Shown here: one piece after another, positions 1 through 64,000 of the stretch
Position numbering within the stretch: the stretch's first letter is position 1
How the letters are laid out: every line of letters starts with the position of its first letter
Source of the DNA: Caldicellulosiruptor changbaiensis
Lineage (GTDB): Bacteria; Bacillota; Thermoanaerobacteria; Caldicellulosiruptorales; Caldicellulosiruptoraceae
DNA length: 64,000 nucleotides
Direction: 5' to 3'
Assembly: GCF_003999255.1 (NCBI RefSeq)
Contig: NZ_CP034791.1
Coordinates: 2,830,501-2,894,500 of the forward strand
Made by a program: the position numbers and the translations under genes
The notes under the pieces: model-generated
Database searches by the model: none
Told to the model about the DNA's origin: nothing
What the model saw: the letters and a program-made list of their open reading frames with translations, nothing else

Positions 1-126
1 AAGTCTTTCTTCAACCCTGTCAAGTCTTTCTTCAACCCTGTCAAGCCTAACTTTTACCTCTCTTACATCGCTTTTTAGTTCCTCAATACCTAAGACAATT
101 TTCTCTAACAGTTCTCTTTCTGACAT
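1..126 (-). CDS. Coiled-coil protein, N-terminal part (runs off the window)
   Basis: The gene starts with ATG at 126 behind a perfect GGAGG 7 bases upstream and continues past base 1, so only 42 codons are visible. It begins MSERELLEKIV and moves into heptad-like LDRVEER repeats, which predict a parallel coiled coil. At DNA level the end is a 21-bp direct repeat (1-21, 22-42, then diverging). Function is not recognisable; similar short Glu/Arg-rich coiled-coil proteins are common in thermophilic Firmicutes. Repeat number cannot be judged because the gene is cut by the window edge. Confidence 0.7.
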   Translation of the reverse strand, partial: MSERELLEKIVLGIEELKSDVREVKVRLDRVEERLDRVEERL

Positions 127-206
127 AGAACAAACCTCCAAAAAATTTCCCTTTTTCTATTGTAGCAAACTAAATTGTGAAAATTCAATCAATATTTTAT
201 AGCAGC

Positions 207-458
207 TCAGTAAGCATTCTCCATAAACTTGCCGTCAAAAATGGTTGCCAGAATTATTTTTATATCAAGCCAGAAAGACCAATTCTCTATGTACCAGATA
301 TCGTATTTTATCCTCTCTTCAATTGAAGTATCTCCCCTGAGCCCATGAATCTGAGCCCATTCGGTAATGCCAGGTCGGACTTTGTGTTTTATTGCATATT
401 TTGAAACTTCTTCTTTAAACCTCTCAACAAAGTAAGGTCTCTCTGGACGTGGGCAGAA
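207..458 (-). pseudogene. Remnant of a polyprenyl-phosphate sugar transferase (C-terminal end only)
   Basis: An open stretch ending in TGA at 207-209 encodes [12 protein letters not shown], then [19 protein letters not shown], then [15 protein letters not shown]. These are the conserved last ~80 residues of bacterial sugar transferases (PF02397). The catalytic and membrane parts are missing and there is no start codon or SD. It lies just downstream of the intact homologue at 502-1863, so it is best read as debris from replacement of one sugar-transferase gene by another. Confidence 0.8.
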
Positions 459-501
459 TGATAAATATTTATTAATGCTCTATTGAAGTTGCTTACAAAA
501 T

Positions 502-1863
502 TCAATATGCTCCATCCTTTTTTAGGACGGCAGGAATTGTTTTTATAAGAATCTCTATATCTAACCAAAAACTCCAATTCATTATGTAGTACTCATCCAT
601 TTTAAGTCGTGTTGAAAAATCTGTTGAGGCTCGTCCACTTATTTGCCAAAGTCCCGTAAGCCCTGGTGGAACTCTCCACAGTATTTCTTCATATCCTTCA
701 CATTCTTTGATTTCCTTCGGCATATATGGACGTGGTCCAACTAAACTCATATCACCCTTTATTATATTAAGCAACTGCGGTAATTCATCCAAACTGAATT
801 TCCTTAAGATTTTCCCTACTCTTGTGATTCTCGGATCATTCTTAAGTTTATGATTTATACGATACTCCCTTTCTAATTCTGGATTTTGCTTAAACAATTC
901 TTCTAATAACTTATCGGCATTTACTACCATTGTCCTGAATTTATAGAGTTTAAATAATTTGCCGTGCAATCCAATCCTATCTTGTATATAAAATATTGGA
1001 CCCTTAGAATCAATTTTTATTGCAATGGCAATAATTAGGAATAATGGTAATGCAATTATAAAAGCTATCGTGCTTACGAAAAGGTCTATTAGTCTTTTAA
1101 CCCTCCCCCAGTTTGTGTCTGTAAATACCTCCCTCAGCCTAAAAAATACTTCATTCCCTATTACTTCAATCTCATAAGGATATTCAGATCTTCCAAATGG
1201 ATACATTGATAAAAAGCCGATATATTTCTTGATACAAAAGTTTATAGCAAGCTCTTGATATTTTTCCGCAGCAACTATTATTTCGTCAACTTTATGCTTT
1301 TCAACACACTCTTCTAATACCTGCGATCCTCCCAAGTATTGAATTTTATCAACTTCAACTACTTGATCATTTATGTATCCAATAACATTTCTTCCCAACT
1401 CTCTATTTGATAAACTGTTTAAAAATTTCAAAGGTAATTTGTTAGGGTCGCCAATGATAATGACGTTTTTCAGTCCTATTCCTTTTTTAAATTTTTTACT
1501 TTGAGCGTAGTTTATCAAAATTTTATCGCAAATGAGAAGAATATAACCAGCTATAATTACATAGAATAAAAGCAACCTCGAAACTTGCTCCATTTTAAAT
1601 GCAAATGTGATCAAGAGATAGACAAACATTGCTGCTTCAAATGCTTCTGTAATCATTTTAAGATCTTTAAAAAATGAATAGTATCGTTGATGGTAGAGAC
1701 CTCTTATATAAAAATAAATAATCACAGCAACATCAAATAAGAAAATTCGCCAAATGTAATGTTTGGGAAAATTCATTCCTCCAAATCTTAAGAAAATACC
1801 AATCAGAAAAGCTAAAATTAAGGCTATAATGTCGATAAAAATTGGTATTTTTTTTAACTTCAT
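502..1863 (-). CDS. Polyprenyl-phosphate sugar-1-phosphate transferase (exopolysaccharide initiation)
   Basis: Of 453 residues, about 1-120 hold four hydrophobic segments, about 120-230 form a Rossmann-like CoA-binding-type domain (VIIIGDPNKLP), and about 255-453 are the PF02397 transferase domain. That domain has KRLIDLFVS plus a membrane stretch, KFRTM, SLDELPQL (catalytic Asp-Glu pair), GDMSLVGPRP and GLTGLWQISGR. The family transfers a hexose-1-phosphate from UDP-sugar to undecaprenyl phosphate at the inner membrane face, the first step of exopolysaccharide assembly. The ATG at 1863 has GGAGG 9 bases upstream and overlaps the stop of the upstream glycosyltransferase by 4 bases, so the two are translationally coupled. 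Sugar specificity cannot be read from sequence. Confidence 0.92.
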   Translation of the reverse strand: MKLKKIPIFIDIIALILAFLIGIFLRFGGMNFPKHYIWRIFLFDVAVIIYFYIRGLYHQRYYSFFKDLKMITEAFEAAMFVYLLITFAFKMEQVSRLLLFYVIIAGYILLICDKILINYAQSKKFKKGIGLKNVIIIGDPNKLPLKFLNSLSNRELGRNVIGYINDQVVEVDKIQYLGGSQVLEECVEKHKVDEIIVAAEKYQELAINFCIKKYIGFLSMYPFGRSEYPYEIEVIGNEVFFRLREVFTDTNWGRVKRLIDLFVSTIAFIIALPLFLIIAIAIKIDSKGPIFYIQDRIGLHGKLFKLYKFRTMVVNADKLLEELFKQNPELEREYRINHKLKNDPRITRVGKILRKFSLDELPQLLNIIKGDMSLVGPRPYMPKEIKECEGYEEILWRVPPGLTGLWQISGRASTDFSTRLKMDEYYIMNWSFWLDIEILIKTIPAVLKKDGAY

Positions 1864-2783
1864 ATGTCAGAACCTCCTGCTTTACTACAATATATCACTA
1901 ATCCTTCTTTTATTCCTTTAATAATAGCTCTTGTTTTTTCCCGTTCTCCTTTTAATAAAAACTGAATCATCCTTATGCAACGCGTAACAAAAAAGAACAG
2001 AAGAGAGAAAACAAATTTTCTTTTCCCTACTTTTGATTTATATTTTTTCATAAACAATATTCTGTTTCTATTATTCCACTTCAAAGCAAATGGTGATTCT
2101 TCCCCGCCACTTGAAAAACCAACTTTATGATAAATCTTTGCTTTTGGTTCGTAGATAATTCTAAACCCTTCTTCTAATACTCTTACACAAAAATCAACAT
2201 CTTCAAAATACATAAAATATTCTTCTGGAAGTAATCCAACTTTTTCAAATACTTTTCTTCTTATTAACATGCAGCAACCCGTCATAAAAGTTATATCAGT
2301 CTTTTTATCATACTGGCCTCTATCAATTTCCTTCTGTCCTATATGTTTTATTCTAAATTTAAACCAGTCTATTTTTCCCCCTGCAAACCAAATATAATCT
2401 CTCTTTTCATAGTAGTTTATTTTACAACCAACAATTCCTATTCTCTCATCTTCTTCGGCAGTTTTTACCATATGAGTCAAGAAATCCTTTTCTACAATTG
2501 TATCATTGTTAAGTAATAAGATATAATCTGCTCCATTTGCAAGTGCATATTTTATTCCCACGTTGTTTCCGCCAGCAAACCATAAATTTCGCTCAGATCT
2601 GATTATTACACAATTTAAACACTTTTCTTTTAATTTATTGTAAGAATCACTGAAGGAGCCATCATCTACAATAACTATTCGATAATTTTCATATTCAATG
2701 TCTTTCAAACTCTCAACACACTCAACAGTATTAGTATAATTGCTGCAATTTACTATTAATATAAATATCTCTCTCTCATCCAT
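1860..2783 (-). CDS. GT2 family glycosyltransferase (rhamnosyltransferase-like)
   Basis: This 307-residue cytoplasmic/peripheral glycosyltransferase has a GT-A fold. Visible motifs are VDDGSFSDS near residue 40, ERNLWFAGGNNVGIKYAL, LLLNNDT (metal/nucleotide-binding acidic motif, ~90), TGCCMLIRR, and YFEDVDFCVR (catalytic acidic region, ~190), followed by a basic hydrophobic tail that may touch the membrane. The pattern matches bacterial GT2 rhamnosyltransferases, which fits the rml operon next door. It is closely similar to the transposon-split GT2 at 7727-9753. The ATG at 2783 has only a weak ribosome site, so the exact start is less sure. Confidence 0.88.
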   Translation of the reverse strand: MDEREIFILIVNCSNYTNTVECVESLKDIEYENYRIVIVDDGSFSDSYNKLKEKCLNCVIIRSERNLWFAGGNNVGIKYALANGADYILLLNNDTIVEKDFLTHMVKTAEEDERIGIVGCKINYYEKRDYIWFAGGKIDWFKFRIKHIGQKEIDRGQYDKKTDITFMTGCCMLIRRKVFEKVGLLPEEYFMYFEDVDFCVRVLEEGFRIIYEPKAKIYHKVGFSSGGEESPFALKWNNRNRILFMKKYKSKVGKRKFVFSLLFFFVTRCIRMIQFLLKGEREKTRAIIKGIKEGLVIYCSKAGGSDI

Positions 2784-3294
2784 TTTTTAGTAATTTTCTT
2801 TTGTTTTATCAAAAAGTTTTAAAGTTTCTTATATTGCTTTGTCCATGTTTGTAACTTTTATGTATAAGTTAAGCTAAACATTTACCATAACTACAGTCTA
2901 CAACAAACCTTTTAATAACAGAATTTGAATCAGAACTTACAACATCAAGAAAAGCGCTTGCATTTCCCTGATTTTGAGAAATAGTCTCGGATAAAGCATT
3001 GTGTATAATCCTTTTTTCAAGTCACTTCCATAGCTATTAATTCGAATCCGGACTATAAAAAGGTAATTACAATAATTGGTTCCAATGCAATTTGTATTCA
3101 TTCATCAAACTAACATTATAAAAACATTATAAAAAATTTTGCTCCAATTCAATTTAGTTTTAAAATATATGATATCATCTCCACATTTTTAACTAAACAT
3201 TTCTAACTAAATGAACATACTCAGTTTAGATAAATAAAGTCATATAAATGAATCTTTTTGCTTTCTCCACTTTTTGGCTTCTGCATTAGCGTAA
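2784..3294. other. Gene-free spacer with one degraded reading frame
   Basis: No intact gene is present. On the minus strand 2869-3021 is open for 51 codons with protein-like composition (SETISQNQGNASAFLDVV, ending CSYGKCLA) but has no start codon or ribosome site and is bounded by TGA and TAA. I do not recognise the family; it reads as a gene fragment. The rest is A/T-rich with no hairpin or promoter I would defend. Confidence 0.4.
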
Positions 3295-4353
3295 TCATCT
3301 GCTCCCATAAACTTTATCATAATACTCCATATACTTCCCAGTTGTCACTCTATTCAACCAATCCCTATTATTCAAATACCAATTTATCGTCTTAACTATT
3401 CCATCTTCAAATTTTGTCTCTGGAACCCATCCCAATTCCCTCATTATCTTCGAAGGGTCAATAGCATACCTTCTATCGTGCCCTTTTCTGTCTTCTACAA
3501 ACCTTATTAATTCTTCTGAAATAGACTCGTCAAAATTCTTCTTTAGATAATTAATTATCATCTTTACAATCTCTATATTAGTTCTCTCATTGTGACCTCC
3601 AATATTGTAAATTTCACCTATTACACCTTTTTCTATCACCAAATCAATTGCTTTGCAATGGTCTTCAACATATAACCAGTCCCTAATGTTTAATCCATCT
3701 CCATAAACAGGAATTGGCCTTTTGTTTAAGCAATTATTAATAACAAGTGGAATTAACTTTTCAGGAAATTGATAAGGACCATAATTATTAGAACATCTCG
3801 TAATGTTAACAGGCATTTTATACGTATCAAAATATGCTTTTACAATTAAATCTGCCGCTGCCTTGCTTGCTGAATAAGGGCTATGCGGATCAAGAGGCGT
3901 TTTCTCAGTAAAATATCCCGTTTTACCTAACGAACCATATACTTCATCGGTAGATATTTGGATAAATCTTTTACCATCTATCCATTTGCCGCTTTTGTAC
4001 CAAAAATTCTTTGCAACATCCAAAAGTATCTGTGTCCCTAATACATTTGTTTTTACAAAAACGTGTGGATCAATAATAGATCTGTCAACATGGGATTCAG
4101 CAGCAAAATTTATGACAACATCTATCTCGAATTCTTCAAAGATGTGTTCTATAAGTTCTCTATTTGTTATATCTCCCTTAACAAATACAAACCTCTTTTT
4201 TTGCTCTGGTGTTAATTTTGCTAAATTTTCTAAATTACCTGCATAAGTTAATTTATCCAAACCAATTATTTTTCTGTCTTTATATTTGTCAAGGTAATAA
4301 TATACAAAGTTGCTTCCGATAAAACCTGCACACCCCGTCACCAATAAATTCAT
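3295..4353 (-). CDS. rmlB: dTDP-glucose 4,6-dehydratase
   Basis: The enzyme converts dTDP-D-glucose to dTDP-4-keto-6-deoxyglucose, step two of dTDP-L-rhamnose synthesis. It is an extended SDR with VTGCAGFIGS (NAD-binding, N-terminus), a STDEVYG block, the YSASKAA catalytic Tyr-x3-Lys (~160) and SNNYGPYQFPEKLIP. At 352 residues it has the family's normal length. Two ATGs lie in frame; the second (4353) is 9 bases from GGAG and is preferred, because the first (4359) sits almost on top of it. It is last in the rmlA-rmlC-rmlD-rmlB operon, 17 bases after rmlD. Confidence 0.96.
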   Translation of the reverse strand: MNLLVTGCAGFIGSNFVYYYLDKYKDRKIIGLDKLTYAGNLENLAKLTPEQKKRFVFVKGDITNRELIEHIFEEFEIDVVINFAAESHVDRSIIDPHVFVKTNVLGTQILLDVAKNFWYKSGKWIDGKRFIQISTDEVYGSLGKTGYFTEKTPLDPHSPYSASKAAADLIVKAYFDTYKMPVNITRCSNNYGPYQFPEKLIPLVINNCLNKRPIPVYGDGLNIRDWLYVEDHCKAIDLVIEKGVIGEIYNIGGHNERTNIEIVKMIINYLKKNFDESISEELIRFVEDRKGHDRRYAIDPSKIMRELGWVPETKFEDGIVKTINWYLNNRDWLNRVTTGKYMEYYDKVYGSR

Positions 4354-4370
4354 ACCCATTCTCTCTCCTC

Positions 4371-5213
4371 TTATATCAAATTTATCTGCCTTAAGTACCT
4401 GTCAGTAGCATCTTGCCATGTTGGCATCTCAAAATTTACAGTCTCCTTTAAACCAAAATTATCTAACACTGAATACCCAGGTCTTTTAGCAGGTAGCTTA
4501 AAATCATCTTTTTTTGCTCTTTCAATTTTCCCTTTCCAACCAACTTTTCTTAGTACATATTCCACCCATTCAAATCTTGAAGCAGGAGTGTTAGTTATGT
4601 GATATAACCCAAAAGCTCTTTCTTTTAATAACAAATATGTAGCATATACTAAATCATCTGTATAAGTAGGTGCACTTATTTCATCATCAGCTATCTTTAA
4701 TATATGTCTTTCCTTGCTCCAATCAAAAACCCTTTTCAAAAAGTTTGTATTACCTATACCAAAAACCCAGCTAACTCGTATTAGATAGTAATATTCGGTC
4801 AAAGTTATAAACCTCTCTCCTAATAGTTTACTTTCTCCATACTTATTTAATGGAGAAGGCGTATCAAAGATAGTATAAGGAGTTGATTTTTTGCCATCAA
4901 AAACATAATCAGTAGAGTAATGTACTAATTCAATCTTATTCTCAAGTGAAATAATAGCAAGATTTCTTACACCTAATCCATTCACTAAATAAGCTGTTTT
5001 CCAATCTTCTTCAGCTTTATCAACTGCATTATAAGCTGCACAATTTATTATGTGTGTTACATCTTTCCCTTTTACAAACTCCCTAAGCTGGCTTAAATTT
5101 GTTATATCAAGCATACTATGGTCAGCAGCTATATAGTCAATACCTCTTTTTGTGAAAAATCTTTGAAACGCTTGGCCCAACTGCCCAGCCGCACCTGTAA
5201 TCAAAACTTTCAC
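4371..5213 (-). CDS. rmlD: dTDP-4-dehydrorhamnose reductase
   Basis: This final step makes dTDP-L-rhamnose by NAD(P)H-dependent reduction. The protein begins VKVLITGAAGQLGQAF (Rossmann motif), then HYSTDYVFDG, and YGESKLLGE carries the catalytic Tyr-x3-Lys. Conserved rhamnose reductase features continue to the C-terminus, RPGYSVLDN included. I place the start at GTG 5213: it forms a GTGA overlap with the rmlC stop and has GGAGAG 9 bases upstream. An ATG at 5246 would add 11 Lys/Glu residues before the Rossmann strand. Length is then 280 residues, normal for the family. Confidence 0.95.
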   Translation of the reverse strand: MKVLITGAAGQLGQAFQRFFTKRGIDYIAADHSMLDITNLSQLREFVKGKDVTHIINCAAYNAVDKAEEDWKTAYLVNGLGVRNLAIISLENKIELVHYSTDYVFDGKKSTPYTIFDTPSPLNKYGESKLLGERFITLTEYYYLIRVSWVFGIGNTNFLKRVFDWSKERHILKIADDEISAPTYTDDLVYATYLLLKERAFGLYHITNTPASRFEWVEYVLRKVGWKGKIERAKKDDFKLPAKRPGYSVLDNFGLKETVNFEMPTWQDATDRYLRQINLI

Positions 5214-5791
5214 AGCTTTCTTCTCTCCTTTTTCATTTTCAGCCATTGCTTAAAAGTAGGTAATTGACTATCTTTCTCCGACAAAATTACTTTGTCTATT
5301 CCATATTCTTCAAAAGGCCATTCTATCTTTAAGTCAGGATCATTCCAGATTATTCCTCTATCATATTCTTTATAATAGTATTCTGTAGTTTTATACAACA
5401 CATCTGCCCATTCACTAAGTGTTAAAAAACCATGTAAAAATCCTTCAGGAATGTATAACATTCTTCTATTGTGTTCATCAAGGACAATTCCAAACCACTT
5501 TTTAAACGTTGGGGAATCTTCTCTTATATCTACTGCTACATCAAAAATGGCACCCCTTATTACTCTTACAAGCTTGCCTTGTGGATATGGTTCTTGAAAA
5601 TGTAGCCCCCTCAATACCCCCTTCTTAGATCTTGAATGATTATCTTGTACAAACTTTATCTTTAATCCAATTTCGTTGAATTCTTTCTCATTCCAACTCT
5701 CCATAAAAAAACCTCTATTGTCTTCAAAAATTGTGGGTTCTATTATAAATAAATCTTTTATTGGCGTCTCTATTTTTTTGAATTTAGCCAC
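5210..5791 (-). CDS. rmlC: dTDP-4-dehydrorhamnose 3,5-epimerase
   Basis: This cupin-fold epimerase acts between RmlB and RmlD. Diagnostic residues are FVQDNHSRSKKGVLRGLHFQ (catalytic His), GKLVRVIRGAIFDVAVDIR, and YIPEGFLHGFLTLSE, followed by YKTTEYY (catalytic Tyr). It is 193 residues with a GTG start at 5791 and AGGTGA 8 bases upstream. The start abuts the stop of rmlA and the stop overlaps rmlD, so it is an internal gene of one rml operon. Confidence 0.95.
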   Translation of the reverse strand: MAKFKKIETPIKDLFIIEPTIFEDNRGFFMESWNEKEFNEIGLKIKFVQDNHSRSKKGVLRGLHFQEPYPQGKLVRVIRGAIFDVAVDIREDSPTFKKWFGIVLDEHNRRMLYIPEGFLHGFLTLSEWADVLYKTTEYYYKEYDRGIIWNDPDLKIEWPFEEYGIDKVILSEKDSQLPTFKQWLKMKKERRKL

Positions 5792-6661
5792 TTAACTTTC
5801 ACCTGCCAATTCCATAAGATACCTTCCATATTCACTGTTTCTCATTTTGTATCCTAATTTATATAACTGTTCTTTATCGATATATCCCATTCTATAAGCC
5901 ACTTCTTCTATACATCCTATGTAAAACCCTTGTCTTTTTTGAATTGTTTCAACAAAATTCGAGGCTTCAAGAAGTCCATCAAAAGTTCCCATATCTAACC
6001 ACATAAACCCTCGCCCAAATAGTTCAACTTTTAGCTCTCCTAATTCTAAATATTTTTTTATCAAATCTGTTATTTCTAACTCACCTCTTTTAGAGGGTCT
6101 GAGGGTTTTTGTCAGTTCAACTACTTTGTCATCAAAAAAGTAAATACCAGGTATTGCATAATTCGATTTTGGCTTTTCGGGCTTTTCTTCAATTGAAATA
6201 ACATTCATGTTAGAATCAAACTCAACCACACCATATGCTCGAGGGTCCTTGACATAATATCCGAAGATAAGCGCCCCTTTTTCTAATTTAACAGCTTTTT
6301 TTAACAAGTTACTAAAGCCTTGTCCATAAAATATGTTGTCCCCCAGTATGAGCATACATTTGTCAGAATTAATAAACTTTTCACCAATGATAAATGCATC
6401 AGGTAATCCACGTGGAATTTCTTGAACCGCATATTGAATATGTACTCCTATTTGTGAACCATCTTGTAATAAATTTCTATACAGCTCTACATATTCAGGA
6501 TTTGTAATCAAAAGAATCTCTCTTATTCCTGCAAGTAAAACAGTCGAAAGTGGATAATAAATCATAGGTTTATCATACACAGGTAGCAGCTGTTTACTTA
6601 TTGCCTTTGTGAGAGGATATAATCTTGTGCCACTTCCACCGGCTAAAATTATTGCCTTCAT
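5792..6661 (-). CDS. rmlA: Glucose-1-phosphate thymidylyltransferase
   Basis: The enzyme makes dTDP-glucose from glucose-1-phosphate and dTTP, the committed step to dTDP-rhamnose. The N-terminal MKAIILAGGSGTRLYPLT is the nucleotidyltransferase signature, followed by SKQLLPVYDKPMIYYPL, LILGDNIFYG, and VISIEEKPEKPKSNYA. The long C-terminal part with GFMWLDMGTFDGL is typical of short-form RmlA. ATG 6661 is preferred over TTG 6679 because AAGGAAG lies about 9 bases before it and the family starts exactly there (289 residues). It is first in the rmlACDB operon. Confidence 0.95.
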   Translation of the reverse strand: MKAIILAGGSGTRLYPLTKAISKQLLPVYDKPMIYYPLSTVLLAGIREILLITNPEYVELYRNLLQDGSQIGVHIQYAVQEIPRGLPDAFIIGEKFINSDKCMLILGDNIFYGQGFSNLLKKAVKLEKGALIFGYYVKDPRAYGVVEFDSNMNVISIEEKPEKPKSNYAIPGIYFFDDKVVELTKTLRPSKRGELEITDLIKKYLELGELKVELFGRGFMWLDMGTFDGLLEASNFVETIQKRQGFYIGCIEEVAYRMGYIDKEQLYKLGYKMRNSEYGRYLMELAGES

Positions 6662-6738
6662 TTTATCATCTTCCTTCAAAATATAAGCATCTATAGAAAG
6701 TCGATTTAAACAATAAACAATAATTGCTCTTATAAGTT

Positions 6739-7395
6739 TTATTTCTTTCTTGCAACTATCAGAAATTGAGGCGTAAAAAATTCATGGAAAAAATTAAATG
6801 TTAATTTATTTAGCCAATATCGTTTGCCTCTGGTTTCCCAAAAAAGAAATGAGGGTTTTATCTGTTCTACTTCTAAGTCTGCATTCTTAAATAGTTGCAA
6901 AACATTTTTTTTACAAAAAAATCGTAAATGAGTTTTATCTAAAATTCCACTATCTTCATATTTAAAGTCACCTTTAATAACTATCTTATAAATTGTACTT
7001 ATTTCTCTAATATTTGGTATACTAGCAACTAAAATGCCATTTGGCTTCAAACAGTTTGCTAATTTTTTTGTAGTCTCCCACGGGTCTTTTAAGTGTTCTA
7101 AGACATCAGCACAAATTATTACATCAAAATAATCCTGATAATTACTAACGTCTATAGTTTCAATATCACCCATAATAAATTTATCTAATTTTTTCTGTTC
7201 TTCAAACTCGATAATATCTATCCCCATAATAAAATTAGCTTTACCTATCTCTTTTAATCTTAAAAGCGTAGCACCTGAGCCACAACCCACTTCTAATATG
7301 CGACTTTCGCCTTCAGGTATAATATTAATTACATCATATCTTACGCCTTTAAAATATTTGTCCTCCTTAGTATGATACATATTGGTAATGTTCAT
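6739..7395 (-). CDS. SAM-dependent methyltransferase (class I)
   Basis: The protein has 218 residues. Motif I is ILEVGCGSGATLLRLKE (~33-48), an acidic post-motif follows at MGIDIIEF, and CADVLEHLKDPWE is the conserved post-motif of ubiE-like sugar or lipid methyltransferases. No membrane segment is present. Set between rml genes and glycosyltransferases, it probably methylates a sugar or the glycan end, but substrate is inference. SD AAGGAG lies about 12 bases before the ATG. Confidence 0.82.
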   Translation of the reverse strand: MNITNMYHTKEDKYFKGVRYDVINIIPEGESRILEVGCGSGATLLRLKEIGKANFIMGIDIIEFEEQKKLDKFIMGDIETIDVSNYQDYFDVIICADVLEHLKDPWETTKKLANCLKPNGILVASIPNIREISTIYKIVIKGDFKYEDSGILDKTHLRFFCKKNVLQLFKNADLEVEQIKPSFLFWETRGKRYWLNKLTFNFFHEFFTPQFLIVARKK

Positions 7396-7472
7396 TTAAT
7401 ATATCATCTCCTTGTTCCTATTACTATCTTTAATAATTATTTGACATATAATAGTTAATGTTTAAATTATTG

Positions 7473-7717
7473 CTATAATTGTAGTATTATCACCAACATT
7501 TCTGTAATAATACTGAATGATCCGGTATTTTTGTTAAGATAACTTTGCTCTCCAGCAAAATTATGAACTAATATAATTTTATTTCCGCTTAAAATAATGG
7601 CAAAACTTTTTATCCCCAGGTCATTCACTAAATAAGCTGTTTTCCAATCTTCTTCAACTCTATCAACAGCAAGGATAGATAAATTTTTATTGATATTTCA
7701 ACTTTTTTGAATTTTAC
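7473..7717 (-). pseudogene. Deletion remnant joining rmlC start to an internal piece of rmlD
   Basis: Reading leftward, GGGAGG is followed by codons for VKFKKVEISIK, matching the RmlC start (MAKFKKIETPIK). One base is lost, and then from 7670 to the TAG at 7473 the frame encodes AVDRVEEDWKTAYLVND. Next comes KIILVHNFAG, matching internal RmlD (AVDKAEEDWKTAYLVNG, then KIELVHYSTD). The intact rmlC/rmlD copies lie 2 kb downstream. This is a second, broken rml set with most of rmlC and half of rmlD deleted. Confidence 0.75.
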
Positions 7718-7726
7718 CTCCCATTT

Positions 7727-8459
7727 TTAAATCTCTACGTATCCCATTTTATTATTTCTATAATCCCTAATTGCTTTCAAAACAATCCTTATTTTATCTT
7801 TTTGTCCTTTGATTAGCCAAATTAAAAACTTTACCATTCGAGTTACAAAAAAATAGGATAAATAATAAAACTTGTTCTTTTTGTTAAACTTATTATTAAA
7901 ATAAAGCCTATTTCTATTGCAATAATACAGACTTATTAATGATTCTTCCCCTCCGGTGGTACCACTAACTTTATGCCAAAGCTTTGCAGAAGGCTCATAT
8001 AAAATTTTAATACCTGCTTTTTTAGCTCTTACACAGAAATCAGTATCCTCAAAGTAAAGAAAATACTCTTCTGCTAAAAAACCTATTTTATCAAAAACTG
8101 ATTTATGTATTAAAATGCAACATCCCGTAGCAAAATCTATTTCTTTTTGTACATCAAACTGTCCTTTATCTATTTTATTAACTCCATAATGAAAGCTTAG
8201 CCCTTTTTTCCAGTTCAAACTTCCCCCCGCCGACCAAATTTTATTTGGACTATCATAGTAATATATTTTAGGTGAAATAATTGCATTATTATTTTCTATG
8301 GATGCCTTAACCATATTTTTTATTAAATCTTTATCTATTTCTGTATCATTGTTAAGTAAAAGTACATATTCACATCCATTTTCCAATGCATATTTTATAC
8401 CAATATTATTAGCAGCCGAAAACCCTAAATTCTTTTCATTTTTTATTATAACAATTTTA
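7727..8459 (-). pseudogene. GT2 glycosyltransferase, C-terminal part, split by an insertion sequence
   Basis: The segment encodes KIVIIKNEKNLGFSAANN, LLLNNDTEID, TGCCILIH, YFLYFEDTDFCVRAKKAG and a basic hydrophobic tail, i.e. everything after the first ~60 residues of a GT2 enzyme close to the one at 1860-2783. Its N-terminal part is at 9572-9753, on the other side of a 1112-bp transposon. Any start inside the transposon would make a fusion lacking the first beta strand and the first nucleotide-binding Asp, so it is probably inactive. Confidence 0.85.
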
Positions 8460-8507
8460 GGTTGTTGAATAAAAATTATTACCAATAATACATAAAATGA
8501 GCAAAAG

Positions 8508-9446
8508 TTATTGATTCCATTCATATGCGAAAGAAAACTTCTTACCTTCTACTTTTCTGAGAAGTTGCTCAAACAAAAAAGTAATTAGTATCCAATCAAT
8601 ATACCTTTTATAATTCTTAAACCTCCTGAGCCTTACATTCTCAAGATTATATTCACCTTTTAATTTACTAAATAGTCTTTCAATCTTTGTTCTATGCTTG
8701 TATAGCTTTTTGCCCTCTTCAGTTTCTAAAAATCTTATGTTATTTCTTCTAAAAACATTCTTAACATTGTTTTTATCTTTCATGTTTCTTTTGTTTATCC
8801 CAGCAACAAATTTAACCTTAAGCTCATTTGCTATATTAAACCATCTGCTACAATCGTATCCCGCATCTGCTAATACAATCTCACAGCCAAAGCCCCATGC
8901 CCTATATAAAAGCTCTTCTTGTCTTGAGTCATGTTCATTTGCCCCTGTTAAAATCCAGAAAAGTGGTATTACTTCTTCTTTACCTGTACACAAAAGATGT
9001 AATTTGTATCCCCTGTAAAATCCTATTGTAATATGTATACCTATTTTTGCTTCTGAATCATTTTTGGCACTTCTCAAAGGTGTAGAATCTACTATCGCTA
9101 TACTCATATCAGGTTCTATCTTAGCTATTAATATGTCTTTTATATCTTGCATGTATTCTTTTTCTATTTTTCTTGACAACTTTGCAAAATATGAATAGTC
9201 CGGACTTTCTTCTATACCTACTACTTGCTTAAACTCTGTGTCTTGATTTATTCGATATTCTAATTCTCTGAAACTCTTTATCCCCTTCTTAACTTTGTAA
9301 ACCAGACAAGCTATTATTTGAAACAAATTAAATTTCCTTGGGCGTCCTCTTCTATTGTGCTTTATTCTCCTTGTCAGAGCTTCAGTAACCTTTTTCACTA
9401 CAAAAAGTAGCTTTAAAAATTTCTTATTTTGTGCTTTAATATTCAT
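8508..9446 (-). CDS. DDE transposase (IS4/IS5-like), copy A
   Basis: The 312-residue transposase has an N-terminal HTH-like region with RRGRPRKFNLFQIIACLVY. The catalytic Asp residues are in AIVDSTPLRSAKND and VLADAGYDCSRWF, and the Glu in HRTKIERLFSKLKGEYNLENV. It is ~95% identical by eye to copy B. In this copy the ATG used by copy B is mutated (ATA), and the remaining ATG at 9446 lies ~14 bases beyond the GGGGG ribosome site, so expression may be reduced. Confidence 0.9.
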   Translation of the reverse strand: MNIKAQNKKFLKLLFVVKKVTEALTRRIKHNRRGRPRKFNLFQIIACLVYKVKKGIKSFRELEYRINQDTEFKQVVGIEESPDYSYFAKLSRKIEKEYMQDIKDILIAKIEPDMSIAIVDSTPLRSAKNDSEAKIGIHITIGFYRGYKLHLLCTGKEEVIPLFWILTGANEHDSRQEELLYRAWGFGCEIVLADAGYDCSRWFNIANELKVKFVAGINKRNMKDKNNVKNVFRRNNIRFLETEEGKKLYKHRTKIERLFSKLKGEYNLENVRLRRFKNYKRYIDWILITFLFEQLLRKVEGKKFSFAYEWNQ

Positions 9447-9460
9447 GAGTATATCTTTTC

Positions 9461-9512
9461 CCCCTTGTGTTTTGTTGTGGTTTTCTCTTAAATTAAATTA
9501 TAACACAAGGGG
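9461..9512 (-). promoter_or_regulatory. Hairpin covering the transposase ribosome site (copy A)
   Basis: CCCCTTGTGTT (9461-9471) is complementary to AACACAAGGGG (9502-9512). On the transposase strand the 3' arm contains the SD (AAGGGGG). A TATAAT lies at the inner edge of the 5' arm, so a transcript from that promoter would lack the 5' arm, while a read-through transcript would fold and hide the SD. The structure is seen; its role is inference from other insertion sequences. Confidence 0.6.
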
Positions 9513-9571
9513 TTTTTTTCATTTGTTACTATGTTTACTTTATATGGTTATTTCTTTTATTCAACAACCTC

Positions 9572-9753
9572 ATAACAATTTTATTATTAAATTCTTCCTC
9601 AAGTAATCTGACAGAATTATCCCTTGATGCATTATCAACTACAATCACTAAATAATTTTCATAAGATGATTTCAATACACTTCTAACACAAGTGCTTATA
9701 TATCTTTCACCATTATAATTTACAATTACAACCCCGACTTTCGGACTTGTCAT
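9572..9753 (-). pseudogene. GT2 glycosyltransferase, N-terminal part, split by an insertion sequence
   Basis: ATG at 9753 with AAGGAG 9 bases upstream opens MTSPKVGVVIVNYNGE, then VIVVDNASRDNSVRLLEEEF, the typical first ~60 residues of GT2 enzymes. The frame enters the transposon at 9571. Removing the transposon and one copy of the 12-bp repeat joins FNNKIV to IIKNEKNLGF and restores one normal reading frame with 7727-8459, so the insertion is recent and clean. Confidence 0.88.
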
Positions 9754-9817
9754 TTTATAATTCTCCTTTTTATTCCTGATATAATAATCTGACCACATCT
9801 GGGCCTCTTAAAAGTAT

Positions 9818-10954
9818 TTAATCTCTCAACCCCAACTCATAGTAAAGTGATTTATGTTTGTTAGCTATTTTCTCCCAATCGAATAAATTCTTGATTTGAT
9901 TTGTTTTTGCAATTAGCCTGTTCCTATATTCCATATCATAGAAAAATTTATCAATATTTCTTGACAACCCTACCACATCATTAGGTTTTACAAGATAATC
10001 TTTGAAAATCTCTAACAAATCCGGAGATGTCAATTTTGTATAAGTTGATAAAACTGGAACATTATGAACAACAGAAGCTATAAAACTTCCTCTTCTATAT
10101 GTTAAACCGTCTCTAAAGGGTAACACACATAAATTTGATGCTTTTAAATATTCTGATACTTGAGATTCTGTTAAATATCCAGTTATTTCTATCTTGTTTT
10201 TGTCAATGTTTAATTGTTTTAACAATTTTTTTATTTTACAATGATATTCATCACTATCATCTAATTCAGCTAAAATATTTAACTTAAAATCATCTTCAGT
10301 ATATACTTTTGTCAAAACGATTGCTCTTAATAATATTTCTAAGCCTTTGTCAGGCCTAATAAAACCAAAATAACTAATTGTATGATTATTGGTACATAAT
10401 TTATTTTCATTATTTTCAGAAGATTTATCTGGCAAAATATTTGAACCTATATTTATTACTTCAAATTTATCTTTTTTAAGGAAAAGAAAAAATTTAAGAA
10501 TTATTTTCTTCTCTTCGTTATTGGTTAAAATAATTTTATCACTAAATAACACAAGTGGAATAATCGATATTTTTCTCAAAATGTGCGACTGACTAAATTC
10601 ATGTAATGTTGTAATAATCCTTGTTTTCTTTTGGAAAACCATATCTTTCATCTTTATATATAATGGTAACAAATTTATGCCAATTTTGTATCCATATCCT
10701 TTTGTGGGGTACTGTATATGAATCACATCAATATTATTTTTATTGACATAATCATATATCTCTTTAATGCACTGCAAATTCCAATCTAAAATTATAGGCT
10801 CACAAATTCCATCTAATACCACTTTTTCGTTTTTTGTAGTTAAAACTTTTAATTCAACGCCAGTTTTGTTTACGAAATTCGCTAAGATCTTAGTATAATC
10901 TCCAACTCCACACTTCATGTTAGGGTATGAACCCGATACCATCAATACTCTCAT
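9818..10954 (-). CDS. GT4 family glycosyltransferase
   Basis: The 378-residue GT-B enzyme has MRVLMVSGSYPNMKCGVGDY (N-terminal Rossmann with the acceptor-side glycine loop), DVIHIQYP, TTLHEFSQSH, and ISYFGFIRPDKGLEILLRA (start of the C-terminal nucleotide-sugar domain, ~210). It ends with LKASNLCVLPFRDGLTYRRGS, where GT4 enzymes carry the E-x7-E region, here less canonical. It is a cytoplasmic retaining glycosyltransferase of the surface-glycan cluster; sugar specificity is unknown. Confidence 0.85.
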   Translation of the reverse strand: MRVLMVSGSYPNMKCGVGDYTKILANFVNKTGVELKVLTTKNEKVVLDGICEPIILDWNLQCIKEIYDYVNKNNIDVIHIQYPTKGYGYKIGINLLPLYIKMKDMVFQKKTRIITTLHEFSQSHILRKISIIPLVLFSDKIILTNNEEKKIILKFFLFLKKDKFEVINIGSNILPDKSSENNENKLCTNNHTISYFGFIRPDKGLEILLRAIVLTKVYTEDDFKLNILAELDDSDEYHCKIKKLLKQLNIDKNKIEITGYLTESQVSEYLKASNLCVLPFRDGLTYRRGSFIASVVHNVPVLSTYTKLTSPDLLEIFKDYLVKPNDVVGLSRNIDKFFYDMEYRNRLIAKTNQIKNLFDWEKIANKHKSLYYELGLRD

Positions 10955-11039
10955 TAGAGGCCCCTCTCAAATTTATGATTAAATACAAAAAACTTTTCGC
11001 TTATCTTATTAATATATCTACTAAGAAGCAAATCTTTTT

Positions 11040-12350
11040 TTATGTATTATTTTTCGTCAATGTTTTAAAAATTATCTGCTTTATAAAAGAAAAGACTCCC
11101 TGTAATTTAACAGAAGATATATCTATATTAGATTGACTTAAAATGATTATATTTAATGCATATATTATCCAAAATTGTGATTCTATAGGAAATAACCCCC
11201 ACGCAATATCAGAAATAGCAGCAATTTGTACAGATAAAAATGATAAGATAAATACTCCATATAACTCACTACTATTTTTACTCTTTAAAATCTTAACTAA
11301 TTTATAATCAATAAAAAGCAATGTAAATAAAAATAAGCTCCCTATTAAAATTCCTAACGAAAACAAAACCTCAGCATAAAGAGACTCATGTCCAAAATTA
11401 GGATTACCAAGTAATAAATTTCCTAACGAAGGACTATTAAGTAAACCAGGTGTAATTCTGTTATTCATGGTTATTATCTCTTCAGATTTATTATTGAATA
11501 ACCTCATTATAATAGGCTTTATCAGCTCTTCTTTTGAAATTGTTGAAAGAACAATAAATATTACGATGGTTAATGTAGTCTTGTGAATAAACTCTTTTAT
11601 TGTAATATTAAACTTCTTAAAGACTATTCTGACAAAGTTCAAAACAACAATCAACATAACAAATGCAATAATTGCTGTTCTTGATAAACTTCTGAAAATG
11701 CATATTATTGTTAGTGATTGCAATAAATATGAAATATTCCTCAATTTCGTTTTTTCCCAATAAAGTAATAAGGGATAATATAATACCAAAAAAATTCCAA
11801 ACATATTTCCATTTTGATAAGTAGATATTAACTTATAATATTCTCCAACTCTATTACATTTAGCTGTTAAAAGCTTGTATACATCAAAGTTGAAGTTCTT
11901 CAATTGTGTATAATTTGCAGTTAATCCTGGAATAACTGTATTTTCAATACCAAACATTATTTGAATTACTCCATATATTACTGGTATAGCACCTACAATT
12001 GTTATAACTTTCAATGTATCTTCTATCGACAATTTTTTCCTGGCAATTATGTTAAACAAAAATGGTAAGACAATAAATCCTAATATATATCTTATAACTG
12101 TTTCCTTATTATTAAGATCATGCATTAATAAGTAAATTAATAGTGATATAAAACCCCAATATGGGATTAGATCAATTAAAACTAAAGGTTTATAATACTT
12201 CAAATTCAGTGCTATATATATTACAACAACTATTATGCCAACATAAAATGGTATATTATGGATGTTAAATCCACTCTTGGGTATTGCAAATACAAACAGA
12301 AATAAAATAGAAAGTAATATACAATCAACTTTATTGTTTTCCCTTTCCAA
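11040..12350 (-). CDS. Wzy-like polysaccharide polymerase / O-antigen ligase family membrane protein
   Basis: The protein is very hydrophobic, with about 10-12 membrane spans. A large external loop near residues 270-320 contains NNRITPGLLN, then GNLLLGNPNFGHESLYAEVLF, and LSRTAIIAFVMLIVVL lies in a central span. This layout matches the Wzy_C/O-antigen ligase superfamily, which joins glycan repeat units outside the membrane. I prefer TTG 12350 as start (AGAGGTG 8 bases upstream); the longer frame from 12398 would add a polar tail and runs into a dead sugar-transferase remnant. Confidence 0.78.
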   Translation of the reverse strand: MERENNKVDCILLSILFLFVFAIPKSGFNIHNIPFYVGIIVVVIYIALNLKYYKPLVLIDLIPYWGFISLLIYLLMHDLNNKETVIRYILGFIVLPFLFNIIARKKLSIEDTLKVITIVGAIPVIYGVIQIMFGIENTVIPGLTANYTQLKNFNFDVYKLLTAKCNRVGEYYKLISTYQNGNMFGIFLVLYYPLLLYWEKTKLRNISYLLQSLTIICIFRSLSRTAIIAFVMLIVVLNFVRIVFKKFNITIKEFIHKTTLTIVIFIVLSTISKEELIKPIIMRLFNNKSEEIITMNNRITPGLLNSPSLGNLLLGNPNFGHESLYAEVLFSLGILIGSLFLFTLLFIDYKLVKILKSKNSSELYGVFILSFLSVQIAAISDIAWGLFPIESQFWIIYALNIIILSQSNIDISSVKLQGVFSFIKQIIFKTLTKNNT

Positions 12351-12369
12351 TAGAAATTCACCTCTTACT

Positions 12370-12760
12370 TCAAAATTCACCTTTAAATACGGTTGCAAAT
12401 ACTGTCTTAATATCTAATCCAAATATCCGATTTTTTATATATCAATATATATTTAACTCTTTCTTCAATTGATGTATCTCCTCTCAACCCATGGAGCTGA
12501 GCCAAGCTTGTCATTCCAAAGCTTATACGACGCTCTCTCATGTATTTGGAAATCTCACTTTTACACTTCTCAACAAATTGTGAGTGTTTTGACCTTAATC
12601 CAACATGGCTAATTTTTCTAACCAAAATATTATATAACTCGAGAAACTCATCAAGTTAGAGCCTTATTAAAATCTTCTTAATTGGAGTTCTTATTTGATC
12701 ATCTTTGGTTATCCATTTGCTTTTTTCCTTGGGGGTCTTGAACAAACATGGCTTTAAATT
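12370..12760 (-). pseudogene. Decayed sugar-transferase remnant (second copy)
   Basis: Scattered frames encode KWITKDDQIRTPIKKILIRL-stop, LDEFLELYNILVRKISHVGL, FVEKCKSEISKYMRERRIS, and [19 protein letters not shown]. After a frameshift comes DIKTVFATVFKGEF-stop at 12370. These line up in order with the catalytic and C-terminal blocks of PF02397 transferases, but with a stop, a frameshift and a mutated GPRPE motif. Together with 207-458 it shows repeated loss of initiating transferases in this cluster. Confidence 0.78.
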
Positions 12761-12821
12761 TATGCATTTAGAATATTTACCTAATATTATAGCCTATCCT
12801 CTTTTCCCCTTAATTCATTCA

Positions 12822-13931
12822 TTATTTTCCAAAGCCTTTTTCATTAATAACCTCTAAAATAAATCTTTCAAACTCTTCACGAAATCTTTGAGCACTGAAC
12901 TTTTCAGCATGCAATCTAATATATCTTGAATCAAAATTTTGGATATTTGTTTCAAACTTAATAACTGCATTTCTCAAGCTCTCAACATTTTGCCTCTCAA
13001 AAAAAATCCCCGTTTTGTTTTCTTCCACCGTTTCTGTTGCTCCACCCATTTTATATGCTATCACGGGTCTTCCACACGCTTGAACCTCAACAGGAACTAT
13101 TCCAAAATCCTCAACCCCAGCAAAAATCAATGCTTTACAATGCTGATAAAGTTCTTTTATGACTTCATCAGATTGATAACCTAAGAATTCTATATTGTTC
13201 TTTGCTAAACCTTTTAATTTTTTAAACTCAGGTCCATCACCAACGATTATAAGTCTTTTTGAAAGCTGGTTAAAAGCCTCAATTGCAAGATCAACTCTTT
13301 TATATGCCACAAGCCTTGAAACAATTAGATAATAATCCTCGATTTTACCATCTTTCGATGGAGTAAAATACTCAGTATCAACTGGTGGATAAATTACTCT
13401 ACTTTCTCGTTTATAAAATTTTTTAATCCTTTTAGCAACATAGAAAGAATTTGCAATAAAATAGTCCACCCTATTTGCTGCTATACTATCCCACATTCTA
13501 AGGTAGTGAAATTTTTTCTCTAAATACTTCCTAACAAGAAAATTATAGTCTTTTAGATATTCATGAGTCAAATCCCAAATATATCTTGGTGGTGTATGAC
13601 AATAGCAAACATGAATACTGTTTGGTGACGTAATAACCCCCTTAGCAAAAGCTGATGATGAACTAATTATTAAGTCAAACTCACTTAAGTCAAATTCTTC
13701 AAATGCTCTTGGCATATATTTAAAAAATAACTGATGTTTTTTCTTAGCCAATGGATTTTTTTGCAGATAAGAGGTTTTGATTTTACATTTATCAAAGTAT
13801 GCACCTAATTTTTTCTCGTTATATACCAATGTGTATATTGGTGCCTCAGGAAAAATTTTCTTTAACTCTAAAATAACTTTTTCTGCACCACCCACAGTAG
13901 TTAACCAATCATGAACTATTGCAACTCGCAT
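12822..13931 (-). CDS. GT4 family glycosyltransferase (WbaZ/mannosyltransferase-like)
   Basis: The 369-residue GT-B enzyme begins MRVAIVHDWLTTVGGAEKVI (Gly-Gly-Ala-Glu loop). It continues with HVCYCHTPPRYIWDLTHEYL, a signature of WbaZ-like mannosyl/glycosyltransferases, YYLIVSRLVAYKRVDLAIEA, and FAGVEDFGIVPVEVQACGRP, which carries the E-x7-E catalytic region. Start at ATG 13931 with GGAGG 6 bases upstream. It is probably the first enzyme of the left-hand operon, separated from 14314-16500 by ~380 bases. Confidence 0.88.
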   Translation of the reverse strand: MRVAIVHDWLTTVGGAEKVILELKKIFPEAPIYTLVYNEKKLGAYFDKCKIKTSYLQKNPLAKKKHQLFFKYMPRAFEEFDLSEFDLIISSSSAFAKGVITSPNSIHVCYCHTPPRYIWDLTHEYLKDYNFLVRKYLEKKFHYLRMWDSIAANRVDYFIANSFYVAKRIKKFYKRESRVIYPPVDTEYFTPSKDGKIEDYYLIVSRLVAYKRVDLAIEAFNQLSKRLIIVGDGPEFKKLKGLAKNNIEFLGYQSDEVIKELYQHCKALIFAGVEDFGIVPVEVQACGRPVIAYKMGGATETVEENKTGIFFERQNVESLRNAVIKFETNIQNFDSRYIRLHAEKFSAQRFREEFERFILEVINEKGFGK

Positions 13932-14098
13932 ATAAACCTCCTATTTATCCATTTTTTATTTATAGCGTTTCGCATAAGCGCTCAAAATAAGCGTTATTAA
14001 ATATTCTGGGACTTTTGTTTTGTCCGAACTCACTCCTTGTAAATATAGTAAAATATACTTATATAAAACAACTCTGACTTTATGAGGAGAAAACCAAA

Positions 14099-14258
14099 AT
14101 GTTCATAAACAAACCTCAACAACTTTCATCCTTAGAACTCTGCTCCCTCACAAAGTCCACTGCTCTCCAAAAGATATAGAGCTGATTTGGCTTGCTCGAA
14201 AAATTTGTGGACATATTCTCAATTTATACTTACTCTTTCTATGAGATCTAATACTAAA
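14099..14258 (+). pseudogene. 5' stub of a transposase gene in the 13932-14313 spacer
   Basis: TATGAGGAGA is followed by ATG at 14099 and 26 codons (MFINKPQQLSSLELCSLTKS) ending in TAG. In a shifted frame LLEKFVDIFSIYTYSFYE continues, resembling the N-terminus of DDE transposases. A possible promoter (TTGTAA then TAAAAT) precedes it. No catalytic part is present, so this is a truncated insertion-sequence end. The rest of the ~380-base spacer shows nothing I can name. Confidence 0.35.
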
Positions 14259-14313
14259 ATTCCTTTTTTTGATTTTTTGTACTTTTTGAGGTCTATTTAT
14301 TATTCATCTCATG

Positions 14314-16500
14314 CTAAATACCATTAAGTTTTTTCTGAACATCCTTCACAATTTGTTTTGTTTTATCAGTAATTTCAAAATCGTTATGTGGACTCATCTT
14401 TACTACTTCTGGCATCCTCTCTCTTTCTTTTTTCACCCTTTCAATCTCTTGTGGTATCCTTAACACAACCTCATAATACTTCCTTGCTTTCTCCTTATCA
14501 CCTTTTCCCAGGTAATAATCCCCAACCTTTGCATATGCATCTGCCTTGACTTCATAGTTATTTGGTTGAAGAGGCTGAAGCTTTATCCCCTCTTCTATCT
14601 GTTTTAGACCCTCATCTATTGCACCGTGGGAGAGTAAATACACAGCATACTTAAACCTTATCTTAGCGTTAAATCTATCATTTGTAATTGCCTGTTTGAA
14701 GTAATCATTTGCCTTCGCAATCAAGCTTGCATCCTTGTTCTGGTCACCAATTTTATATAGCGTAACTGCATAGTCGCTCAACGCAGCAGCATTTAGAGAA
14801 TCGTATTCTACTGCTTTTGACAAAAATGAATATGCAGCAGTCAAGTTATTCATCTGCAATGCTTGCTGACCAATGTTTGCGTTGTAATTCCCAATCCTAA
14901 AGTTTATAGAAATAATTATCACAAAAAGATAAAAGACCAAAAGTGCAGGGATTAATACCTTTGATTTTTTTGGTACAAATAATTTTTCATCCTCTTTGCT
15001 CTTTTGAAGCACTTCCTGCGTTATTGCTATAAGTACCCCAAGGCTTGCAAAAAGCAGAACCTGAACAGAGGCAAGTGAAAAGTCAAAATCCAAAATTGAA
15101 TGAAAATAAAGCTGCACAGCCGCTGCCACAATTCCACCAATCAAAATATTCTTCTCTTTGTCCTTCTTGCTCCATGCCCTCAAAGCTGTGGAGAAAAGCA
15201 TATACAAAAACACCATCAAAATGGCAAATCCAAAAAGCCCTGTGTCAAGAAGCACCTGCAAGAAGTAGTTGTGAGACTGTGTTGTGAAGTATAAGTACGA
15301 CTGATACATAAAATAAAGTGATACCCACGTTCCACCGCCATAGCCGAAGATTGGACTTTTCAAAAAGATTTTAAGCCCATCTTTGTAAAACACAAGCCTT
15401 TCAACAAAGTTCCTATCCTTTAAGCTGATTGATTTTATCTTGTCGGCAATCGACGCTGGAAGAAGATGCATATCCAGCGCAACTATAAAGCCAACTATCC
15501 CAAGTATCACAATTGTTACTGCCGAAACGATATAAACCTCGTTTTTAAGAGCATATAGCCTTTTTTCGGCAAAACTGAATACATAGGTAATTGCCCAAAT
15601 AACTACAAGCTGCATAAGCAAAATCAACCACAGTTTTTCTTTACCATTAGGATTTAGCTGGGTCCCTACCTTGTTCAAAAAGGCTACCACAAACCCACCT
15701 ATTATCACAAGGTTAAATACAAACGAAATCCTCTTTTCCCTTGGAAGTAGTAAAAAGAACACAAAAAGCGCAAGTGGTAATGTCACATAGCATCCTCTTG
15801 AATATGTAAAGAAAAAGGCTGTCAGCACAAAGGAAGATGCAGCAAAGTAAAATGCTCTTAAAAACTTATTTTCAGTATATAGCCCCAGCATAAGACCAAT
15901 TATAAGCCCAAATGCAAGCACAGTTCCTGCGGTGTTGTGGTATTGCAAGGTTGAGTTTATCATATTTCCTGCCCAAAGACCATTCATTGCCATACCTAAA
16001 GGGCGAGCAGTCTCAGGTATCAACCCTACTGCTGCTTGATATCCAAAAAATGCAACACCAATTGTTGAGATAAAAAGAGCATTTAATATGGTGAGCCTTT
16101 CGAACCTGCCAGTTGCAAGCCTTATTGCCATTGCAAATATAGCAAAGTAGAATGCATATTTCAAAAACTCACCTATTGCCAGTCTTCTGTTTGCTGCAAA
16201 GAAAAATGGCACAATATATGCTACCATAAACAGCAAAAGGATATATTCAAGCTTGTACTTAACCTCAAATCCTATTTTAGATGCATACAGATAAAGAACC
16301 AATAAGATGAAAATTACAGCTGCTATAGTCTGAAATACCATAAGCTCATAGTCAAAGTAAAGCCCTCTGTAGTAAGGTGTCATCATGACAAGTACTGAAA
16401 ATGCAAAAAGCAAAATAAGTCTTATGGGATAAAGATTTAGAGCTTCTTGTTGTGTATCTTTGAAAGAAGAAGTTTGCTTTTTCTTTTCCTTTTTCGCCAT
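14314..16500 (-). CDS. O-antigen-ligase-like membrane protein with C-terminal TPR repeats
   Basis: Of 728 residues, about 25-535 contain ~12 membrane spans. A conserved ligase region (SRGCYVTLPLALFVFFLLL; SPIFGYGGGTWVSLY) leads into a large external loop with an SHNYFLQVLLDTG motif (His near residue 405), the hallmark of Wzy_C/WaaL-family glycan ligases. Residues ~550-690 are helical repeats of TPR type (AALSDYAVTLYKIG; GDKEKARKYYEVVL). The family attaches finished glycan to a carrier outside the membrane; in Gram-positives the acceptor is often protein or wall polymer. ATG 16500 has AAAAGGAG 9 bases upstream. Confidence 0.85.
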   Translation of the reverse strand: MAKKEKKKQTSSFKDTQQEALNLYPIRLILLFAFSVLVMMTPYYRGLYFDYELMVFQTIAAVIFILLVLYLYASKIGFEVKYKLEYILLLFMVAYIVPFFFAANRRLAIGEFLKYAFYFAIFAMAIRLATGRFERLTILNALFISTIGVAFFGYQAAVGLIPETARPLGMAMNGLWAGNMINSTLQYHNTAGTVLAFGLIIGLMLGLYTENKFLRAFYFAASSFVLTAFFFTYSRGCYVTLPLALFVFFLLLPREKRISFVFNLVIIGGFVVAFLNKVGTQLNPNGKEKLWLILLMQLVVIWAITYVFSFAEKRLYALKNEVYIVSAVTIVILGIVGFIVALDMHLLPASIADKIKSISLKDRNFVERLVFYKDGLKIFLKSPIFGYGGGTWVSLYFMYQSYLYFTTQSHNYFLQVLLDTGLFGFAILMVFLYMLFSTALRAWSKKDKEKNILIGGIVAAAVQLYFHSILDFDFSLASVQVLLFASLGVLIAITQEVLQKSKEDEKLFVPKKSKVLIPALLVFYLFVIIISINFRIGNYNANIGQQALQMNNLTAAYSFLSKAVEYDSLNAAALSDYAVTLYKIGDQNKDASLIAKANDYFKQAITNDRFNAKIRFKYAVYLLSHGAIDEGLKQIEEGIKLQPLQPNNYEVKADAYAKVGDYYLGKGDKEKARKYYEVVLRIPQEIERVKKERERMPEVVKMSPHNDFEITDKTKQIVKDVQKKLNGI

Positions 16501-16556
16501 TGTGTTTTCTCCTTTTTTGTAAGTTTAGTTTCAACCAAAGCCTCATTTAAAGCATT

Positions 16557-17189
16557 TTAACCCTTGTGTGAAAGCACAATAACCTTTCGTGCCTCAGGAA
16601 GCTCTTTTATCTCAAGCTCAAAAGAGTTTGCATATTCTACATTGTCAAAAAGCTTTGTAAATTCCTCCAGCCTGCCCAAATCAAATTTCAGTTTTTCTGT
16701 TTTATAGTGCATAGGAATTATAATCTTTGGATTTATAGCCTTTGCAACGTTGTAAGCTGCTTTTGCATCAATTGTATACACTCCACCAACAGGAATGAGC
16801 AGAATATCTACCTTGCCAATCTTGTCAAGATGGTCTTTTTCAAGCTCATGGCCCAAATCACCCAAATGTGCTACAACAAACTCATTCTCTATAACAAACA
16901 CAATATTTTCCCCTCTTTTTTGACCAGCTTCTTGGTCATGAAACGTCTTTATACCTCTTATCTTTACACCTTTGACGTTGTACTCCTCAGGCTTGTCCAC
17001 AAGAGTAAAATTACCCTTTAATGCGCCGGTATAGCCGTGGTCAAAGTGTTTATGAGAGGTCAAAACAATATCAGGTGATAATTCAAACACTGCGTATCCA
17101 ACAGAGTTATCGTATGGATCTGTTAAAATCTTTACCCCTGTTTTTGTCTCTATCAAAAAACTTGCGTGCGCAAGATAGGTTATTTTCAT
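16557..17189 (-). CDS. Metal-dependent hydrolase, metallo-beta-lactamase fold (UPF0173)
   Basis: The 210-residue protein has the metal-binding TSHKHFDHGY motif (H-x-H-x-D-H, ~44-52), an FHDQ segment, VAHLGDLGHE, and a later PMHYKTE His, all positions expected for metal ligands. It is cytoplasmic with no signal peptide. The UPF0173/YtkL family has a beta-lactamase-like fold of unknown physiological substrate. GGGGGAAG precedes the ATG. It lies 56 bases downstream of the ligase gene's start but is separately oriented toward it on the same strand, so it may lead that operon. Confidence 0.88.
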   Translation of the reverse strand: MKITYLAHASFLIETKTGVKILTDPYDNSVGYAVFELSPDIVLTSHKHFDHGYTGALKGNFTLVDKPEEYNVKGVKIRGIKTFHDQEAGQKRGENIVFVIENEFVVAHLGDLGHELEKDHLDKIGKVDILLIPVGGVYTIDAKAAYNVAKAINPKIIIPMHYKTEKLKFDLGRLEEFTKLFDNVEYANSFELEIKELPEARKVIVLSHKG

Positions 17190-17359
17190 GTTTCAAACTT
17201 CCCCCTTTTCTTTTACTATCAACAATATTATATACTAAACTGAGGAAATGTTAATTAAAAATTTGTGAAAATCTTTCCTGCTTGCATTGGTTTACAAAAA
17301 AGAACCAATTTGTTATGATTTTAAATAGCTCTACAAACCTTTTTAAGGAGGCTTTGAAA

Positions 17360-17941
17360 TTGAACTTTAGTTTTTTGGTTGAAACTTTAAGAAAAGAAAA
17401 AAGACTCATTTTAATTTGTCTTGGTATTTTTGTTCTTTTTTTGATCTTGGGTATATTGGCTGGAATATATTTTGGCGATATGATAAGCAAATATGTTGAT
17501 ATGTATCTTAAAAAGATGTTCCAGCAGATTTTGAAAAATGTGGATAACAAATTTGAGCTTTTCTTGGCAATACTCAAAAATAACATGAGAGTTTATCTTA
17601 TTTTGATTGTAGCAGGAACGCTCACTTTTGGCCTTGTTTCGCTTTTTGTTTTGATGTCAAATGGAGTTATTGTAGGGGCTGTGGCTGCACTTTCGGCAAA
17701 ACACACTTCAGTTGAAAAAACTCTGCTATTGCTTTTGCCCCATGGAGTAATTGAGATTTTTGCATTTTTAATTGGAGCTGTCGCATCCGCCATTTTTCTT
17801 GAAAATCTTATTCTGGAAAAGAAAAAAGAAGATATAAAGACTGTGTTTAAAAGATTTTGTATCTTGAGTATACTTGGTGCAGTTTTGGTTGTGGTTGCTG
17901 CATTCATTGAAGCGTATGTCACATCAAGCTTTGCAAGATGA
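17360..17941 (+). CDS. spoIIM: SpoIIM / DUF95 family integral membrane protein
   Basis: Five to six membrane spans are visible, with the family signature LLPHGVIEIFAFLIGAVAS near the middle. SpoIIM works with SpoIID and SpoIIP in peptidoglycan remodelling during engulfment in spore formers; single homologues also occur in non-sporulating relatives. I choose TTG 17360 (8 bases after AAGGAGG at 17345-17351), giving 193 residues. The longer frame from 17282 would read through the ribosome site. It is transcribed divergently from the hydrolase gene. Confidence 0.85.
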   Translation: MNFSFLVETLRKEKRLILICLGIFVLFLILGILAGIYFGDMISKYVDMYLKKMFQQILKNVDNKFELFLAILKNNMRVYLILIVAGTLTFGLVSLFVLMSNGVIVGAVAALSAKHTSVEKTLLLLLPHGVIEIFAFLIGAVASAIFLENLILEKKKEDIKTVFKRFCILSILGAVLVVVAAFIEAYVTSSFAR

Positions 17942-17944
17942 AAA

Positions 17945-18030
17945 CCAAAAAAGATGAAGCCTCATTGCACCAAAGATAAGGGCTGAGATTAAAACTCCTG
18001 TGTTTCTAATCCTTCTGTAAAGCAAGCTCC
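17945..18030 (-). pseudogene. Short remnant of a CPBP/Abi membrane protease
   Basis: The minus strand encodes LLYRRIRNTGVLISALIFG followed by AMRLHLF, which resembles the last catalytic helix of CPBP (CAAX-protease/Abi) proteins, where family members usually read SALIFGLMH. The catalytic EExxxR part and any start are missing. The segment is only ~28 codons, so the call rests on that one motif. Confidence 0.4.
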
Positions 18031-18170
18031 TTTTCCCTTTCAAAAATTATGTAATCGTTTACTTTGCCATTTTAGGGCTATGCCTTATGAGATGTGAGTA
18101 TTTACGAAAAGAAAACATTAGCCTTAGAGATTTTGACTATAGAATAAAGAAAAGCAACTTTTTAAAGAAG

Positions 18171-18353
18171 AAAAATAAAAAGGCAGGGATTCTGTCCCCG
18201 CCTTCTTGATTTGTAAAGTGTTTCTTTTTCTATTTGTAAAATATTTAGCATATCCCAGTTGCCATCTGGCAAGCAGGATATGCCTGGAGCCTTTCAACTC
18301 CCTACTTCTGGAAGGTACTTGGCTCCTTTTTTAATTGATATTGATATGCTTCC
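18171..18353 (-). ncRNA. Candidate ~180-nt structured RNA of unknown family
   Basis: A consensus sigma-A promoter (18360-18388) points leftward into a run of strong hairpins. Hairpin A is GGAGCC...GGCTCC (18326-18321 with 18291-18286), with an inner CUUCC/GGGAG stem. Hairpin B is GGCATATCC...GGATATGC (18284-18248), with an inner TTGCC/GGCAA stem. An intrinsic terminator follows (AAGGCGGGG...CCCTGCCTT plus TTTTATTTTT, 18204-18171). No ORF fits. A GCATATC near the predicted 5' end could compete for one arm of hairpin B. I compared it from memory with common riboswitches and 6S RNA and found no match. Confidence 0.55.
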
Positions 18354-18369
18354 ACTATTATTATAAAAT
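18341..18369 (+). promoter_or_regulatory. Candidate promoter for the DUF3800 gene, overlapping the RNA promoter
   Basis: TTGATA (18341-18346), 17 bases, TAAAAT (18364-18369) points toward the gene at 18414. It overlaps the -10 of the divergent RNA promoter, so the two transcription units probably exclude each other at this spot. Confidence 0.45.
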
Positions 18370-18388
18370 ATAGTTGCTCCTTTGTCAA
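18360..18388 (-). promoter_or_regulatory. Perfect sigma-A promoter for the structured RNA
   Basis: On the minus strand TTGACA (18388-18383) is followed by exactly 17 bases and TATAAT (18365-18360), a full consensus match. The expected transcription start is near 18353. Both hexamers are exact, which is rare in this window. Confidence 0.75.
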
Positions 18389-18413
18389 TAGCATTTAAAG
18401 GGAGGTATCTGAC

Positions 18414-19177
18414 TTGACATCATGTAAAGTTAAAATTTTTCTTGATGAAAGTGGTATAGTTAGAGAACAAAAACTTGGAATTATGGGCGCACTATTAATT
18501 CCTGAAAAAGTTTATAATAGCAGAAAATTTAAAGAATTAATGGATAAATTTAAAATAAACAACATTACTTTTCATTGGAATGAATTATCAATACATAATC
18601 AAGACAAGTATTTCGACTTATTAAGTAGTTTAACCCCTTTTTATAAGTTTATACATGCAAATTTTTTGTTGTATCATTATCAAAATTTCAGAAACATTAA
18701 TGATAATGAATTCAAACAGATGATTTACTCAAAATTTCCTGAAAGAGTAATATATGGCCTTTGCGAGATAATATTTCTTTTTCAAATATAGTAGCAGATA
18801 TAGAAATAGAACACTCTAGCAATTACGAAAAAATAGAATTAGACAAATTCATTCATCAACAGTTAAACGCACACAGCATCTACAGAGGTGAGCCTTTCAG
18901 AATAGAAAGTTGCACACTTATCCACAAACAATGTTCTTTTGGCTTACAGATTACAGACTGTCTCATTGGAGTTCTGAGAGATATATTTTTACTACTGAAT
19001 AAAGAATCAAAAAGAAGTAAAGAAAAGTTAGAATTTATTTACGATTTATTCAAGAATATCAACAAATTCCAGAGCTTTTTAGAATCTCTGACTATATTCG
19101 AATGGAAAAACTCTAGTAAGTTACATTCGGTTGATATTAAAAAGTATATACGCTTCTTTCTTTCTAATGAACTATAA
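18414..19177 (+). pseudogene. DUF3800-domain protein, frameshifted
   Basis: TTG at 18414 (GGGAGG upstream) opens VKIFLDESG, the acidic start motif of DUF3800, then FHWNELS. The frame stops at 18791, but the protein continues in another frame from about 18760: IVADIEIEHSSNYEKIE, FGLQITDCLIGVLRDIF, to 19177. One -1 shift near 18755-18770 restores a ~250-residue protein of normal DUF3800 length. No classic slippery heptamer is visible, so I read it as a mutation. DUF3800 proteins have an RNase H-like fold and often lie near mobile or defence genes; the function is unknown. Confidence 0.72.
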
Positions 19178-19200
19178 AAAACTTATTAGTGTGAATAAAA

Positions 19201-19275
19201 TGGTGACCCCGAGGGGATTCGAACCCCTGTTACAGGCGTGAAAGGCCTGTGTCTTAACCACTTGACCACGGGGCC
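19201..19275 (-). tRNA. tRNA-Glu (anticodon TTC)
   Basis: The cloverleaf is complete over 75 nt. Acceptor GGCCCCG pairs with CGGGGTC, the anticodon loop is CTTTCAC, the T arm is AGGGG-TTCGAAT-CCCCT, and the 3' CCA is encoded. Confidence 0.95.
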
Positions 19276-19298
19276 ACCTGTGAACTTTTAAATTAAAA

Positions 19299-19374
19299 TG
19301 GTGAGCCATCCGCGACTCGAACGCGGGACACCCAGCTTAAAAGGCTGGTGCTCTGCCTACTGAGCTAATGGCCC
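19299..19374 (-). tRNA. tRNA-Lys (anticodon TTT)
   Basis: The 76-nt cloverleaf has acceptor GGGCCAT/ATGGCTC, D arm TAGCTCAGTAGGCAGAGCA, anticodon loop CTTTTAA within CCAGC/GCTGG, a T loop with TTCGAGT, and encoded CCA. It lies 23 bases upstream of tRNA-Glu and is probably cotranscribed with it. Confidence 0.95.
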
Positions 19375-19455
19375 ACACAACAATAGCCGCAGTTTTGTAT
19401 TATAAAGCACAAAAGCGAGTTTGTAAATAACGAAAATTTGTTTGCTTTTCTCTTA

Positions 19456-21252
19456 TCACCCCGCTTTTACAAACCTTATTTGACTTGTGCAAAGCTCGTA
19501 ATATACACCTTTCTTAGAAACTAAGCTGTCATGTGTTCCCATCTCAACTATTTGGCCTTTGTCAAGCACAATGATCAAGTCTGCATCTCTTATGGTTGAG
19601 AGCCTGTGAGCAATTACAATTGAGGTTCTGTTTTTCATCACCTTGTTCAATGCACTTTGGACCATCAGCTCGCTCTGTGTATCTAAAGCCGATGTTGCCT
19701 CATCAAGGATTAAAATTTCCGGATTTTGAAGCAAAAGCCGTGCAAGGCATATTAGCTGCTTTTGCCCAGTTGAAAGTCTTGTTCCCCTTTCGTTTACCTG
19801 AGTATAATACCCATCCTCAAGCTGGGAAATAAACTCATGTGCGCCTAAGAATTTGCACACCTCTACCGCCTCATCTAAGGAAGCATTCGGCCTTCCATAG
19901 AGTATATTATCTAAGATTGTACCTGAGAACAAAAATGGCTCTTGCTGGACAATTCCAATAAGTTTCCTGAGACTTCTAAAACTTATTTTTCTCAAATCAA
20001 TTCCATCTATGAGTATACTCCCTTTTTGTGGATCGTAAAATCTTGCAAGAAGGTTTACAATTGTTGTCTTACCTGAACCAGTTGCCCCAACCAAGGCTAT
20101 CATCTGTCCTTTTTTGACCTTAAAAGATATATCCTTTAGAACATAATTTTCATCTTTATAAGAAAACCATACATTTTTGAACTCAATCGTATCTTTAAAT
20201 GTAGAAAGGTCAACTGGATTTTCGTCTTCCTTAATCTCTGGCTCAATACTCAAAACCTCAAAAATCCTCTCTGACGAGCTGCTTGCAACAAGAAGTTGGT
20301 TGTAAAAATTGCTCAAGGTCACAACCGGTCGCCAAAATCTATCTAAGTAGCTCACAAACGCAATTAATGTACCAACAGTAACACCATTTATTTTTAAAAG
20401 TTTTACACCGTACCAGTAGATTATTAGTGTCCCTATCATTGAACAAATCTCAACAAATGGGCCAAATAAATTATTTATTTTTATTGCCTTCATCCATGAA
20501 ACAAAGACATCGTCAATGACATCTTTGAATATTGCTTTGTTTACTTTTTGTCTTACAAATGCCTGAATTACTCTAATCCCACTTATATTCTCGTGTATGT
20601 ACGCATTTAGATTTGCAATCTTCCTTCGAACTTTCCTCCAGTTTTTCTTTATAGCATTCCTTGTTGCAAAAAGTATTGCTAAAAAAAGCGGAACAACTGT
20701 AAATGTCACAGCTGCCAATTTTGGATGAATTGAAAACATTATAACCGTCGCAAGAACTAAACTCGACATGTCTGTTATCACATTTACTATCCCGTTCGTA
20801 AAGAGGTTGTTTAGAGTATTTACGTCATTTACAATTCTTACAATAATCCTTCCTGTTGAATTTCTGTCAAAATAGCTAAATGAAAGGCTCTGTACATGGT
20901 CAAAAAGTGCCTTTCTTATGTCAAATAGAACCATCTGGCCTGTTCTGTTTGCAAGTTTTATCTTGTTTTTTGAACATTCTTTGTTTATAAAAAGTGTCAA
21001 AACAAGAAGAACACCAATTGCTAAAATTCCTTTAAAATCTTTTTTGGGAATAAAATCGTCTACTGCCTTTTTTAAAAGGTATGGAGATACAAGGTCGGCA
21101 ACTGTTGCAATAAACATAAAAATGATGGTAAGAAAAAGCCATTTTCTGTACGGCAACAAAAATCTAAATAGCTTTTTCAAATAGGGCACTTTTAATTCGT
21201 ATGAAGTCTCTTCCTGACTGAATATTGGCCTTTTTGTATTGGTTTCTGCCAT
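19456..21252 (-). CDS. ABC exporter half-transporter, catalytically competent subunit
   Basis: In this 598-residue protein, six membrane helices span ~35-320 and the nucleotide-binding domain follows. Walker A is GATGSGKT (~390), the signature is LSTGQ (~496), and Walker B plus catalytic Glu is LILDEATSALD (~520). The switch His is in IVIAHRLST. The partner at 21323-23065 has Asp in place of the catalytic Glu, so the pair fits asymmetric heterodimeric exporters of the TM287/288, BmrCD or TmrAB type. These are drug, peptide or lipid exporters; the substrate is unknown. It is second gene of the pair, 70 bases behind its partner. Confidence 0.93.
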   Translation of the reverse strand: MAETNTKRPIFSQEETSYELKVPYLKKLFRFLLPYRKWLFLTIIFMFIATVADLVSPYLLKKAVDDFIPKKDFKGILAIGVLLVLTLFINKECSKNKIKLANRTGQMVLFDIRKALFDHVQSLSFSYFDRNSTGRIIVRIVNDVNTLNNLFTNGIVNVITDMSSLVLATVIMFSIHPKLAAVTFTVVPLFLAILFATRNAIKKNWRKVRRKIANLNAYIHENISGIRVIQAFVRQKVNKAIFKDVIDDVFVSWMKAIKINNLFGPFVEICSMIGTLIIYWYGVKLLKINGVTVGTLIAFVSYLDRFWRPVVTLSNFYNQLLVASSSSERIFEVLSIEPEIKEDENPVDLSTFKDTIEFKNVWFSYKDENYVLKDISFKVKKGQMIALVGATGSGKTTIVNLLARFYDPQKGSILIDGIDLRKISFRSLRKLIGIVQQEPFLFSGTILDNILYGRPNASLDEAVEVCKFLGAHEFISQLEDGYYTQVNERGTRLSTGQKQLICLARLLLQNPEILILDEATSALDTQSELMVQSALNKVMKNRTSIVIAHRLSTIRDADLIIVLDKGQIVEMGTHDSLVSKKGVYYELCTSQIRFVKAG

Positions 21253-21322
21253 TTTTTAAAAACCCCCATCATCAATATAACAATTTTTATATACTCTCAA
21301 GCCTTTTTCCTTGAATTAATTC

Positions 21323-23065
21323 TTATGCAGGAAGCGAATTTAACCTTTCAAGAAGCTGTTTTTTGAATGCTGCATAATACCTTCCTTTCAACTTCATAAG
21401 TTCCTCATGTGTACCCTCCTCGACTATTCTACCATCTGACATGTAAATAATTCTGTCTGCATTTACAACAAGCTGAGATATCCTGTGAGTTATGATAATA
21501 GTTGTCCTTCCTTTTATAACATCTTGCAGAGTCTTTTGAATCTCAGCTTCTGTCTCAAAGTCAAGGCTTGATGTGGCATCGTCTAATATAAGTATCTTTG
21601 GATTGTAAATGAGAGCCCGTGCAATAGCTATTCTCTGCTTTTGCCCACCGGAAAGCCCAACTCCTCTCTCACCAACAACTGTGTCATATCCCTGAGGCAG
21701 TCTTTCAATGAACTCATCTGCCTGGGCAAGTTTTGCCGCCCATTTTATCTCATCTAAGGTGGCATCCGGCTTTCCAAAAGCTATGTTTGCTGCGATGGTA
21801 TCAGAGAATATAAAGGTTTCTTGCATAATTATTCCAATGTTTTTCCTAAGTGAACACAGCCTTATATCTTTGACATTTATATCATCAATCAATATGCTGC
21901 CTTTGGTACAGTCATAGAACCTTGCAAGAAGGTTAATCAAAGATGACTTGCCAGAGCCAGTTGAACCTAAGATCGCTACAACCTCACCTGGCTTTATGTG
22001 AAGGTTGATACCCTTTAATACATAATGCTGGTTGTATTTGAAATACACATCAATAAATTTAATGTCACCCTTGACATCTTTGAGTCTAATTCCATTTTTT
22101 GGACTTTTTATCGCTATATCACTATCTAATACTTCAAATATTTTTTCCAGCGATGCAAATGCGTTTTGCCACTGGTTGACCAAGTTCTGGATGTTGCCAA
22201 TTGGTGTACTAAAGATGTTGACATAGCTCACAAATGCAAACAGTGTACCTATGCTAAGTTTCCCTTTTATTGCTAAATATCCACCTACAACTAAAATTAT
22301 TACAGAGTTAAGACCGTTTAAAAAGTTTGCAAGAGGGTTATGGTATGAGCGAATATCTGCTGCTTCAATATTTTTCTCTGTAAACTCATATGCAACCTTT
22401 TCAAAGCTCTTTTTCTCAAAGTCTTCGTTTCCAAACGCTTTTACAACCCTGATTCCAGTTATATTTTCTTGTACTTTGGACGTGAGTTTTTCAAATGCAA
22501 TTCTTATACTCTTAAAAGTAGGATGAAGCTTTTTGGCAAGGCTTCTTACATTGAGGTAAATCAAAGGGGCTGTTGAAATGGTCAAAACTGATAACAAAAC
22601 GTTCATCGAAAACATTATGCTCAGGGCTGAGACAATTGTAATTGTTATGGTTATCACCTGAACAAAACTCTGGTTCAAAAACACTCTAATTGCCTCTAAA
22701 TCCCCCACCATTCTGTTCATAATTGCACCTGTGGAGGCCTTGTCAAAGTATTCAAAAGACTGATATTGAAGTTTTGTGTAGATTTGGTCTCTCAGAAGAT
22801 ATATGACCTTTTGAGATGTGTACTCAAATATGTACCCCTGAAAATAGTTGCAAAAAGCCCTTATCAAAACAAGACCTGCAACAAGCACCGCTAAATTTGA
22901 CAGCTCATCAAAGTGCTTTGCTATCAGAACATCATCAATGATATGCTTAGATACTTTTGGAACTGTCATATTACAAAATATAGAAATTAGAGAAAAAATT
23001 AAACTCAGTACTACCAGAAATTTGTATTCATCAAGGTATTTAAGGATGCGCTTAAGATAGTCCAA
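21323..23065 (-). CDS. ABC exporter half-transporter, degenerate-site subunit
   Basis: The 580-residue protein has an N-terminal six-helix exporter domain and a C-terminal ATPase. Walker A is GSTGSGKSS (~370) and the signature is LSGGQKQRIAIARAL (~472). After Walker B the catalytic position is Asp (ILILDDATSSLD, ~495). The switch His is present (IIITHRIS). A canonical signature here with Glu loss is the known split of duties in heterodimers. Start is TTG 23065 with AGAGGA ~10 bases upstream. It is transcribed first and immediately followed by its partner. Confidence 0.92.
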   Translation of the reverse strand: MDYLKRILKYLDEYKFLVVLSLIFSLISIFCNMTVPKVSKHIIDDVLIAKHFDELSNLAVLVAGLVLIRAFCNYFQGYIFEYTSQKVIYLLRDQIYTKLQYQSFEYFDKASTGAIMNRMVGDLEAIRVFLNQSFVQVITITITIVSALSIMFSMNVLLSVLTISTAPLIYLNVRSLAKKLHPTFKSIRIAFEKLTSKVQENITGIRVVKAFGNEDFEKKSFEKVAYEFTEKNIEAADIRSYHNPLANFLNGLNSVIILVVGGYLAIKGKLSIGTLFAFVSYVNIFSTPIGNIQNLVNQWQNAFASLEKIFEVLDSDIAIKSPKNGIRLKDVKGDIKFIDVYFKYNQHYVLKGINLHIKPGEVVAILGSTGSGKSSLINLLARFYDCTKGSILIDDINVKDIRLCSLRKNIGIIMQETFIFSDTIAANIAFGKPDATLDEIKWAAKLAQADEFIERLPQGYDTVVGERGVGLSGGQKQRIAIARALIYNPKILILDDATSSLDFETEAEIQKTLQDVIKGRTTIIITHRISQLVVNADRIIYMSDGRIVEEGTHEELMKLKGRYYAAFKKQLLERLNSLPA

Positions 23066-23176
23066 TTTTCGTTCATCCTCTTTCTATAAAAGTTTAATTT
23101 ATATTATACACCCAAACACAAAAAAAGTTAATACATTGCCACAAAAATAGAATAAAATCAATAGCTCAAAGTACAC

Positions 23177-23219
23177 AAAAAGCCACCCATTTCAATATTA
23201 TTCCTCGGGTGGCCTTTTT
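23177..23219. terminator. Bidirectional terminator after purA
   Basis: GCCACCC (23182-23188) pairs with GGGTGGC (23207-23213). A T-run follows on the plus strand, and an A-run before it gives U-runs in the minus direction, so purA transcripts can end here. Confidence 0.8.
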
Positions 23220-23236
23220 ATTTCCATAAAAGATTT

Positions 23237-24571
<1,335 letters not shown>

Positions 24572-24631
24572 TCAGAATGAAGCGAGTTTTTTAAGTATTC
24601 AGCTTTATTTTAATAATTGAAGAAATGAGTA

Positions 24632-24660
24632 TTGACTGGTATTATTTATATTGATAATGA
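24632..24660 (+). promoter_or_regulatory. Candidate promoter for thiT
   Basis: TTGACT (24632-24637), 17 bases, TAATGA (24655-24660); an alternative -10 GATAAT overlaps. It sits 35 bases before the chosen start codon, which argues against reading the TTG in the -35 as a start. No TPP riboswitch core is visible upstream. Confidence 0.4.
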
Positions 24661-24694
24661 AATTCAAACAATCTTAAAGGAGATGAACTTAAAA

Positions 24695-25342
24695 ATGGTT
24701 GAATATCTATTCAACGTCTTCAAAGATGTCACAAAGCTAAAATGGTATACAATTGCTATTGTATCTGTTTTGTTTATCTTATCTTTATTTTTGATGGTCA
24801 CTCGAAAACGACAGAATTTATCAACAAAGGCAATCGTTTATGGCGGACTTAGTATTGCTCTTTCATTTACTCTTTCGTTTATTAAACTCTACAGAATGCC
24901 ACAGGGCGGAACAATAACGCCTGCAAGCATGCTGCCACTTTTCGTATACGCTTATATGTTTGGACCTTTTGCAGGAATTGTTGCAGGAATGGCTTATGGA
25001 ATACTGCAGCTGATACAAGACCCTTATGTTGTTCACTGGGCACAGCTTCTTTTGGACTATCCATTGGCGTTTGGTGCTCTCGGATTTGCAGGATTTTTTA
25101 GAAAAAATTTACCCTTGGGAATTTTAGCAGGCGGCTTTGGAAGATTTGTGTTTCATGTTATATCTGGAGTTGTGTTTTTTGCATCATACGCGCCAAAAGG
25201 AACAAGCCCGCTTGTGTACTCTGCCATCTACAATGCAACATATATAGCGCCTGACCTTGCTGTGTGTTTAGTATTAGCTCTTATTCCTTCTGTTAAAAAG
25301 GCCATAGAAAGACTTTCAAAAGAAGCCTATATACAAAAATAG
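24695..25342 (+). CDS. thiT: ECF-type thiamine transporter S component
   Basis: This small membrane protein has six predicted spans. YRMPQGGTITPASMLPLFVY, then MFGPFAGIVAGMAYGILQLI, match the ThiT/YuaJ substrate-binding loop region, including the aromatic-rich HWAQLLLDYPLAFGALGFAG segment. ThiT binds thiamine and works with a shared EcfAA'T energising module encoded elsewhere. I place the start at ATG 24695 (AAAGGAG ~12 bases upstream; an ATG at 24683 sits on the SD). Length is 215 residues, slightly above the family norm because of a longer N-terminus. Confidence 0.88.
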   Translation: MVEYLFNVFKDVTKLKWYTIAIVSVLFILSLFLMVTRKRQNLSTKAIVYGGLSIALSFTLSFIKLYRMPQGGTITPASMLPLFVYAYMFGPFAGIVAGMAYGILQLIQDPYVVHWAQLLLDYPLAFGALGFAGFFRKNLPLGILAGGFGRFVFHVISGVVFFASYAPKGTSPLVYSAIYNATYIAPDLAVCLVLALIPSVKKAIERLSKEAYIQK

Positions 25343-25373
25343 GGCTGTCTTGTTGAAGTAGTCTGACAGCCCT
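25341..25373 (+). terminator. Strong hairpin after thiT
   Basis: AGGGCTGTC (25341-25349) is perfectly complementary to GACAGCCCT (25365-25373). It overlaps the thiT stop. No T-run follows directly, so it may be a processing or stability hairpin rather than a strict terminator. Confidence 0.5.
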
Positions 25374-25451
25374 GGGGTTCTCCCAATAAAACCTATTATA
25401 TTTTTTGCCTAATATCTTACTTATTGCAACTCTTAACAATAATCCGTTGCA

Positions 25452-25982
25452 TCAGTCCAAAATCTTAACCTTCATCTCAATAATCTTCTCATATTTCTTT
25501 CCGCCTTCTTCCCATATTATTTTTGTTTTATTGTATTTTGAAACTATCTCTTTTACCTTTTGCGGATTTCCTTCAGTTAAATAGTAATATCTTACTGGCA
25601 CATCAAGTATTTTGCCTTTTTTGGGTGGATTTAAATTAATTATAAAATCCCTGCCACCTTTTAATACGTATTTCTTTTCAAATTCCTTAGGAACTATTGG
25701 AATTAATAAAACACTATTTTTGTATCGTGGTCCTGTATTGGCTGCATCAACATAATACTCAATTATCCTATGTTTTTTGTAATCAGGTTTGTTACCATTG
25801 TAATCATTATCTCCATAAAATGGTTCTCTCTCGTTGGATGAAAAATAAATCTTTATTGTAGGGTCGCTTATTTTTAAAGTTTTCACGGGATCATATAAAG
25901 TATATTTTACTATATAGTAGCAAGCCCCAACTCCTGCAAAAATGACTAACACTATAATCAAAATTGAAAGTATTTTTTTCAT
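25452..25982 (-). CDS. Secreted or membrane-anchored protein of unknown function
   Basis: The 176-residue protein has an N-terminal hydrophobic helix (KKILSILIIVLVIFAGVGAC) and then a polar, Tyr/Lys-rich extracellular part. The Cys at the end of the helix could be a lipobox, but the preceding VGA is atypical. No known domain is recognised. ATG 25982 with GGTGG 8 bases upstream is preferred to ATG 25997. It lies 20 bases downstream of the amidase-domain gene and is probably cotranscribed with it. Confidence 0.7.
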   Translation of the reverse strand: MKKILSILIIVLVIFAGVGACYYIVKYTLYDPVKTLKISDPTIKIYFSSNEREPFYGDNDYNGNKPDYKKHRIIEYYVDAANTGPRYKNSVLLIPIVPKEFEKKYVLKGGRDFIINLNPPKKGKILDVPVRYYYLTEGNPQKVKEIVSKYNKTKIIWEEGGKKYEKIIEMKVKILD

Positions 25983-26017
25983 TTTTATAGCCACCATTCC
26001 TATCCTTGCATTTTTAA

Positions 26018-26965
26018 TTAATATATTATGTGGATATATCTAAACTGGGCTTTCGGATATTTAGCTTTTAGGTCTGAAAGTGGTACATCCTTTTTATCTT
26101 CAGTATGATAAGTCAAATAAATCTTTGTCTTAGTAGCTGTCCTTTCAACTTTTGTGACAATCATAGAATGATCATACACGCCATCTGGTCCAAAATCCAT
26201 CTGAATAATATCGCCTATTTCTAAGTTATCAACTGAAGGCACAACCTGCCCTATTCCTCTGTTTGTTAGATGTTCATACAGAGACTCCACCTTTACCCAA
26301 CTCCAAGACCATGAATCATCATTTTTACTGTCATAGTCATCAGAACCGTTTCTATAATAAAACCAATCATCTGAATCCCAGTATCCATTCCACCACTCGT
26401 CCACCATCGGTATGCCCCCGCCTTCTTTTAAACACTGTGATACAAAATTTGTACAATCAGCTGAAAACTTGTGATATGCTTTATTATAGTTGTATACATA
26501 CGTGTATGCATAATTTACTGCTCCATCTCTGTTGTATGCACCACCCCCTCCACCAGGAAAAGGCGTTGTACTTTTTGTACCTATTGAACCATCTTTATCT
26601 TCTTGTTTATCCTTTGTTGTTTTTTTACCATATTTCAAACTATATTCATATGCATACTCATATATTTTTTCCCACTTTTCTGGATCCTGCTTCCTCAATT
26701 CTCCTGCAGGGTCTGCAAGCTCAATAAGTTTTTTCCAATACTCTTCACTCCCATATTTTGCTTTTATCCCACTGTCTTTCAAAATTGTTTCAAATATTTT
26801 TTTGCCTTCCTGTGCTTTTTTTACCTCTTCAAGATGAACCTTCATAATTTCATCCGCATAATTTTCTGCTTGTGTACCTAAATTTGTCGATACTTCATCC
26901 GCTCTTGAGTTTGGAATAACAAACAATATTGATGATAATAACATAGTAATTACAACAAGTAACAT
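26018..26965 (-). CDS. Secreted protein with putative amidase domain (Amidase_6)
   Basis: The N-terminal hydrophobic stretch MLLVVITMLLSSILFVI, then SRA-DE, predicts a cleaved signal peptide. Residues ~50-130 are Lys/Glu-rich and helical, followed by a Gly-rich linker. From ~150 the protein has YNRDGAVNYAYTYVYNYN, then FSADCTNFVSQCLKEGG, the cysteine-hydrolase motif of PF12671, with a later YDHSMIVTKVE His. The family probably cleaves cell-wall amide bonds. The start is uncertain: ATG 26965 lacks a clear SD, and basic residues typical of a signal n-region lie just upstream in frame without a standard start codon. Confidence 0.82.
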   Translation of the reverse strand: MLLVVITMLLSSILFVIPNSRADEVSTNLGTQAENYADEIMKVHLEEVKKAQEGKKIFETILKDSGIKAKYGSEEYWKKLIELADPAGELRKQDPEKWEKIYEYAYEYSLKYGKKTTKDKQEDKDGSIGTKSTTPFPGGGGGAYNRDGAVNYAYTYVYNYNKAYHKFSADCTNFVSQCLKEGGGIPMVDEWWNGYWDSDDWFYYRNGSDDYDSKNDDSWSWSWVKVESLYEHLTNRGIGQVVPSVDNLEIGDIIQMDFGPDGVYDHSMIVTKVERTATKTKIYLTYHTEDKKDVPLSDLKAKYPKAQFRYIHIIY

Positions 26966-27379
26966 GTAAATTTTTCTAACATTGTTTTTATACTTCTCTT
27001 CTTTATTATTTGCTATTTTTTAAGCTCAGCTTTATATAGCTTTATTTCTTTTAATCTTTCTTTTATTTTCTGTATAATTTACTGAAAAAAGTGAATCTTT
27101 TTGTTTTGTACATCCATGATATAAACAGTCTGTTGCATGAATTTTTAAGAATATAAACCTCCTCGTATAATATGATTATCAAATCACTTAAAACTTCATA
27201 TCTCAATTGGTACATTTAATTATCAGTACCAATTGATTACTGGAAATTCATTTTGATAATGCACCTTTCTTAAAACACTCATTTCTCAAAAATTGAATAT
27301 TAAAATTGACTGCTACAGTTTAAATTTGCCCTTTATCTTTGGTAAACTAAAATCAGAAAAAGTTTAAGCCTGATTTAGT
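26966..27379. other. Gene-free leader region upstream of the amidase gene
   Basis: No intact gene. On the minus strand an SD-like GAGGAGG (~27165) is followed by short frames, one encoding QKIKERLKEIKLYKAELKK, which look like decayed or very small ORFs. A palindrome at 27203-27236 is listed separately. Confidence 0.35.
27203..27236. promoter_or_regulatory. 11-bp-arm palindrome upstream of the amidase leader
   Basis: TCAATTGGTAC (27203-27213) and GTACCAATTGA (27226-27236) are exact inverse complements around a 12-base A/T loop. No T-run follows, so an operator or transcription-factor site is as likely as an RNA hairpin. Confidence 0.45.
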
Positions 27380-27462
27380 TTATTTGGATATATTTTGAAC
27401 ACCTCCTGCTGGACGTGCTTTGACATCTGCACGCCACAGCTTGCGAAAGACTGAACCCCAAA

Positions 27463-27597
27463 GGATTACATGAGTAATGTTTACTCGTTTGCTGTGCACG
27501 GTCAGGTTACCACATCTGATTTGAGCATATCAGATGTGTGCACCCTGTAAACTGCTCCGTAGCTCTAATATCGGCGAGGCTGCATTACATGTAATCC
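27463..27597 (+). ncRNA. Candidate bridge RNA of the IS110 element
   Basis: GGATTACATG (27463-27472) pairs with CATGTAATCC (27588-27597), and the stem can extend through TAATG/CATTA. Inside are two further arms. The first is GTTTAC (27479-27484) with GTAAAC (27546-27551), enclosing the perfect hairpin CACATCTGAT/ATCAGATGTG (27511-27520, 27529-27538). The second is a smaller stem-loop at 27552-27587. An outer stem with two internal-loop arms upstream of the transposase is the layout of IS110 bridge RNAs, whose loops base-pair with target and donor. Guide segments were not assigned. Confidence 0.6.
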
Positions 27598-27657
27598 CCA
27601 AGGATAAAGGGCTTAACACTTTTTCTTACCACTACTTGCAAAAAGGAGGTCTTCAAA

Positions 27658-28903
27658 TTGCCAAATACTTTAATCGTGGGCATTGATATCAGTAGTCAGT
27701 CAAATTCTATCTTCTTCATCGATGATGCCGGTAATCACTTGATTAAAAAACCTTTTTCCTTGCCTAATGATCAAGAAGGCGCTAACGAATTAATCAAAAG
27801 AGTTATTGACTGCCTCAGCCAGTATAATCTATCCTGTATTAAGTTTGGCATGGAAGCAACTTCACATTACGCTTGGCATCTGCACTTGTATCTTGCTTCT
27901 TCATCTGAACTGCTGCCATATAAACCAACTTTTTATGTTCTCAACCCAAGCATAGTCAAAGGCTTCAAAAAAATCTACACTTTCTTGCCTAAAACAGATA
28001 GCATCGATGCAATTATCATCGCTGAATGTGTCAGGTTCAGCAAACTCAACCCAACACCTTTGCCTGATTTTAAATATGCTGCACTACAACGCCTTACCAG
28101 AATGCGCTATCATCTTGTTCACAATCTAACTCGCGAAAAAAACAGAGCTCTCAATCTCATATACCTTAAATTCTCTACTTATTCTCAAGACTGTCCATTT
28201 TCAGATATCTTCGGTAAAGCTTCTTGTGCTATCATCGAAAACTTTACACCTGATGATATCGCTTCTATGCCTTTAGAAGACTTAATTAAATTCGTATCCG
28301 ATAACGGCAACAATAGACTCTCAGATGTCAATAAAATCGCTGAAATACTTAAAACCGAGGCTCAAGCGTTCATACAGATTACATCCTCTGTTGGCTGAGG
28401 CAAATGACTTAGCTTTGTCTATGACCCTTGAAAACATTAGATTTATGCAAGAACAACTTAAAAAACTCGACAAAGAAATCTCAAAACTTCTTAAAGCTTT
28501 CTCTCAAACATTAACAACCGTCCCTGGCATAGGAGATGTTCTTGCAGCCGGCATCATCGCTGAAATCGGTGATATCAAGCGCTTCAAAAATGAAGCTGCT
28601 TTGGCAAAGTATTCTGGCCTTGTTTGGACTCAGTACCAATCAGGCAACTTCAATGCCCAAGATGTCTCATTAGCTAAGTGTGGTAACCAATACCTGAGAT
28701 ACTATCTTGTTGAAGCTGCTAACTGTGTAAGGGTGCACACAGTACGCTACAAAGCCTTCTACAACAAGAAGTTCTCAGAGGTTACCAAGCATCAGCATAA
28801 ACGTGCCCTCGTCCTAACCGCAAGACGCTTAATTCCTTTGATCTTTGCCATGCTCAGCAAAGGTCAAATATATCAAGAAAGAGGTGATGTTTACAATACT
28901 TAG
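27658..28903 (+). pseudogene. IS110-family DEDD transposase, one frameshift
   Basis: TTG 27658 has AAGGAGG 8 bases upstream. The N-terminal DEDD domain shows GIDISSQSN (Asp), KFGMEATSHY (Glu), and LPKTDSIDAIIIAE (Asp-Asp). The C-terminal Transposase_20 domain shows TTVPGIGDVLAAGIIAEIG and YQSGNF, with the Ser nucleophile region. The first frame ends at 28398. The rest is read one base later, from SYRLHPLLAEAND on, so there is a single extra base near 28366-28371. Catalytic residues are otherwise intact. Confidence 0.88.
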
Positions 28904-29111
28904 TTAGTCCCAATTTTTTAATTTAATAATCTTTCCCAAACAAGCTGCCAGTTAAATTTTTCCATGCTGAGCGGCTCGGTATTTTATTGTCTTTTTTGCC
29001 CTAATTATCTAAAAAAATTTTTTAAAAAACCCCCTTGACATTATACCGTTTGTCTTTCTTAGCTCTGAAATTTACAATTAAAATGATTTAAAATTCCTCT
29101 CTTGTTATAAA

Positions 29112-29149
29112 AAAATTTTGGGTAGGATGGCTTTTTTCCCTCCCTACCC
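29112..29149 (-). terminator. Terminator after the Uma2-family gene
   Basis: GGGTAGG (29120-29126) pairs with CCTACCC (29143-29149). On the minus strand the stem is followed by AAAATTTTTTT, fitting intrinsic termination 6 bases after the stop codon. Confidence 0.65.
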
Positions 29150-29154
29150 ACTTG

Positions 29155-29730
29155 TTATATTTCAAAAATCTCATTCACATGTATTTCTAAATCAGGAAAA
29201 GTAGCAACCTTTATTATGTCCCCTTCTGAAAAAATCTTTGGTCTTCCATAGCGACCATCTGACTGCAATACAAAGCAAGTGATTATTTTATTTTCCGGTT
29301 CTAAAACCCAGTATTCTTTTACACCTGCCTCTTCATATTTGTTGAACTTCAAAACTCTATCAAGTCTGACTGTAGAAGGCGAAGTTATCTCTATTATCAT
29401 CTTAGGTGCTCCTATATACCCTGTTTTTGCAAGTTTTGATTTGTCACAGATTATAGTCAAATCCGGTTGAACAACCGTTGTGGCGTTTTCAACATCAATC
29501 TCATCTTTTGCTTCTAAAAAAACATCAAAAGGTGCAGAAAATATTTCGCAGTCTTTATCTTTTAAATAGTTGCCAAATATGAGCATGAGATTTTTTAAAA
29601 TTTTCTGATGCTGCCAGCTTGGCGCAGCATGTAAAAACAAAGTCCCATCAATTAGGGTATAAACTTTATTTTCAGAAATTTCTTTTAAATTTGAATAAGT
29701 TTTAATATTGCTTTTTTGTATTTCTTCCAT
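29155..29730 (-). CDS. Uma2 family protein (DUF820, restriction-endonuclease fold)
   Basis: The PD-(D/E)xK-type core is VVQPDLTIICD (~100), PKMIIEITSPST (~118) and a following KFNKYEEAGVKEYWVLEPE, the standard Uma2 pattern with Asp, Glu and Lys in place. The family is abundant in thermophiles and cyanobacteria and is thought to be a nuclease, perhaps mobile-element-linked; biological role unknown. ATG 29730 with AAGGTGA 6 bases upstream is preferred to GTG 29739. It follows the third piece of the broken SNF2 gene by 24 bases. Confidence 0.87.
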   Translation of the reverse strand: MEEIQKSNIKTYSNLKEISENKVYTLIDGTLFLHAAPSWQHQKILKNLMLIFGNYLKDKDCEIFSAPFDVFLEAKDEIDVENATTVVQPDLTIICDKSKLAKTGYIGAPKMIIEITSPSTVRLDRVLKFNKYEEAGVKEYWVLEPENKIITCFVLQSDGRYGRPKIFSEGDIIKVATFPDLEIHVNEIFEI

Positions 29731-29754
29731 ATCAATCACCTTCCAAATCTCTAT

Positions 29755-30424
29755 TTACTCTTCAAGAAGCTGCATGAGCTCATCTTCAGAAAGCTCTGTG
29801 ATGAATGTCTGGGCTGAAGAAACCACTTGATCAAAAAGATCTTTTTTCTTCTGCTGGAGTTCAAAGATTCTCTCTTCAATGGTGTTTTTGGTAATGAGCC
29901 TGAAAACCTGAACAGAATTTTCTTGACCAATCCTGTGCGCTCTGTCCATCGCCTGGTTTTCTACAGCCGGGTTCCACCACAGGTCATACAGTATCACAAC
30001 ATCTGCACCGGTAAGATTTAGCCCAAATCCGCCTGCTTTGAGCGATACTAAAAATACCTGTTTTTCTCCACCATTGAACCTGTTTACCATATCAATCCTC
30101 TCTTCTGATTTTGTTGACCCGTCCAGGTAAAAATACTCAAAACCCCTCTCTTTTATTCTTTCTTCTAAAATCTTCAGCATCTCTACCCATTGAGAAAAAA
30201 CAACTACTCTATGATTGCTTTCCAAAACATCTTCTAAAATCTCTTCAAACAGCTCAAGCTTTCCAGATGAGCCTTCATAGTTTTGCAAAAACAGTTTCGG
30301 ATGACAGCATATCTGTCTAAGTCTTGTTAATACCGAAAATATTTTAATCTTACTCTTTTCAAACCCTTTTTGGTCTATCTCTTTTTTGATATCCTCCCTT
30401 GCCTTTAAAAGATACAGCTTGTAG
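29755..30424 (-). pseudogene. SWIM-SNF2 helicase, C-terminal piece (3 of 3)
   Basis: The open frame begins YKLYLLKAREDIKKEI at the IS607 border and contains RQICCHPKLF and VVVFSQWVEML. These are followed by helicase motifs IV-VI (VFLVSLKAGGFGLNLTGAD; WWNPAVENQAMDRAHRIGQ) and a C-terminal SAQTFITELSEDEL tail. It lines up exactly after MTPEQENV at the end of the middle piece, so it is the third fragment of one gene and cannot be translated as an active helicase on its own. Confidence 0.9.
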
Positions 30425-30560
30425 GTTATGAATAGTGTTTAAAGTATTAAAAACTATTCAAAATTTTATTAAACACTATTCTTTGTTAGGCTATATTCAG
30501 CCTAACCGGGTGTAACCCCACACCCTCTATCCCCTCCGCAAATGCTTCGGGGAATACTTT
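30425..30560 (-). ncRNA. Candidate TnpB guide RNA (omega RNA) at the IS607 right end
   Basis: The tnpB 3' end and right end contain stacked hairpins: GGGTGT-GGGGTT-ACACCC and GTTAGGCT-GAAT-AT-AGCCTAAC. A final inverted pair follows, GAATAGTGTTTAA/TTAAACACTATTC (30481-30469 with 30442-30430). TnpB guide RNAs come from exactly this place, and the guide is the host sequence just beyond the right end, here beginning CTACAAGCTGTATC. Structure seen; function inferred from the family. Confidence 0.55.
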
Positions 30561-31682
30561 TCTTATAATGTTATATGCGCTGTTTACATCCGCATTTATC
30601 AAAATTCCTTTGTTACTCCTAAATAACCCCCTCTTTATCCTTCGACGTGGATTATAGTTTGTTCTATTTACTTCTTCCCCATCTAAAAAACTGCAACCAC
30701 TGGTATAATTCTCTTCTACAAGTATGAAATTTATCCCTTCTTCTTCGCATTTATATCTGAGCATGTTTATAAACTGATAATAAGGAATACTTACAAAATT
30801 TTGATTATTTACTTTGCCTAATTCTATTTCTTTTTTCCACTCCTTGTTATAACCAACTACAAGCGTATCTATATCATATTGCTTACACCAATTAACTACG
30901 AATCTGCTCATTTTGTGCATAAGATCTTTTATTTTGTTGTCTCTTTTTATTGATAACTTCTTGATTCTATTGCTGGTACCTCTATTGCCTACATAACTCA
31001 TCAGTTCTGCTTTTTTCTTGTTGTAATATTGATTTATTGACTTAATAACTTTGCCATTAATAACAATAGGCTTTATGCCTATGTTATTTACCAAAGTTAC
31101 AAAGTTATTAAGTCCCAAATCTATGCCTCCTATTCTTTTTGAGGGTTTCTTTGTTTCAACTACTTCTTTTTCATAAACTATTTCAACAACATAAACACTT
31201 CCTTTTGGTATTATCCTGACTTCTTTTAATTTGCCTTCTATTCTTGTTTTTAACTTTAAATCTGTTTTGGGAAAAGTTAAATATCTATCTTTAATTTTAC
31301 ATTGTTGATTTGTGAATATAGAAACGTTTCTTCCATTTTTCTTTTTATACTTTGGCAAGTTAGGTGTACCATTAAATTTGCTTTTATCTTTTTCCCATTC
31401 TTTTATTGCTCTAAAAAACGCTTTCCAGTTTCTATCGAGAAGTCTTAAGGTTTGTTGTGCTGTTTGTGCTGGTAAGTTTTTGTATGTTTTGTGTTCTTTT
31501 AACATCTTATTGAGCTTCCTGTACCTTATCCATTTTTTGTTGTTTATAAATTCCTGCCTTGTAATGTAGTTGGCGTAATTGTATAAGTTTTTTGCTGCAA
31601 AACACATCTTATCACAATAAGGCCATAATTCATGATTTTTATTTATCTGTATTTGTTCTACTCTTTTTACTATTATCTTCAA
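30486..31682 (-). CDS. tnpB: TnpB, RNA-guided nuclease of the IS607 element
   Basis: The 398-residue protein has an N-terminal bridge/REC-like helical region (residues ~20-110) and a RuvC-like nuclease split as IGGIDLGLNNFVTLV (Asp, ~187), FILVEENYTSGCSF (Glu), and ILINADVNSAYNI (Asp). The catalytic triad is intact. The usual CxxC...CxxC zinc ribbon is not visible: only one Cys remains, with NRTNYNPRRRIKRGLF in its place, a variant layout. TnpB nucleases cut the empty site left by element loss and favour retention. Confidence 0.9.
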   Translation of the reverse strand: MKIIVKRVEQIQINKNHELWPYCDKMCFAAKNLYNYANYITRQEFINNKKWIRYRKLNKMLKEHKTYKNLPAQTAQQTLRLLDRNWKAFFRAIKEWEKDKSKFNGTPNLPKYKKKNGRNVSIFTNQQCKIKDRYLTFPKTDLKLKTRIEGKLKEVRIIPKGSVYVVEIVYEKEVVETKKPSKRIGGIDLGLNNFVTLVNNIGIKPIVINGKVIKSINQYYNKKKAELMSYVGNRGTSNRIKKLSIKRDNKIKDLMHKMSRFVVNWCKQYDIDTLVVGYNKEWKKEIELGKVNNQNFVSIPYYQFINMLRYKCEEEGINFILVEENYTSGCSFLDGEEVNRTNYNPRRRIKRGLFRSNKGILINADVNSAYNIIRKVFPEAFAEGIEGVGLHPVRLNIA

Positions 31683-32274
31683 ACACCTCGCTTTCTAAAA
31701 GTTTTCTTATTTTTTGAATTTTTCTTTTGCTGTAGAATTTCATACTGTAACAGTGCAGCAAACTTATAATTTCTTCAATTATTTCCTGAGAATCAAGCTT
31801 CTCATCGCCAACTTCTGACACAACAACTATTTCAGTATTAAATTTTCTAAATAAATGTTTAAACAATTCAAATCCTACTCTGCTTAACCTGTCTTTGTAA
31901 GCTATAATAACCCTCTCTACTTTACCTGCAAGAACATCATCAAGCATTTTAAAAAATTCATTTCTTTTTTCAAAACTAATTCCACTTGCTATGTCAGAGA
32001 ATACCCCATGTATTTTATAGCCATTACTAAAGCAAAACTGTTTTAATAATTCAATTTGATTTTCCAAATCCTTCTTTTGTTTTGGGTTCGAAACTCTTGC
32101 GTAAATATATGTTTTTCTTTCAATCCCTTTCATAAAAATTTTGTATACGTCTTCTTCATTATAATCATAAAATCCATTTGGCATAACTGTTACTCTTATT
32201 TTTCCTTCTTTTACATATTTGGTTAGCGTTGGCCTTGATATTTTTAATAATTCCAGAACCTCTTTTGCTTTCAT
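31639..32274 (-). CDS. tnpA: IS607-type serine recombinase
   Basis: Residues 1-55 form a MerR-like HTH (MKAKEVLELLKISRPTLTKY), the signature order of IS607 TnpA, with DNA-binding before the catalytic domain. The resolvase domain follows, with TYIYARVSNPKQKKDLENQI (catalytic Ser and Arg) and IIAYKDRLSRVGFELF. ATG 32274 is chosen because GGGTGA lies ~8 bases before it and family members start at MKAKEVL; a GTG at 32310 is possible. The gene overlaps tnpB. Confidence 0.9.
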   Translation of the reverse strand: MKAKEVLELLKISRPTLTKYVKEGKIRVTVMPNGFYDYNEEDVYKIFMKGIERKTYIYARVSNPKQKKDLENQIELLKQFCFSNGYKIHGVFSDIASGISFEKRNEFFKMLDDVLAGKVERVIIAYKDRLSRVGFELFKHLFRKFNTEIVVVSEVGDEKLDSQEIIEEIISLLHCYSMKFYSKRKIQKIRKLLESEVFEDNSKKSRTNTDK

Positions 32275-32381
32275 ATTTGTATCACCCATAAATATTGTAG
32301 CATAACTCACGAAGCAAAGTAAATATATTTTATTAAAAAACTTTAATATGTTTAAAACCCTTTATTATTTTTTGTCACTAT

Positions 32382-34162
32382 ACATTCTCTTGCTCAGGTG
32401 TCATATTAACTTCAAGGTTGGTTTCAATCTTTTCTGGAAGCTCAAGCAGAACATCTTTTTTGAGTCTTCTTAGAACAAAAGGTGATATCATCTTCTGAAG
32501 AAGCATTAGAGCATTTTCATCATTTTGTTTTACAATTGGTTTTTCAAACCTCTCAGAAAACCTTGTGTGCGTCCCAAGATACCCCGGAAGCACAAAGTCA
32601 AATATTGACCACAGCTCAGATAAATTATTCTCTATCGGCGTGCCTGTCAGGGCAAAACAGCATTTTGCGTTTATTCTGCTGACAGACTCTTTGCTTAGCG
32701 ACTGTGGATTTTTTATGTGCTGAGCTTCATCTACAATGCACACTGAAAACTCTATGTCTTTGTATAGATCAACATCTCTTTTCAAAAGCGTATATGAGGT
32801 AATGACTATATCAAAATCTTTTATTCTCTGAATTATCTCGCTTCTTTTGTCAGGTGTTCCGTCAACCACCACTGTTTTCAAATCAGGTGTAAACTTTTGA
32901 GCTTCTTGCTGCCAGTTGTAAACAAGAGAAGTTGGTGCAACAACCAAACAAGGTCCTGCTATCTTATCCTTGCATGCTGATATAAACGACAAAACCTGCA
33001 GTGTCTTGCCAAGCCCCATGTCATCTGCCAAAATGCCGCCAAAACCATTCAAATAAAGATGCGAAAGCCACCTCACACCAACTTTTTGATATTCTCTTAG
33101 CAGTTTGCTGATATGCTTGGGAATTTCAACTGAAGTATCTTCTACATTCTTCATCCTCTGAACGTAAATATCAAAAGCATCATCTCTTGAAACACCAATA
33201 TTTGACTTCTCAAGCACCTCAGATAAATAAATTGCATGAAACTTGCTAAAAACAGCCTTTCCTTTTTTGAGGTCTTTCTTAAGAATATCAAGATCTTTTA
33301 CTATATTTTGAATCTTTTCAAGCTCTGGATCATCTAAAAGTAGGATTGTACCATCTTTCAGCCTGTGATATTTCTTTTTCTCTTCTAAAGAAGCCAGAAC
33401 GTCTGGCACTTCATCCTGTGGAATATCCTCAGCAGAAAGCCAGAATTCTATCGATGCATGATTTAAGCTCACCTTTACATTGAACTTTGTCTTTTTCTTT
33501 ATTTTGAAACTTTTAAAAGTTTCTGAATAGTACACATCTGCAATATTCATCAGAGTTGAAAGTCCATTTGTGACAAAATTAAAAATCTTTTCTTCATCCT
33601 CTAAAATATATTGCTTCTTTTGATTTCTTTCAAATCCATAGGCTGTAAATATATATGCAATTTTAAGCTCTTTTACTAAATCTCTCTTTAATCCTGCTTT
33701 TTCAATATCCAAATCAGTTGACCCATCTGTATATTTTATCTGCGCACAAATGCCTTTTTTGTAAGTATCAAATAAAACCTTTAATTTCAGCTCTTCATCC
33801 TTTAATTCTAAAAACTCTTTTACTTTTTGTGACATTTCAAATCTGCAATACTCTTTAGCAACAGGATAAACAATTTCTATAAATTCTTTTAAATCTTCTT
33901 TATTTAATTTTATCTCTCCCTGCATTTCATCTGCTGCAAATTCAACACAATTGTAGTAAAAAAGAGGATAAATTATGAAATTCTGCGGTTCTTTTAGCAC
34001 AGTCAGAGTATCTTTGTATATTACAAACCTTGCTCTTTGTTTCCAGTCAAGCACATCTGCTTCTTTTAAAAACTCAGATTTTATGTTGGCTTCTTCTTCA
34101 TTCATATCCACAAAAATATCAATATCTACTGGTTTGGTAATATCTACCTTTATCTTCTTATA
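32382..34162 (-). pseudogene. SWIM-SNF2 helicase, middle piece (2 of 3)
   Basis: This ~590-codon open segment lies between the two insertions. It holds a helical linker region, then YQKVGVRWLSHLYLNGFGG (Q-motif), ILADDMGLGKT (Walker A / motif I), and VVAPTSLVYNWQQEA. After these come VCIVDEAQHIKNP (DEAQ motif II), CFALTGTPIENN (III) and FVLRRLKKDVLLELPEK. Both ends run into transposons. Its first 16 codons (YKKIKVDITKPVDIDI) duplicate the last codons of piece 1 because of the 49-bp repeat. Confidence 0.9.
34114..34162. repeat. 49-bp direct repeat, left copy, flanking IS copy B
   Basis: Identical by eye to 35276-35324 and immediately outside the IS ends. It codes for YKKIKVDITKPVDIDI of the helicase. 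It is far longer than the 12-bp duplication of copy A. Confidence 0.9.
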
Positions 34163-34210
34163 GGTTGTTGAATAAAAAATATTACCAACAATACATAAAA
34201 TAAACAAAAG

Positions 34211-35155
34211 TTATTGATTCCATTCATAAGCGAAAGAAAACTTCTTACCTTCTAACTTTCTAAGAAGTTGCTCAAATAGAAAAGTAATTAGTATCCAATC
34301 AATATACCTTTTATAATTTCTAAATCCCTTGAGCCTCACATTCTCAAGATTATATTCACCTTTTAATTTGCTAAATAGTCTTTCAATCTTTGTTCTCTGC
34401 TTGTATAGCTTTTTACCCTCTTCAGTTTCTAAAAATCTTATGTTCTTGCTTCTAAAACTATTGCTAACATTGTTTTTATTTTTCATGTTTCTTTTGTTTA
34501 TCCCAGCAACAAATTTAACTTTAAGCTCATTTGCTATATTAAACCATCTGCTACAATCGTATCCCGCATCTGCTAATACAATCTCACAGCCAAAGCCCCA
34601 TGCCCTATACAAAAGCTCTTCTTGTCTTGAGTCATGTTCATTTGCCCCTGTTAAAATCCAGAAAAGTGGTATTACTTCTTCTTTACCTGTACACAAAAGA
34701 TGTAATTTGTATCCCCTGAAAAATCCTATTGTAATATGTATACCTATTTTTGCTTCTGAATCATTTTTGGCACTTCTCAGCGGCGTAGAGTCTACTATCG
34801 CTATACTCATATCAGGTTCTATCTTAGCTATTAATATGTCTTTTATATCTTGCATGTATTCTTTTTCTATTTTTCTTGACAACTTTGCAAAATATGAATA
34901 GTCCGGACTTTCTTCTATACCTACTACTTGCTTAAACTCTGTGTCTTGATTTATTCGATATTCTAATTCTCTGAAACTCTTTATCCCCTTTTTAACTTTA
35001 TAAACCAAACAAGCTATTATCTGAAACAGATTAAATTTCCTCGGTCGTCCCCTTCTATTTTGCTTTATCTTCCTCGATAAAACTTCAGTAACCTTTTTTA
35101 TTACAAAAAGCAGCTTTAAAAATTTCTTATTTTGTGCTTTAATATTCTTAGTCAT
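34211..35155 (-). CDS. DDE transposase (IS4/IS5-like), copy B
   Basis: The 314-residue transposase has RRGRPRKFNLFQIIACLVY, catalytic Asp in AIVDSTPLRSAKND and VLADAGYDCSRWF, and Glu in QRTKIERLFSKLKGEYNLENV. ATG 35155 has GGGGG exactly 6 bases upstream. It differs from copy A at scattered residues only (R/K, H/Q and a short NVSNSF patch), so the two insertions derive from a recent common source. Confidence 0.93.
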   Translation of the reverse strand: MTKNIKAQNKKFLKLLFVIKKVTEVLSRKIKQNRRGRPRKFNLFQIIACLVYKVKKGIKSFRELEYRINQDTEFKQVVGIEESPDYSYFAKLSRKIEKEYMQDIKDILIAKIEPDMSIAIVDSTPLRSAKNDSEAKIGIHITIGFFRGYKLHLLCTGKEEVIPLFWILTGANEHDSRQEELLYRAWGFGCEIVLADAGYDCSRWFNIANELKVKFVAGINKRNMKNKNNVSNSFRSKNIRFLETEEGKKLYKQRTKIERLFSKLKGEYNLENVRLKGFRNYKRYIDWILITFLFEQLLRKLEGKKFSFAYEWNQ

Positions 35156-35161
35156 CTTTTT

Positions 35162-35216
35162 CCCCCTTGTGTTTTGTTGTGGTTTTCTCTTAAATTAAAA
35201 TTATAACACAAGGGGG
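35162..35216 (-). promoter_or_regulatory. Hairpin covering the transposase ribosome site (copy B)
   Basis: CCCCCTTGTGTT (35162-35173) pairs perfectly with AACACAAGGGGG (35205-35216), a 12-bp stem. On the transposase strand the 3' arm is the SD AAGGGGG, 6 bases from the ATG, and TATAAT (35205-35200) lies at the loop edge. Transcripts starting there would omit the 5' arm. The hairpin also ends in a T-run on the plus strand and may stop transcription entering from the other side. Confidence 0.65.
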
Positions 35217-35275
35217 CTTTTTTCTTTTGTTACTATGTTTACTCTATATGGTTATTTCTTTTATTCAACAACCTC

Positions 35276-35324
35276 AAATATCAATATCTACTGGTTTGGT
35301 AATATCTACCTTTATCTTCTTATA
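35276..35324. repeat. 49-bp direct repeat, right copy
   Basis: Second copy of the 34114-34162 sequence, adjacent to the right IS end. It ends the first helicase piece with YKKIKVDITKPVDIDI. Confidence 0.9.
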
Positions 35325-36272
35325 TTCATTTCCTTCGCCGTAAGCTGCAAAGATTTCTTGTCTGTTTATAAGATTGAAAAAGTCTTCCCACAAGGCATAG
35401 GGAATACTAAGATATTGGGCTGAGAAAATAACTGGCTTTATATTCTTAAGTTTGTAAATAAACTCTAAAAGTTTTTTGTCTTCTTCCGGAAATACATGTA
35501 TAAATGGATTATATACAAACTTTTTCCCAAATTGATATTCAATTTTATTAATATAGGCTTCTGAAAAATCACCTATATCTTTGATAAAATATTCCTTCCC
35601 TATATCTTCAGAGTATATCTTAAACCTCATATTTAAGGCATCAACAGATACTGACTCTATTATCTTCTTTAAATATACATTCGGTTTTATATCTATTTCT
35701 GATATAAGTCTTGTCATTGCATGTGCATAAGTACTTTTTATCTTTTCAAGTCTTTTTTTAAACTCTGTCCTTCTTCTTTGCCTCTCTTCCTCTTCAAACT
35801 TCTTTTTCAATTCCAAAAAAATAGGTGTTGGATAATCTACAACTTCAACCTCACCTTTAGAAAGAGCTTTTAAAAGAGCAACCGAATGTTTGCAAAGTCC
35901 TTTGTAGGTCTGAGCTGCTTTGCATTCACACCAAAATCCAACTTTATAAATGCTTGCTTTTAAATTATTCTCTTCTCCCTCAGTATCAACGTCAAGATCA
36001 AGGATGACATTATATGGATCTGTATCACCTTCTACCTTTGCTTCAGCTATCATAAGCTCTGGATTAAATTTTGGATTCTTTACTCTTCCGTGATTGTAAA
36101 GCTGTATTCCTCGAATATAAACATTATCATTTGAAGCGAGTCTTCTTATCATGTAATCTGTTATTGAGGCATATATTTTTTTTGCTAATTCCTGTACCAA
36201 CGTTCTCAGCTCCTGTGCTTTTTTAAGTTTTGATAATTCTAAAATTTTCTGTACACCTTTCAATTTTATCAT
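35276..36272 (-). pseudogene. SWIM-SNF2 helicase, N-terminal piece (1 of 3)
   Basis: This N-terminal ~332-residue piece has RGIQLYNHGRVKN, then a SWIM zinc finger: YKVGFWCECKAAQTYKGLCK continuing HSVALLKAL (C-x-C...C-x-H). The frame ends inside the IS. ATG 36272 lacks a visible SD; TTG 36200 has AGGAG 9 bases upstream and may be the true start. With pieces 2 and 3 the intact protein would be ~1130 residues, the usual size for SWIM-SNF2 proteins of this group. Confidence 0.88.
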
Positions 36273-36293
36273 ATTGAAGAATCAAAATAAAAA

Positions 36294-36320
36294 CAAAAAA
36301 AGCAGGCTTTTTACCTGCTT
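36294..36320 (-). terminator. Terminator overlapping the stop of the first TPM gene
   Basis: AAGCAGG (36300-36306) pairs with CCTGCTT (36314-36320). On the minus strand the stem runs through the last codons and stop and ends in TTTTTTT. The related palindrome at 38183-38207 behind the second TPM gene lacks the U-run. Confidence 0.75.
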
Positions 36321-37240
36321 GCACCGCCACCGCCAGAGGATCCTCCGCCAAATCCGCCAAAGCCTCCACCACTTCCAAAGCTGTCAGAATCATCAGAATC
36401 ATCAAAAAAGCTTCTGTTGTTTTTCCATAAATCATCGTAGCGATATACATAAACTTTTTTCTCCCACTTTCCATTTTTCCATGTCCATTCATACTTTTTA
36501 CCAGCATATGGTTGATTATATAAAATAACTATTACCATCAAAAAAATAATGAAGAAAAACAAACCAAATCCTACTATTAATCCAGCACCAATTCCTAATC
36601 CAAATGGTACATCTACAACATTTTCTGCATTACCATCAGAAGTAACCTCATTTTCATTAACATCTTCCGAAGCACCATACCCTGAAAGCCCATCTATCTT
36701 AAGCCCATATTCATTTGCAACCTCGCTCGCAACTGCCAAAAATGTATCCCTTATCCCTTTCGAATACTCGTTTCTCTCAAATGCAGGTATAGCATATTCA
36801 TCAAGTATCCTGCCTGCCTTGCCATCTGTTATCGCACCTTCCAATCCATACCCAACTTCTATTCTTATTCTTCCTTTTTTGCCTAAAAGCAAATTCTCCT
36901 TGTTGACAAGAATCAAAACTCCATTGTTAAGTTCCTTGTCGCCAATCTCCCAGCTTCTGAAAAGCTCATTTGCATACTCCTCTATTGTATAGCTGCCAAG
37001 AGTTTCTACTGTAACAACCACTATCTCTGCCTTTGATTTGTCCTCTATTTCCTTTGCCAAAGCCCTCATCTCTTCTTCATCAGAGCTGTCTATCAAATTA
37101 GCATAGTCAAAGACATAACTATTTTCTGCTGGCTTTTTAAGAATTTGAGCTTTTGCCAAAACACAAAAGCCAAACACAACGTTTACAACTGCTGCCACAA
37201 GAAAAACAGCAATTAATTTTATACCTCTTGCTTTTCTCAT
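36311..37240 (-). CDS. TPM-domain (YgcG-like) membrane-anchored protein, copy 1
   Basis: The 309-residue protein has a signal/anchor helix at 8-28 and a TPM domain (~35-170: YVFDYANLIDSSDEEEMRAL; AEIVVVTVETLGSYTIEEYA; RIRIEVGYGLEGAITDGKAG). A second membrane helix near 225-250 precedes a Gly-rich tail (FGSGGGFGGFGGGSSGGGG). TPM domains bind metal and have been linked to phosphatase activity or membrane-complex assembly. It pairs with LemA, a common association. It is a tandem duplicate of 38196-39062. Confidence 0.87.
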   Translation of the reverse strand: MRKARGIKLIAVFLVAAVVNVVFGFCVLAKAQILKKPAENSYVFDYANLIDSSDEEEMRALAKEIEDKSKAEIVVVTVETLGSYTIEEYANELFRSWEIGDKELNNGVLILVNKENLLLGKKGRIRIEVGYGLEGAITDGKAGRILDEYAIPAFERNEYSKGIRDTFLAVASEVANEYGLKIDGLSGYGASEDVNENEVTSDGNAENVVDVPFGLGIGAGLIVGFGLFFFIIFLMVIVILYNQPYAGKKYEWTWKNGKWEKKVYVYRYDDLWKNNRSFFDDSDDSDSFGSGGGFGGFGGGSSGGGGASR

Positions 37241-37490
37241 CTTCTATTTCCCCTCTTTTAATTCGAAAAATCTACAAAAGCACCTTTTGAGCCTTGCTTT
37301 TCGCATTTCAAAATACTCTTTTCTTTAAACCCCAACATCCTTAAAGCATTTTACCTATTTCCTTTTTAATGTCAAGATATATTGACTGAGGTAAAAGTAA
37401 AAGCTACAAAATTTCTGAAGAATAAATAGAGTTCTTTGTGTTATAATTTAATTGAAGGAAAGTAACAAAGGGAAGGAGAAGTCTAAAATT

Positions 37491-37967
37491 TTGAAAAAGT
37501 TGAGAGTGTACCTTGACACATCAGTTATCAGCCATTTAGACCAGCAAGATAATCCTGAGTATATGCAGATAACAAAAGAATTCTGGAAAGAAGTTAAAAA
37601 AGGAAAGTACGAAATTGTTGTTTCTGATATTGTTTTTGCTGAGTTAAGAAGATGTTCTGAACCTAAAAGAAGCATTTTATTAAGATTTTTAGCTGAAATT
37701 GAATATAATACCATTGAAATTTCAAAAGAAATTAGAGAACTTGCTAAAGAATATATAAAAAATGGCATTATTCCTTTAAAGTATATTGATGATGCAATTC
37801 ATATTGCAGCAGCCACTGTTTCTCAATGCGACGCATTGGTATCATGGAATTTTAAGCATATAGTTAAACTCAAGACAATTCAAGGAATAAATGGAGTCAA
37901 TAAATTAGTAGGTTATAAAGAAATTCAGCTGGTATCACCTCAAATGATGTTAGAAGAAAAGGAGTGA
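37491..37967 (+). CDS. PIN-domain protein, probable toxin of a toxin-antitoxin pair
   Basis: The PIN-fold RNase has RVYLDTSVISHLDQ (first Asp), DIVFAELRRC (Glu), YIDDAIHIAAATV (Asp), and CDALVSWNFKHIVK (Asp/Asn), all four acidic positions. VapC-like PIN toxins cleave tRNA or other RNA. TTG 37491 is the likely start, with AAGGAG ~12 bases upstream. An upstream TTG at 37452 lies beside a TATAAT at 37442-37447 that may be the promoter -10. The stop overlaps the next gene by 4 bases. Toxin-first order is unusual for VapBC. Confidence 0.78.
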   Translation: MKKLRVYLDTSVISHLDQQDNPEYMQITKEFWKEVKKGKYEIVVSDIVFAELRRCSEPKRSILLRFLAEIEYNTIEISKEIRELAKEYIKNGIIPLKYIDDAIHIAAATVSQCDALVSWNFKHIVKLKTIQGINGVNKLVGYKEIQLVSPQMMLEEKE

Positions 37968-37975
37968 TAAGAAAG

Positions 37976-38146
37976 ATGTTTGAAACAAGTGCAATGGCAG
38001 AGCTGCATAAAATAAGAGAGCAAATATACGAAGAAACTAAAAATATGTCAGACGAAGAGTTCATAGAATTTATCCGTAAAGAAGCTGAGAAAGTTAAAGA
38101 AGAAATGAGATTGTTAAAAGAAGAAACCAGAAAACAAGTAAACTGA
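37976..38146 (+). CDS. Small acidic/basic helical protein, probable antitoxin
   Basis: The ~56-residue protein (MFETSAMAELHKIREQIYEE...) is highly charged and helical, with EEFIEFIRKEAEKVKEEM. AAGGAG lies 11 bases before ATG 37976; a GTG at 37964 would make a GTGA overlap with the PIN gene. Similar small proteins accompany PIN toxins in Firmicutes and cyanobacteria. No DNA-binding domain is obvious. The role is inferred from size, overlap and the neighbouring PIN gene. Confidence 0.65.
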   Translation: MFETSAMAELHKIREQIYEETKNMSDEEFIEFIRKEAEKVKEEMRLLKEETRKQVN

Positions 38147-38195
38147 TAATTTGCGTTTTTAATCCTAAAAAGGTTTTATGCCGCAAGCAGGCTTT

Positions 38196-39062
38196 TTACC
38201 TGCTTGCACCGCCACCGCCAGAAGAGCCTCCGCCAAATCCGCCAAAGCCTCCGCCACCAGAAGATCCACCACCGCCACCAAATCCACCAAATCCACCAAA
38301 GTGGTGATGGTCTTTATCCCAAGGGTCTTGTCCCCACCAGTATGTTCTTCTTCGTCTTCTGTTTATAAGTGAAAAGATTATTATCAGAAATACAACAACA
38401 AAAATACCAAGCCCAGATATATCCTTATCTTCATCCCCTACATGGACCGTTGTAGAAGAGCTGTCATTTTGGGTAAAATCTTCAGAAGTACTATGCCCTG
38501 AAAGCCTATTTACTTTTAGCCCATATTCATTTGCAACCTCGCTCGCAACTGCTAAAAATGTATCCTTTATCCCCTTTGAATACTCTTTGTTCTCAAATGC
38601 AGGTATAGCATACTCATCAAGTATCCTTCCCGCCTTGCCATCCGGAATTGTACCTTCCAATCCATACCCAACTTCTATTCTTATTCTTCCTCTCTTGCCA
38701 GATAGCAAATTCTCCTTGTTTACCAAAATCAATACCCCATTGTTAATCTCTTTGTCGCCAATCCCCCAGCTGTTGAAAAGTTCATTTGCATACTCTTCTA
38801 TTGTGTAGCTGCCAAGAGTTTCTACTGTAACAACCACTATCTCTGCCTTTGATTTGTCCTCTATTTCCTTTGCCAAAGTCCTCATCTCTTCTTCATCAGA
38901 GCTATCAATCAAGTTCGCATAGTCAAAAATGTAGACATTTTCAACAGGTTTTTTGGGAATCTGCGTTTTAGCAAGAACAAAAGACGCAAATAAAAAACTT
39001 AAAACCGCAATTGCAACTGCCATTGCAAGTATCATAAAAAGCGAACCTGGCTTTGTCTTCAT
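38196..39062 (-). CDS. TPM-domain (YgcG-like) membrane-anchored protein, copy 2
   Basis: The 288-residue protein has an N-terminal helix (MILAMAVAIAVLSFLFASFV), a TPM domain nearly identical to copy 1 (YIFDYANLIDSSDEEEMRTL; VEVGYGLEG region), a second membrane helix, and a Gly/Ser-rich tail ending SGGGGASR. It follows lemA by 16 bases and is clearly its operon partner. The toxin pair at 37491-38146 sits between this and copy 1. Confidence 0.88.
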   Translation of the reverse strand: MKTKPGSLFMILAMAVAIAVLSFLFASFVLAKTQIPKKPVENVYIFDYANLIDSSDEEEMRTLAKEIEDKSKAEIVVVTVETLGSYTIEEYANELFNSWGIGDKEINNGVLILVNKENLLSGKRGRIRIEVGYGLEGTIPDGKAGRILDEYAIPAFENKEYSKGIKDTFLAVASEVANEYGLKVNRLSGHSTSEDFTQNDSSSTTVHVGDEDKDISGLGIFVVVFLIIIFSLINRRRRRTYWWGQDPWDKDHHHFGGFGGFGGGGGSSGGGGFGGFGGGSSGGGGASR

Positions 39063-39078
39063 CTTTTATCTTCTCCTT

Positions 39079-39648
39079 TTATTTCGAAAAGTCAACCGAA
39101 GGCACGCTCTTTGCTTGGCTTGATGCCTCAAAATACCTCTTTTCTTCAAACCCAAACATCCTTGCAATAAATACGTTTGGAAATACCTTTATTTTCATGT
39201 TGTACTGTTTTACTGCCTCATTGTAATCCTTTCTTGCCACGGCAATTCTGTTTTCTGTACCAGATAGCTCATCCATAAGCTGCACAAATGTCCTGTCGGC
39301 CTTGAGATTTGGGTAGTTTTCAACTATCACTAAAAGCCTTGAAATTGCCGACGAAAGCTCATCGTTTGCTTTTGCTTTATCTTCTACTGTTGAGGAATTT
39401 AATAGCTTTGACCTTGCCTGAGCAAGAGTTTCAAAAATCTCTTTTTCGTGCTTTGCATAGCCTTTGACTGTATTGACTAAGTTAGGAATTAAGTCTGCTC
39501 TTCTTTGCAGCTGATTTTCAACCTGGCTCCATTTGCTATTAACGTTTTCTCTCATGCGCACAAGGCTATTATATGTCGAAAAGGTGTATACAACAAGCAC
39601 TGCAACCAAAAGCAAAGCAATTAAAAAGATCTTTATGCCCTTTTTCAA
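39079..39648 (-). CDS. lemA: LemA family membrane protein
   Basis: One N-terminal membrane helix (IKIFLIALLLVAVLVVYTF) precedes a four-helix-bundle domain with NSLVRMRENVNSKWSQVENQ, LQRRADLIPNLVNTVKGYA, and NDYEAVKQYN-like AVARKDYNEAVKQYN. All are LemA signatures. TTG 39648 is preferred (AAGGAG 10 bases upstream), giving 189 residues, the family norm. LemA and TPM proteins are frequent operon partners of unknown function. Confidence 0.92.
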   Translation of the reverse strand: MKKGIKIFLIALLLVAVLVVYTFSTYNSLVRMRENVNSKWSQVENQLQRRADLIPNLVNTVKGYAKHEKEIFETLAQARSKLLNSSTVEDKAKANDELSSAISRLLVIVENYPNLKADRTFVQLMDELSGTENRIAVARKDYNEAVKQYNMKIKVFPNVFIARMFGFEEKRYFEASSQAKSVPSVDFSK

Positions 39649-39762
39649 CTTTTCACTTCTCCTTTCTATATTATATTTTCTGGCTACAAGGATATATATA
39701 CCCACTATTTTAGTGTACTAAATCTTATGCTAAAAATTAACTATGTACTTTTTACTCTTTGG

Positions 39763-39791
39763 TTGAATGTATTTGAAAAATTGCTTATAAT
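39763..39791 (+). promoter_or_regulatory. Promoter of the WG-repeat gene
   Basis: TTGAAT (39763-39768), 17 bases, TATAAT (39786-39791), ~105 bases before the chosen start. Confidence 0.6.
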
Positions 39792-39895
39792 ATCCTTAGA
39801 GTTATTTTTTGTTTCAATAGTTTTGATTTAGGTAGATTTGAATGTCAAGCGAAAAAAACTTGGCAAGAAAAATTGTGGAATGGGAGGAGATTTTA

Positions 39896-41404
39896 GTGAG
39901 AAGAATTAAAAGATTTGTTTGCTTCCTGCTGGCAGTTGTTTGGCTCATTGGCACTTTGACCTCGGCATACTCTCAGCAAGCCTCTTCTCAAAAGATTGTG
40001 TATATAAAGCCGCAGTTTGAAAATGTTATGTTCTGGGAAAATGGCTGGATTTCTTATCTTCAGGGTGGAAAATGGGGAATTATGAACTCTTTTGGTCAAG
40101 TCCTTTTAAAGCCTCAGTTTGACAAAATTGAACCTGTAGTTTATGACGGTCGTGCAATAATGGGAATTGAGGATAAGCTCTACAAAGATATATTTGTTGT
40201 CTGGCAAAATGGCAGAGCAGGGTTTGTGGATTCAAATCTTAAAATTCTCGCAAAACCAGAGTTAGACTCTTTTGAAGTTTTAAACCCTTGGCTAAGTTTA
40301 TATGTTTGCAAAAAAGATGGCAAATACGGTTTTTTAAATCTGGATAAAAAAGTTTATATCACCCCTCAGTTTGACAAAATGTACTTTGTTGTTGTGCTCT
40401 CTTACAACCCAAATGGAAAATACTCTAATCCCCATATAAAGTGTACCTTGCCAAATGAAAACAACAAAGAGTTTTGTCTTTATGCTCTTGATTTGAAAGA
40501 TGGAACTTGGCCAGACTCTTATTTAGAATACATTCTTGTTTCAAAAGATGGAAAGTGTGGCGCTGTTGATACAAACGGAAATGTATTTGTAGATCTAAGC
40601 TTTAGCTCTTTTGAAGAGGTTTTAGCAGACAGTAAGTTTGCAGAAGCTCTGCAGGCTATGCTAAATAAATCTGTCTCAGCACCATCTTCAAACAACCAGG
40701 AGGCAAAAATACCAGTGTCAGAATACATTTCTTATGAAAAACTTGGCAACAATTATAAGCTCATACTCACCAAAGGTTATAAACTGACAAAAAGCAAAGG
40801 AACTTATGAAAATGTAAAATATCTGGGCGTGAACAATTTCATTGCCGTTTGCAAAGACAAAAAGTGGGGAGTTGTTGATATAAACGAAAGATTTGTTGTA
40901 AAGCCTCAGCTTGATGATATAAAAGAGTTCAGCGAAGGATTTTTAGCTTTTAAACAAAATGGCAAGTGGGGATTTATGGATAAAAATTTTAAAGTAGTTA
41001 TAAAACCCCAGTTTGACAAAGTCGAAAACTTTTCTGAAGGATATGCAGCGGTAAATAGGTCAGGCTTGTGGGGATATATAAATTCTTCTGGAAAGCTTGT
41101 CATAAAACCTCAATTTAGTCTTGCAGGTACATTTTTTGCTAAGTTAGCTACTGCTTCTACAAAGGATTATGTAGGGCTTATAGATACAAAAGGCAGTTTT
41201 GTTTTGAAATTTTCAGCCAAAAACTCTAATTATTCGTTTGTTGATAGCGAAAGCTACAAGTTTAGGTTTATGCCCAGTTACGCAAGAAATTCAACAGATT
41301 TTATGATATACATGTCACTATTGAAGTTCCCTAAATTCGGCTATGTTGTGATTGACAAAAAATCAAACAAGGTGGGCCTTGTTTTGAGAGGTCAAGGAAA
41401 ATAA
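39896..41404 (+). CDS. Secreted WG-repeat protein
   Basis: GTG 39896 has GGGAGGAG 6-7 bases upstream and opens a signal peptide (RRIKRFVCFLLAVVWLIG, cleavage near AYSQQ). The mature protein is built from WG repeats: GGKWGIMNSFGQVLLKPQFD, GKYGFLNLDKKVYITPQFD, KWGVVDINERFVVKPQLDD, KWGFMDKNFKVVIKPQFD and LWGYINSSGKLVIKPQF. At least six are visible. WG repeats form beta-structures and are typical of cell-surface proteins of unclear ligand. An in-frame ATG at 39842 would place 18 polar residues before the signal and lacks a good SD. Confidence 0.85.
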   Translation: MRRIKRFVCFLLAVVWLIGTLTSAYSQQASSQKIVYIKPQFENVMFWENGWISYLQGGKWGIMNSFGQVLLKPQFDKIEPVVYDGRAIMGIEDKLYKDIFVVWQNGRAGFVDSNLKILAKPELDSFEVLNPWLSLYVCKKDGKYGFLNLDKKVYITPQFDKMYFVVVLSYNPNGKYSNPHIKCTLPNENNKEFCLYALDLKDGTWPDSYLEYILVSKDGKCGAVDTNGNVFVDLSFSSFEEVLADSKFAEALQAMLNKSVSAPSSNNQEAKIPVSEYISYEKLGNNYKLILTKGYKLTKSKGTYENVKYLGVNNFIAVCKDKKWGVVDINERFVVKPQLDDIKEFSEGFLAFKQNGKWGFMDKNFKVVIKPQFDKVENFSEGYAAVNRSGLWGYINSSGKLVIKPQFSLAGTFFAKLATASTKDYVGLIDTKGSFVLKFSAKNSNYSFVDSESYKFRFMPSYARNSTDFMIYMSLLKFPKFGYVVIDKKSNKVGLVLRGQGK

Positions 41405-41421
41405 ACTTGCTTTTTGTTTTA

Positions 41422-41450
41422 TTGACCAATTCAAGGAAAAGTAATATAAT
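41422..41450 (+). promoter_or_regulatory. Promoter of the herA-nurA operon
   Basis: TTGACC (41422-41427), exactly 17 bases, TATAAT (41445-41450). Near-consensus, so the defence pair has its own strong promoter. Confidence 0.7.
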
Positions 41451-41503
41451 TTTTATAAACAATTTGGGTATTTTGAAATTTAATTAAAAAGGGGGCTTTC
41501 GGT

Positions 41504-43549
41504 TTGGAAAATAGTCTTTCAAATATCATTCAACAGATGAGTGAAAAATCAATAATTGTTCAAGAGATTGAAAGTATTGTTCAAAATGCTCGCTTTGTGG
41601 GTTTTGCAGTTGATGTAACTTACTCTACTTTAACAGTACTTACCAATGATGCATGGAAAGAACGTGCAAATGGAATACCTCATAATAGTTTTCTCTTTGC
41701 AGCGTCTCCTAATTGGTTAAAACCAATTTTTGATAACTTTTCTTACCATCAACTAAAAGTAAATGTAAACTCTAATGAAGAACCAGAAATAATTCTCCTG
41801 CGTGTTACAGAAGAATATGAACTTCCCAGTAAAGATATATGGTTAGCAACAAAAATTGATAAGTTTAAGAGTTTAGAAACTAAAGAATTATATGACGGGG
41901 TTATTTTTGATGAATTGTCACGAAATGAAATACAGTATGCTGGTCTCAAATGTCGCGTTCTTGGTACGTTTTATTTTGATGAATATGGAAATCTTACTTT
42001 CGGATCAGATCTCGAAAATTATTATGGGGCCAAAATTCTCTATGTGTATAAACCTTCTACTGAAGGCTTAGAAAACATAGTAAACTTTGAAACTCGAAAA
42101 AAGATGCAAGAATTATCTGCCGAAAATAGCATTAACTTGAGTGAACTTGTTCCTTTTGGTTATGTCCGTTATACGTCAACACAACGGTTACAAAAGAAAG
42201 AAGGAAAATCAGCCCAAGTTTATATAAATCCAAATGATTTTTTAGCTCGCAGAACGGCACTTTTTGGTATGACGCGAACAGGAAAATCTAATACAGTTAA
42301 AATCTTAATTAAATCAATTAAAGAAGCGGCCCAAAAACACGGTAAGAAGGTAGCTCAAGTTATATTTGATGTAAATGGTGAGTATATATACATTAACCCT
42401 CAAGATAAAGGAGCTATTTCTACTGATATTGATGATTGTTTTATTCTTACTTTTAATCCCAATATAAATACAAACAATAATTCAATAAGGAGTTTACAGT
42501 TTGACTTATTTAAAGACTTAGGAGTAACTCATGAATTAGTTGTGTCACTACTAAGGAGTCAAGGCCTAAGTGCATCTACCGACTTAGAAGCATTTTTAGG
42601 TATTGACATGTATGCTTATTGTAACGTCGATTCTAATGATTATGCCGGAGTAAATAGGGCTAATAGAATTAAAGCTCTTTATAAATATATATTGGCTAAA
42701 GTACTGGGAATCAATGTTACAATTCCCAACCCATTTGGTGATTTCATTTTAAACCAACTTGAAGGAATAGAAGAGAGTCTTCGTAAAAAAACAACATTTA
42801 CAATTGAAGAATTCGAGATGATCTTAAATGAAATTCACGAACGAAGAGATACAGTAGTAACATCATCACGGAATAAATTGTACCGAGAAGATTTCGAAAC
42901 ATTACTTAATTTTGCAGTAAAGAAAAACTCCCAAGGAAGACCAATAGCAGGTTATGGACACTTGCGAAGGATACACTTAGAAAGATTCCACTTAGCTGGT
43001 GCTGATACCTATTTTGATGAAATTCTAAAAAAGATAAAAAACGGAGAAACTATACTAATTGATATGGTATATGGCAGTGAAGAGGTAAGAAAACTTCTAA
43101 GTACAAAAATAGCTACTCTTATATTCTCTGAAAATCAAAAATTGTTTACCGAAGCTAAAGAACCACCATATGTAATTCTATATATTGAAGAAGCTCATAA
43201 CCTTATAGGGAAAGATATGGAGCCTACTGAAATCTGGCCTCGAATAGCTAAAGAAGGTGCAAAATACAACATAGGTTTGGTTTATTCAACGCAAGAACCA
43301 TCAACCATTAGTAGAAATATTTTGGCCAATACTGAAAATTGGTTTGTTACACATTTAAACAATGAAGATGAAATAAAGACAGTGATACGTTATTATGATT
43401 TTGCAGATTTTAAGGAATCTATTATGGTAGCGAAAGATAAAGGATTTGCAAGAGTAAAAACTTTTTCATCTAATTTTGTTTGTCCAGTACAAATCAATCT
43501 TTATCAACCATCTGTTACCCAAAGTGGAAGGGAGGGAGCAGGAGGTTAA
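41504..43549 (+). CDS. herA: HerA-like hexameric DNA translocase
   Basis: The 681-residue protein has an N-terminal HAS-barrel-like region (~1-200). A RecA-like DUF87/HerA ATPase follows: Walker A GMTRTGKSNT (~255), VIFDVNGEY, Walker B YVILYIEEAHNL (~557), and GLVYSTQEPSTISRNILANT with the sensor Gln. A C-terminal VCPVQINLYQPS brace ends the protein. HerA rings pump DNA toward a partner nuclease; in archaea the partner is NurA (end resection), and bacterial HerA systems act against phage. TTG 41504 has AGGGGG 8 bases upstream. nurA follows directly. Confidence 0.92.
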   Translation: MENSLSNIIQQMSEKSIIVQEIESIVQNARFVGFAVDVTYSTLTVLTNDAWKERANGIPHNSFLFAASPNWLKPIFDNFSYHQLKVNVNSNEEPEIILLRVTEEYELPSKDIWLATKIDKFKSLETKELYDGVIFDELSRNEIQYAGLKCRVLGTFYFDEYGNLTFGSDLENYYGAKILYVYKPSTEGLENIVNFETRKKMQELSAENSINLSELVPFGYVRYTSTQRLQKKEGKSAQVYINPNDFLARRTALFGMTRTGKSNTVKILIKSIKEAAQKHGKKVAQVIFDVNGEYIYINPQDKGAISTDIDDCFILTFNPNINTNNNSIRSLQFDLFKDLGVTHELVVSLLRSQGLSASTDLEAFLGIDMYAYCNVDSNDYAGVNRANRIKALYKYILAKVLGINVTIPNPFGDFILNQLEGIEESLRKKTTFTIEEFEMILNEIHERRDTVVTSSRNKLYREDFETLLNFAVKKNSQGRPIAGYGHLRRIHLERFHLAGADTYFDEILKKIKNGETILIDMVYGSEEVRKLLSTKIATLIFSENQKLFTEAKEPPYVILYIEEAHNLIGKDMEPTEIWPRIAKEGAKYNIGLVYSTQEPSTISRNILANTENWFVTHLNNEDEIKTVIRYYDFADFKESIMVAKDKGFARVKTFSSNFVCPVQINLYQPSVTQSGREGAGG

Positions 43550-43550
43550 T

Positions 43551-44930
43551 ATTGAACTCCTGCGAGCAATTATGCCATATATAAATGAATTTTCAAACAA
43601 AATTTCCCATGAACGTATTATTAAAAATCCAAAAGTAATAGAAAAACTTAAGGAATTCAAAATATCATATGAAATTCCTGCACTTCAGACAAACGATATA
43701 ATTAAGTTGTTTCAACAAATAGAAACAAAGGAAGCATCACAAAAAATCAAATTTGTTTTTACAGTAGACAGTTCCTATGTAGAGGTTCCCTTAAATAACA
43801 ACATTCCTTCTGCTACAGTGGGTATCGTTAACTTTAGCGTTTCTATTGTTGATCTTGAAAAGAAATATTCTCTTAGTAAAAGTGAATTTATTGATCCTCA
43901 AAAATTTAATGATATGTTTAATTCTTCTTTACTTACTTTCGTAACTCCGGGTCATAACGTTATATTGAAAGAAGACCTTAGTACAATTCAATCCATAAGA
44001 TTGTCTATTTTTGAGTTTTTCTCTCAAAAACCTTTTAATAACTTATCGTTACTTGATACACTAAAAGATATCTTAAAATCAAAAGATGATAAAATTTCTT
44101 TTTTGTGTCCAAATCCTGACTGCCATACAAATATTGATTGGGATTTGAAAAATTCAAATGACTATATTGACAATTGTCCGAGGTGCGGTGAAAGAATATA
44201 TCTTTCTGATTGGCTTCGTCTTCATGAAGCAGTAGATGAGGAACTAGGAACTGGGTCTATTCTTTCTAGATTTTCACAAGCAAGTGAACATCTGATTGTT
44301 TTAAATCTTTTACAAACAATAATGAATAATCAGTTCTTAAATAATCTACTAGAAAATATTGCTTTTATAATAGATGGTCCTCTTGCAATTTATGGTCAGC
44401 CTGCTAAACTTCATGCATATATACTTCGATATTTACATCAGCTTAGAGACAAAGGATTTATATATTTCGGTGTAATCAAAAGTGGAAGACTAAAAGACCA
44501 TTTTACTATTTTAGAAGAAAGACTGAAACAACAGGGTATTAATATTCCTTATAATTCTTTTATGCTTGTAAATGATGAGTATCGCTTTAAATATATTCAA
44601 AGGCGCCCAAAACAAAATAAATATTTTGGAATAGAAGTTCTTTATGGACAAGATTTTCTTTTTTACTCGGACAAGGGTAAAAAATATGTTATTTCACTTC
44701 CATATCCAGTACCAGAAAAAACAGACTTAGCTTTTAAAGAATATATCTTTAACCATAAAGCTTATGTTACATTACCAATTGTATTAGATTTACTCAATAG
44801 AATTAGTATTGACCTTTACGAAGATGCGGTTTTACCAATTGCTTTAGCACATAAATTTGCCTCTATAAGCCTTAATCCTGGTATTAAAATCTTAGAAATA
44901 TTTACCAAAAATTATATCCAACAACAATGA
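43551..44930 (+). CDS. nurA: NurA-domain nuclease with a zinc-ribbon insert
   Basis: This nuclease partner of HerA has FTVDSSYVEV (first metal-binding Asp, ~73), a four-Cys zinc ribbon (CPNPDC...CPRCGE, ~187-217), and SDWLRLHEAVDEEL (Glu). It continues with AFIIDGPLAIYGQP (second Asp, the NurA DGPL motif, ~272) and LRDKGFIYFGVIKSGRLKD. The GGAGG at 43541 overlaps the herA stop. The codon at the right spacing is ATT (43551), with the first in-frame ATG at 43572. Either way the NurA start is coupled to herA. It ends 1 base from the convergent methylase gene. Confidence 0.85.
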   Translation: MELLRAIMPYINEFSNKISHERIIKNPKVIEKLKEFKISYEIPALQTNDIIKLFQQIETKEASQKIKFVFTVDSSYVEVPLNNNIPSATVGIVNFSVSIVDLEKKYSLSKSEFIDPQKFNDMFNSSLLTFVTPGHNVILKEDLSTIQSIRLSIFEFFSQKPFNNLSLLDTLKDILKSKDDKISFLCPNPDCHTNIDWDLKNSNDYIDNCPRCGERIYLSDWLRLHEAVDEELGTGSILSRFSQASEHLIVLNLLQTIMNNQFLNNLLENIAFIIDGPLAIYGQPAKLHAYILRYLHQLRDKGFIYFGVIKSGRLKDHFTILEERLKQQGINIPYNSFMLVNDEYRFKYIQRRPKQNKYFGIEVLYGQDFLFYSDKGKKYVISLPYPVPEKTDLAFKEYIFNHKAYVTLPIVLDLLNRISIDLYEDAVLPIALAHKFASISLNPGIKILEIFTKNYIQQQ

Positions 44931-44931
44931 T

Positions 44932-45789
44932 TTAAAAAATAATATTTTCCGTCCCTTCAATTCTAGAAGGGACTATTATTTTGTTGTAAAACATTATTTC
45001 TTTTTTCCTCTTAATAGTTCCCGCAGTATAAATTACATCGATGAGTAAATAAGGTATTCTTTCAGAATAAAACTCCATAACCTCAGTTGCCAAATCATAC
45101 GTCATTAACCAAGGAATATTTACCATATTGGATAAAATAAATTGGGCTAAATAAGCATGATCTTCTTTTTTGTAAAAATTAGTATAAAGTTCGCTACCTT
45201 TCTGATAATATGGTGGATCTAAAAAAACAAAAATTTTTTCTTTCCTATTTATAATTTTATTCAAAAAATCAACAGCATCTAAATTATATATTTCTATTTT
45301 ATCCCTCATTGCAGATATGTTCTTAATAATCTTAATAATTCGTTCTTTGTTAAAACGGCAATCAATTTTGTATTTTCCGGTTTGAAGATATCCACCTATC
45401 GGTCCAGCGTTTAGTATACCTGAGCGATTTGTTCTATTTAAAAAAAGCGTAGAAAAACCTAATTCTAGCACATCAGTTGGTTCTTTAAATTTCCTTTTTA
45501 TTTCTTTATAAGTTTCAATCGTTATCGGCGTATTTTCTATCATTTTACATAATTCTTCTGGATAATTCAAAATACTAAACCACAAAGCATATATGGACGG
45601 ATCAATATCATTTAAGATTATCATATCTACTTTCTTATTGAATAACAATGCTAATGCTAAACCGGCACCGCCCGCATACGCTTCAACATAACTATAGTTA
45701 TTTAATGAATTAAAATCAATTATTTCAGCAACAAAGCGATATAAAAAACTTTTCCCACCTGGATATCGTAAAGGAGAATAAGATCTCAT
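44932..45789 (-). CDS. D12-class DNA adenine N6-methyltransferase (Dam-like)
   Basis: The 285-residue protein has MRSYSPLRYPGGKSFLYRF (FxGxG-like motif I; PYPGGK family start), YVEAYAGGAGLALALL, LNDIDPSIYALW, and FVFLDPPYYQKGSELY (catalytic DPPY). The alpha-class order (motif I before DPPY) with D12 features suggests an adenine methylase, possibly GATC-related, but target is not readable. It converges on nurA with a 1-base gap. It may protect host DNA from the neighbouring nucleases or be a separate solitary methylase. GGAGG lies 5 bases before the ATG. Confidence 0.9.
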   Translation of the reverse strand: MRSYSPLRYPGGKSFLYRFVAEIIDFNSLNNYSYVEAYAGGAGLALALLFNKKVDMIILNDIDPSIYALWFSILNYPEELCKMIENTPITIETYKEIKRKFKEPTDVLELGFSTLFLNRTNRSGILNAGPIGGYLQTGKYKIDCRFNKERIIKIIKNISAMRDKIEIYNLDAVDFLNKIINRKEKIFVFLDPPYYQKGSELYTNFYKKEDHAYLAQFILSNMVNIPWLMTYDLATEVMEFYSERIPYLLIDVIYTAGTIKRKKEIMFYNKIIVPSRIEGTENIIF

Positions 45790-46415
45790 TCATACCTCCG
45801 TCCTCATTTTCATCAAAATAAAAAACCTAATTCTTTATAATACTATCTTTAATTATAAACTTTAATTATAAAACAATCATTATAAGAAAAATAGCCGAGC
45901 TTGTAAAATTAAAGAATAGTTTGAATTTTATCTCATTCTTATTTAAAATGAAGTCTAAAGAATTAAATCTTCATCAAAATAAAATAAGAAGATATTGAAG
46001 ACAATACCCTTTCAACCATGGTATGATATTAAACTATGGAAGAAAAACGCATATATTAGGATATTTAAAGCTAAAACTCACAATTAATAATATCACAAAG
46101 AAAAAGAAATTTAAACACTCTAGTCAGCTTTATTTTCGGGTGTTAAAGATATTTTTGTGGCTTGCAGTAAAAAACTGGTAAACTATAATTTACAAAAAAC
46201 CAAAAAGCTTATATTCTAATCAGAGGGGGATTTTACACAAAAATTTGGACTTGACCAACAGTGAAATTATTTTGAAGCCAGATAATAGGTTTTTGACATT
46301 AACTTAAAACTGTATTTGGGATTGCAAACATACAATTTTTTATAGTATGATATAACTTAAAGAACGTCTTCCTTAGTGATAGATCCAGCCACAACGGTTA
46401 GGAGAAGAGATAAAA
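45790..46415. other. Spacer between the Dam-like gene and the type IIS operon
   Basis: The ~625 A/T-rich bases hold no gene-length frame and no controller-protein gene. A promoter (TTGCAA 46322-46327, 18 bases, TATGAT 46346-46351) lies before the endonuclease. A short A/T palindrome region with CCATGG near 46020 was noted without a defensible function. Confidence 0.45.
46322..46351 (+). promoter_or_regulatory. Candidate promoter of the type IIS restriction operon
   Basis: TTGCAA, 18-base spacer, TATGAT, 64 bases upstream of the endonuclease start. Confidence 0.5.
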
Positions 46416-48200
46416 ATGCGAAAGCCTTGGTCTATTTCCACCACAGTTAGAAACCCCGAAAGATTAAGAGGATTTTTGCAAGTGTTATCTGAGTTTGAAG
46501 GAATGAATTTTGATGAGAATGTTCAAATTCAATATCAGATACGATTAATACAATACAAACTCTACAGACCTATGAATTTACCTGAAGACATAAAACGTGA
46601 GTTTGACAATCCTGCAATTAAAAAAATAGATTACAAAAAAGCTAAGAAGATTTTTGATTTACAAAATTATGAAGATCCTTCTATGCGTGGTCGTCAGTCT
46701 GTAAATCCCTTGAACAAATTAGGATTTGCAATTGCCAAAAAAAGCTTAGGCAAGATTAGAATAACTGAGTTGGGAAGAAAATTTTTAGATGAAAATAATG
46801 ATATCTCCGAGATACTTTTCAAAAGTCTTCTTAAATTACAGTACCCAAATCCTTTTAGTAACGATTTTAAAAGCAGAGATGGCTTTGATATCATTCCTTT
46901 TATAGTAACTTTAAAGTTTTTCTATTTGTTAGAAAAACAAGTACAAATAGATGAAATTTCAAAAAGAGAATTTTGTTTATTTATTCCAACCCTCATTAAC
47001 TATAAAGAAATAGAAAATCAAATCAATCAGTTACTTGATTATAGAAGATCAAAAAATAAGAGAGATTTTGAAGCACAATTCATCTCTAAGTTTTTTGGTT
47101 CAGCTAAAAATATTGAGACCAAAATCAACAATTTGTTTGATTATGGAGACAACATTTTACGATTCTTTCTTCTTACAAAATATTTTACCGCTAAAAAAAG
47201 TGAATTTGGACAAGTTGCCAATGTAAAACTTTCACAAGATAGAAAAAAAGAAATTGAAGAATTACTAAATATGTTCGAAGGAAAAGCAATAAGCTTTTCT
47301 AATTTAGATGACTACGTCGAATATATGAGTGATATCAAAAAGCCTGAATTGCCGTGGGAAAAAAATAAGAATAAACTTATTGAAATGGCAGAAAGTATCC
47401 GGAAAGATATTTCACAACAAATAGAAAGCAGTAAAATTGCAATAAATGAATACTCTAAAATGGTTTTAGGCAAAAACTTATTTGAGTTATCTGAAGAAGA
47501 ATTGAAAAACCATATCAATGAACTGAGGAAGATAAAATCCAAAATTAACGAAGCTAAAAAGGCTCATATCTTAAAATATAACTTTGCCAAATTAGACGAA
47601 CATATTAAAATACTAAGGAATAAAGAATATTGGAAGGAATTAGAACCAGCCGATTTAGAACAAATAATATTCGAGCTATTGTTAATTATTGATAGTGCAG
47701 AAAAAATTGAATCAAATGCTATTAAAGATGATGAAGGAAATTTTATAAACTTTGCACCAGCTAAAAAACCTGATATTGAATTTTTCTTCAAGGAATTTGC
47801 TGGGATTTGTGAAGTAACACTAAACAAAACTCAATATCAATGGATTCAAGAAGGATATCCTGTATTAGACCACGTAGAAAAATTTATAAATCAACACCCC
47901 AATTATACTCATTTTGTAAATATTTTTGTTGCTCCAAAAATACATGATAATACCTATTATAATTTTTTCATTGCTTTAAAGCACGGATTTAAGAGTAAGA
48001 AGATCAAAATTCTCCCTTTAAATTTTGAACAGTTTACTATATTCACAAAAGTACTTCAAAGTTATTTTGATAAGTTCAATGGTTTAAATTCAAATTTAAT
48101 TTTGACCCTTTGTAATAACATATTTCACGAAATGGAAAATTTAGATGATCACTCAATGATATGTAGTTTAATTGACAATAAGCTTTATAGTCTATTTTAG
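46416..48200 (+). CDS. AlwI-family type IIS restriction endonuclease
   Basis: The 594-residue protein opens MRKPWSISTTVRNPERLRGF, the start signature of the AlwI family (PF09491), which includes AlwI and the nicking relatives such as BstNBI. DNA-recognition helices (~130-330) precede a nuclease core in which KPDIEFFFKEFAGICEVTL gives the PD...ExT active site (~452-470). Relatives recognise short asymmetric sites (for AlwI, GGATC) and cut nearby; the actual site here is unknown. AGGAGA lies ~10 bases before the ATG. The two methylase genes follow with a 15-base gap, as needed to protect both strands of an asymmetric site. Confidence 0.88.
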   Translation: MRKPWSISTTVRNPERLRGFLQVLSEFEGMNFDENVQIQYQIRLIQYKLYRPMNLPEDIKREFDNPAIKKIDYKKAKKIFDLQNYEDPSMRGRQSVNPLNKLGFAIAKKSLGKIRITELGRKFLDENNDISEILFKSLLKLQYPNPFSNDFKSRDGFDIIPFIVTLKFFYLLEKQVQIDEISKREFCLFIPTLINYKEIENQINQLLDYRRSKNKRDFEAQFISKFFGSAKNIETKINNLFDYGDNILRFFLLTKYFTAKKSEFGQVANVKLSQDRKKEIEELLNMFEGKAISFSNLDDYVEYMSDIKKPELPWEKNKNKLIEMAESIRKDISQQIESSKIAINEYSKMVLGKNLFELSEEELKNHINELRKIKSKINEAKKAHILKYNFAKLDEHIKILRNKEYWKELEPADLEQIIFELLLIIDSAEKIESNAIKDDEGNFINFAPAKKPDIEFFFKEFAGICEVTLNKTQYQWIQEGYPVLDHVEKFINQHPNYTHFVNIFVAPKIHDNTYYNFFIALKHGFKSKKIKILPLNFEQFTIFTKVLQSYFDKFNGLNSNLILTLCNNIFHEMENLDDHSMICSLIDNKLYSLF

Positions 48201-48215
48201 GAAGGTGACCTAAAT

Positions 48216-49028
48216 TTGATTTACAATACAATTTTACATGGTGATTGTGTAACGATTATGAAAGAACATATTCCATCGGAAAGCATAGATTTAATTTATG
48301 CTGACCCACCTTACAATTTGTCAGGCAGAGATCTTATACTAAAAAATAACAAGACTGGTGGTCCGTTTTATAAAATGAATGAAGAATGGGACAGCTGGGA
48401 TTATGACAAATACTGTGAATTCACTTATAATTGGCTTTTAGCCTCATATTCTGTCTTGAAAAGTAATGGTAGTTTGTATATTTCTTGTACTTACCATAAC
48501 ATTGGAGAAGTTATATTTTTAGCAAAAAAGATAGGCTTTAAATTAAACAATATATTGACATGGGTCAAGACAAATGCTATGCCAAATATTACTAAACGTA
48601 CATTTAAACACACAACAGAATTTGTTTGTTGGTTTGTTAAAGGCCCTGGATGGAAATTTAACTATAATGAAATTAAAATGCTTAATCCAAGAAAAACAAA
48701 AGATGGCTCTGTTAAGCAAATGGATGACTTTTTTGATTTCTTTGAAATGCCTCTTGTTCAAGGAAAAGAAAGAATTAAGTTAGACAATGGCAGAGCCGCA
48801 CATCCAAATCAAAAACCTGAAAAATTGTTGGAAATAATAATTACTGCTTCAAGTGATGAAGGAGATATAGTATTAGATCCTTTTTTTGGAACAGGAACAA
48901 CTGGTGTTGTTGCTGAGCGTATGAATAGAAAATGGATTGGAATTGAAATAAACGAAACCTACATTGAAATTGCTAAAAAGAGAATTGAAGAGGAGAGAAG
49001 AAAAAATGTGCAAAATTCTTTTATTTAA
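48216..49028 (+). CDS. Beta-class DNA methyltransferase 1 of the type IIS system
   Basis: The 270-residue protein has YADPPYNLSGRD (motif IV, ~27) before VLDPFFGTGTTGVVAERMNR (motif I, near the C-terminus), i.e. the beta arrangement. DPPY indicates an N6-adenine (possibly N4-cytosine) methylase. TTG 48216 has GGAAGGTGA upstream. The gene overlaps the second methylase by 23 bases. Confidence 0.9.
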   Translation: MIYNTILHGDCVTIMKEHIPSESIDLIYADPPYNLSGRDLILKNNKTGGPFYKMNEEWDSWDYDKYCEFTYNWLLASYSVLKSNGSLYISCTYHNIGEVIFLAKKIGFKLNNILTWVKTNAMPNITKRTFKHTTEFVCWFVKGPGWKFNYNEIKMLNPRKTKDGSVKQMDDFFDFFEMPLVQGKERIKLDNGRAAHPNQKPEKLLEIIITASSDEGDIVLDPFFGTGTTGVVAERMNRKWIGIEINETYIEIAKKRIEEERRKNVQNSFI

Positions 49029-49749
49029 TGATGATTGTTTGAATATTCTGAGAAAAATAGAAGACAATAGTATTGATCTGATTTTTGCTGATCCTCCTTA
49101 CAATTTGTCTTCAGAAAATGCTCTAACCACGAGAGCCGGTAAACCAGTAAAATGTTATAAAGGCGAATGGGATAAAATAGATGATATATTTGAGTTTAAT
49201 CTAAGGTGGATCGAGCAATGTGTCAGAGTACTTAAAGAAACTGGAACTATTTGGATTTCTGGAACATTGCATAATCATCCTATAATTGGAACTATTCTGA
49301 AGCAGTTGGGTCTCTGGATTATCAATGACATTATATGGTTTAAGCCTAATGCAACTCCTTTACTATCAAGAAATAGATTTGTTCCATCTACTGAATTGAT
49401 CTGGGTTGCAAGCAAAAATAAAAAATATTATTTTGACTATGAGATGGCACGGAAGCTTAATGGAGGCAAACAGATGAGAAACTTATGGGAAATTCCTGCT
49501 CAAAGGCATAAGACTCCTCATCCTACTGAAAAACCTGAAGCATTGTTAGAAAGGATTATTCTAATAGGCAGTAAAGAAGGAGATGTCGTCTTAGATCCTT
49601 TTATGGGCTCTGGAACAACTGGCGTTGTAGCTAAATTGCTTAAACGAAACTTTATTGGAATTGAAATTGATCCAGTATACTTTGAGATTGCAAAAAAACG
49701 TATTGAGGAAGAAAAGCCTATTCAGCAAACTTTTTTAAATTTTCTTTAA
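49006..49749 (+). CDS. Beta-class DNA methyltransferase 2 of the type IIS system
   Basis: The 247-residue protein has FADPPYNLSSENAL (motif IV) then VLDPFMGSGTTGVVAKLLKR (motif I). It is paralogous to the first methylase but has different central residues, consistent with methylating the other strand of an asymmetric site. ATG 49006 with GGAGAG ~8 bases upstream lies inside the end of the first methylase. A terminator follows at once. Confidence 0.9.
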   Translation: MCKILLFNDDCLNILRKIEDNSIDLIFADPPYNLSSENALTTRAGKPVKCYKGEWDKIDDIFEFNLRWIEQCVRVLKETGTIWISGTLHNHPIIGTILKQLGLWIINDIIWFKPNATPLLSRNRFVPSTELIWVASKNKKYYFDYEMARKLNGGKQMRNLWEIPAQRHKTPHPTEKPEALLERIILIGSKEGDVVLDPFMGSGTTGVVAKLLKRNFIGIEIDPVYFEIAKKRIEEEKPIQQTFLNFL

Positions 49750-49751
49750 AA

Positions 49752-49791
49752 AGGCTGCTTTCCTTTCTTTCGTGGAAAGTAGCCTCTTTTT
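49752..49791 (+). terminator. Terminator of the type IIS restriction operon
   Basis: AGGCTGCTTTCC (49752-49763) pairs with GGAAAGTAGCCT (49774-49785), then TTTTT. Confidence 0.85.
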
Positions 49792-49920
49792 CTCTGTTAG
49801 CTTTTTACAAATGCTGAAATAATTTCCTCACATACGTACCCAAAATTTAGAATATTAAAAAAAACACCTGAAAAGCCTCATGTTCAACTATCACTAACCC
49901 ATCTTAATAAAAGATGTATG

Positions 49921-51957
49921 TTATGTATCCTCACCTGCCTTTATAGAAATCGCTGCAAGTTTTACAACTCCTTCGTGCACATCCTTGAACTGCTCAATCA
50001 GCTTGTCAACAGAACGAATCTGTTTTTGGAAGACATCTTTAATTGATGAAAGAGTTTTAAAGTACTGCAAAGTAGTTTGAGTTTGCAATTTTAAGGTATT
50101 GTTTATATTCAAGATTTTTTCTTGCTGGTTTGAAATTTCAGATGATATCTTTGATATTCTCTCTTTCATGGCTGTGTTTGTCTCCTTGATTTTGCTAAGC
50201 GAAACAGTAGATTTTTTGGCAACTTCCACTCCTGCTTTTACAACCTTCATACTCTCTTCAAGCCTCTTGTTTGTTTTGTTGAATGTCAAAAGCGATTTTT
50301 CTATTGACTCAGAAATCCGTTTTGCAAATGAATCTGCTGTTTGTGAAAGCCTTGAAATTTCTGAAGCTATGACTCCAAAACTTGGCACATCGCGTTTTGC
50401 CGCTTCTATCGAGACATTTAGTGAAATTATCTTTATCTGTTCTGCAAGCTTTGAAATGTACTCACTTGCACTGACAATTGATTTATAATTCTGCATAGCT
50501 TCAGACAGATCTGAAGCAACCTGGTTTATGGTCTCGTTCACTGTGTACATGTATTTTATGAGGTTTTGGATAGACTCTTCTTCTTTGTACGTTGTATCAA
50601 CCACACTTGTTATCCCCTCTTCAATTGTCCTAAACACTTTGAATGTATTTTGTACCTGTTGCTCAATCTCAGTTATATAGCTGCTTACCTCTTCAAACGC
50701 CTTTTTTTGCTTTTCAGCCAGCTCTATAATTTCCTTTATCTGAGTGGCTGTGATCTCATTTGTCTTCGCAGAATCTGTTGCAATGCTATTTAGCCTGTCA
50801 ATATAACTTTGCGTGGTGCTAACTGTCTGGTCAATATTTGTGACAAAGGTATGGATACTCTTTACCATCTTTGAAAATTCTCTTGCCAAAAGTCCTATCT
50901 CGTCGCTACTCACAATGCTGTCTTCTACCTGTATATCAAACTTACCAGATGCAACTTTTCTTGCACTGTCAACAAGTTTATTTATTGGCCTTGTGATCCT
51001 GTTTGCAATGAACATACTGATGATGATGACCAAAACTAATGTAAGCCCAAACAAGAGTATTGAAAACCTGATGGAAGATGTAACAAAGTTCGAAACAAGA
51101 AGGTTGTTTGTAAGTATTGCAAGAGCTGCTACAGGCATTGTGTTATTAGCTTTTCTCACAGGGATCAATACAAAACTATAACTGTCATTTTTTGTACCTG
51201 TTTTGCCAATCAAGTACTCATACTCACCTGACATTGCTTTCTGCAAGGTCTCTTTTTCTATAATAGCCCCCAGTTTTTGAGAGTTTGATTGTGAAATATA
51301 TTTATTAGGCGAATTTGCAGGATACAAAATGACATTCATCTTGGTAAGTCTTGAGAGGTTTTCAACAAACCTCTTGTCAAGTTTGTACCCAACAATTACT
51401 GCGCCAATTACCCTCATGTTGTTTGCACTCATCTCTGTGACCACATCTGATACAGACTTTATATAAATGTCATCTCCGCTTTTTTCAATAGTGGTATACC
51501 TTAGCCTTGCAAGCCCACACTTTACTAAATAATTTTCTTTCCAGTTATCACCATAACGTGAGAGGATGTCACTTCTTCCGATTAAAATACCATTTGAGTC
51601 TGTTACAGCAATCTGGTCAATATTCATCTGGCTTGCCAGCGGCGAAATTACCTGTACAAGTCTTAGATGGTCTTTTTTCAAGATTGCCTCTTTTAGCAGG
51701 TTGTTTGATGAAATCAAAGTCGCATAGTCTTGAGATAGTTTTTGATACCTCTCAATCTCTTGAATTGCTACATTATGCGCGGCTTCAAGACGTGAATTTA
51801 ATTCCTTTTGCGCATTCTTTTCAATAAGGCTCAGTGAAAAGATTAAAAATACTAAAAGTGGAATTAATGAGATTATAATAAACCACAATGTAATTCTTGT
51901 CTTGAGTGAACCAGAGATTTTAAAGGAAACTTTTTTAAATTTACGTAGCTGCCTCAT
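49921..51957 (-). CDS. Methyl-accepting chemotaxis protein with a divergent signalling tip
   Basis: In this 678-residue protein, membrane helices at ~18-40 and ~297-318 flank a ~255-residue extracellular sensor of Cache-like layout (YGDNWKENYLVKCGLARLRY region). A HAMP domain follows (ANRITRPINKLVDSARKVAS). The cytoplasmic part is a long coiled coil, but the usual tip is replaced by LNVSIEAAKRDVPSFGVIA, with only the EAA core kept. Coupling to CheA/CheW may therefore be altered. No che genes are visible nearby. Confidence 0.87.
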   Translation of the reverse strand: MRQLRKFKKVSFKISGSLKTRITLWFIIISLIPLLVFLIFSLSLIEKNAQKELNSRLEAAHNVAIQEIERYQKLSQDYATLISSNNLLKEAILKKDHLRLVQVISPLASQMNIDQIAVTDSNGILIGRSDILSRYGDNWKENYLVKCGLARLRYTTIEKSGDDIYIKSVSDVVTEMSANNMRVIGAVIVGYKLDKRFVENLSRLTKMNVILYPANSPNKYISQSNSQKLGAIIEKETLQKAMSGEYEYLIGKTGTKNDSYSFVLIPVRKANNTMPVAALAILTNNLLVSNFVTSSIRFSILLFGLTLVLVIIISMFIANRITRPINKLVDSARKVASGKFDIQVEDSIVSSDEIGLLAREFSKMVKSIHTFVTNIDQTVSTTQSYIDRLNSIATDSAKTNEITATQIKEIIELAEKQKKAFEEVSSYITEIEQQVQNTFKVFRTIEEGITSVVDTTYKEEESIQNLIKYMYTVNETINQVASDLSEAMQNYKSIVSASEYISKLAEQIKIISLNVSIEAAKRDVPSFGVIASEISRLSQTADSFAKRISESIEKSLLTFNKTNKRLEESMKVVKAGVEVAKKSTVSLSKIKETNTAMKERISKISSEISNQQEKILNINNTLKLQTQTTLQYFKTLSSIKDVFQKQIRSVDKLIEQFKDVHEGVVKLAAISIKAGEDT

Positions 51958-52102
51958 TTTCCACTGTCATCTCCTTCTTTCTTTTTTCCACACTTGATTT
52001 TACACAAAAATTGTTAAAAGCCTGTTTTGACTATGTTAAATGATTGTTAAAATGTGTTATAATTTTGATATAACCTACCTTAAATTATGCGGGAGAAAAA
52101 AG

Positions 52103-53152
52103 ATGAAAAATATTAGAATTTACAAAGCTGCTATTAGAGGTATTATATTACTAATTATAGGGCTACTTGTTTTTGGAAGTTGCCCTATTTACTTGAATAG
52201 GTTCTCTGAAAGTAATTCTGCAAAGGCTGCTTCTTATTCTCAGGCAAAGAGGAATGTGAGCTTATTTTGTTCAAAAGCATATTTTAATAAGGTCTATTCA
52301 GATACAAAAACAGAAATCTTAAAAAGCCCATTCCCCTTTGACCTTTACGCCTCACTAAACCCAACCGACTTTTTTATTGCAGGCTTTGAAAATGATAAGC
52401 TTGTATTTTACTATACCAACTCTGAACAATTTTTAGAGTATGAAAATACCAAAATTGGAAGCAGCCTGCAGGATGTGAAAAGAACCAAATTAAAATTCCT
52501 TAAAAGCTTCGAAATATTAAAAGGTATGAAAAAATATAATTTTACAGATGAGAATTTAGGAAAAGAATATGATGTGGCTTTAGTCAATAATAGCTATTAT
52601 GTTTACTTCTTTTATGACAAACTTGTTTCTCCAAATATTGTAAACGGAATCTTTATGGTCAAAAAAGGTATTTGGGATGATTTTCTTATAAATGATGATG
52701 TTTTCAAAAAGCAAAAGGATATAAATCACCTTATTTCTGCATTTGAAAGGCTTTGCTACCTTCACTTAAACTCAATCAGAAGTCAAGAGGAAAAACAGCT
52801 TTTTAAGTATTCCGACAAAATCTTGATTGTCGCAAGACTTCATTCACAAAACATGGCAAAGTACAATTTCTTTGGCCACACAGATGTCTTTGGCCAAAGC
52901 CCTGCAGATAGGTTTCAAAAGCAAGCAATTTCTTTTAAAAAGATTGGTGAGAACATAGCAATGGGTACAAAACTTCTTCCATTTTTTGCGAACCATCTTC
53001 TTTTGAATTCAAAAGGGCATAGGGAAAACATTGAAAGTAATTTTGAATATGCAGCAGTAGGATGTGCTGTGGATTTGAATACAGACAATGTGTATTACAC
53101 TCAGAACTTTGCCAATTTGATATATTCACAAGATAGCACTTTTGGCCGATAG
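52103..53152 (+). CDS. Membrane-anchored CAP/SCP-domain protein (YkwD-like)
   Basis: ATG 52103 with GGGAGA 8 bases upstream opens an anchor (AAIRGIILLIIGLLVFGSCP). Residues ~45-200 match the CAP-associated N-terminal domain (DLYASLNPTDFFIAGFENDK; KIGSSLQDVKRTKLKFLKS). Residues ~225-345 are the CAP domain: HSQNMAKYNFFGHTDVFGQS, KIGENIAMG, GHRENI and VYYTQNFA, with the two conserved His present. Bacterial CAP proteins act at the cell surface, some in spores; the enzymatic role is unsettled. Confidence 0.87.
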   Translation: MKNIRIYKAAIRGIILLIIGLLVFGSCPIYLNRFSESNSAKAASYSQAKRNVSLFCSKAYFNKVYSDTKTEILKSPFPFDLYASLNPTDFFIAGFENDKLVFYYTNSEQFLEYENTKIGSSLQDVKRTKLKFLKSFEILKGMKKYNFTDENLGKEYDVALVNNSYYVYFFYDKLVSPNIVNGIFMVKKGIWDDFLINDDVFKKQKDINHLISAFERLCYLHLNSIRSQEEKQLFKYSDKILIVARLHSQNMAKYNFFGHTDVFGQSPADRFQKQAISFKKIGENIAMGTKLLPFFANHLLLNSKGHRENIESNFEYAAVGCAVDLNTDNVYYTQNFANLIYSQDSTFGR

Positions 53153-53166
53153 AAAGGGGATTGATC

Positions 53167-53559
53167 ATGAAAAGAGGAGTTTCAAAAAGAAAAGTAATAC
53201 TTGTTTTTCTTTCTCTACTTTTTCTATTCATTTTATTTTACTACAATATAAAACTCACTTACATTTTTCAGGAGGGAAACCCTATTTCTCTTTTAAAAGG
53301 AATATACAAACTGGAACATTATAAACTTGAAATTGTACCGGTTGCAAAAAACAAGCTTATACAAAAGGTACAAGCGCCAGAAGGCCTTACACCTTTAAAT
53401 GATTATTTAAAGAAGTATAACTGGAAGTTTGCCGACCAGCTTGGCTCAGTTATCATCTACAAAAGAGGAAACCAGCAGCTTGTAATAAAAATGCGGATGT
53501 TTACTCAAAAGTACGTTGTGTATGAACTTTACCAGCACACTCTTGATAGCTTAAAATAG
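53167..53559 (+). CDS. Small membrane-anchored protein of unknown function
   Basis: The 130-residue protein has an N-terminal helix (VILVFLSLLFLFILFYYNI), then an external domain with VQAPEGLTPLNDYLKKYNWK. There is no recognised family. It starts 14 bases after the CAP gene stop, so it is an operon partner of the CAP protein. It converges with the fumarase gene downstream. Confidence 0.7.
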   Translation: MKRGVSKRKVILVFLSLLFLFILFYYNIKLTYIFQEGNPISLLKGIYKLEHYKLEIVPVAKNKLIQKVQAPEGLTPLNDYLKKYNWKFADQLGSVIIYKRGNQQLVIKMRMFTQKYVVYELYQHTLDSLK

Positions 53560-53618
53560 CTTCTTCTATTTAGGTTTTTTAAATGTTGTGAAAACACGGT
53601 ACAAAAAAGTGGAAAAAA

Positions 53619-54455
53619 TCAAATCTCAATCTTCACATGTCTTGCAACATGGCAAAGAATATTTACCGCAACAGGAAGACCTGCTATGTGTGTTGCACAC
53701 TCTTCTACAAATACATCCAGTGCAGTTGTCCTGCCGCCAAACCCTTCTGGTCCTATCCCAAGTGAATTTATCTTATCAAGAAGTCTTACCTCAAGTTCTG
53801 CGATGTAAGGCTTTGGATGGCGCTTACCAATATTTCTTAAAAGTGCCCTTTTTGAAAGAAGTGCTGCTTTTTCAAATGTTCCACCTATCCCAACACCAAC
53901 AACAATCGGCGGGCATGGGTCAGATCCTGCTTTTTTCACTGTTTCTATTACAAAGTTCTCAATTCCTTCTGTGCCATCAGCCGGTGTTAACATGCAAAGC
54001 GCGCTTTTGTTTTCGCTCCCAAACCCTTTTGGCATAAAGTAGATTGTGATTCTGTCTCCTTTTACAAAGTCAAAATGGATTATTGCAGGTGTGTTATCGC
54101 CTGTGTTTTCCCTCTCAATTGGGCTTTTTACCATTGATTTTCTTAAGTAAAAGTCCTTATATCCCCTTGTTACAGCTCTGTTAATGGCATCTTTTATTGA
54201 GCCTTCAACAAATACCTCTTCACCAATGTCGACAAAAAACACAGCAGCACCAGTATCTTGACAAACTGGGCGCATCTTCTGCTCTGCCATTCGGATGTTT
54301 TTTAAAAGATTTTCCAATGTATACTTTGCAGTACCTTCTTCTGCTTCATACGCCTTTTTTAAAGCCTCTTTTACATCTTCTGGAAGTTTGCAAACAGCTT
54401 CGTTTATGGCTTCATACACCTTGCTTTCGATTACGCTTTCTGAAATTATTCTCAT
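53619..54455 (-). CDS. Class I fumarate hydratase, alpha subunit (TtdA/FumA N-terminal type)
   Basis: The 278-residue protein has RPVCQDTGAAVFFVDIGEEV (first cluster Cys), SDPCPPIVVGVGIGGTFEKA (second Cys), GPEGFGGRTTALDVFVEECATH (third Cys), and ENTGDNTPAIIHF. It is the iron-sulfur alpha half of class I hydro-lyases (fumarase or tartrate dehydratase). No beta subunit follows: the downstream DNA is a convergent gene. ATG 54455 has AAAGGAG ~12 bases upstream. CvpA precedes it by 42 bases. Confidence 0.9.
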   Translation of the reverse strand: MRIISESVIESKVYEAINEAVCKLPEDVKEALKKAYEAEEGTAKYTLENLLKNIRMAEQKMRPVCQDTGAAVFFVDIGEEVFVEGSIKDAINRAVTRGYKDFYLRKSMVKSPIERENTGDNTPAIIHFDFVKGDRITIYFMPKGFGSENKSALCMLTPADGTEGIENFVIETVKKAGSDPCPPIVVGVGIGGTFEKAALLSKRALLRNIGKRHPKPYIAELEVRLLDKINSLGIGPEGFGGRTTALDVFVEECATHIAGLPVAVNILCHVARHVKIEI

Positions 54456-54497
54456 CCTTTTTTACTTCTCCTTTGCAATTTTATTTTTGTTTCAAAT

Positions 54498-55133
54498 CTA
54501 AATTTTTAGTTTTAAATACTGTCTCATCATCATTATGAGAATATTGTTTTCGTATAAAAACTCAGCAAACATTGAGGTTCTGATGTAGTGCTGGACTGTT
54601 TTGAAAATTTGTGCATTGGGGAAAAAGTATATAATGCTAAATGCTATGTAGATTATTATGAGAGCTACTCCAATCCCTGCCAAAAGACCGCCAAAGCCAT
54701 CAATTGTACCAATCACAGGCACTTTCCTCATAAACCCAAGCGCGTTTTTGACCGCGACTATAACAACCTTTGCTGCAATGAATGTAGCTATCATTGCAAT
54801 AAAATTAATTAGAACCATTGTGGCAGCATCCTGAAGACTTTTGTTGAGAGCCTGGTGTGCCTCCATAGCAGCACCTCTGAAAAACTCTGGCACAACTGGT
54901 GAAATGGTATCCCTTATTACAACCTTGTCTTTTACAAAGTTTTCTATTGCTCCTTTTAAGGCAGAAGAACTTTCAATTGCCCTACCTACATATTTATATC
55001 CCCACACCGCCACAAACCATGAGATTATGTATGATCCAACGTCAAAAGCCATTCTTAAAAGTCCTTTTTTGTACCCAATCCACGCACCAATAAGGATAAT
55101 TGCCAAAACAACCAGGTCTGCTAAATTGGGCAT
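54498..55133 (-). CDS. CvpA family membrane protein
   Basis: The 211-residue protein has four to five membrane spans, starting LADLVVLAIILIGAWIGYKK, with the CvpA Gly-rich GTIDGFGGLLAGIGVALIII segment near 150. The family includes colicin V production protein CvpA and relatives of unclear function in Firmicutes. GGTGG lies 11 bases before the ATG. It lies directly before fumA on the same strand. Confidence 0.88.
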   Translation of the reverse strand: MPNLADLVVLAIILIGAWIGYKKGLLRMAFDVGSYIISWFVAVWGYKYVGRAIESSSALKGAIENFVKDKVVIRDTISPVVPEFFRGAAMEAHQALNKSLQDAATMVLINFIAMIATFIAAKVVIVAVKNALGFMRKVPVIGTIDGFGGLLAGIGVALIIIYIAFSIIYFFPNAQIFKTVQHYIRTSMFAEFLYENNILIMMMRQYLKLKI

Positions 55134-55143
55134 TTTAAAAATT

Positions 55144-56181
55144 TTACCACCTTTCTTGGTAATATTCTATCCTATCATTATAAATATAGTATAGCTTGTC
55201 TGCATTTATTACAGCTTTTACAAAGCCAAAAGAACCTACTTTCAATGTCTTGAGCTTATTCAAATTCAAAGAATAAATCCTCACTTCGTTTCCTTTTGAT
55301 GTGACAATCTTGTCGCTTGTTGCACAGATTGAATCAAAGTCTTCTATCTGTTTTAAAATGAACCTTCTGAGAAGCCTATTGTAAACTAAAACCCTGTTTT
55401 TGGCAAAAAGAACATCTGGATTTCCTATTACATATTCAGGTGCAGTAGCAAATGAGAAAACTTTTATCCTCTTTTGAAGCTTTGAGTCGTAAACTTCAAG
55501 ACTTTTTCCATTGTACAAAAGTATGTAATTTTCTATGGCATAACATCGCTTTGTATTCTGAAGATTTGGTGTCAGAACCTTTGACATAAAAACTCCTCGA
55601 TTGTCCACAAAAGATAGTGCCAATTCATTTGAATCTCTTGGTTTTAAAATTGCAATTGCAAAAGAGCTGTTAAAATCACAGTCTATTACCTTTTCCTTAT
55701 ACTTTGCTGAGAACACAATATTTTGGTTTTTATCATACATTATTAAATAGTCTTCCTTTTCGCTTGATAAAAGCACCAAAACACTTCCATTTTTTATTCT
55801 TATCTTTTCAATATTCGCCGGATACAATATATCCTTTTGCCACAAGTTAGAGAGTATATGAAGGTACTTGCCACCTTGAACATATGCAGCTGCAATGCTG
55901 CCATCTGAAAATGTTTTGTGATTTTGATATGCAATGTTTGTCCACCTTAGATTGTCACCTGTAAGTCTTCCAATCTTTCCTCTGTACACTATGGCAACTC
56001 CGTCTTTAATTGGCACGATATCTTCATAGTATCTTATGTTTGGATATGTCTTTTTGTACTCATAGTGAGAAAACATATAGGGATTTATAAATTCCACTCC
56101 AAACACATTGAGAGTTAAAATTATAGAGATAAGCAGGGCGAGGCATAATATGAGCTTGTACAAAAAACGAATTAATCTCAT
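55144..56181 (-). CDS. DUF5711-like membrane-anchored protein
   Basis: The 345-residue protein has a membrane anchor (LIRFLYKLILCLALLISIIL) and then a long extracytoplasmic region. That region consists of repeated short beta motifs (ILYPANIEKIRIKNGSVLVL; NLQNTKRCYAIENYILLY), probably a propeller-like fold. I recall DUF5711 proteins paired with cvpA in Clostridia, which fits the neighbour here, but no catalytic motif is visible. The cvpA start is 10 bases downstream. Confidence 0.65.
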   Translation of the reverse strand: MRLIRFLYKLILCLALLISIILTLNVFGVEFINPYMFSHYEYKKTYPNIRYYEDIVPIKDGVAIVYRGKIGRLTGDNLRWTNIAYQNHKTFSDGSIAAAYVQGGKYLHILSNLWQKDILYPANIEKIRIKNGSVLVLLSSEKEDYLIMYDKNQNIVFSAKYKEKVIDCDFNSSFAIAILKPRDSNELALSFVDNRGVFMSKVLTPNLQNTKRCYAIENYILLYNGKSLEVYDSKLQKRIKVFSFATAPEYVIGNPDVLFAKNRVLVYNRLLRRFILKQIEDFDSICATSDKIVTSKGNEVRIYSLNLNKLKTLKVGSFGFVKAVINADKLYYIYNDRIEYYQERW

Positions 56182-56205
56182 AGCTTTTCACGCCTTTTTT
56201 GTTTT

Positions 56206-57303
56206 TTAAAGTCTTTCCACCATCAATATGGCTATGTCGTCGTCTAAATCTGAGACAAAGTTTCTTAGGTCTCTTATCAAAAGTTCTGTGTTGATGTTTT
56301 TGATACTAAGTATTCTCTTTATAAGCCTTTTTTTGCCATACATCTCACCGTATTTGTTTTTGCTCTCAATAAGCCCATCTGAATAGAAGATTAGTTTATC
56401 ATGTTTTTCAAGCACTGTCTCCTTTATCTCAAACCCCTGTTCTAAATCAATTGAAGCAATTGGCTGGCCTTTCATAGAAAACATCTTTATTTTCTTGTTA
56501 GCTCTGACCAAGATAGGTTCTGTCACATGCCCTGCACTAATCATGTTCACTTTTCCCGACTTCTTCTCCAATATTCCAAGAACAATTGTTATATACACCT
56601 CATTTGGAAAGTTCATTTCAATAAAATCCAAAAGCACACCTTTCATAATCTCTTGAGCACTTGCTTCTATGTATGTATGAGCATTTTTTATTATACTCTG
56701 CTTTACAAAGACTGTTACCATTGATGCCAAAAGCCCATGCCCTGCTACATCTGCAACGTAAAATACAATCTTGTCGTCAATGTTTATGACATCTAAAAAG
56801 TCTCCTCCAAGCCGTTCACAAGGCTTGTAAGTATATGTGATCCTGTATCCTTCTATTTTAGGGATAACCGGCAAAAGTGATTGCTGAAGCCTCTTTGCAA
56901 ATTCTAAGTCACGTTTTAGAATCTCGTTCTGGCGTCTAAGTCTTTCTTCTATTCTTCTTTGCTCTGTAATATCTCTGAACACCTCGACTGTGCCAATTAC
57001 ATTTCCATTCTCATCGTGTATAGGAGAGCTTATGACATAGTATACCCTGTCCTTATGAGTGGCATATTTCATAGCCCTTGTATTTTCCTTAATTGACTTT
57101 ATTGCAATACACTCTTCACAACGCGTATTTTTACAAAAAAGGTCGTAGCATTTTTTGCCTGTCTGGTCGCCAAACTCTTCTTTCATCTTTGAATTGCAAA
57201 AGATAACATTCCCATCTATATCAATGACCCTCACCAGGTCTAACATTCCATTCAATATGCTTTCATAAAAGCTCTGTGAAAAATTGATTCTTTGGAAGTC
57301 CAT
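56206..57303 (-). CDS. PAS sensor with SpoIIE-type PP2C phosphatase (RsbU-like)
   Basis: The 365-residue protein has a PAS domain (~12-115), including a four-Cys patch (KKCYDLFCKNTRCEECIA), and a short coiled coil (~115-150). The PP2C_SIG phosphatase follows with RLGGDFLDVI, FYVADVAGHGLLASM, IFYSDGLIESKN, and DLDDDIAILMVE, the metal-binding Asp residues all present. Such proteins dephosphorylate anti-sigma antagonists to switch on alternative sigma factors. A 10-bp hairpin lies just upstream of its ribosome site. Confidence 0.9.
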   Translation of the reverse strand: MDFQRINFSQSFYESILNGMLDLVRVIDIDGNVIFCNSKMKEEFGDQTGKKCYDLFCKNTRCEECIAIKSIKENTRAMKYATHKDRVYYVISSPIHDENGNVIGTVEVFRDITEQRRIEERLRRQNEILKRDLEFAKRLQQSLLPVIPKIEGYRITYTYKPCERLGGDFLDVINIDDKIVFYVADVAGHGLLASMVTVFVKQSIIKNAHTYIEASAQEIMKGVLLDFIEMNFPNEVYITIVLGILEKKSGKVNMISAGHVTEPILVRANKKIKMFSMKGQPIASIDLEQGFEIKETVLEKHDKLIFYSDGLIESKNKYGEMYGKKRLIKRILSIKNINTELLIRDLRNFVSDLDDDIAILMVERL

Positions 57304-57314
57304 CCTCTTACCCC

Positions 57315-57342
57315 GCCAATGATAAATAAATCTATCATTGGC
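57315..57342 (-). promoter_or_regulatory. Hairpin upstream of the PAS-PP2C gene
   Basis: GCCAATGATA (57315-57324) and TATCATTGGC (57333-57342) are perfect complements around an 8-base loop. No U-run follows, and the GGGGTAAGAGG ribosome region starts within 3 bases of the stem, so it may shape translation or mRNA processing between DUF4446 and this gene. Confidence 0.45.
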
Positions 57343-57370
57343 AGGAAACCCCCTTTCTTTTGTGATGTTT

Positions 57371-57883
57371 TTATTCTTTTATCTCTTTTGCAAGGTAATT
57401 TTTCCTTGCCAAGTCAATTGCCTGCATCTCTTCAGCTGAAAGCGGATACTTCGATAGACCATTTTCAATTGGCTTTGCATATATGCTTGATCCATCTCTT
57501 GAATATATGCTATTTAATACAACTCCATTGTCGTACTCATCTAAAAGGGCAATTGCAAAACTGAGTTTGCTCCCAACATTTTCAAATGCATCATACCTCA
57601 CAACCCCAAGCTTCTTTATATTTAGCTTTGAGTTCTCACTGAGCACTCTGTGACTTTTGTGCAAAGCCTTTAAAACCTCTTCAAAATACTCTATCTTTTC
57701 ATTCGTCTCTCTCAAAATCTCTTCAATTGTTTTAAAATCATCATTTTTTACAAGGGCTAAAAAACGTCTTTTTAGATTTTTATTCTTTACTGACTGAATA
57801 AGCAGTGCTATAAAAAGTATCATATTTATTATAAGAAGTGCAATTATAATCTGGTTTGAGTAGCTACTAAGAAAATCTTTCAT
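57371..57883 (-). CDS. DUF4446 family membrane protein
   Basis: The 170-residue protein has an N-terminal helix (IIIALLIINMILFIALLIQS), then a coiled coil (TIEEILRETNEKIEYFEEVL). The conserved C-terminal block is IKKLGVVRYDAFENVGSKLS, FAIALLDEYDNGVVLNSIYS, and SSIYAKPIENG. The family lies next to parB in many Firmicutes, as here; function is unknown. Confidence 0.88.
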   Translation of the reverse strand: MKDFLSSYSNQIIIALLIINMILFIALLIQSVKNKNLKRRFLALVKNDDFKTIEEILRETNEKIEYFEEVLKALHKSHRVLSENSKLNIKKLGVVRYDAFENVGSKLSFAIALLDEYDNGVVLNSIYSRDGSSIYAKPIENGLSKYPLSAEEMQAIDLARKNYLAKEIKE

Positions 57884-57910
57884 TAACTATACTTCCTCCT
57901 TCTTTTGCAA

Positions 57911-57926
57911 TGTTCCACGTGGAACA
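57911..57926. promoter_or_regulatory. parS centromere site 1
   Basis: TGTTCCACGTGGAACA is a perfect 16-bp palindrome matching the parS consensus, between spo0J and DUF4446. Confidence 0.93.
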
Positions 57927-57930
57927 TTTT

Positions 57931-58782
57931 TTATGGCATGAGTATTGAGATGATCTTTTCAAGTTCCTCATCATTGCTGAATTCTATCTCAATCTTTCCT
58001 TTTTTCTTTTTCTTATGAATCTTGACCTTTAGCCCAAATAGCTTCATAAGATTTTCCTCTAACTCTTTTAGGACCTCATCCTCAACCTCATCCCTCTTTT
58101 GTTTGTCTTTTGCCTTTACAATCTCTTCAAGTTCTCTCACACTTAAATCCTTTTCAACTACAAGCTTTGCCAAGTTCTCTCTTTCAACATCATTTTCAAC
58201 AGACAAAAGCACTTTCGCATGACCTTCAGAAATCTTGCCTTCAATTATCATCTGCAATATATTCTGACCAATATTTAATATCCTCAAAGTATTTGCAATC
58301 TTTGACCTTGAAATCCCAATTCTTTTTGCAAGTTCTTCTTGTGTATAGCCGTGCTCATCAATAAGCTTTTTATAAGCAAGCGCTTCTTCATATGGGTTTA
58401 AATCTTTTCGCTGAATATTTTCAATGAGTGCAATCTCAGTTGGATTTGTATAGTTGCGTACAATACAAGGGACCTTTTGAAGCCTTGCAATTTTACAAGC
58501 CCTAAGTCTTCTCTCGCCAGCAATGAGTACATATTTATCTCCTTCTCTTCTCACAACAAGAGGTTGAATGAGTCCCACATTTTTAATCGACTGAGCAAGC
58601 TCTTCAATTTCATTATCATCAAAAATCTTTCTTGGCTGTTCGTTTGAAGGTAAAATTTTATCAATCTCAATCTCTTCTATTCTCTCATCATTAGCAGACT
58701 GTATATCATTAAGACTTTCATCAAAATTCTGGGCACCATCATCAAACAGGGCATCAAGACCCTTTCCAAGCCGCTTTTTCAT
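57931..58782 (-). CDS. parB: Chromosome-partitioning ParB (Spo0J)
   Basis: The CTP-dependent DNA-clamp protein loads at parS and recruits condensin. Its 283 residues have GLIQPLVVRREGDKYVLIAG, GERRLRACKIARLQKVPCIV (CTP-binding GERRxRA), and PTEIALIENIQRKDLNPYEE. The HTH follows (GYTQEELAKRIGISRSKIAN), then HAKVLLSVEN and a C-terminal dimer domain. It is 15 bases after parA with AGAGGTG before the ATG. The two parS sites flank the pair. Confidence 0.96.
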   Translation of the reverse strand: MKKRLGKGLDALFDDGAQNFDESLNDIQSANDERIEEIEIDKILPSNEQPRKIFDDNEIEELAQSIKNVGLIQPLVVRREGDKYVLIAGERRLRACKIARLQKVPCIVRNYTNPTEIALIENIQRKDLNPYEEALAYKKLIDEHGYTQEELAKRIGISRSKIANTLRILNIGQNILQMIIEGKISEGHAKVLLSVENDVERENLAKLVVEKDLSVRELEEIVKAKDKQKRDEVEDEVLKELEENLMKLFGLKVKIHKKKKKGKIEIEFSNDEELEKIISILMP

Positions 58783-58797
58783 AAAAATACACCTCTT

Positions 58798-59571
58798 TTA
58801 TGTATTCTTCTTCACTTTATTTAGGTACTCATCAGCAAGTTCTATATATGCACGTGCTCCTTTTGAATCCGGGTCATAAAAAATCCCTGGAAGTCCAAAC
58901 GAAGGTGCTTCAGAAAGTCTTACATTCCTTGGAATAATACTCAAAAAGACCTTCTCACCAAAATATTTTTTTACTTCTTCTACAACCTCAAGTGAAAGAT
59001 TTGTTCTTGAATCAAACATTGTTAAAACAACACCATCAATCTCAAGATGCTTGTTCAGATGTTTTCTCACAAGGTTAATTGTACTTGAAAGCTGAGAAAG
59101 CCCCTCTAAGGCATAGTATTCGCACTGAATAGGTATTATGACAGAATCAGATGCAGCAAGAGCATTTAAGGTCAAAAGTCCTAAGGAAGGTGGACAATCA
59201 ATAAATATGTAATCATATTCACTTTTGACACTCTCAATAGCACTTTTTAACCTATATTCTCTTGCTATCACAGAGACAAGCTCTATCTCGCTTCCTGCTA
59301 AATTCACATTTGAAGGAAGAATATCTAAATTCTCAAATTTATCCTTTATTATAACCTCTTTTATATCAGCACTGCCTATCAGAACATCATAAATAGTCTT
59401 TTCTAAAGACTTTTTGTCAATCCCAAAACCACTTGTGAGATTACCCTGTGGATCACAGTCAACAGCTAAAACCTTTTTTCCCTTTTTACTTATTGCAGCA
59501 GATAAATTCACACAGGTTGTTGTTTTTCCCACTCCACCTTTTTGATTGACAACTGCCACAACTCTTGCCAT
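58798..59571 (-). CDS. parA: Chromosome-partitioning ATPase ParA (Soj)
   Basis: The 257-residue protein opens MARVVAVVNQKGGVGKTTTC, the deviant Walker A, then CDPQGNLTSGFG, IDCPPSLGLLTLNALAASDS, and an RNVRLSEAPSFG motif. It is the first gene of the soj-spo0J operon. parS site 2 lies 49 bases before the start. It coordinates origin segregation and DnaA activity with ParB. Confidence 0.96.
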   Translation of the reverse strand: MARVVAVVNQKGGVGKTTTCVNLSAAISKKGKKVLAVDCDPQGNLTSGFGIDKKSLEKTIYDVLIGSADIKEVIIKDKFENLDILPSNVNLAGSEIELVSVIAREYRLKSAIESVKSEYDYIFIDCPPSLGLLTLNALAASDSVIIPIQCEYYALEGLSQLSSTINLVRKHLNKHLEIDGVVLTMFDSRTNLSLEVVEEVKKYFGEKVFLSIIPRNVRLSEAPSFGLPGIFYDPDSKGARAYIELADEYLNKVKKNT

Positions 59572-59619
59572 TTTTTTAGCGTTTCCTCACCACTTTTTAA
59601 TTAGATTATATCACAAGAA

Positions 59620-59635
59620 TGTTCCACGTGGAACA
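59620..59635. promoter_or_regulatory. parS centromere site 2
   Basis: Second perfect TGTTCCACGTGGAACA, between parA and the pstS operator. Confidence 0.93.
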
Positions 59636-59650
59636 TTATGTATTTATTAT

Positions 59651-59738
59651 TTAACAATTTTTTAACATTTTCAAAACATAGATTTAACCTAATTTAAACA
59701 AAAATTTAACATAAGTTTAATCTAAATTAAACAAATGA
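59651..59738 (+). promoter_or_regulatory. Tandem Pho-box array, eight 11-bp units, upstream of pstS
   Basis: From 59651 the sequence is phased in 11-bp units close to TTAACA-N5: TTAACA, TTAACA, AAAACA, TTAACC, TAAACA, TTAACA, TTAATC, TAAACA. Firmicutes PhoP binds direct TTAACA-type repeats spaced 11 bp, usually four or so. A -10-like TATACT follows at 59743-59748. It fits phosphate-starvation control of pstS and phoA. Confidence 0.8.
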
Positions 59739-59786
59739 CTACTATACTGTAAATTGATAAAACCAAACCGAGGAGGGGTTCTTAAG

Positions 59787-60932
59787 ATGAAAAGCTTTAA
59801 GATTTCAAAAAAACTGTTCTCAGCTTTGATTTTAACTTGTTTTGCCATGTCAATTTTACTAACAGGTATCTTTGCATTTGGGCAGTCGCTTATTGTTAAG
59901 TCAAAGTCACTTCCAGCAACTGTATCACACAAACAGATTGTAATCACATTTTCTCAAGAGATTTCAAAAGGTCCGAATTTCGGAAAGATAGTGCTCCTAA
60001 AAAATAAAAAAACTAAGGTTCCTATTTCAGCATCTATATCTGCTAACAAGCTTGTTGTAGCAATCAAACAATCACTTGTCGCAAAAGCACAGTACCAACT
60101 TACAGTTCCTGCAAATGCTGTTAAAGGCTCAAAAGGAGGTTCAAATTCAGAGCTAAAATTTTCATTTATTCCACAGTCAACATCAGCAAATCTTTCAGGA
60201 AGGATACTCATTGCAGGTTCAACATCTGTTCAGCCACTTGCCGATGAGCTTGCTAAATACTTCATGCAGCAAAATCCAAAGGTTTCTATTGAGGTTCAAG
60301 GTGGAGGGTCATCTGTTGGTATAAAATCCGCTATCCAAGGCATTGTTGATATTGGAACATCATCAAGAGAACTCACAGAGGATGAGACAAGGCAGCTTGC
60401 TGCAAAAAGTTGGCAGGAGATAAAGATTGCAGAAGATGGAATAGCAGTAATTGTTCATAAGACAAATCCAGTTTCTAACTTGAGTGTTGAGCAAATAAGA
60501 GATATATTCTCGGGCAAAATTAAAAACTGGAAAGAGGTTGGCGGTAAAAACGCTCCTATTGTAGTTGTTACACGTGAGGAAGGCTCAGGTACAAGAGGAG
60601 CATTTGAAGAGATAGTTATGGGCAAAGCAAAGATAACAGACTCGGCAATTGTCCAGCCATCAACAGGTGCTGTCAAAACAACAGTATCACAGGATGAAAA
60701 TGCAATAGGATTTATCTCACTTGGTGTTTTAGACAGCACAGTAAAAGGTGTAAAAGTTGATGGAGTTGAACCAACAGAGAAAAATGTAAAGCTTGGAAAG
60801 TACAAAGTTAAAAGGCCATTCCTCTTCTTAGTATCAAAGAATCCAAGTAGAGTGACAAAAGCATTTGTAGACTTTGTACTATCAGATGAAGGTCAGGCAA
60901 TTGTCGCAAAGAATTATATCTCCGTTAAATAA
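59787..60932 (+). CDS. pstS: Phosphate ABC transporter substrate-binding protein with N-terminal Ig-like domain
   Basis: ATG 59787 has GGAGGGG ~9 bases upstream. Signal region KLFSALILTCFAMSILLTGI; residues ~30-140 form an Ig-like domain (LPATVSHKQIVITFSQEISK; KSKGGSNSELKFSF-type end). From ~140 the PBP fold has RILIAGSTSVQPLADELAKY, VEVQGGGSSVGIKSAIQG-type phosphate loop, SSRELTEDE and TREEGSGTRGAFEEIVMG. These are the PstS phosphate-contact motifs. No pstCAB genes are in the window. phoA follows in the same operon. Confidence 0.93.
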   Translation: MKSFKISKKLFSALILTCFAMSILLTGIFAFGQSLIVKSKSLPATVSHKQIVITFSQEISKGPNFGKIVLLKNKKTKVPISASISANKLVVAIKQSLVAKAQYQLTVPANAVKGSKGGSNSELKFSFIPQSTSANLSGRILIAGSTSVQPLADELAKYFMQQNPKVSIEVQGGGSSVGIKSAIQGIVDIGTSSRELTEDETRQLAAKSWQEIKIAEDGIAVIVHKTNPVSNLSVEQIRDIFSGKIKNWKEVGGKNAPIVVVTREEGSGTRGAFEEIVMGKAKITDSAIVQPSTGAVKTTVSQDENAIGFISLGVLDSTVKGVKVDGVEPTEKNVKLGKYKVKRPFLFLVSKNPSRVTKAFVDFVLSDEGQAIVAKNYISVK

Positions 60933-60969
60933 AAAAATAGCAAGATAGAAGGGGGGACATACTATTAGC

Positions 60970-62613
60970 ATGAATAAATTTTTAAAATCTAAAAAGGCTT
61001 CTATAGTCTCGCTACTTCTTATTCTCTGCCTTGTTTTTAGCACCCTTGTCTTTGCAAGCCAAGACAGTAGCGAACAGTCCAACAAAGTCAAGAACGTAAT
61101 ACTCATGATACCAGATGGCATGACAATAGCTCACACCACTTTGGCAAGATGGTATCAAGGCGGAGAACCTCTTTCAATGGATGAGATAGCATGTGGGCTT
61201 GTGAGAACATATTCAGCAAACAACCCAATAACAGACTCAGCACCAGCTGCAACAGCATATGCAACAGGATACAAAACACAAAATAGTTATTTATCAATCT
61301 ATCCCGAAATCTCATCAATGCCAGGTGTTGGTCAGGTTGAAGAAAAAGACTTTTTCAAACCAATTGTGACAATCTTAGAAGCAGCAAAAAAGGCTGGAAA
61401 GTCAACAGGCCTTGTTGTAACTTGTCAATTTCCTCATGCAACCCCTGCAGCTTTTGCTGCACACACAGATAATAGGAATGACTATGAAGGTATAGCTGAA
61501 CAAATGGTTTACAATCAGGTTGATGCGGTACTTGGTGGTGGGTGGAAGTATATTGACAAAAATCAAAGAAAAGACAAAGAAGATTTAGTTCAGTATTTAA
61601 GAGACAATGGATTTATTGTAACAACCAAGTGGGAAGATTTGAAAAATGAATCGCCAAGAAAGGTTTGGGGACTTTTTGCTCAGGATGCAATGCACTACGA
61701 TTTTGACAGAAGTGGCACAGGCGAACCTTCTTTGTCAGAGATGACACAAAAAGCACTACAGATTTTATCAAAAAACAAAAATGGATTCTTCTTGATGGTT
61801 GAAGGAAGCGAAATAGACTGGGCATCACATGCAAATGACCCTGTTGGTGTTGTCTCAGAGGTGTTGGCATTTGACAAGGCAGTAAAAGTAGCCTTAGATT
61901 TTGCAAAATCAAGAGATGATACAGCAGTAATAATTGCACCAGACCACAACAACGGTGGAATGACCTTAGGAAATTACTCAGCTCAAGTAGATTCTGTTTT
62001 GCTCAATGATTTCTTAAAATATATCAAAAAAGCAAAAAGAACAGGCAGCGGAATTGAAGATTTGCTTGGAAACAACAGAACAGATGAGAATATCAAAAAT
62101 ATAGTTTCACAATATTACGGAGTTGACAATCTCACTCAAGATGAAATAGATGCAATCAAAAAGGCGCCAGCAGGAAGGCTTAACTATGTTCTTGGTCCAA
62201 TCATCAGCAAGCGTTCATATATCGGCTGGACTACAAATGAGCACACAGGTGAAGACGTTGTACTTTATGCGTATCATCCAAACGGATACGTTCCTCATGG
62301 TGTTATAGACAACACAGAAGTTTGTGATTATATGGCTGAGATTTTGGGAATAGACCTTGGAAGCTTCAATGAAAATAGTTACATCTCAAACGTAGACTTA
62401 GAAGAAAAAGGTTATAATGTTACAATTGATACAAGCAATCCAAATAATATTCAGCTTGTGATAAGCAGCAAGGGCAAGACATATATTGTGCCACAAAATA
62501 AGAATGTAGTAATTGAAGGAAACAAACAATATACTCTCAAATATGTAAGTGTCTACATCCCAAGTGCAAAGAGGTTCTTTGTATCAAGTGAAATAGAAGA
62601 ATTACTGAAATAG
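60970..62613 (+). CDS. phoA: Secreted alkaline phosphatase
   Basis: The 547-residue protein has signal peptide ASIVSLLLILCLVFSTLVFA. The mature enzyme shows VILMIPDGMT (metal-binding Asp), NPITDSAPAATAYATGYKTQ (nucleophile Ser in DSA), FLMVEGSEIDWASHANDP (Glu/Asp/His metal ligands), IIAPDHNNGG (Asp-His), and TNEHTGEDV (His). All are expected zinc and magnesium ligands. It sits 37 bases behind pstS and shares the Pho operator. GGGGGG lies ~13 bases before the ATG. A terminator follows. Confidence 0.95.
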   Translation: MNKFLKSKKASIVSLLLILCLVFSTLVFASQDSSEQSNKVKNVILMIPDGMTIAHTTLARWYQGGEPLSMDEIACGLVRTYSANNPITDSAPAATAYATGYKTQNSYLSIYPEISSMPGVGQVEEKDFFKPIVTILEAAKKAGKSTGLVVTCQFPHATPAAFAAHTDNRNDYEGIAEQMVYNQVDAVLGGGWKYIDKNQRKDKEDLVQYLRDNGFIVTTKWEDLKNESPRKVWGLFAQDAMHYDFDRSGTGEPSLSEMTQKALQILSKNKNGFFLMVEGSEIDWASHANDPVGVVSEVLAFDKAVKVALDFAKSRDDTAVIIAPDHNNGGMTLGNYSAQVDSVLLNDFLKYIKKAKRTGSGIEDLLGNNRTDENIKNIVSQYYGVDNLTQDEIDAIKKAPAGRLNYVLGPIISKRSYIGWTTNEHTGEDVVLYAYHPNGYVPHGVIDNTEVCDYMAEILGIDLGSFNENSYISNVDLEEKGYNVTIDTSNPNNIQLVISSKGKTYIVPQNKNVVIEGNKQYTLKYVSVYIPSAKRFFVSSEIEELLK

Positions 62614-62629
62614 ATAAAAAATATTTTTG

Positions 62630-62665
62630 TGCCCTCACAAAAATGTGTGGGGGCATTTTCTTTTT
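62630..62665 (+). terminator. Terminator of the pstS-phoA operon
   Basis: TGCCCTCACA (62630-62639) pairs with TGTGGGGGCA (62646-62655, one G-U), then a T-rich run. Confidence 0.8.
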
Positions 62666-62697
62666 AAAAAAAATACCTCCTCATATTACGAGGAGGT
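62664..62697 (-). terminator. Terminator overlapping the noc stop codon
   Basis: ACCTCCTC (62675-62682) pairs with GAGGAGGT (62690-62697). On the minus strand the stem includes the last noc codons and ends in TTTTTTTT. Confidence 0.8.
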
Positions 62698-63561
62698 CTG
62701 CGGGGATTTTTTATTTATTCTAACGATTATTTCGTAGTATGCTTCAGTTTTATTTTCTTTTATATCATAATTTATATCAGTCTTTTGGAAAATTTTCAAG
62801 GCCTTTTTTATGGTATTGTAAATAACCCTACAATCATTCATTGAAACCTTAATTGCTTTTCCATTTTTTGTTACTTTCTTATTGTTAAGGTACTCTGAAA
62901 TTAGTCTTTCGGTCTGAGCAACTGTGAGTCCATTTTCAATTATCTTTGGAATTATGTATTTCATATCTTCCTCTGATTCAAGCTTCAAAAGAGCTCGTGC
63001 ATGCCGCTCAGACAGTTCATTTTCACGAATTATCCAACGAACATCAGGAGGAAGTGACAAAAGCCTTATCTTGTTCGCAATAGCACTTTGTGTCTTGCCA
63101 ACTCGTTTTGCTATCTCAACCTGAGTTAGGCCAAACTCTTCTATAAGCTGTTTGTAACCTTGCGCCTCTTCAAAAAAATCAAGGTCCTGACGCTGGATGT
63201 TCTCTATAAGTGCCAATATTGCACTTTCAATGTCTGTGACATTTATGACAATTGCTTTAATCTTATCAAAACCAAGATGTTTGCAAGCTCTAAGTCTTCT
63301 CTCACCTGCAATTAAGTAATAAACCTCACCACGTTTTCTTACAATTATTGGCTGCAAAAGCCCATAATTTTTTATTGACTCAGCAAGCCCTTCGATAAGC
63401 TTTTCATCAAAATTAGTTCTCGGCTGAAAAGGATTTGGCAAAACCTTATTTATAGGTATCATCTCAATAGTATAAAGCTCTTTTTCCATATCCAACTTGT
63501 TTGTTTGCCTAATTAAAAGTGAAAACAACTTTATAAAGCCCCTTCCTTTTTTATTCAACAT
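62686..63561 (-). CDS. noc: Nucleoid occlusion protein Noc (ParB paralogue)
   Basis: The 291-residue protein has N-terminal KKGRGFIKLFSLLIRQTNK, a plausible membrane-binding amphipathic helix as in Noc. Next come VLPNPFQPRTNF, GERRLRACKHLGFDKIKAI (CTP site), LIENIQRQDLDFFEEAQGY, HTH FGLTQVEIAKRVGKTQSAIA, and ERHARALLKLESE. Noc normally sits between rsmG and soj, exactly its place here. It binds NBS sites, not parS, and blocks division over DNA. SD is weak; the amphipathic start supports ATG 63561. Confidence 0.9.
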   Translation of the reverse strand: MLNKKGRGFIKLFSLLIRQTNKLDMEKELYTIEMIPINKVLPNPFQPRTNFDEKLIEGLAESIKNYGLLQPIIVRKRGEVYYLIAGERRLRACKHLGFDKIKAIVINVTDIESAILALIENIQRQDLDFFEEAQGYKQLIEEFGLTQVEIAKRVGKTQSAIANKIRLLSLPPDVRWIIRENELSERHARALLKLESEEDMKYIIPKIIENGLTVAQTERLISEYLNNKKVTKNGKAIKVSMNDCRVIYNTIKKALKIFQKTDINYDIKENKTEAYYEIIVRINKKSPQTSS

Positions 63562-63657
63562 TTTCTGCTAATAATATTTCTACTTCAATTTAAAATCTCC
63601 TTCTTTTTATTTCAAGATTTTTCAGACATTTTCAATCAGATTTTGACAAATTTTTTA

Positions 63658-64000
63658 TCAACTAAGGGGCTTTTTTATTATTTGCTTTGTTTTTCTGGGA
63701 AACTCAATCGGAGTTTGTCGCAATTTTCTTATGACAATTATACTTCTCTTCTCATCTGATTCTGGCAATGTGAATTTTTCAATCTTTTCTATCTCACCAC
63801 CAAGCATTGCAATTGCATTTTTGGCGCTCTCAAGCTCATCCTCACATTCAAAACCTTTCTGGGCCAAAAAAGCTCCACCAATCTTCAAAAGAGGTATCGC
63901 GTATTCGCAAAGCACATTTAGTTTGTCAACAGCTCTTGCAAACGCAAAGTCAAAACTCTCTCTAAACTCAACCTTTTTCCCAAGTTCTTCTGCTCTTTGG
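63658..64000 (-). CDS. rsmG: 16S rRNA m7G527 methyltransferase, C-terminal part (runs off the window)
   Basis: The frame is open to the window edge. It encodes [20 protein letters not shown] (conserved RsmG FDxxxARAV block), then [20 protein letters not shown] and [20 protein letters not shown] with [17 protein letters not shown], the typical RsmG end. It is the gene next to noc in most Firmicutes origin regions. Confidence 0.92.

Follow-up and report, generated by a model that had tools for sequence, protein, structure and literature searches.

The window, a 64-kb stretch of DNA from Caldicellulosiruptor changbaiensis, carries on its minus strand a promoter that reads into two strong hairpins and a terminator, next to a gene of the DUF3800 family, and this arrangement leads us to ask what the RNA is and what it has to do with its neighbour. 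The answer proposed here is that it is probably the RNA component of a ribonucleoprotein module built around DUF3800, and that in this genome it has been left without its partner.

The RNA locus and its neighbour

The exact TTGACA-17-TATAAT at 18388-18360 is the only exact match to this consensus in the window, where 0.10 would be expected by chance (table 1). Folding of 18353-18171 on the minus strand gives a minimum free energy of -60.3 kcal/mol with a z-score of -6.0, and none of 200 shuffled sequences was equally stable. There is no convincing ORF over the RNA on its own strand, the sole one being 57 aa long with a TTG start, and beyond the terminator lies a convergent SpoIIM gene. The Rfam covariance models, those of 6S RNA and tRNA included, returned nothing at the gathering score, and a permissive search up to E = 10 gave chance matches only, none of them convincing. 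The region 18177-18388 of the minus strand is a predicted free-standing RNA gene with its own promoter and terminator. In these respects the original prediction stands: it had described a perfect sigma-A promoter, two strong hairpins with an intrinsic terminator, the lack of an ORF and of a known RNA family, the layout of a free-standing small RNA, and a divergent DUF3800 gene whose candidate promoter overlaps the locus, and it had named a match to tRNA or 6S RNA as what would speak against it. It had overlooked that the DUF3800 neighbour explains the RNA, and also the frameshift in that gene and the position of the hairpins directly behind tRNA-Glu in congeneric genomes.

Table 1. Features of the RNA locus and the adjoining genes (positions in the window).
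Feature	Position	Strand	Remarks
Sigma-A promoter TTGACA-17-TATAAT	18360-18388	-	12/12 consensus matches
Predicted small RNA	18177-18353	-	start placed 7 nt past the -10 box
Hairpin A	18286-18326	-	6-bp lower stem, AGUA/UGAAA loop-E-like internal loop, 5-bp apical stem
Hairpin B	18247-18284	-	11-bp lower stem, C.C 1x1 mismatch, 5-bp apical stem, 4-nt loop
Intrinsic terminator (stem)	18177-18207	-	3' of both hairpins
Candidate DUF3800 promoters	18335-18369	+	back to back, overlapping the RNA promoter
DUF3800 gene, frameshifted near 18760	18414-19177	+	ORFs 18414-18791 and 18761-19177, in different frames
tRNA-Glu(ttc)	19204-19275	-	beside the 3' end of the DUF3800 gene
tRNA-Lys(ttt)	19302-19374	-	pair with tRNA-Glu

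The DUF3800 family model PF12686 is passed by the joined two-frame reading alone (26.5 bits against a cut-off of 21), and both ORFs fail the gathering score when scored singly. The frameshift may be that of a real pseudogene or a sequencing error. Because no intact DUF3800 gene was detected in the source genome, the RNA is regarded as an orphan. An early stop, at 71 aa, is also present in a homologue from Paenibacillus planticolens (L104).

Conservation and decay within the genus

The conservation in related genomes that the original prediction had pointed to as a check was found: by BLAST, the hairpins are intact in 8 of the 12 genomes of the genus, the window's own genome among the eight, and in the other seven the matches begin at hairpin A and never cover the promoter. 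When the eight RNAs were made into a covariance model, it detected one copy per genome, and beyond the genus it gave weak matches only (E 0.13-0.8 per genome); an exact-sequence scan of the genome contigs with hairpin B produced no match. Pairing is kept in 214 of 216 stem cells of the genus alignment, two pairs have changed on both sides, and extensions of the loops can still pair. Such changes, which had been expected of a real RNA, lend modest but positive support to the predicted structure.

Two further observations concern the hairpins themselves. Within a given genome, hairpins A and B tend to carry loops of the same type, AGAU or GCAU (mixed in G008), which could reflect linked haplotypes, conversion or loop-loop contact. 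The best covariance match outside the genus, in G065, turned out to be the left end of a TnpB-type element and was set aside as a chance resemblance; the element is present in at least five copies (L058, L062, L063, L064, L065), and its left-end hairpin, which is like hairpin A (CCUUCC...GGGAGAUGAA), reaches 22 bits at best; the likeness is probably fortuitous, but the element is multicopy.

Beside the eight intact RNAs, the DUF3800 gene is broken in two genomes and gone in six. The window and G001 share the order tRNA-Glu, antisense DUF3800, promoter and RNA, and the orthologous DUF3800 gene of G001 is seemingly cut by a TnpB-type (IS200/IS605-like) element (L008, 1020-1330; L084). In G006 the gene has been lost and the RNA promoter retained, while in five genomes (G005, G007, G008, G010 and G011) both are lost, and there the hairpins start 9-11 nt past the CCA of tRNA-Glu; the 5' segment of the RNA is missing entirely from these tRNA-linked copies. 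At the orthologous tRNA-Lys-tRNA-Glu site the hairpins are degenerate in G002 and G004, and G003 and G009 have none. The terminator of the window is replaced by an unrelated one in G001, G005, G007 and G010.

From this series the linkage of the hairpins to tRNA-Glu looks secondary, having arisen because DUF3800 and the promoter were lost. The five genomes with hairpins immediately behind the tRNA could also be taken to mean that the hairpins serve the tRNA-Lys-tRNA-Glu transcript as a 3' trailer or a stabiliser. Their place there recalls rtT RNA, which is non-coding and follows a tRNA gene directly in the E. coli tyrT operon, but no Rfam match was obtained and the linkage of the present RNA appears to be derived. 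Moreover, separate terminators follow the hairpins, the window and G001 have DUF3800 and a new promoter between the tRNA and the RNA, G003 and G009 manage without hairpins, and in most other genera the architecture lies away from tRNA genes. A role in the tRNA transcript is improbable.

The orphan riboswitch of the original prediction, or more generally a cis-regulatory leader, is suggested by promoter, structured RNA and terminator in series. This reading is not supported, because no sense gene lies before or behind the terminator, the 5' segment that would do the switching is unconserved and the hairpins persist in genomes that lack the promoter; we consider it very unlikely indeed. The two alternative folds, in which GCATATC near the 5' end was proposed to pair with hairpin B, are not supported either, as that segment is the unconserved one that is absent from the tRNA-linked copies. 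We also tried and rejected the idea that the RNA controls DUF3800 in antisense at the start of the mRNA: it shows no preference for its own start (-16.9) over mismatched ones (-16.7).

Whether the RNA is anything other than a leftover in this genus deserves separate attention. On the one hand, the DUF3800 gene is defective or missing in all eight genomes that keep the RNA, and the degenerate or absent hairpins of the remaining ones would fit a decaying relic, without present function, of a module that is dead in the genus. On the other hand, the stems still pair, the promoter in the window is still perfect, and between two groups of the genus the hairpins are 87% identical where the next 90 nt align at just 55%. 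This difference argues for some continuing constraint on the hairpins, although strain-to-strain exchange could also explain it. A mere relic is a possibility to be kept in mind, but a rather doubtful one.

A divergent two-hairpin RNA beside one DUF3800 subfamily

The neighbour accounts for the RNA, because a divergent two-hairpin RNA is a general companion of this DUF3800 subfamily. L072 and L073, the closest homologues of the protein in the phylum at 42% and 36%, respectively, each have a divergent sigma-A promoter reading into two hairpins, which show no evident sequence similarity to the window RNA; the RNA region of L073 is identical to that of L106. A profile search recovered 24 chromosomal homologues of the subfamily, in Bacillota hosts that include Paenibacillus, Anoxybacillus, Planococcus, Sporosarcina, Clostridium and Desulfoscipio. 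A divergent promoter (shuffle p <= 0.05) is present at 20 of these 24 loci, the divergent stretch has a mean z-score of -3.7 against -0.34 in control pieces, and at most of the loci two tandem hairpins are followed by a T-run. Most plasmid and viral-contig copies have the same unit, and one carrier is a 7-kb mobilizable plasmid; a search of phage records gave no match. Among all the loci, L118, L122 and L131 are weak examples of the unit. Divergent structure of this kind was absent (z -0.9 to 0.6) at four DUF3800 loci outside the subfamily, taken from the class or the genus, so the link to the RNA looks specific to one subfamily, as far as this small control set goes.

In two Paenibacillus genomes (L100 and L101, 3765-4410) the DUF3800 gene is convergent with tmRNA and ends about 260-280 nt from the tmRNA 3' end, an arrangement comparable to tRNA-Glu beside the gene end in the window. 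The two situations together suggest that the DUF3800 gene may insert next to tRNA or tmRNA genes.

What the hairpins have in common across loci is shape and not sequence: a lower stem, a 1x1 pyrimidine mismatch and a short apical stem. Hairpins with a 1x1 mismatch were found at 27 of 35 loci compared with 111 of 345 control pieces, counts that overstate the number of independent events, because the loci are not phylogenetically independent and some of the 35 are near-identical. In 36 of 39 cases it is two pyrimidines that face each other in the mismatch (54 of 137 in controls). Likeness is greater between the hairpins of one locus than across loci (13.0 and 7.7, respectively; p = 3e-7), and the pair in the window, with a likeness of only 6.9, is below the usual. 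Its mismatches are C.C and C.U, not U.C, the C.U of hairpin A being C.A or U.A elsewhere, and its AGUA hairpin comes first, not second. Hairpin B is almost identical in shape to the second hairpin of L072 (C.C mismatch, 5 apical and 12 lower pairs), and its shape recurs in L106. The AGUA/GAA loop-E motif was rejected as a universal signature; because it is present at just 6 of 27 loci (16 of 420 control pieces), it marks a subset.

RNA motifs associated with DUF3800 were reportedly described by Weinberg and colleagues in 2017 (Rfam DUF3800-I, -VIII, -IX and others), and what they share with the present RNA is a structured small RNA gene adjoining a DUF3800 gene, often with its own terminator. 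None of the Rfam models DUF3800-I to -XI scored above the gathering threshold for the window RNA or its 24 chromosomal relatives, whose divergent units gave no Rfam match of any kind (0 of 24). DUF3800-I lies on the gene's own strand and is branched, and DUF3800-VIII is a single convergent hairpin downstream of the gene, whereas the RNA described here is divergent and has two hairpins. It is a new class, divergent in arrangement, within a known kind, that of DUF3800-linked RNAs, the motifs beyond -I and -VIII being compared by Rfam scores alone.

The protein partner and the proposed module

In the alignment of the subfamily, DESG and several more acidic residues are invariant. An AlphaFold2 model of the L101 homologue has a pLDDT of 91, and while Foldseek alone found no match in the PDB at E <= 0.001, structural alignment of its candidates ranks RNase HII and RNase H2 at the top, with Z 10-11.3 across some 165 residues (Z 11.3 over 164 residues for RNase HII 1eke); Argonaute PIWI domains come next. 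The predicted fold is RNase HII-like, that of an RNase H-like nuclease. The model agrees with an earlier report that DUF3800 has an RNase H fold, which also mentions a link of DUF3800 to putative ncRNAs (PMC10910872). PADLOC and NCBIfam gave no match for the subfamily protein.

Type III toxin-antitoxin RNAs (ToxI, CptI and TenpI) are pseudoknot repeats encoded in the same operon as a ToxN-like protein. Like the RNA considered here, they are short, repeated and structured, adjoin a nuclease-like gene and occur on plasmids, which raises the question of whether the hairpins neutralise a toxic DUF3800 nuclease in type III style, the toxin being lost first and the RNA persisting. The two near-copies of a hairpin at each locus, the strong separate promoter of the RNA, its carriage on plasmids (the 7-kb one included) and the earlier decay of the protein would all suit such an antitoxin. 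However, the present RNA consists of hairpins with a putative RNase HII-like partner, and its promoter is divergent, so that the repeats do not lie upstream of the toxin in one transcript; no type III family was matched in Rfam, the protein has no PADLOC counterpart, and its toxicity is putative. An antitoxin in the strict sense is conceivable, if somewhat unlikely.

The reading that we prefer, a DUF3800 ribonucleoprotein module, would comprise a protein of this subfamily and a divergent, terminated RNA with a strong promoter of its own that overlaps the one of the gene. Produced in excess, this RNA would consist of two hairpins in tandem, in which a 1x1 pyrimidine mismatch usually separates the lower from the apical stem. 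The protein most likely binds these hairpins, and perhaps cuts them, and would recognise them at the mismatch. It could be a toxin kept in check by the RNA, a nuclease working with the RNA or a processing enzyme, and the module may act as an accessory ribonucleoprotein or as an RNA-neutralised nuclease cassette. Plasmid carriage and protein-first decay incline us mildly towards the latter. In the source genome, the frameshift in the protein gene would have left the RNA an orphan, and in sister species the RNA, without a promoter but still partly conserved, would be carried along by the tRNA-Lys-tRNA-Glu unit. Because it is kept in genomes without an adjacent DUF3800, the RNA may also do something independent, or nothing.

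More tentatively, the module may represent an undescribed ribonucleoprotein found throughout the phylum, in which an RNase HII-like DUF3800 protein and a divergent two-hairpin RNA with pyrimidine mismatches would form a cassette, either an RNA-neutralised nuclease or a defence that uses RNA, with plasmids, prophages and chromosomes as its carriers; the tRNA operon of one genus would have captured the RNA once the protein had gone. DUF3800 proteins occur widely but are uncharacterised, and no mechanism has been available for their tie to structured RNAs. The recurrent minimal RNA, two short hairpins, usually with one mismatch each, under their own promoter, is small enough for reconstitution in the tube, and the use of RNA by DUF3800 is therefore directly testable. 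The decay series in the genus, in turn, would capture a protein-RNA module in the course of shedding its protein first.
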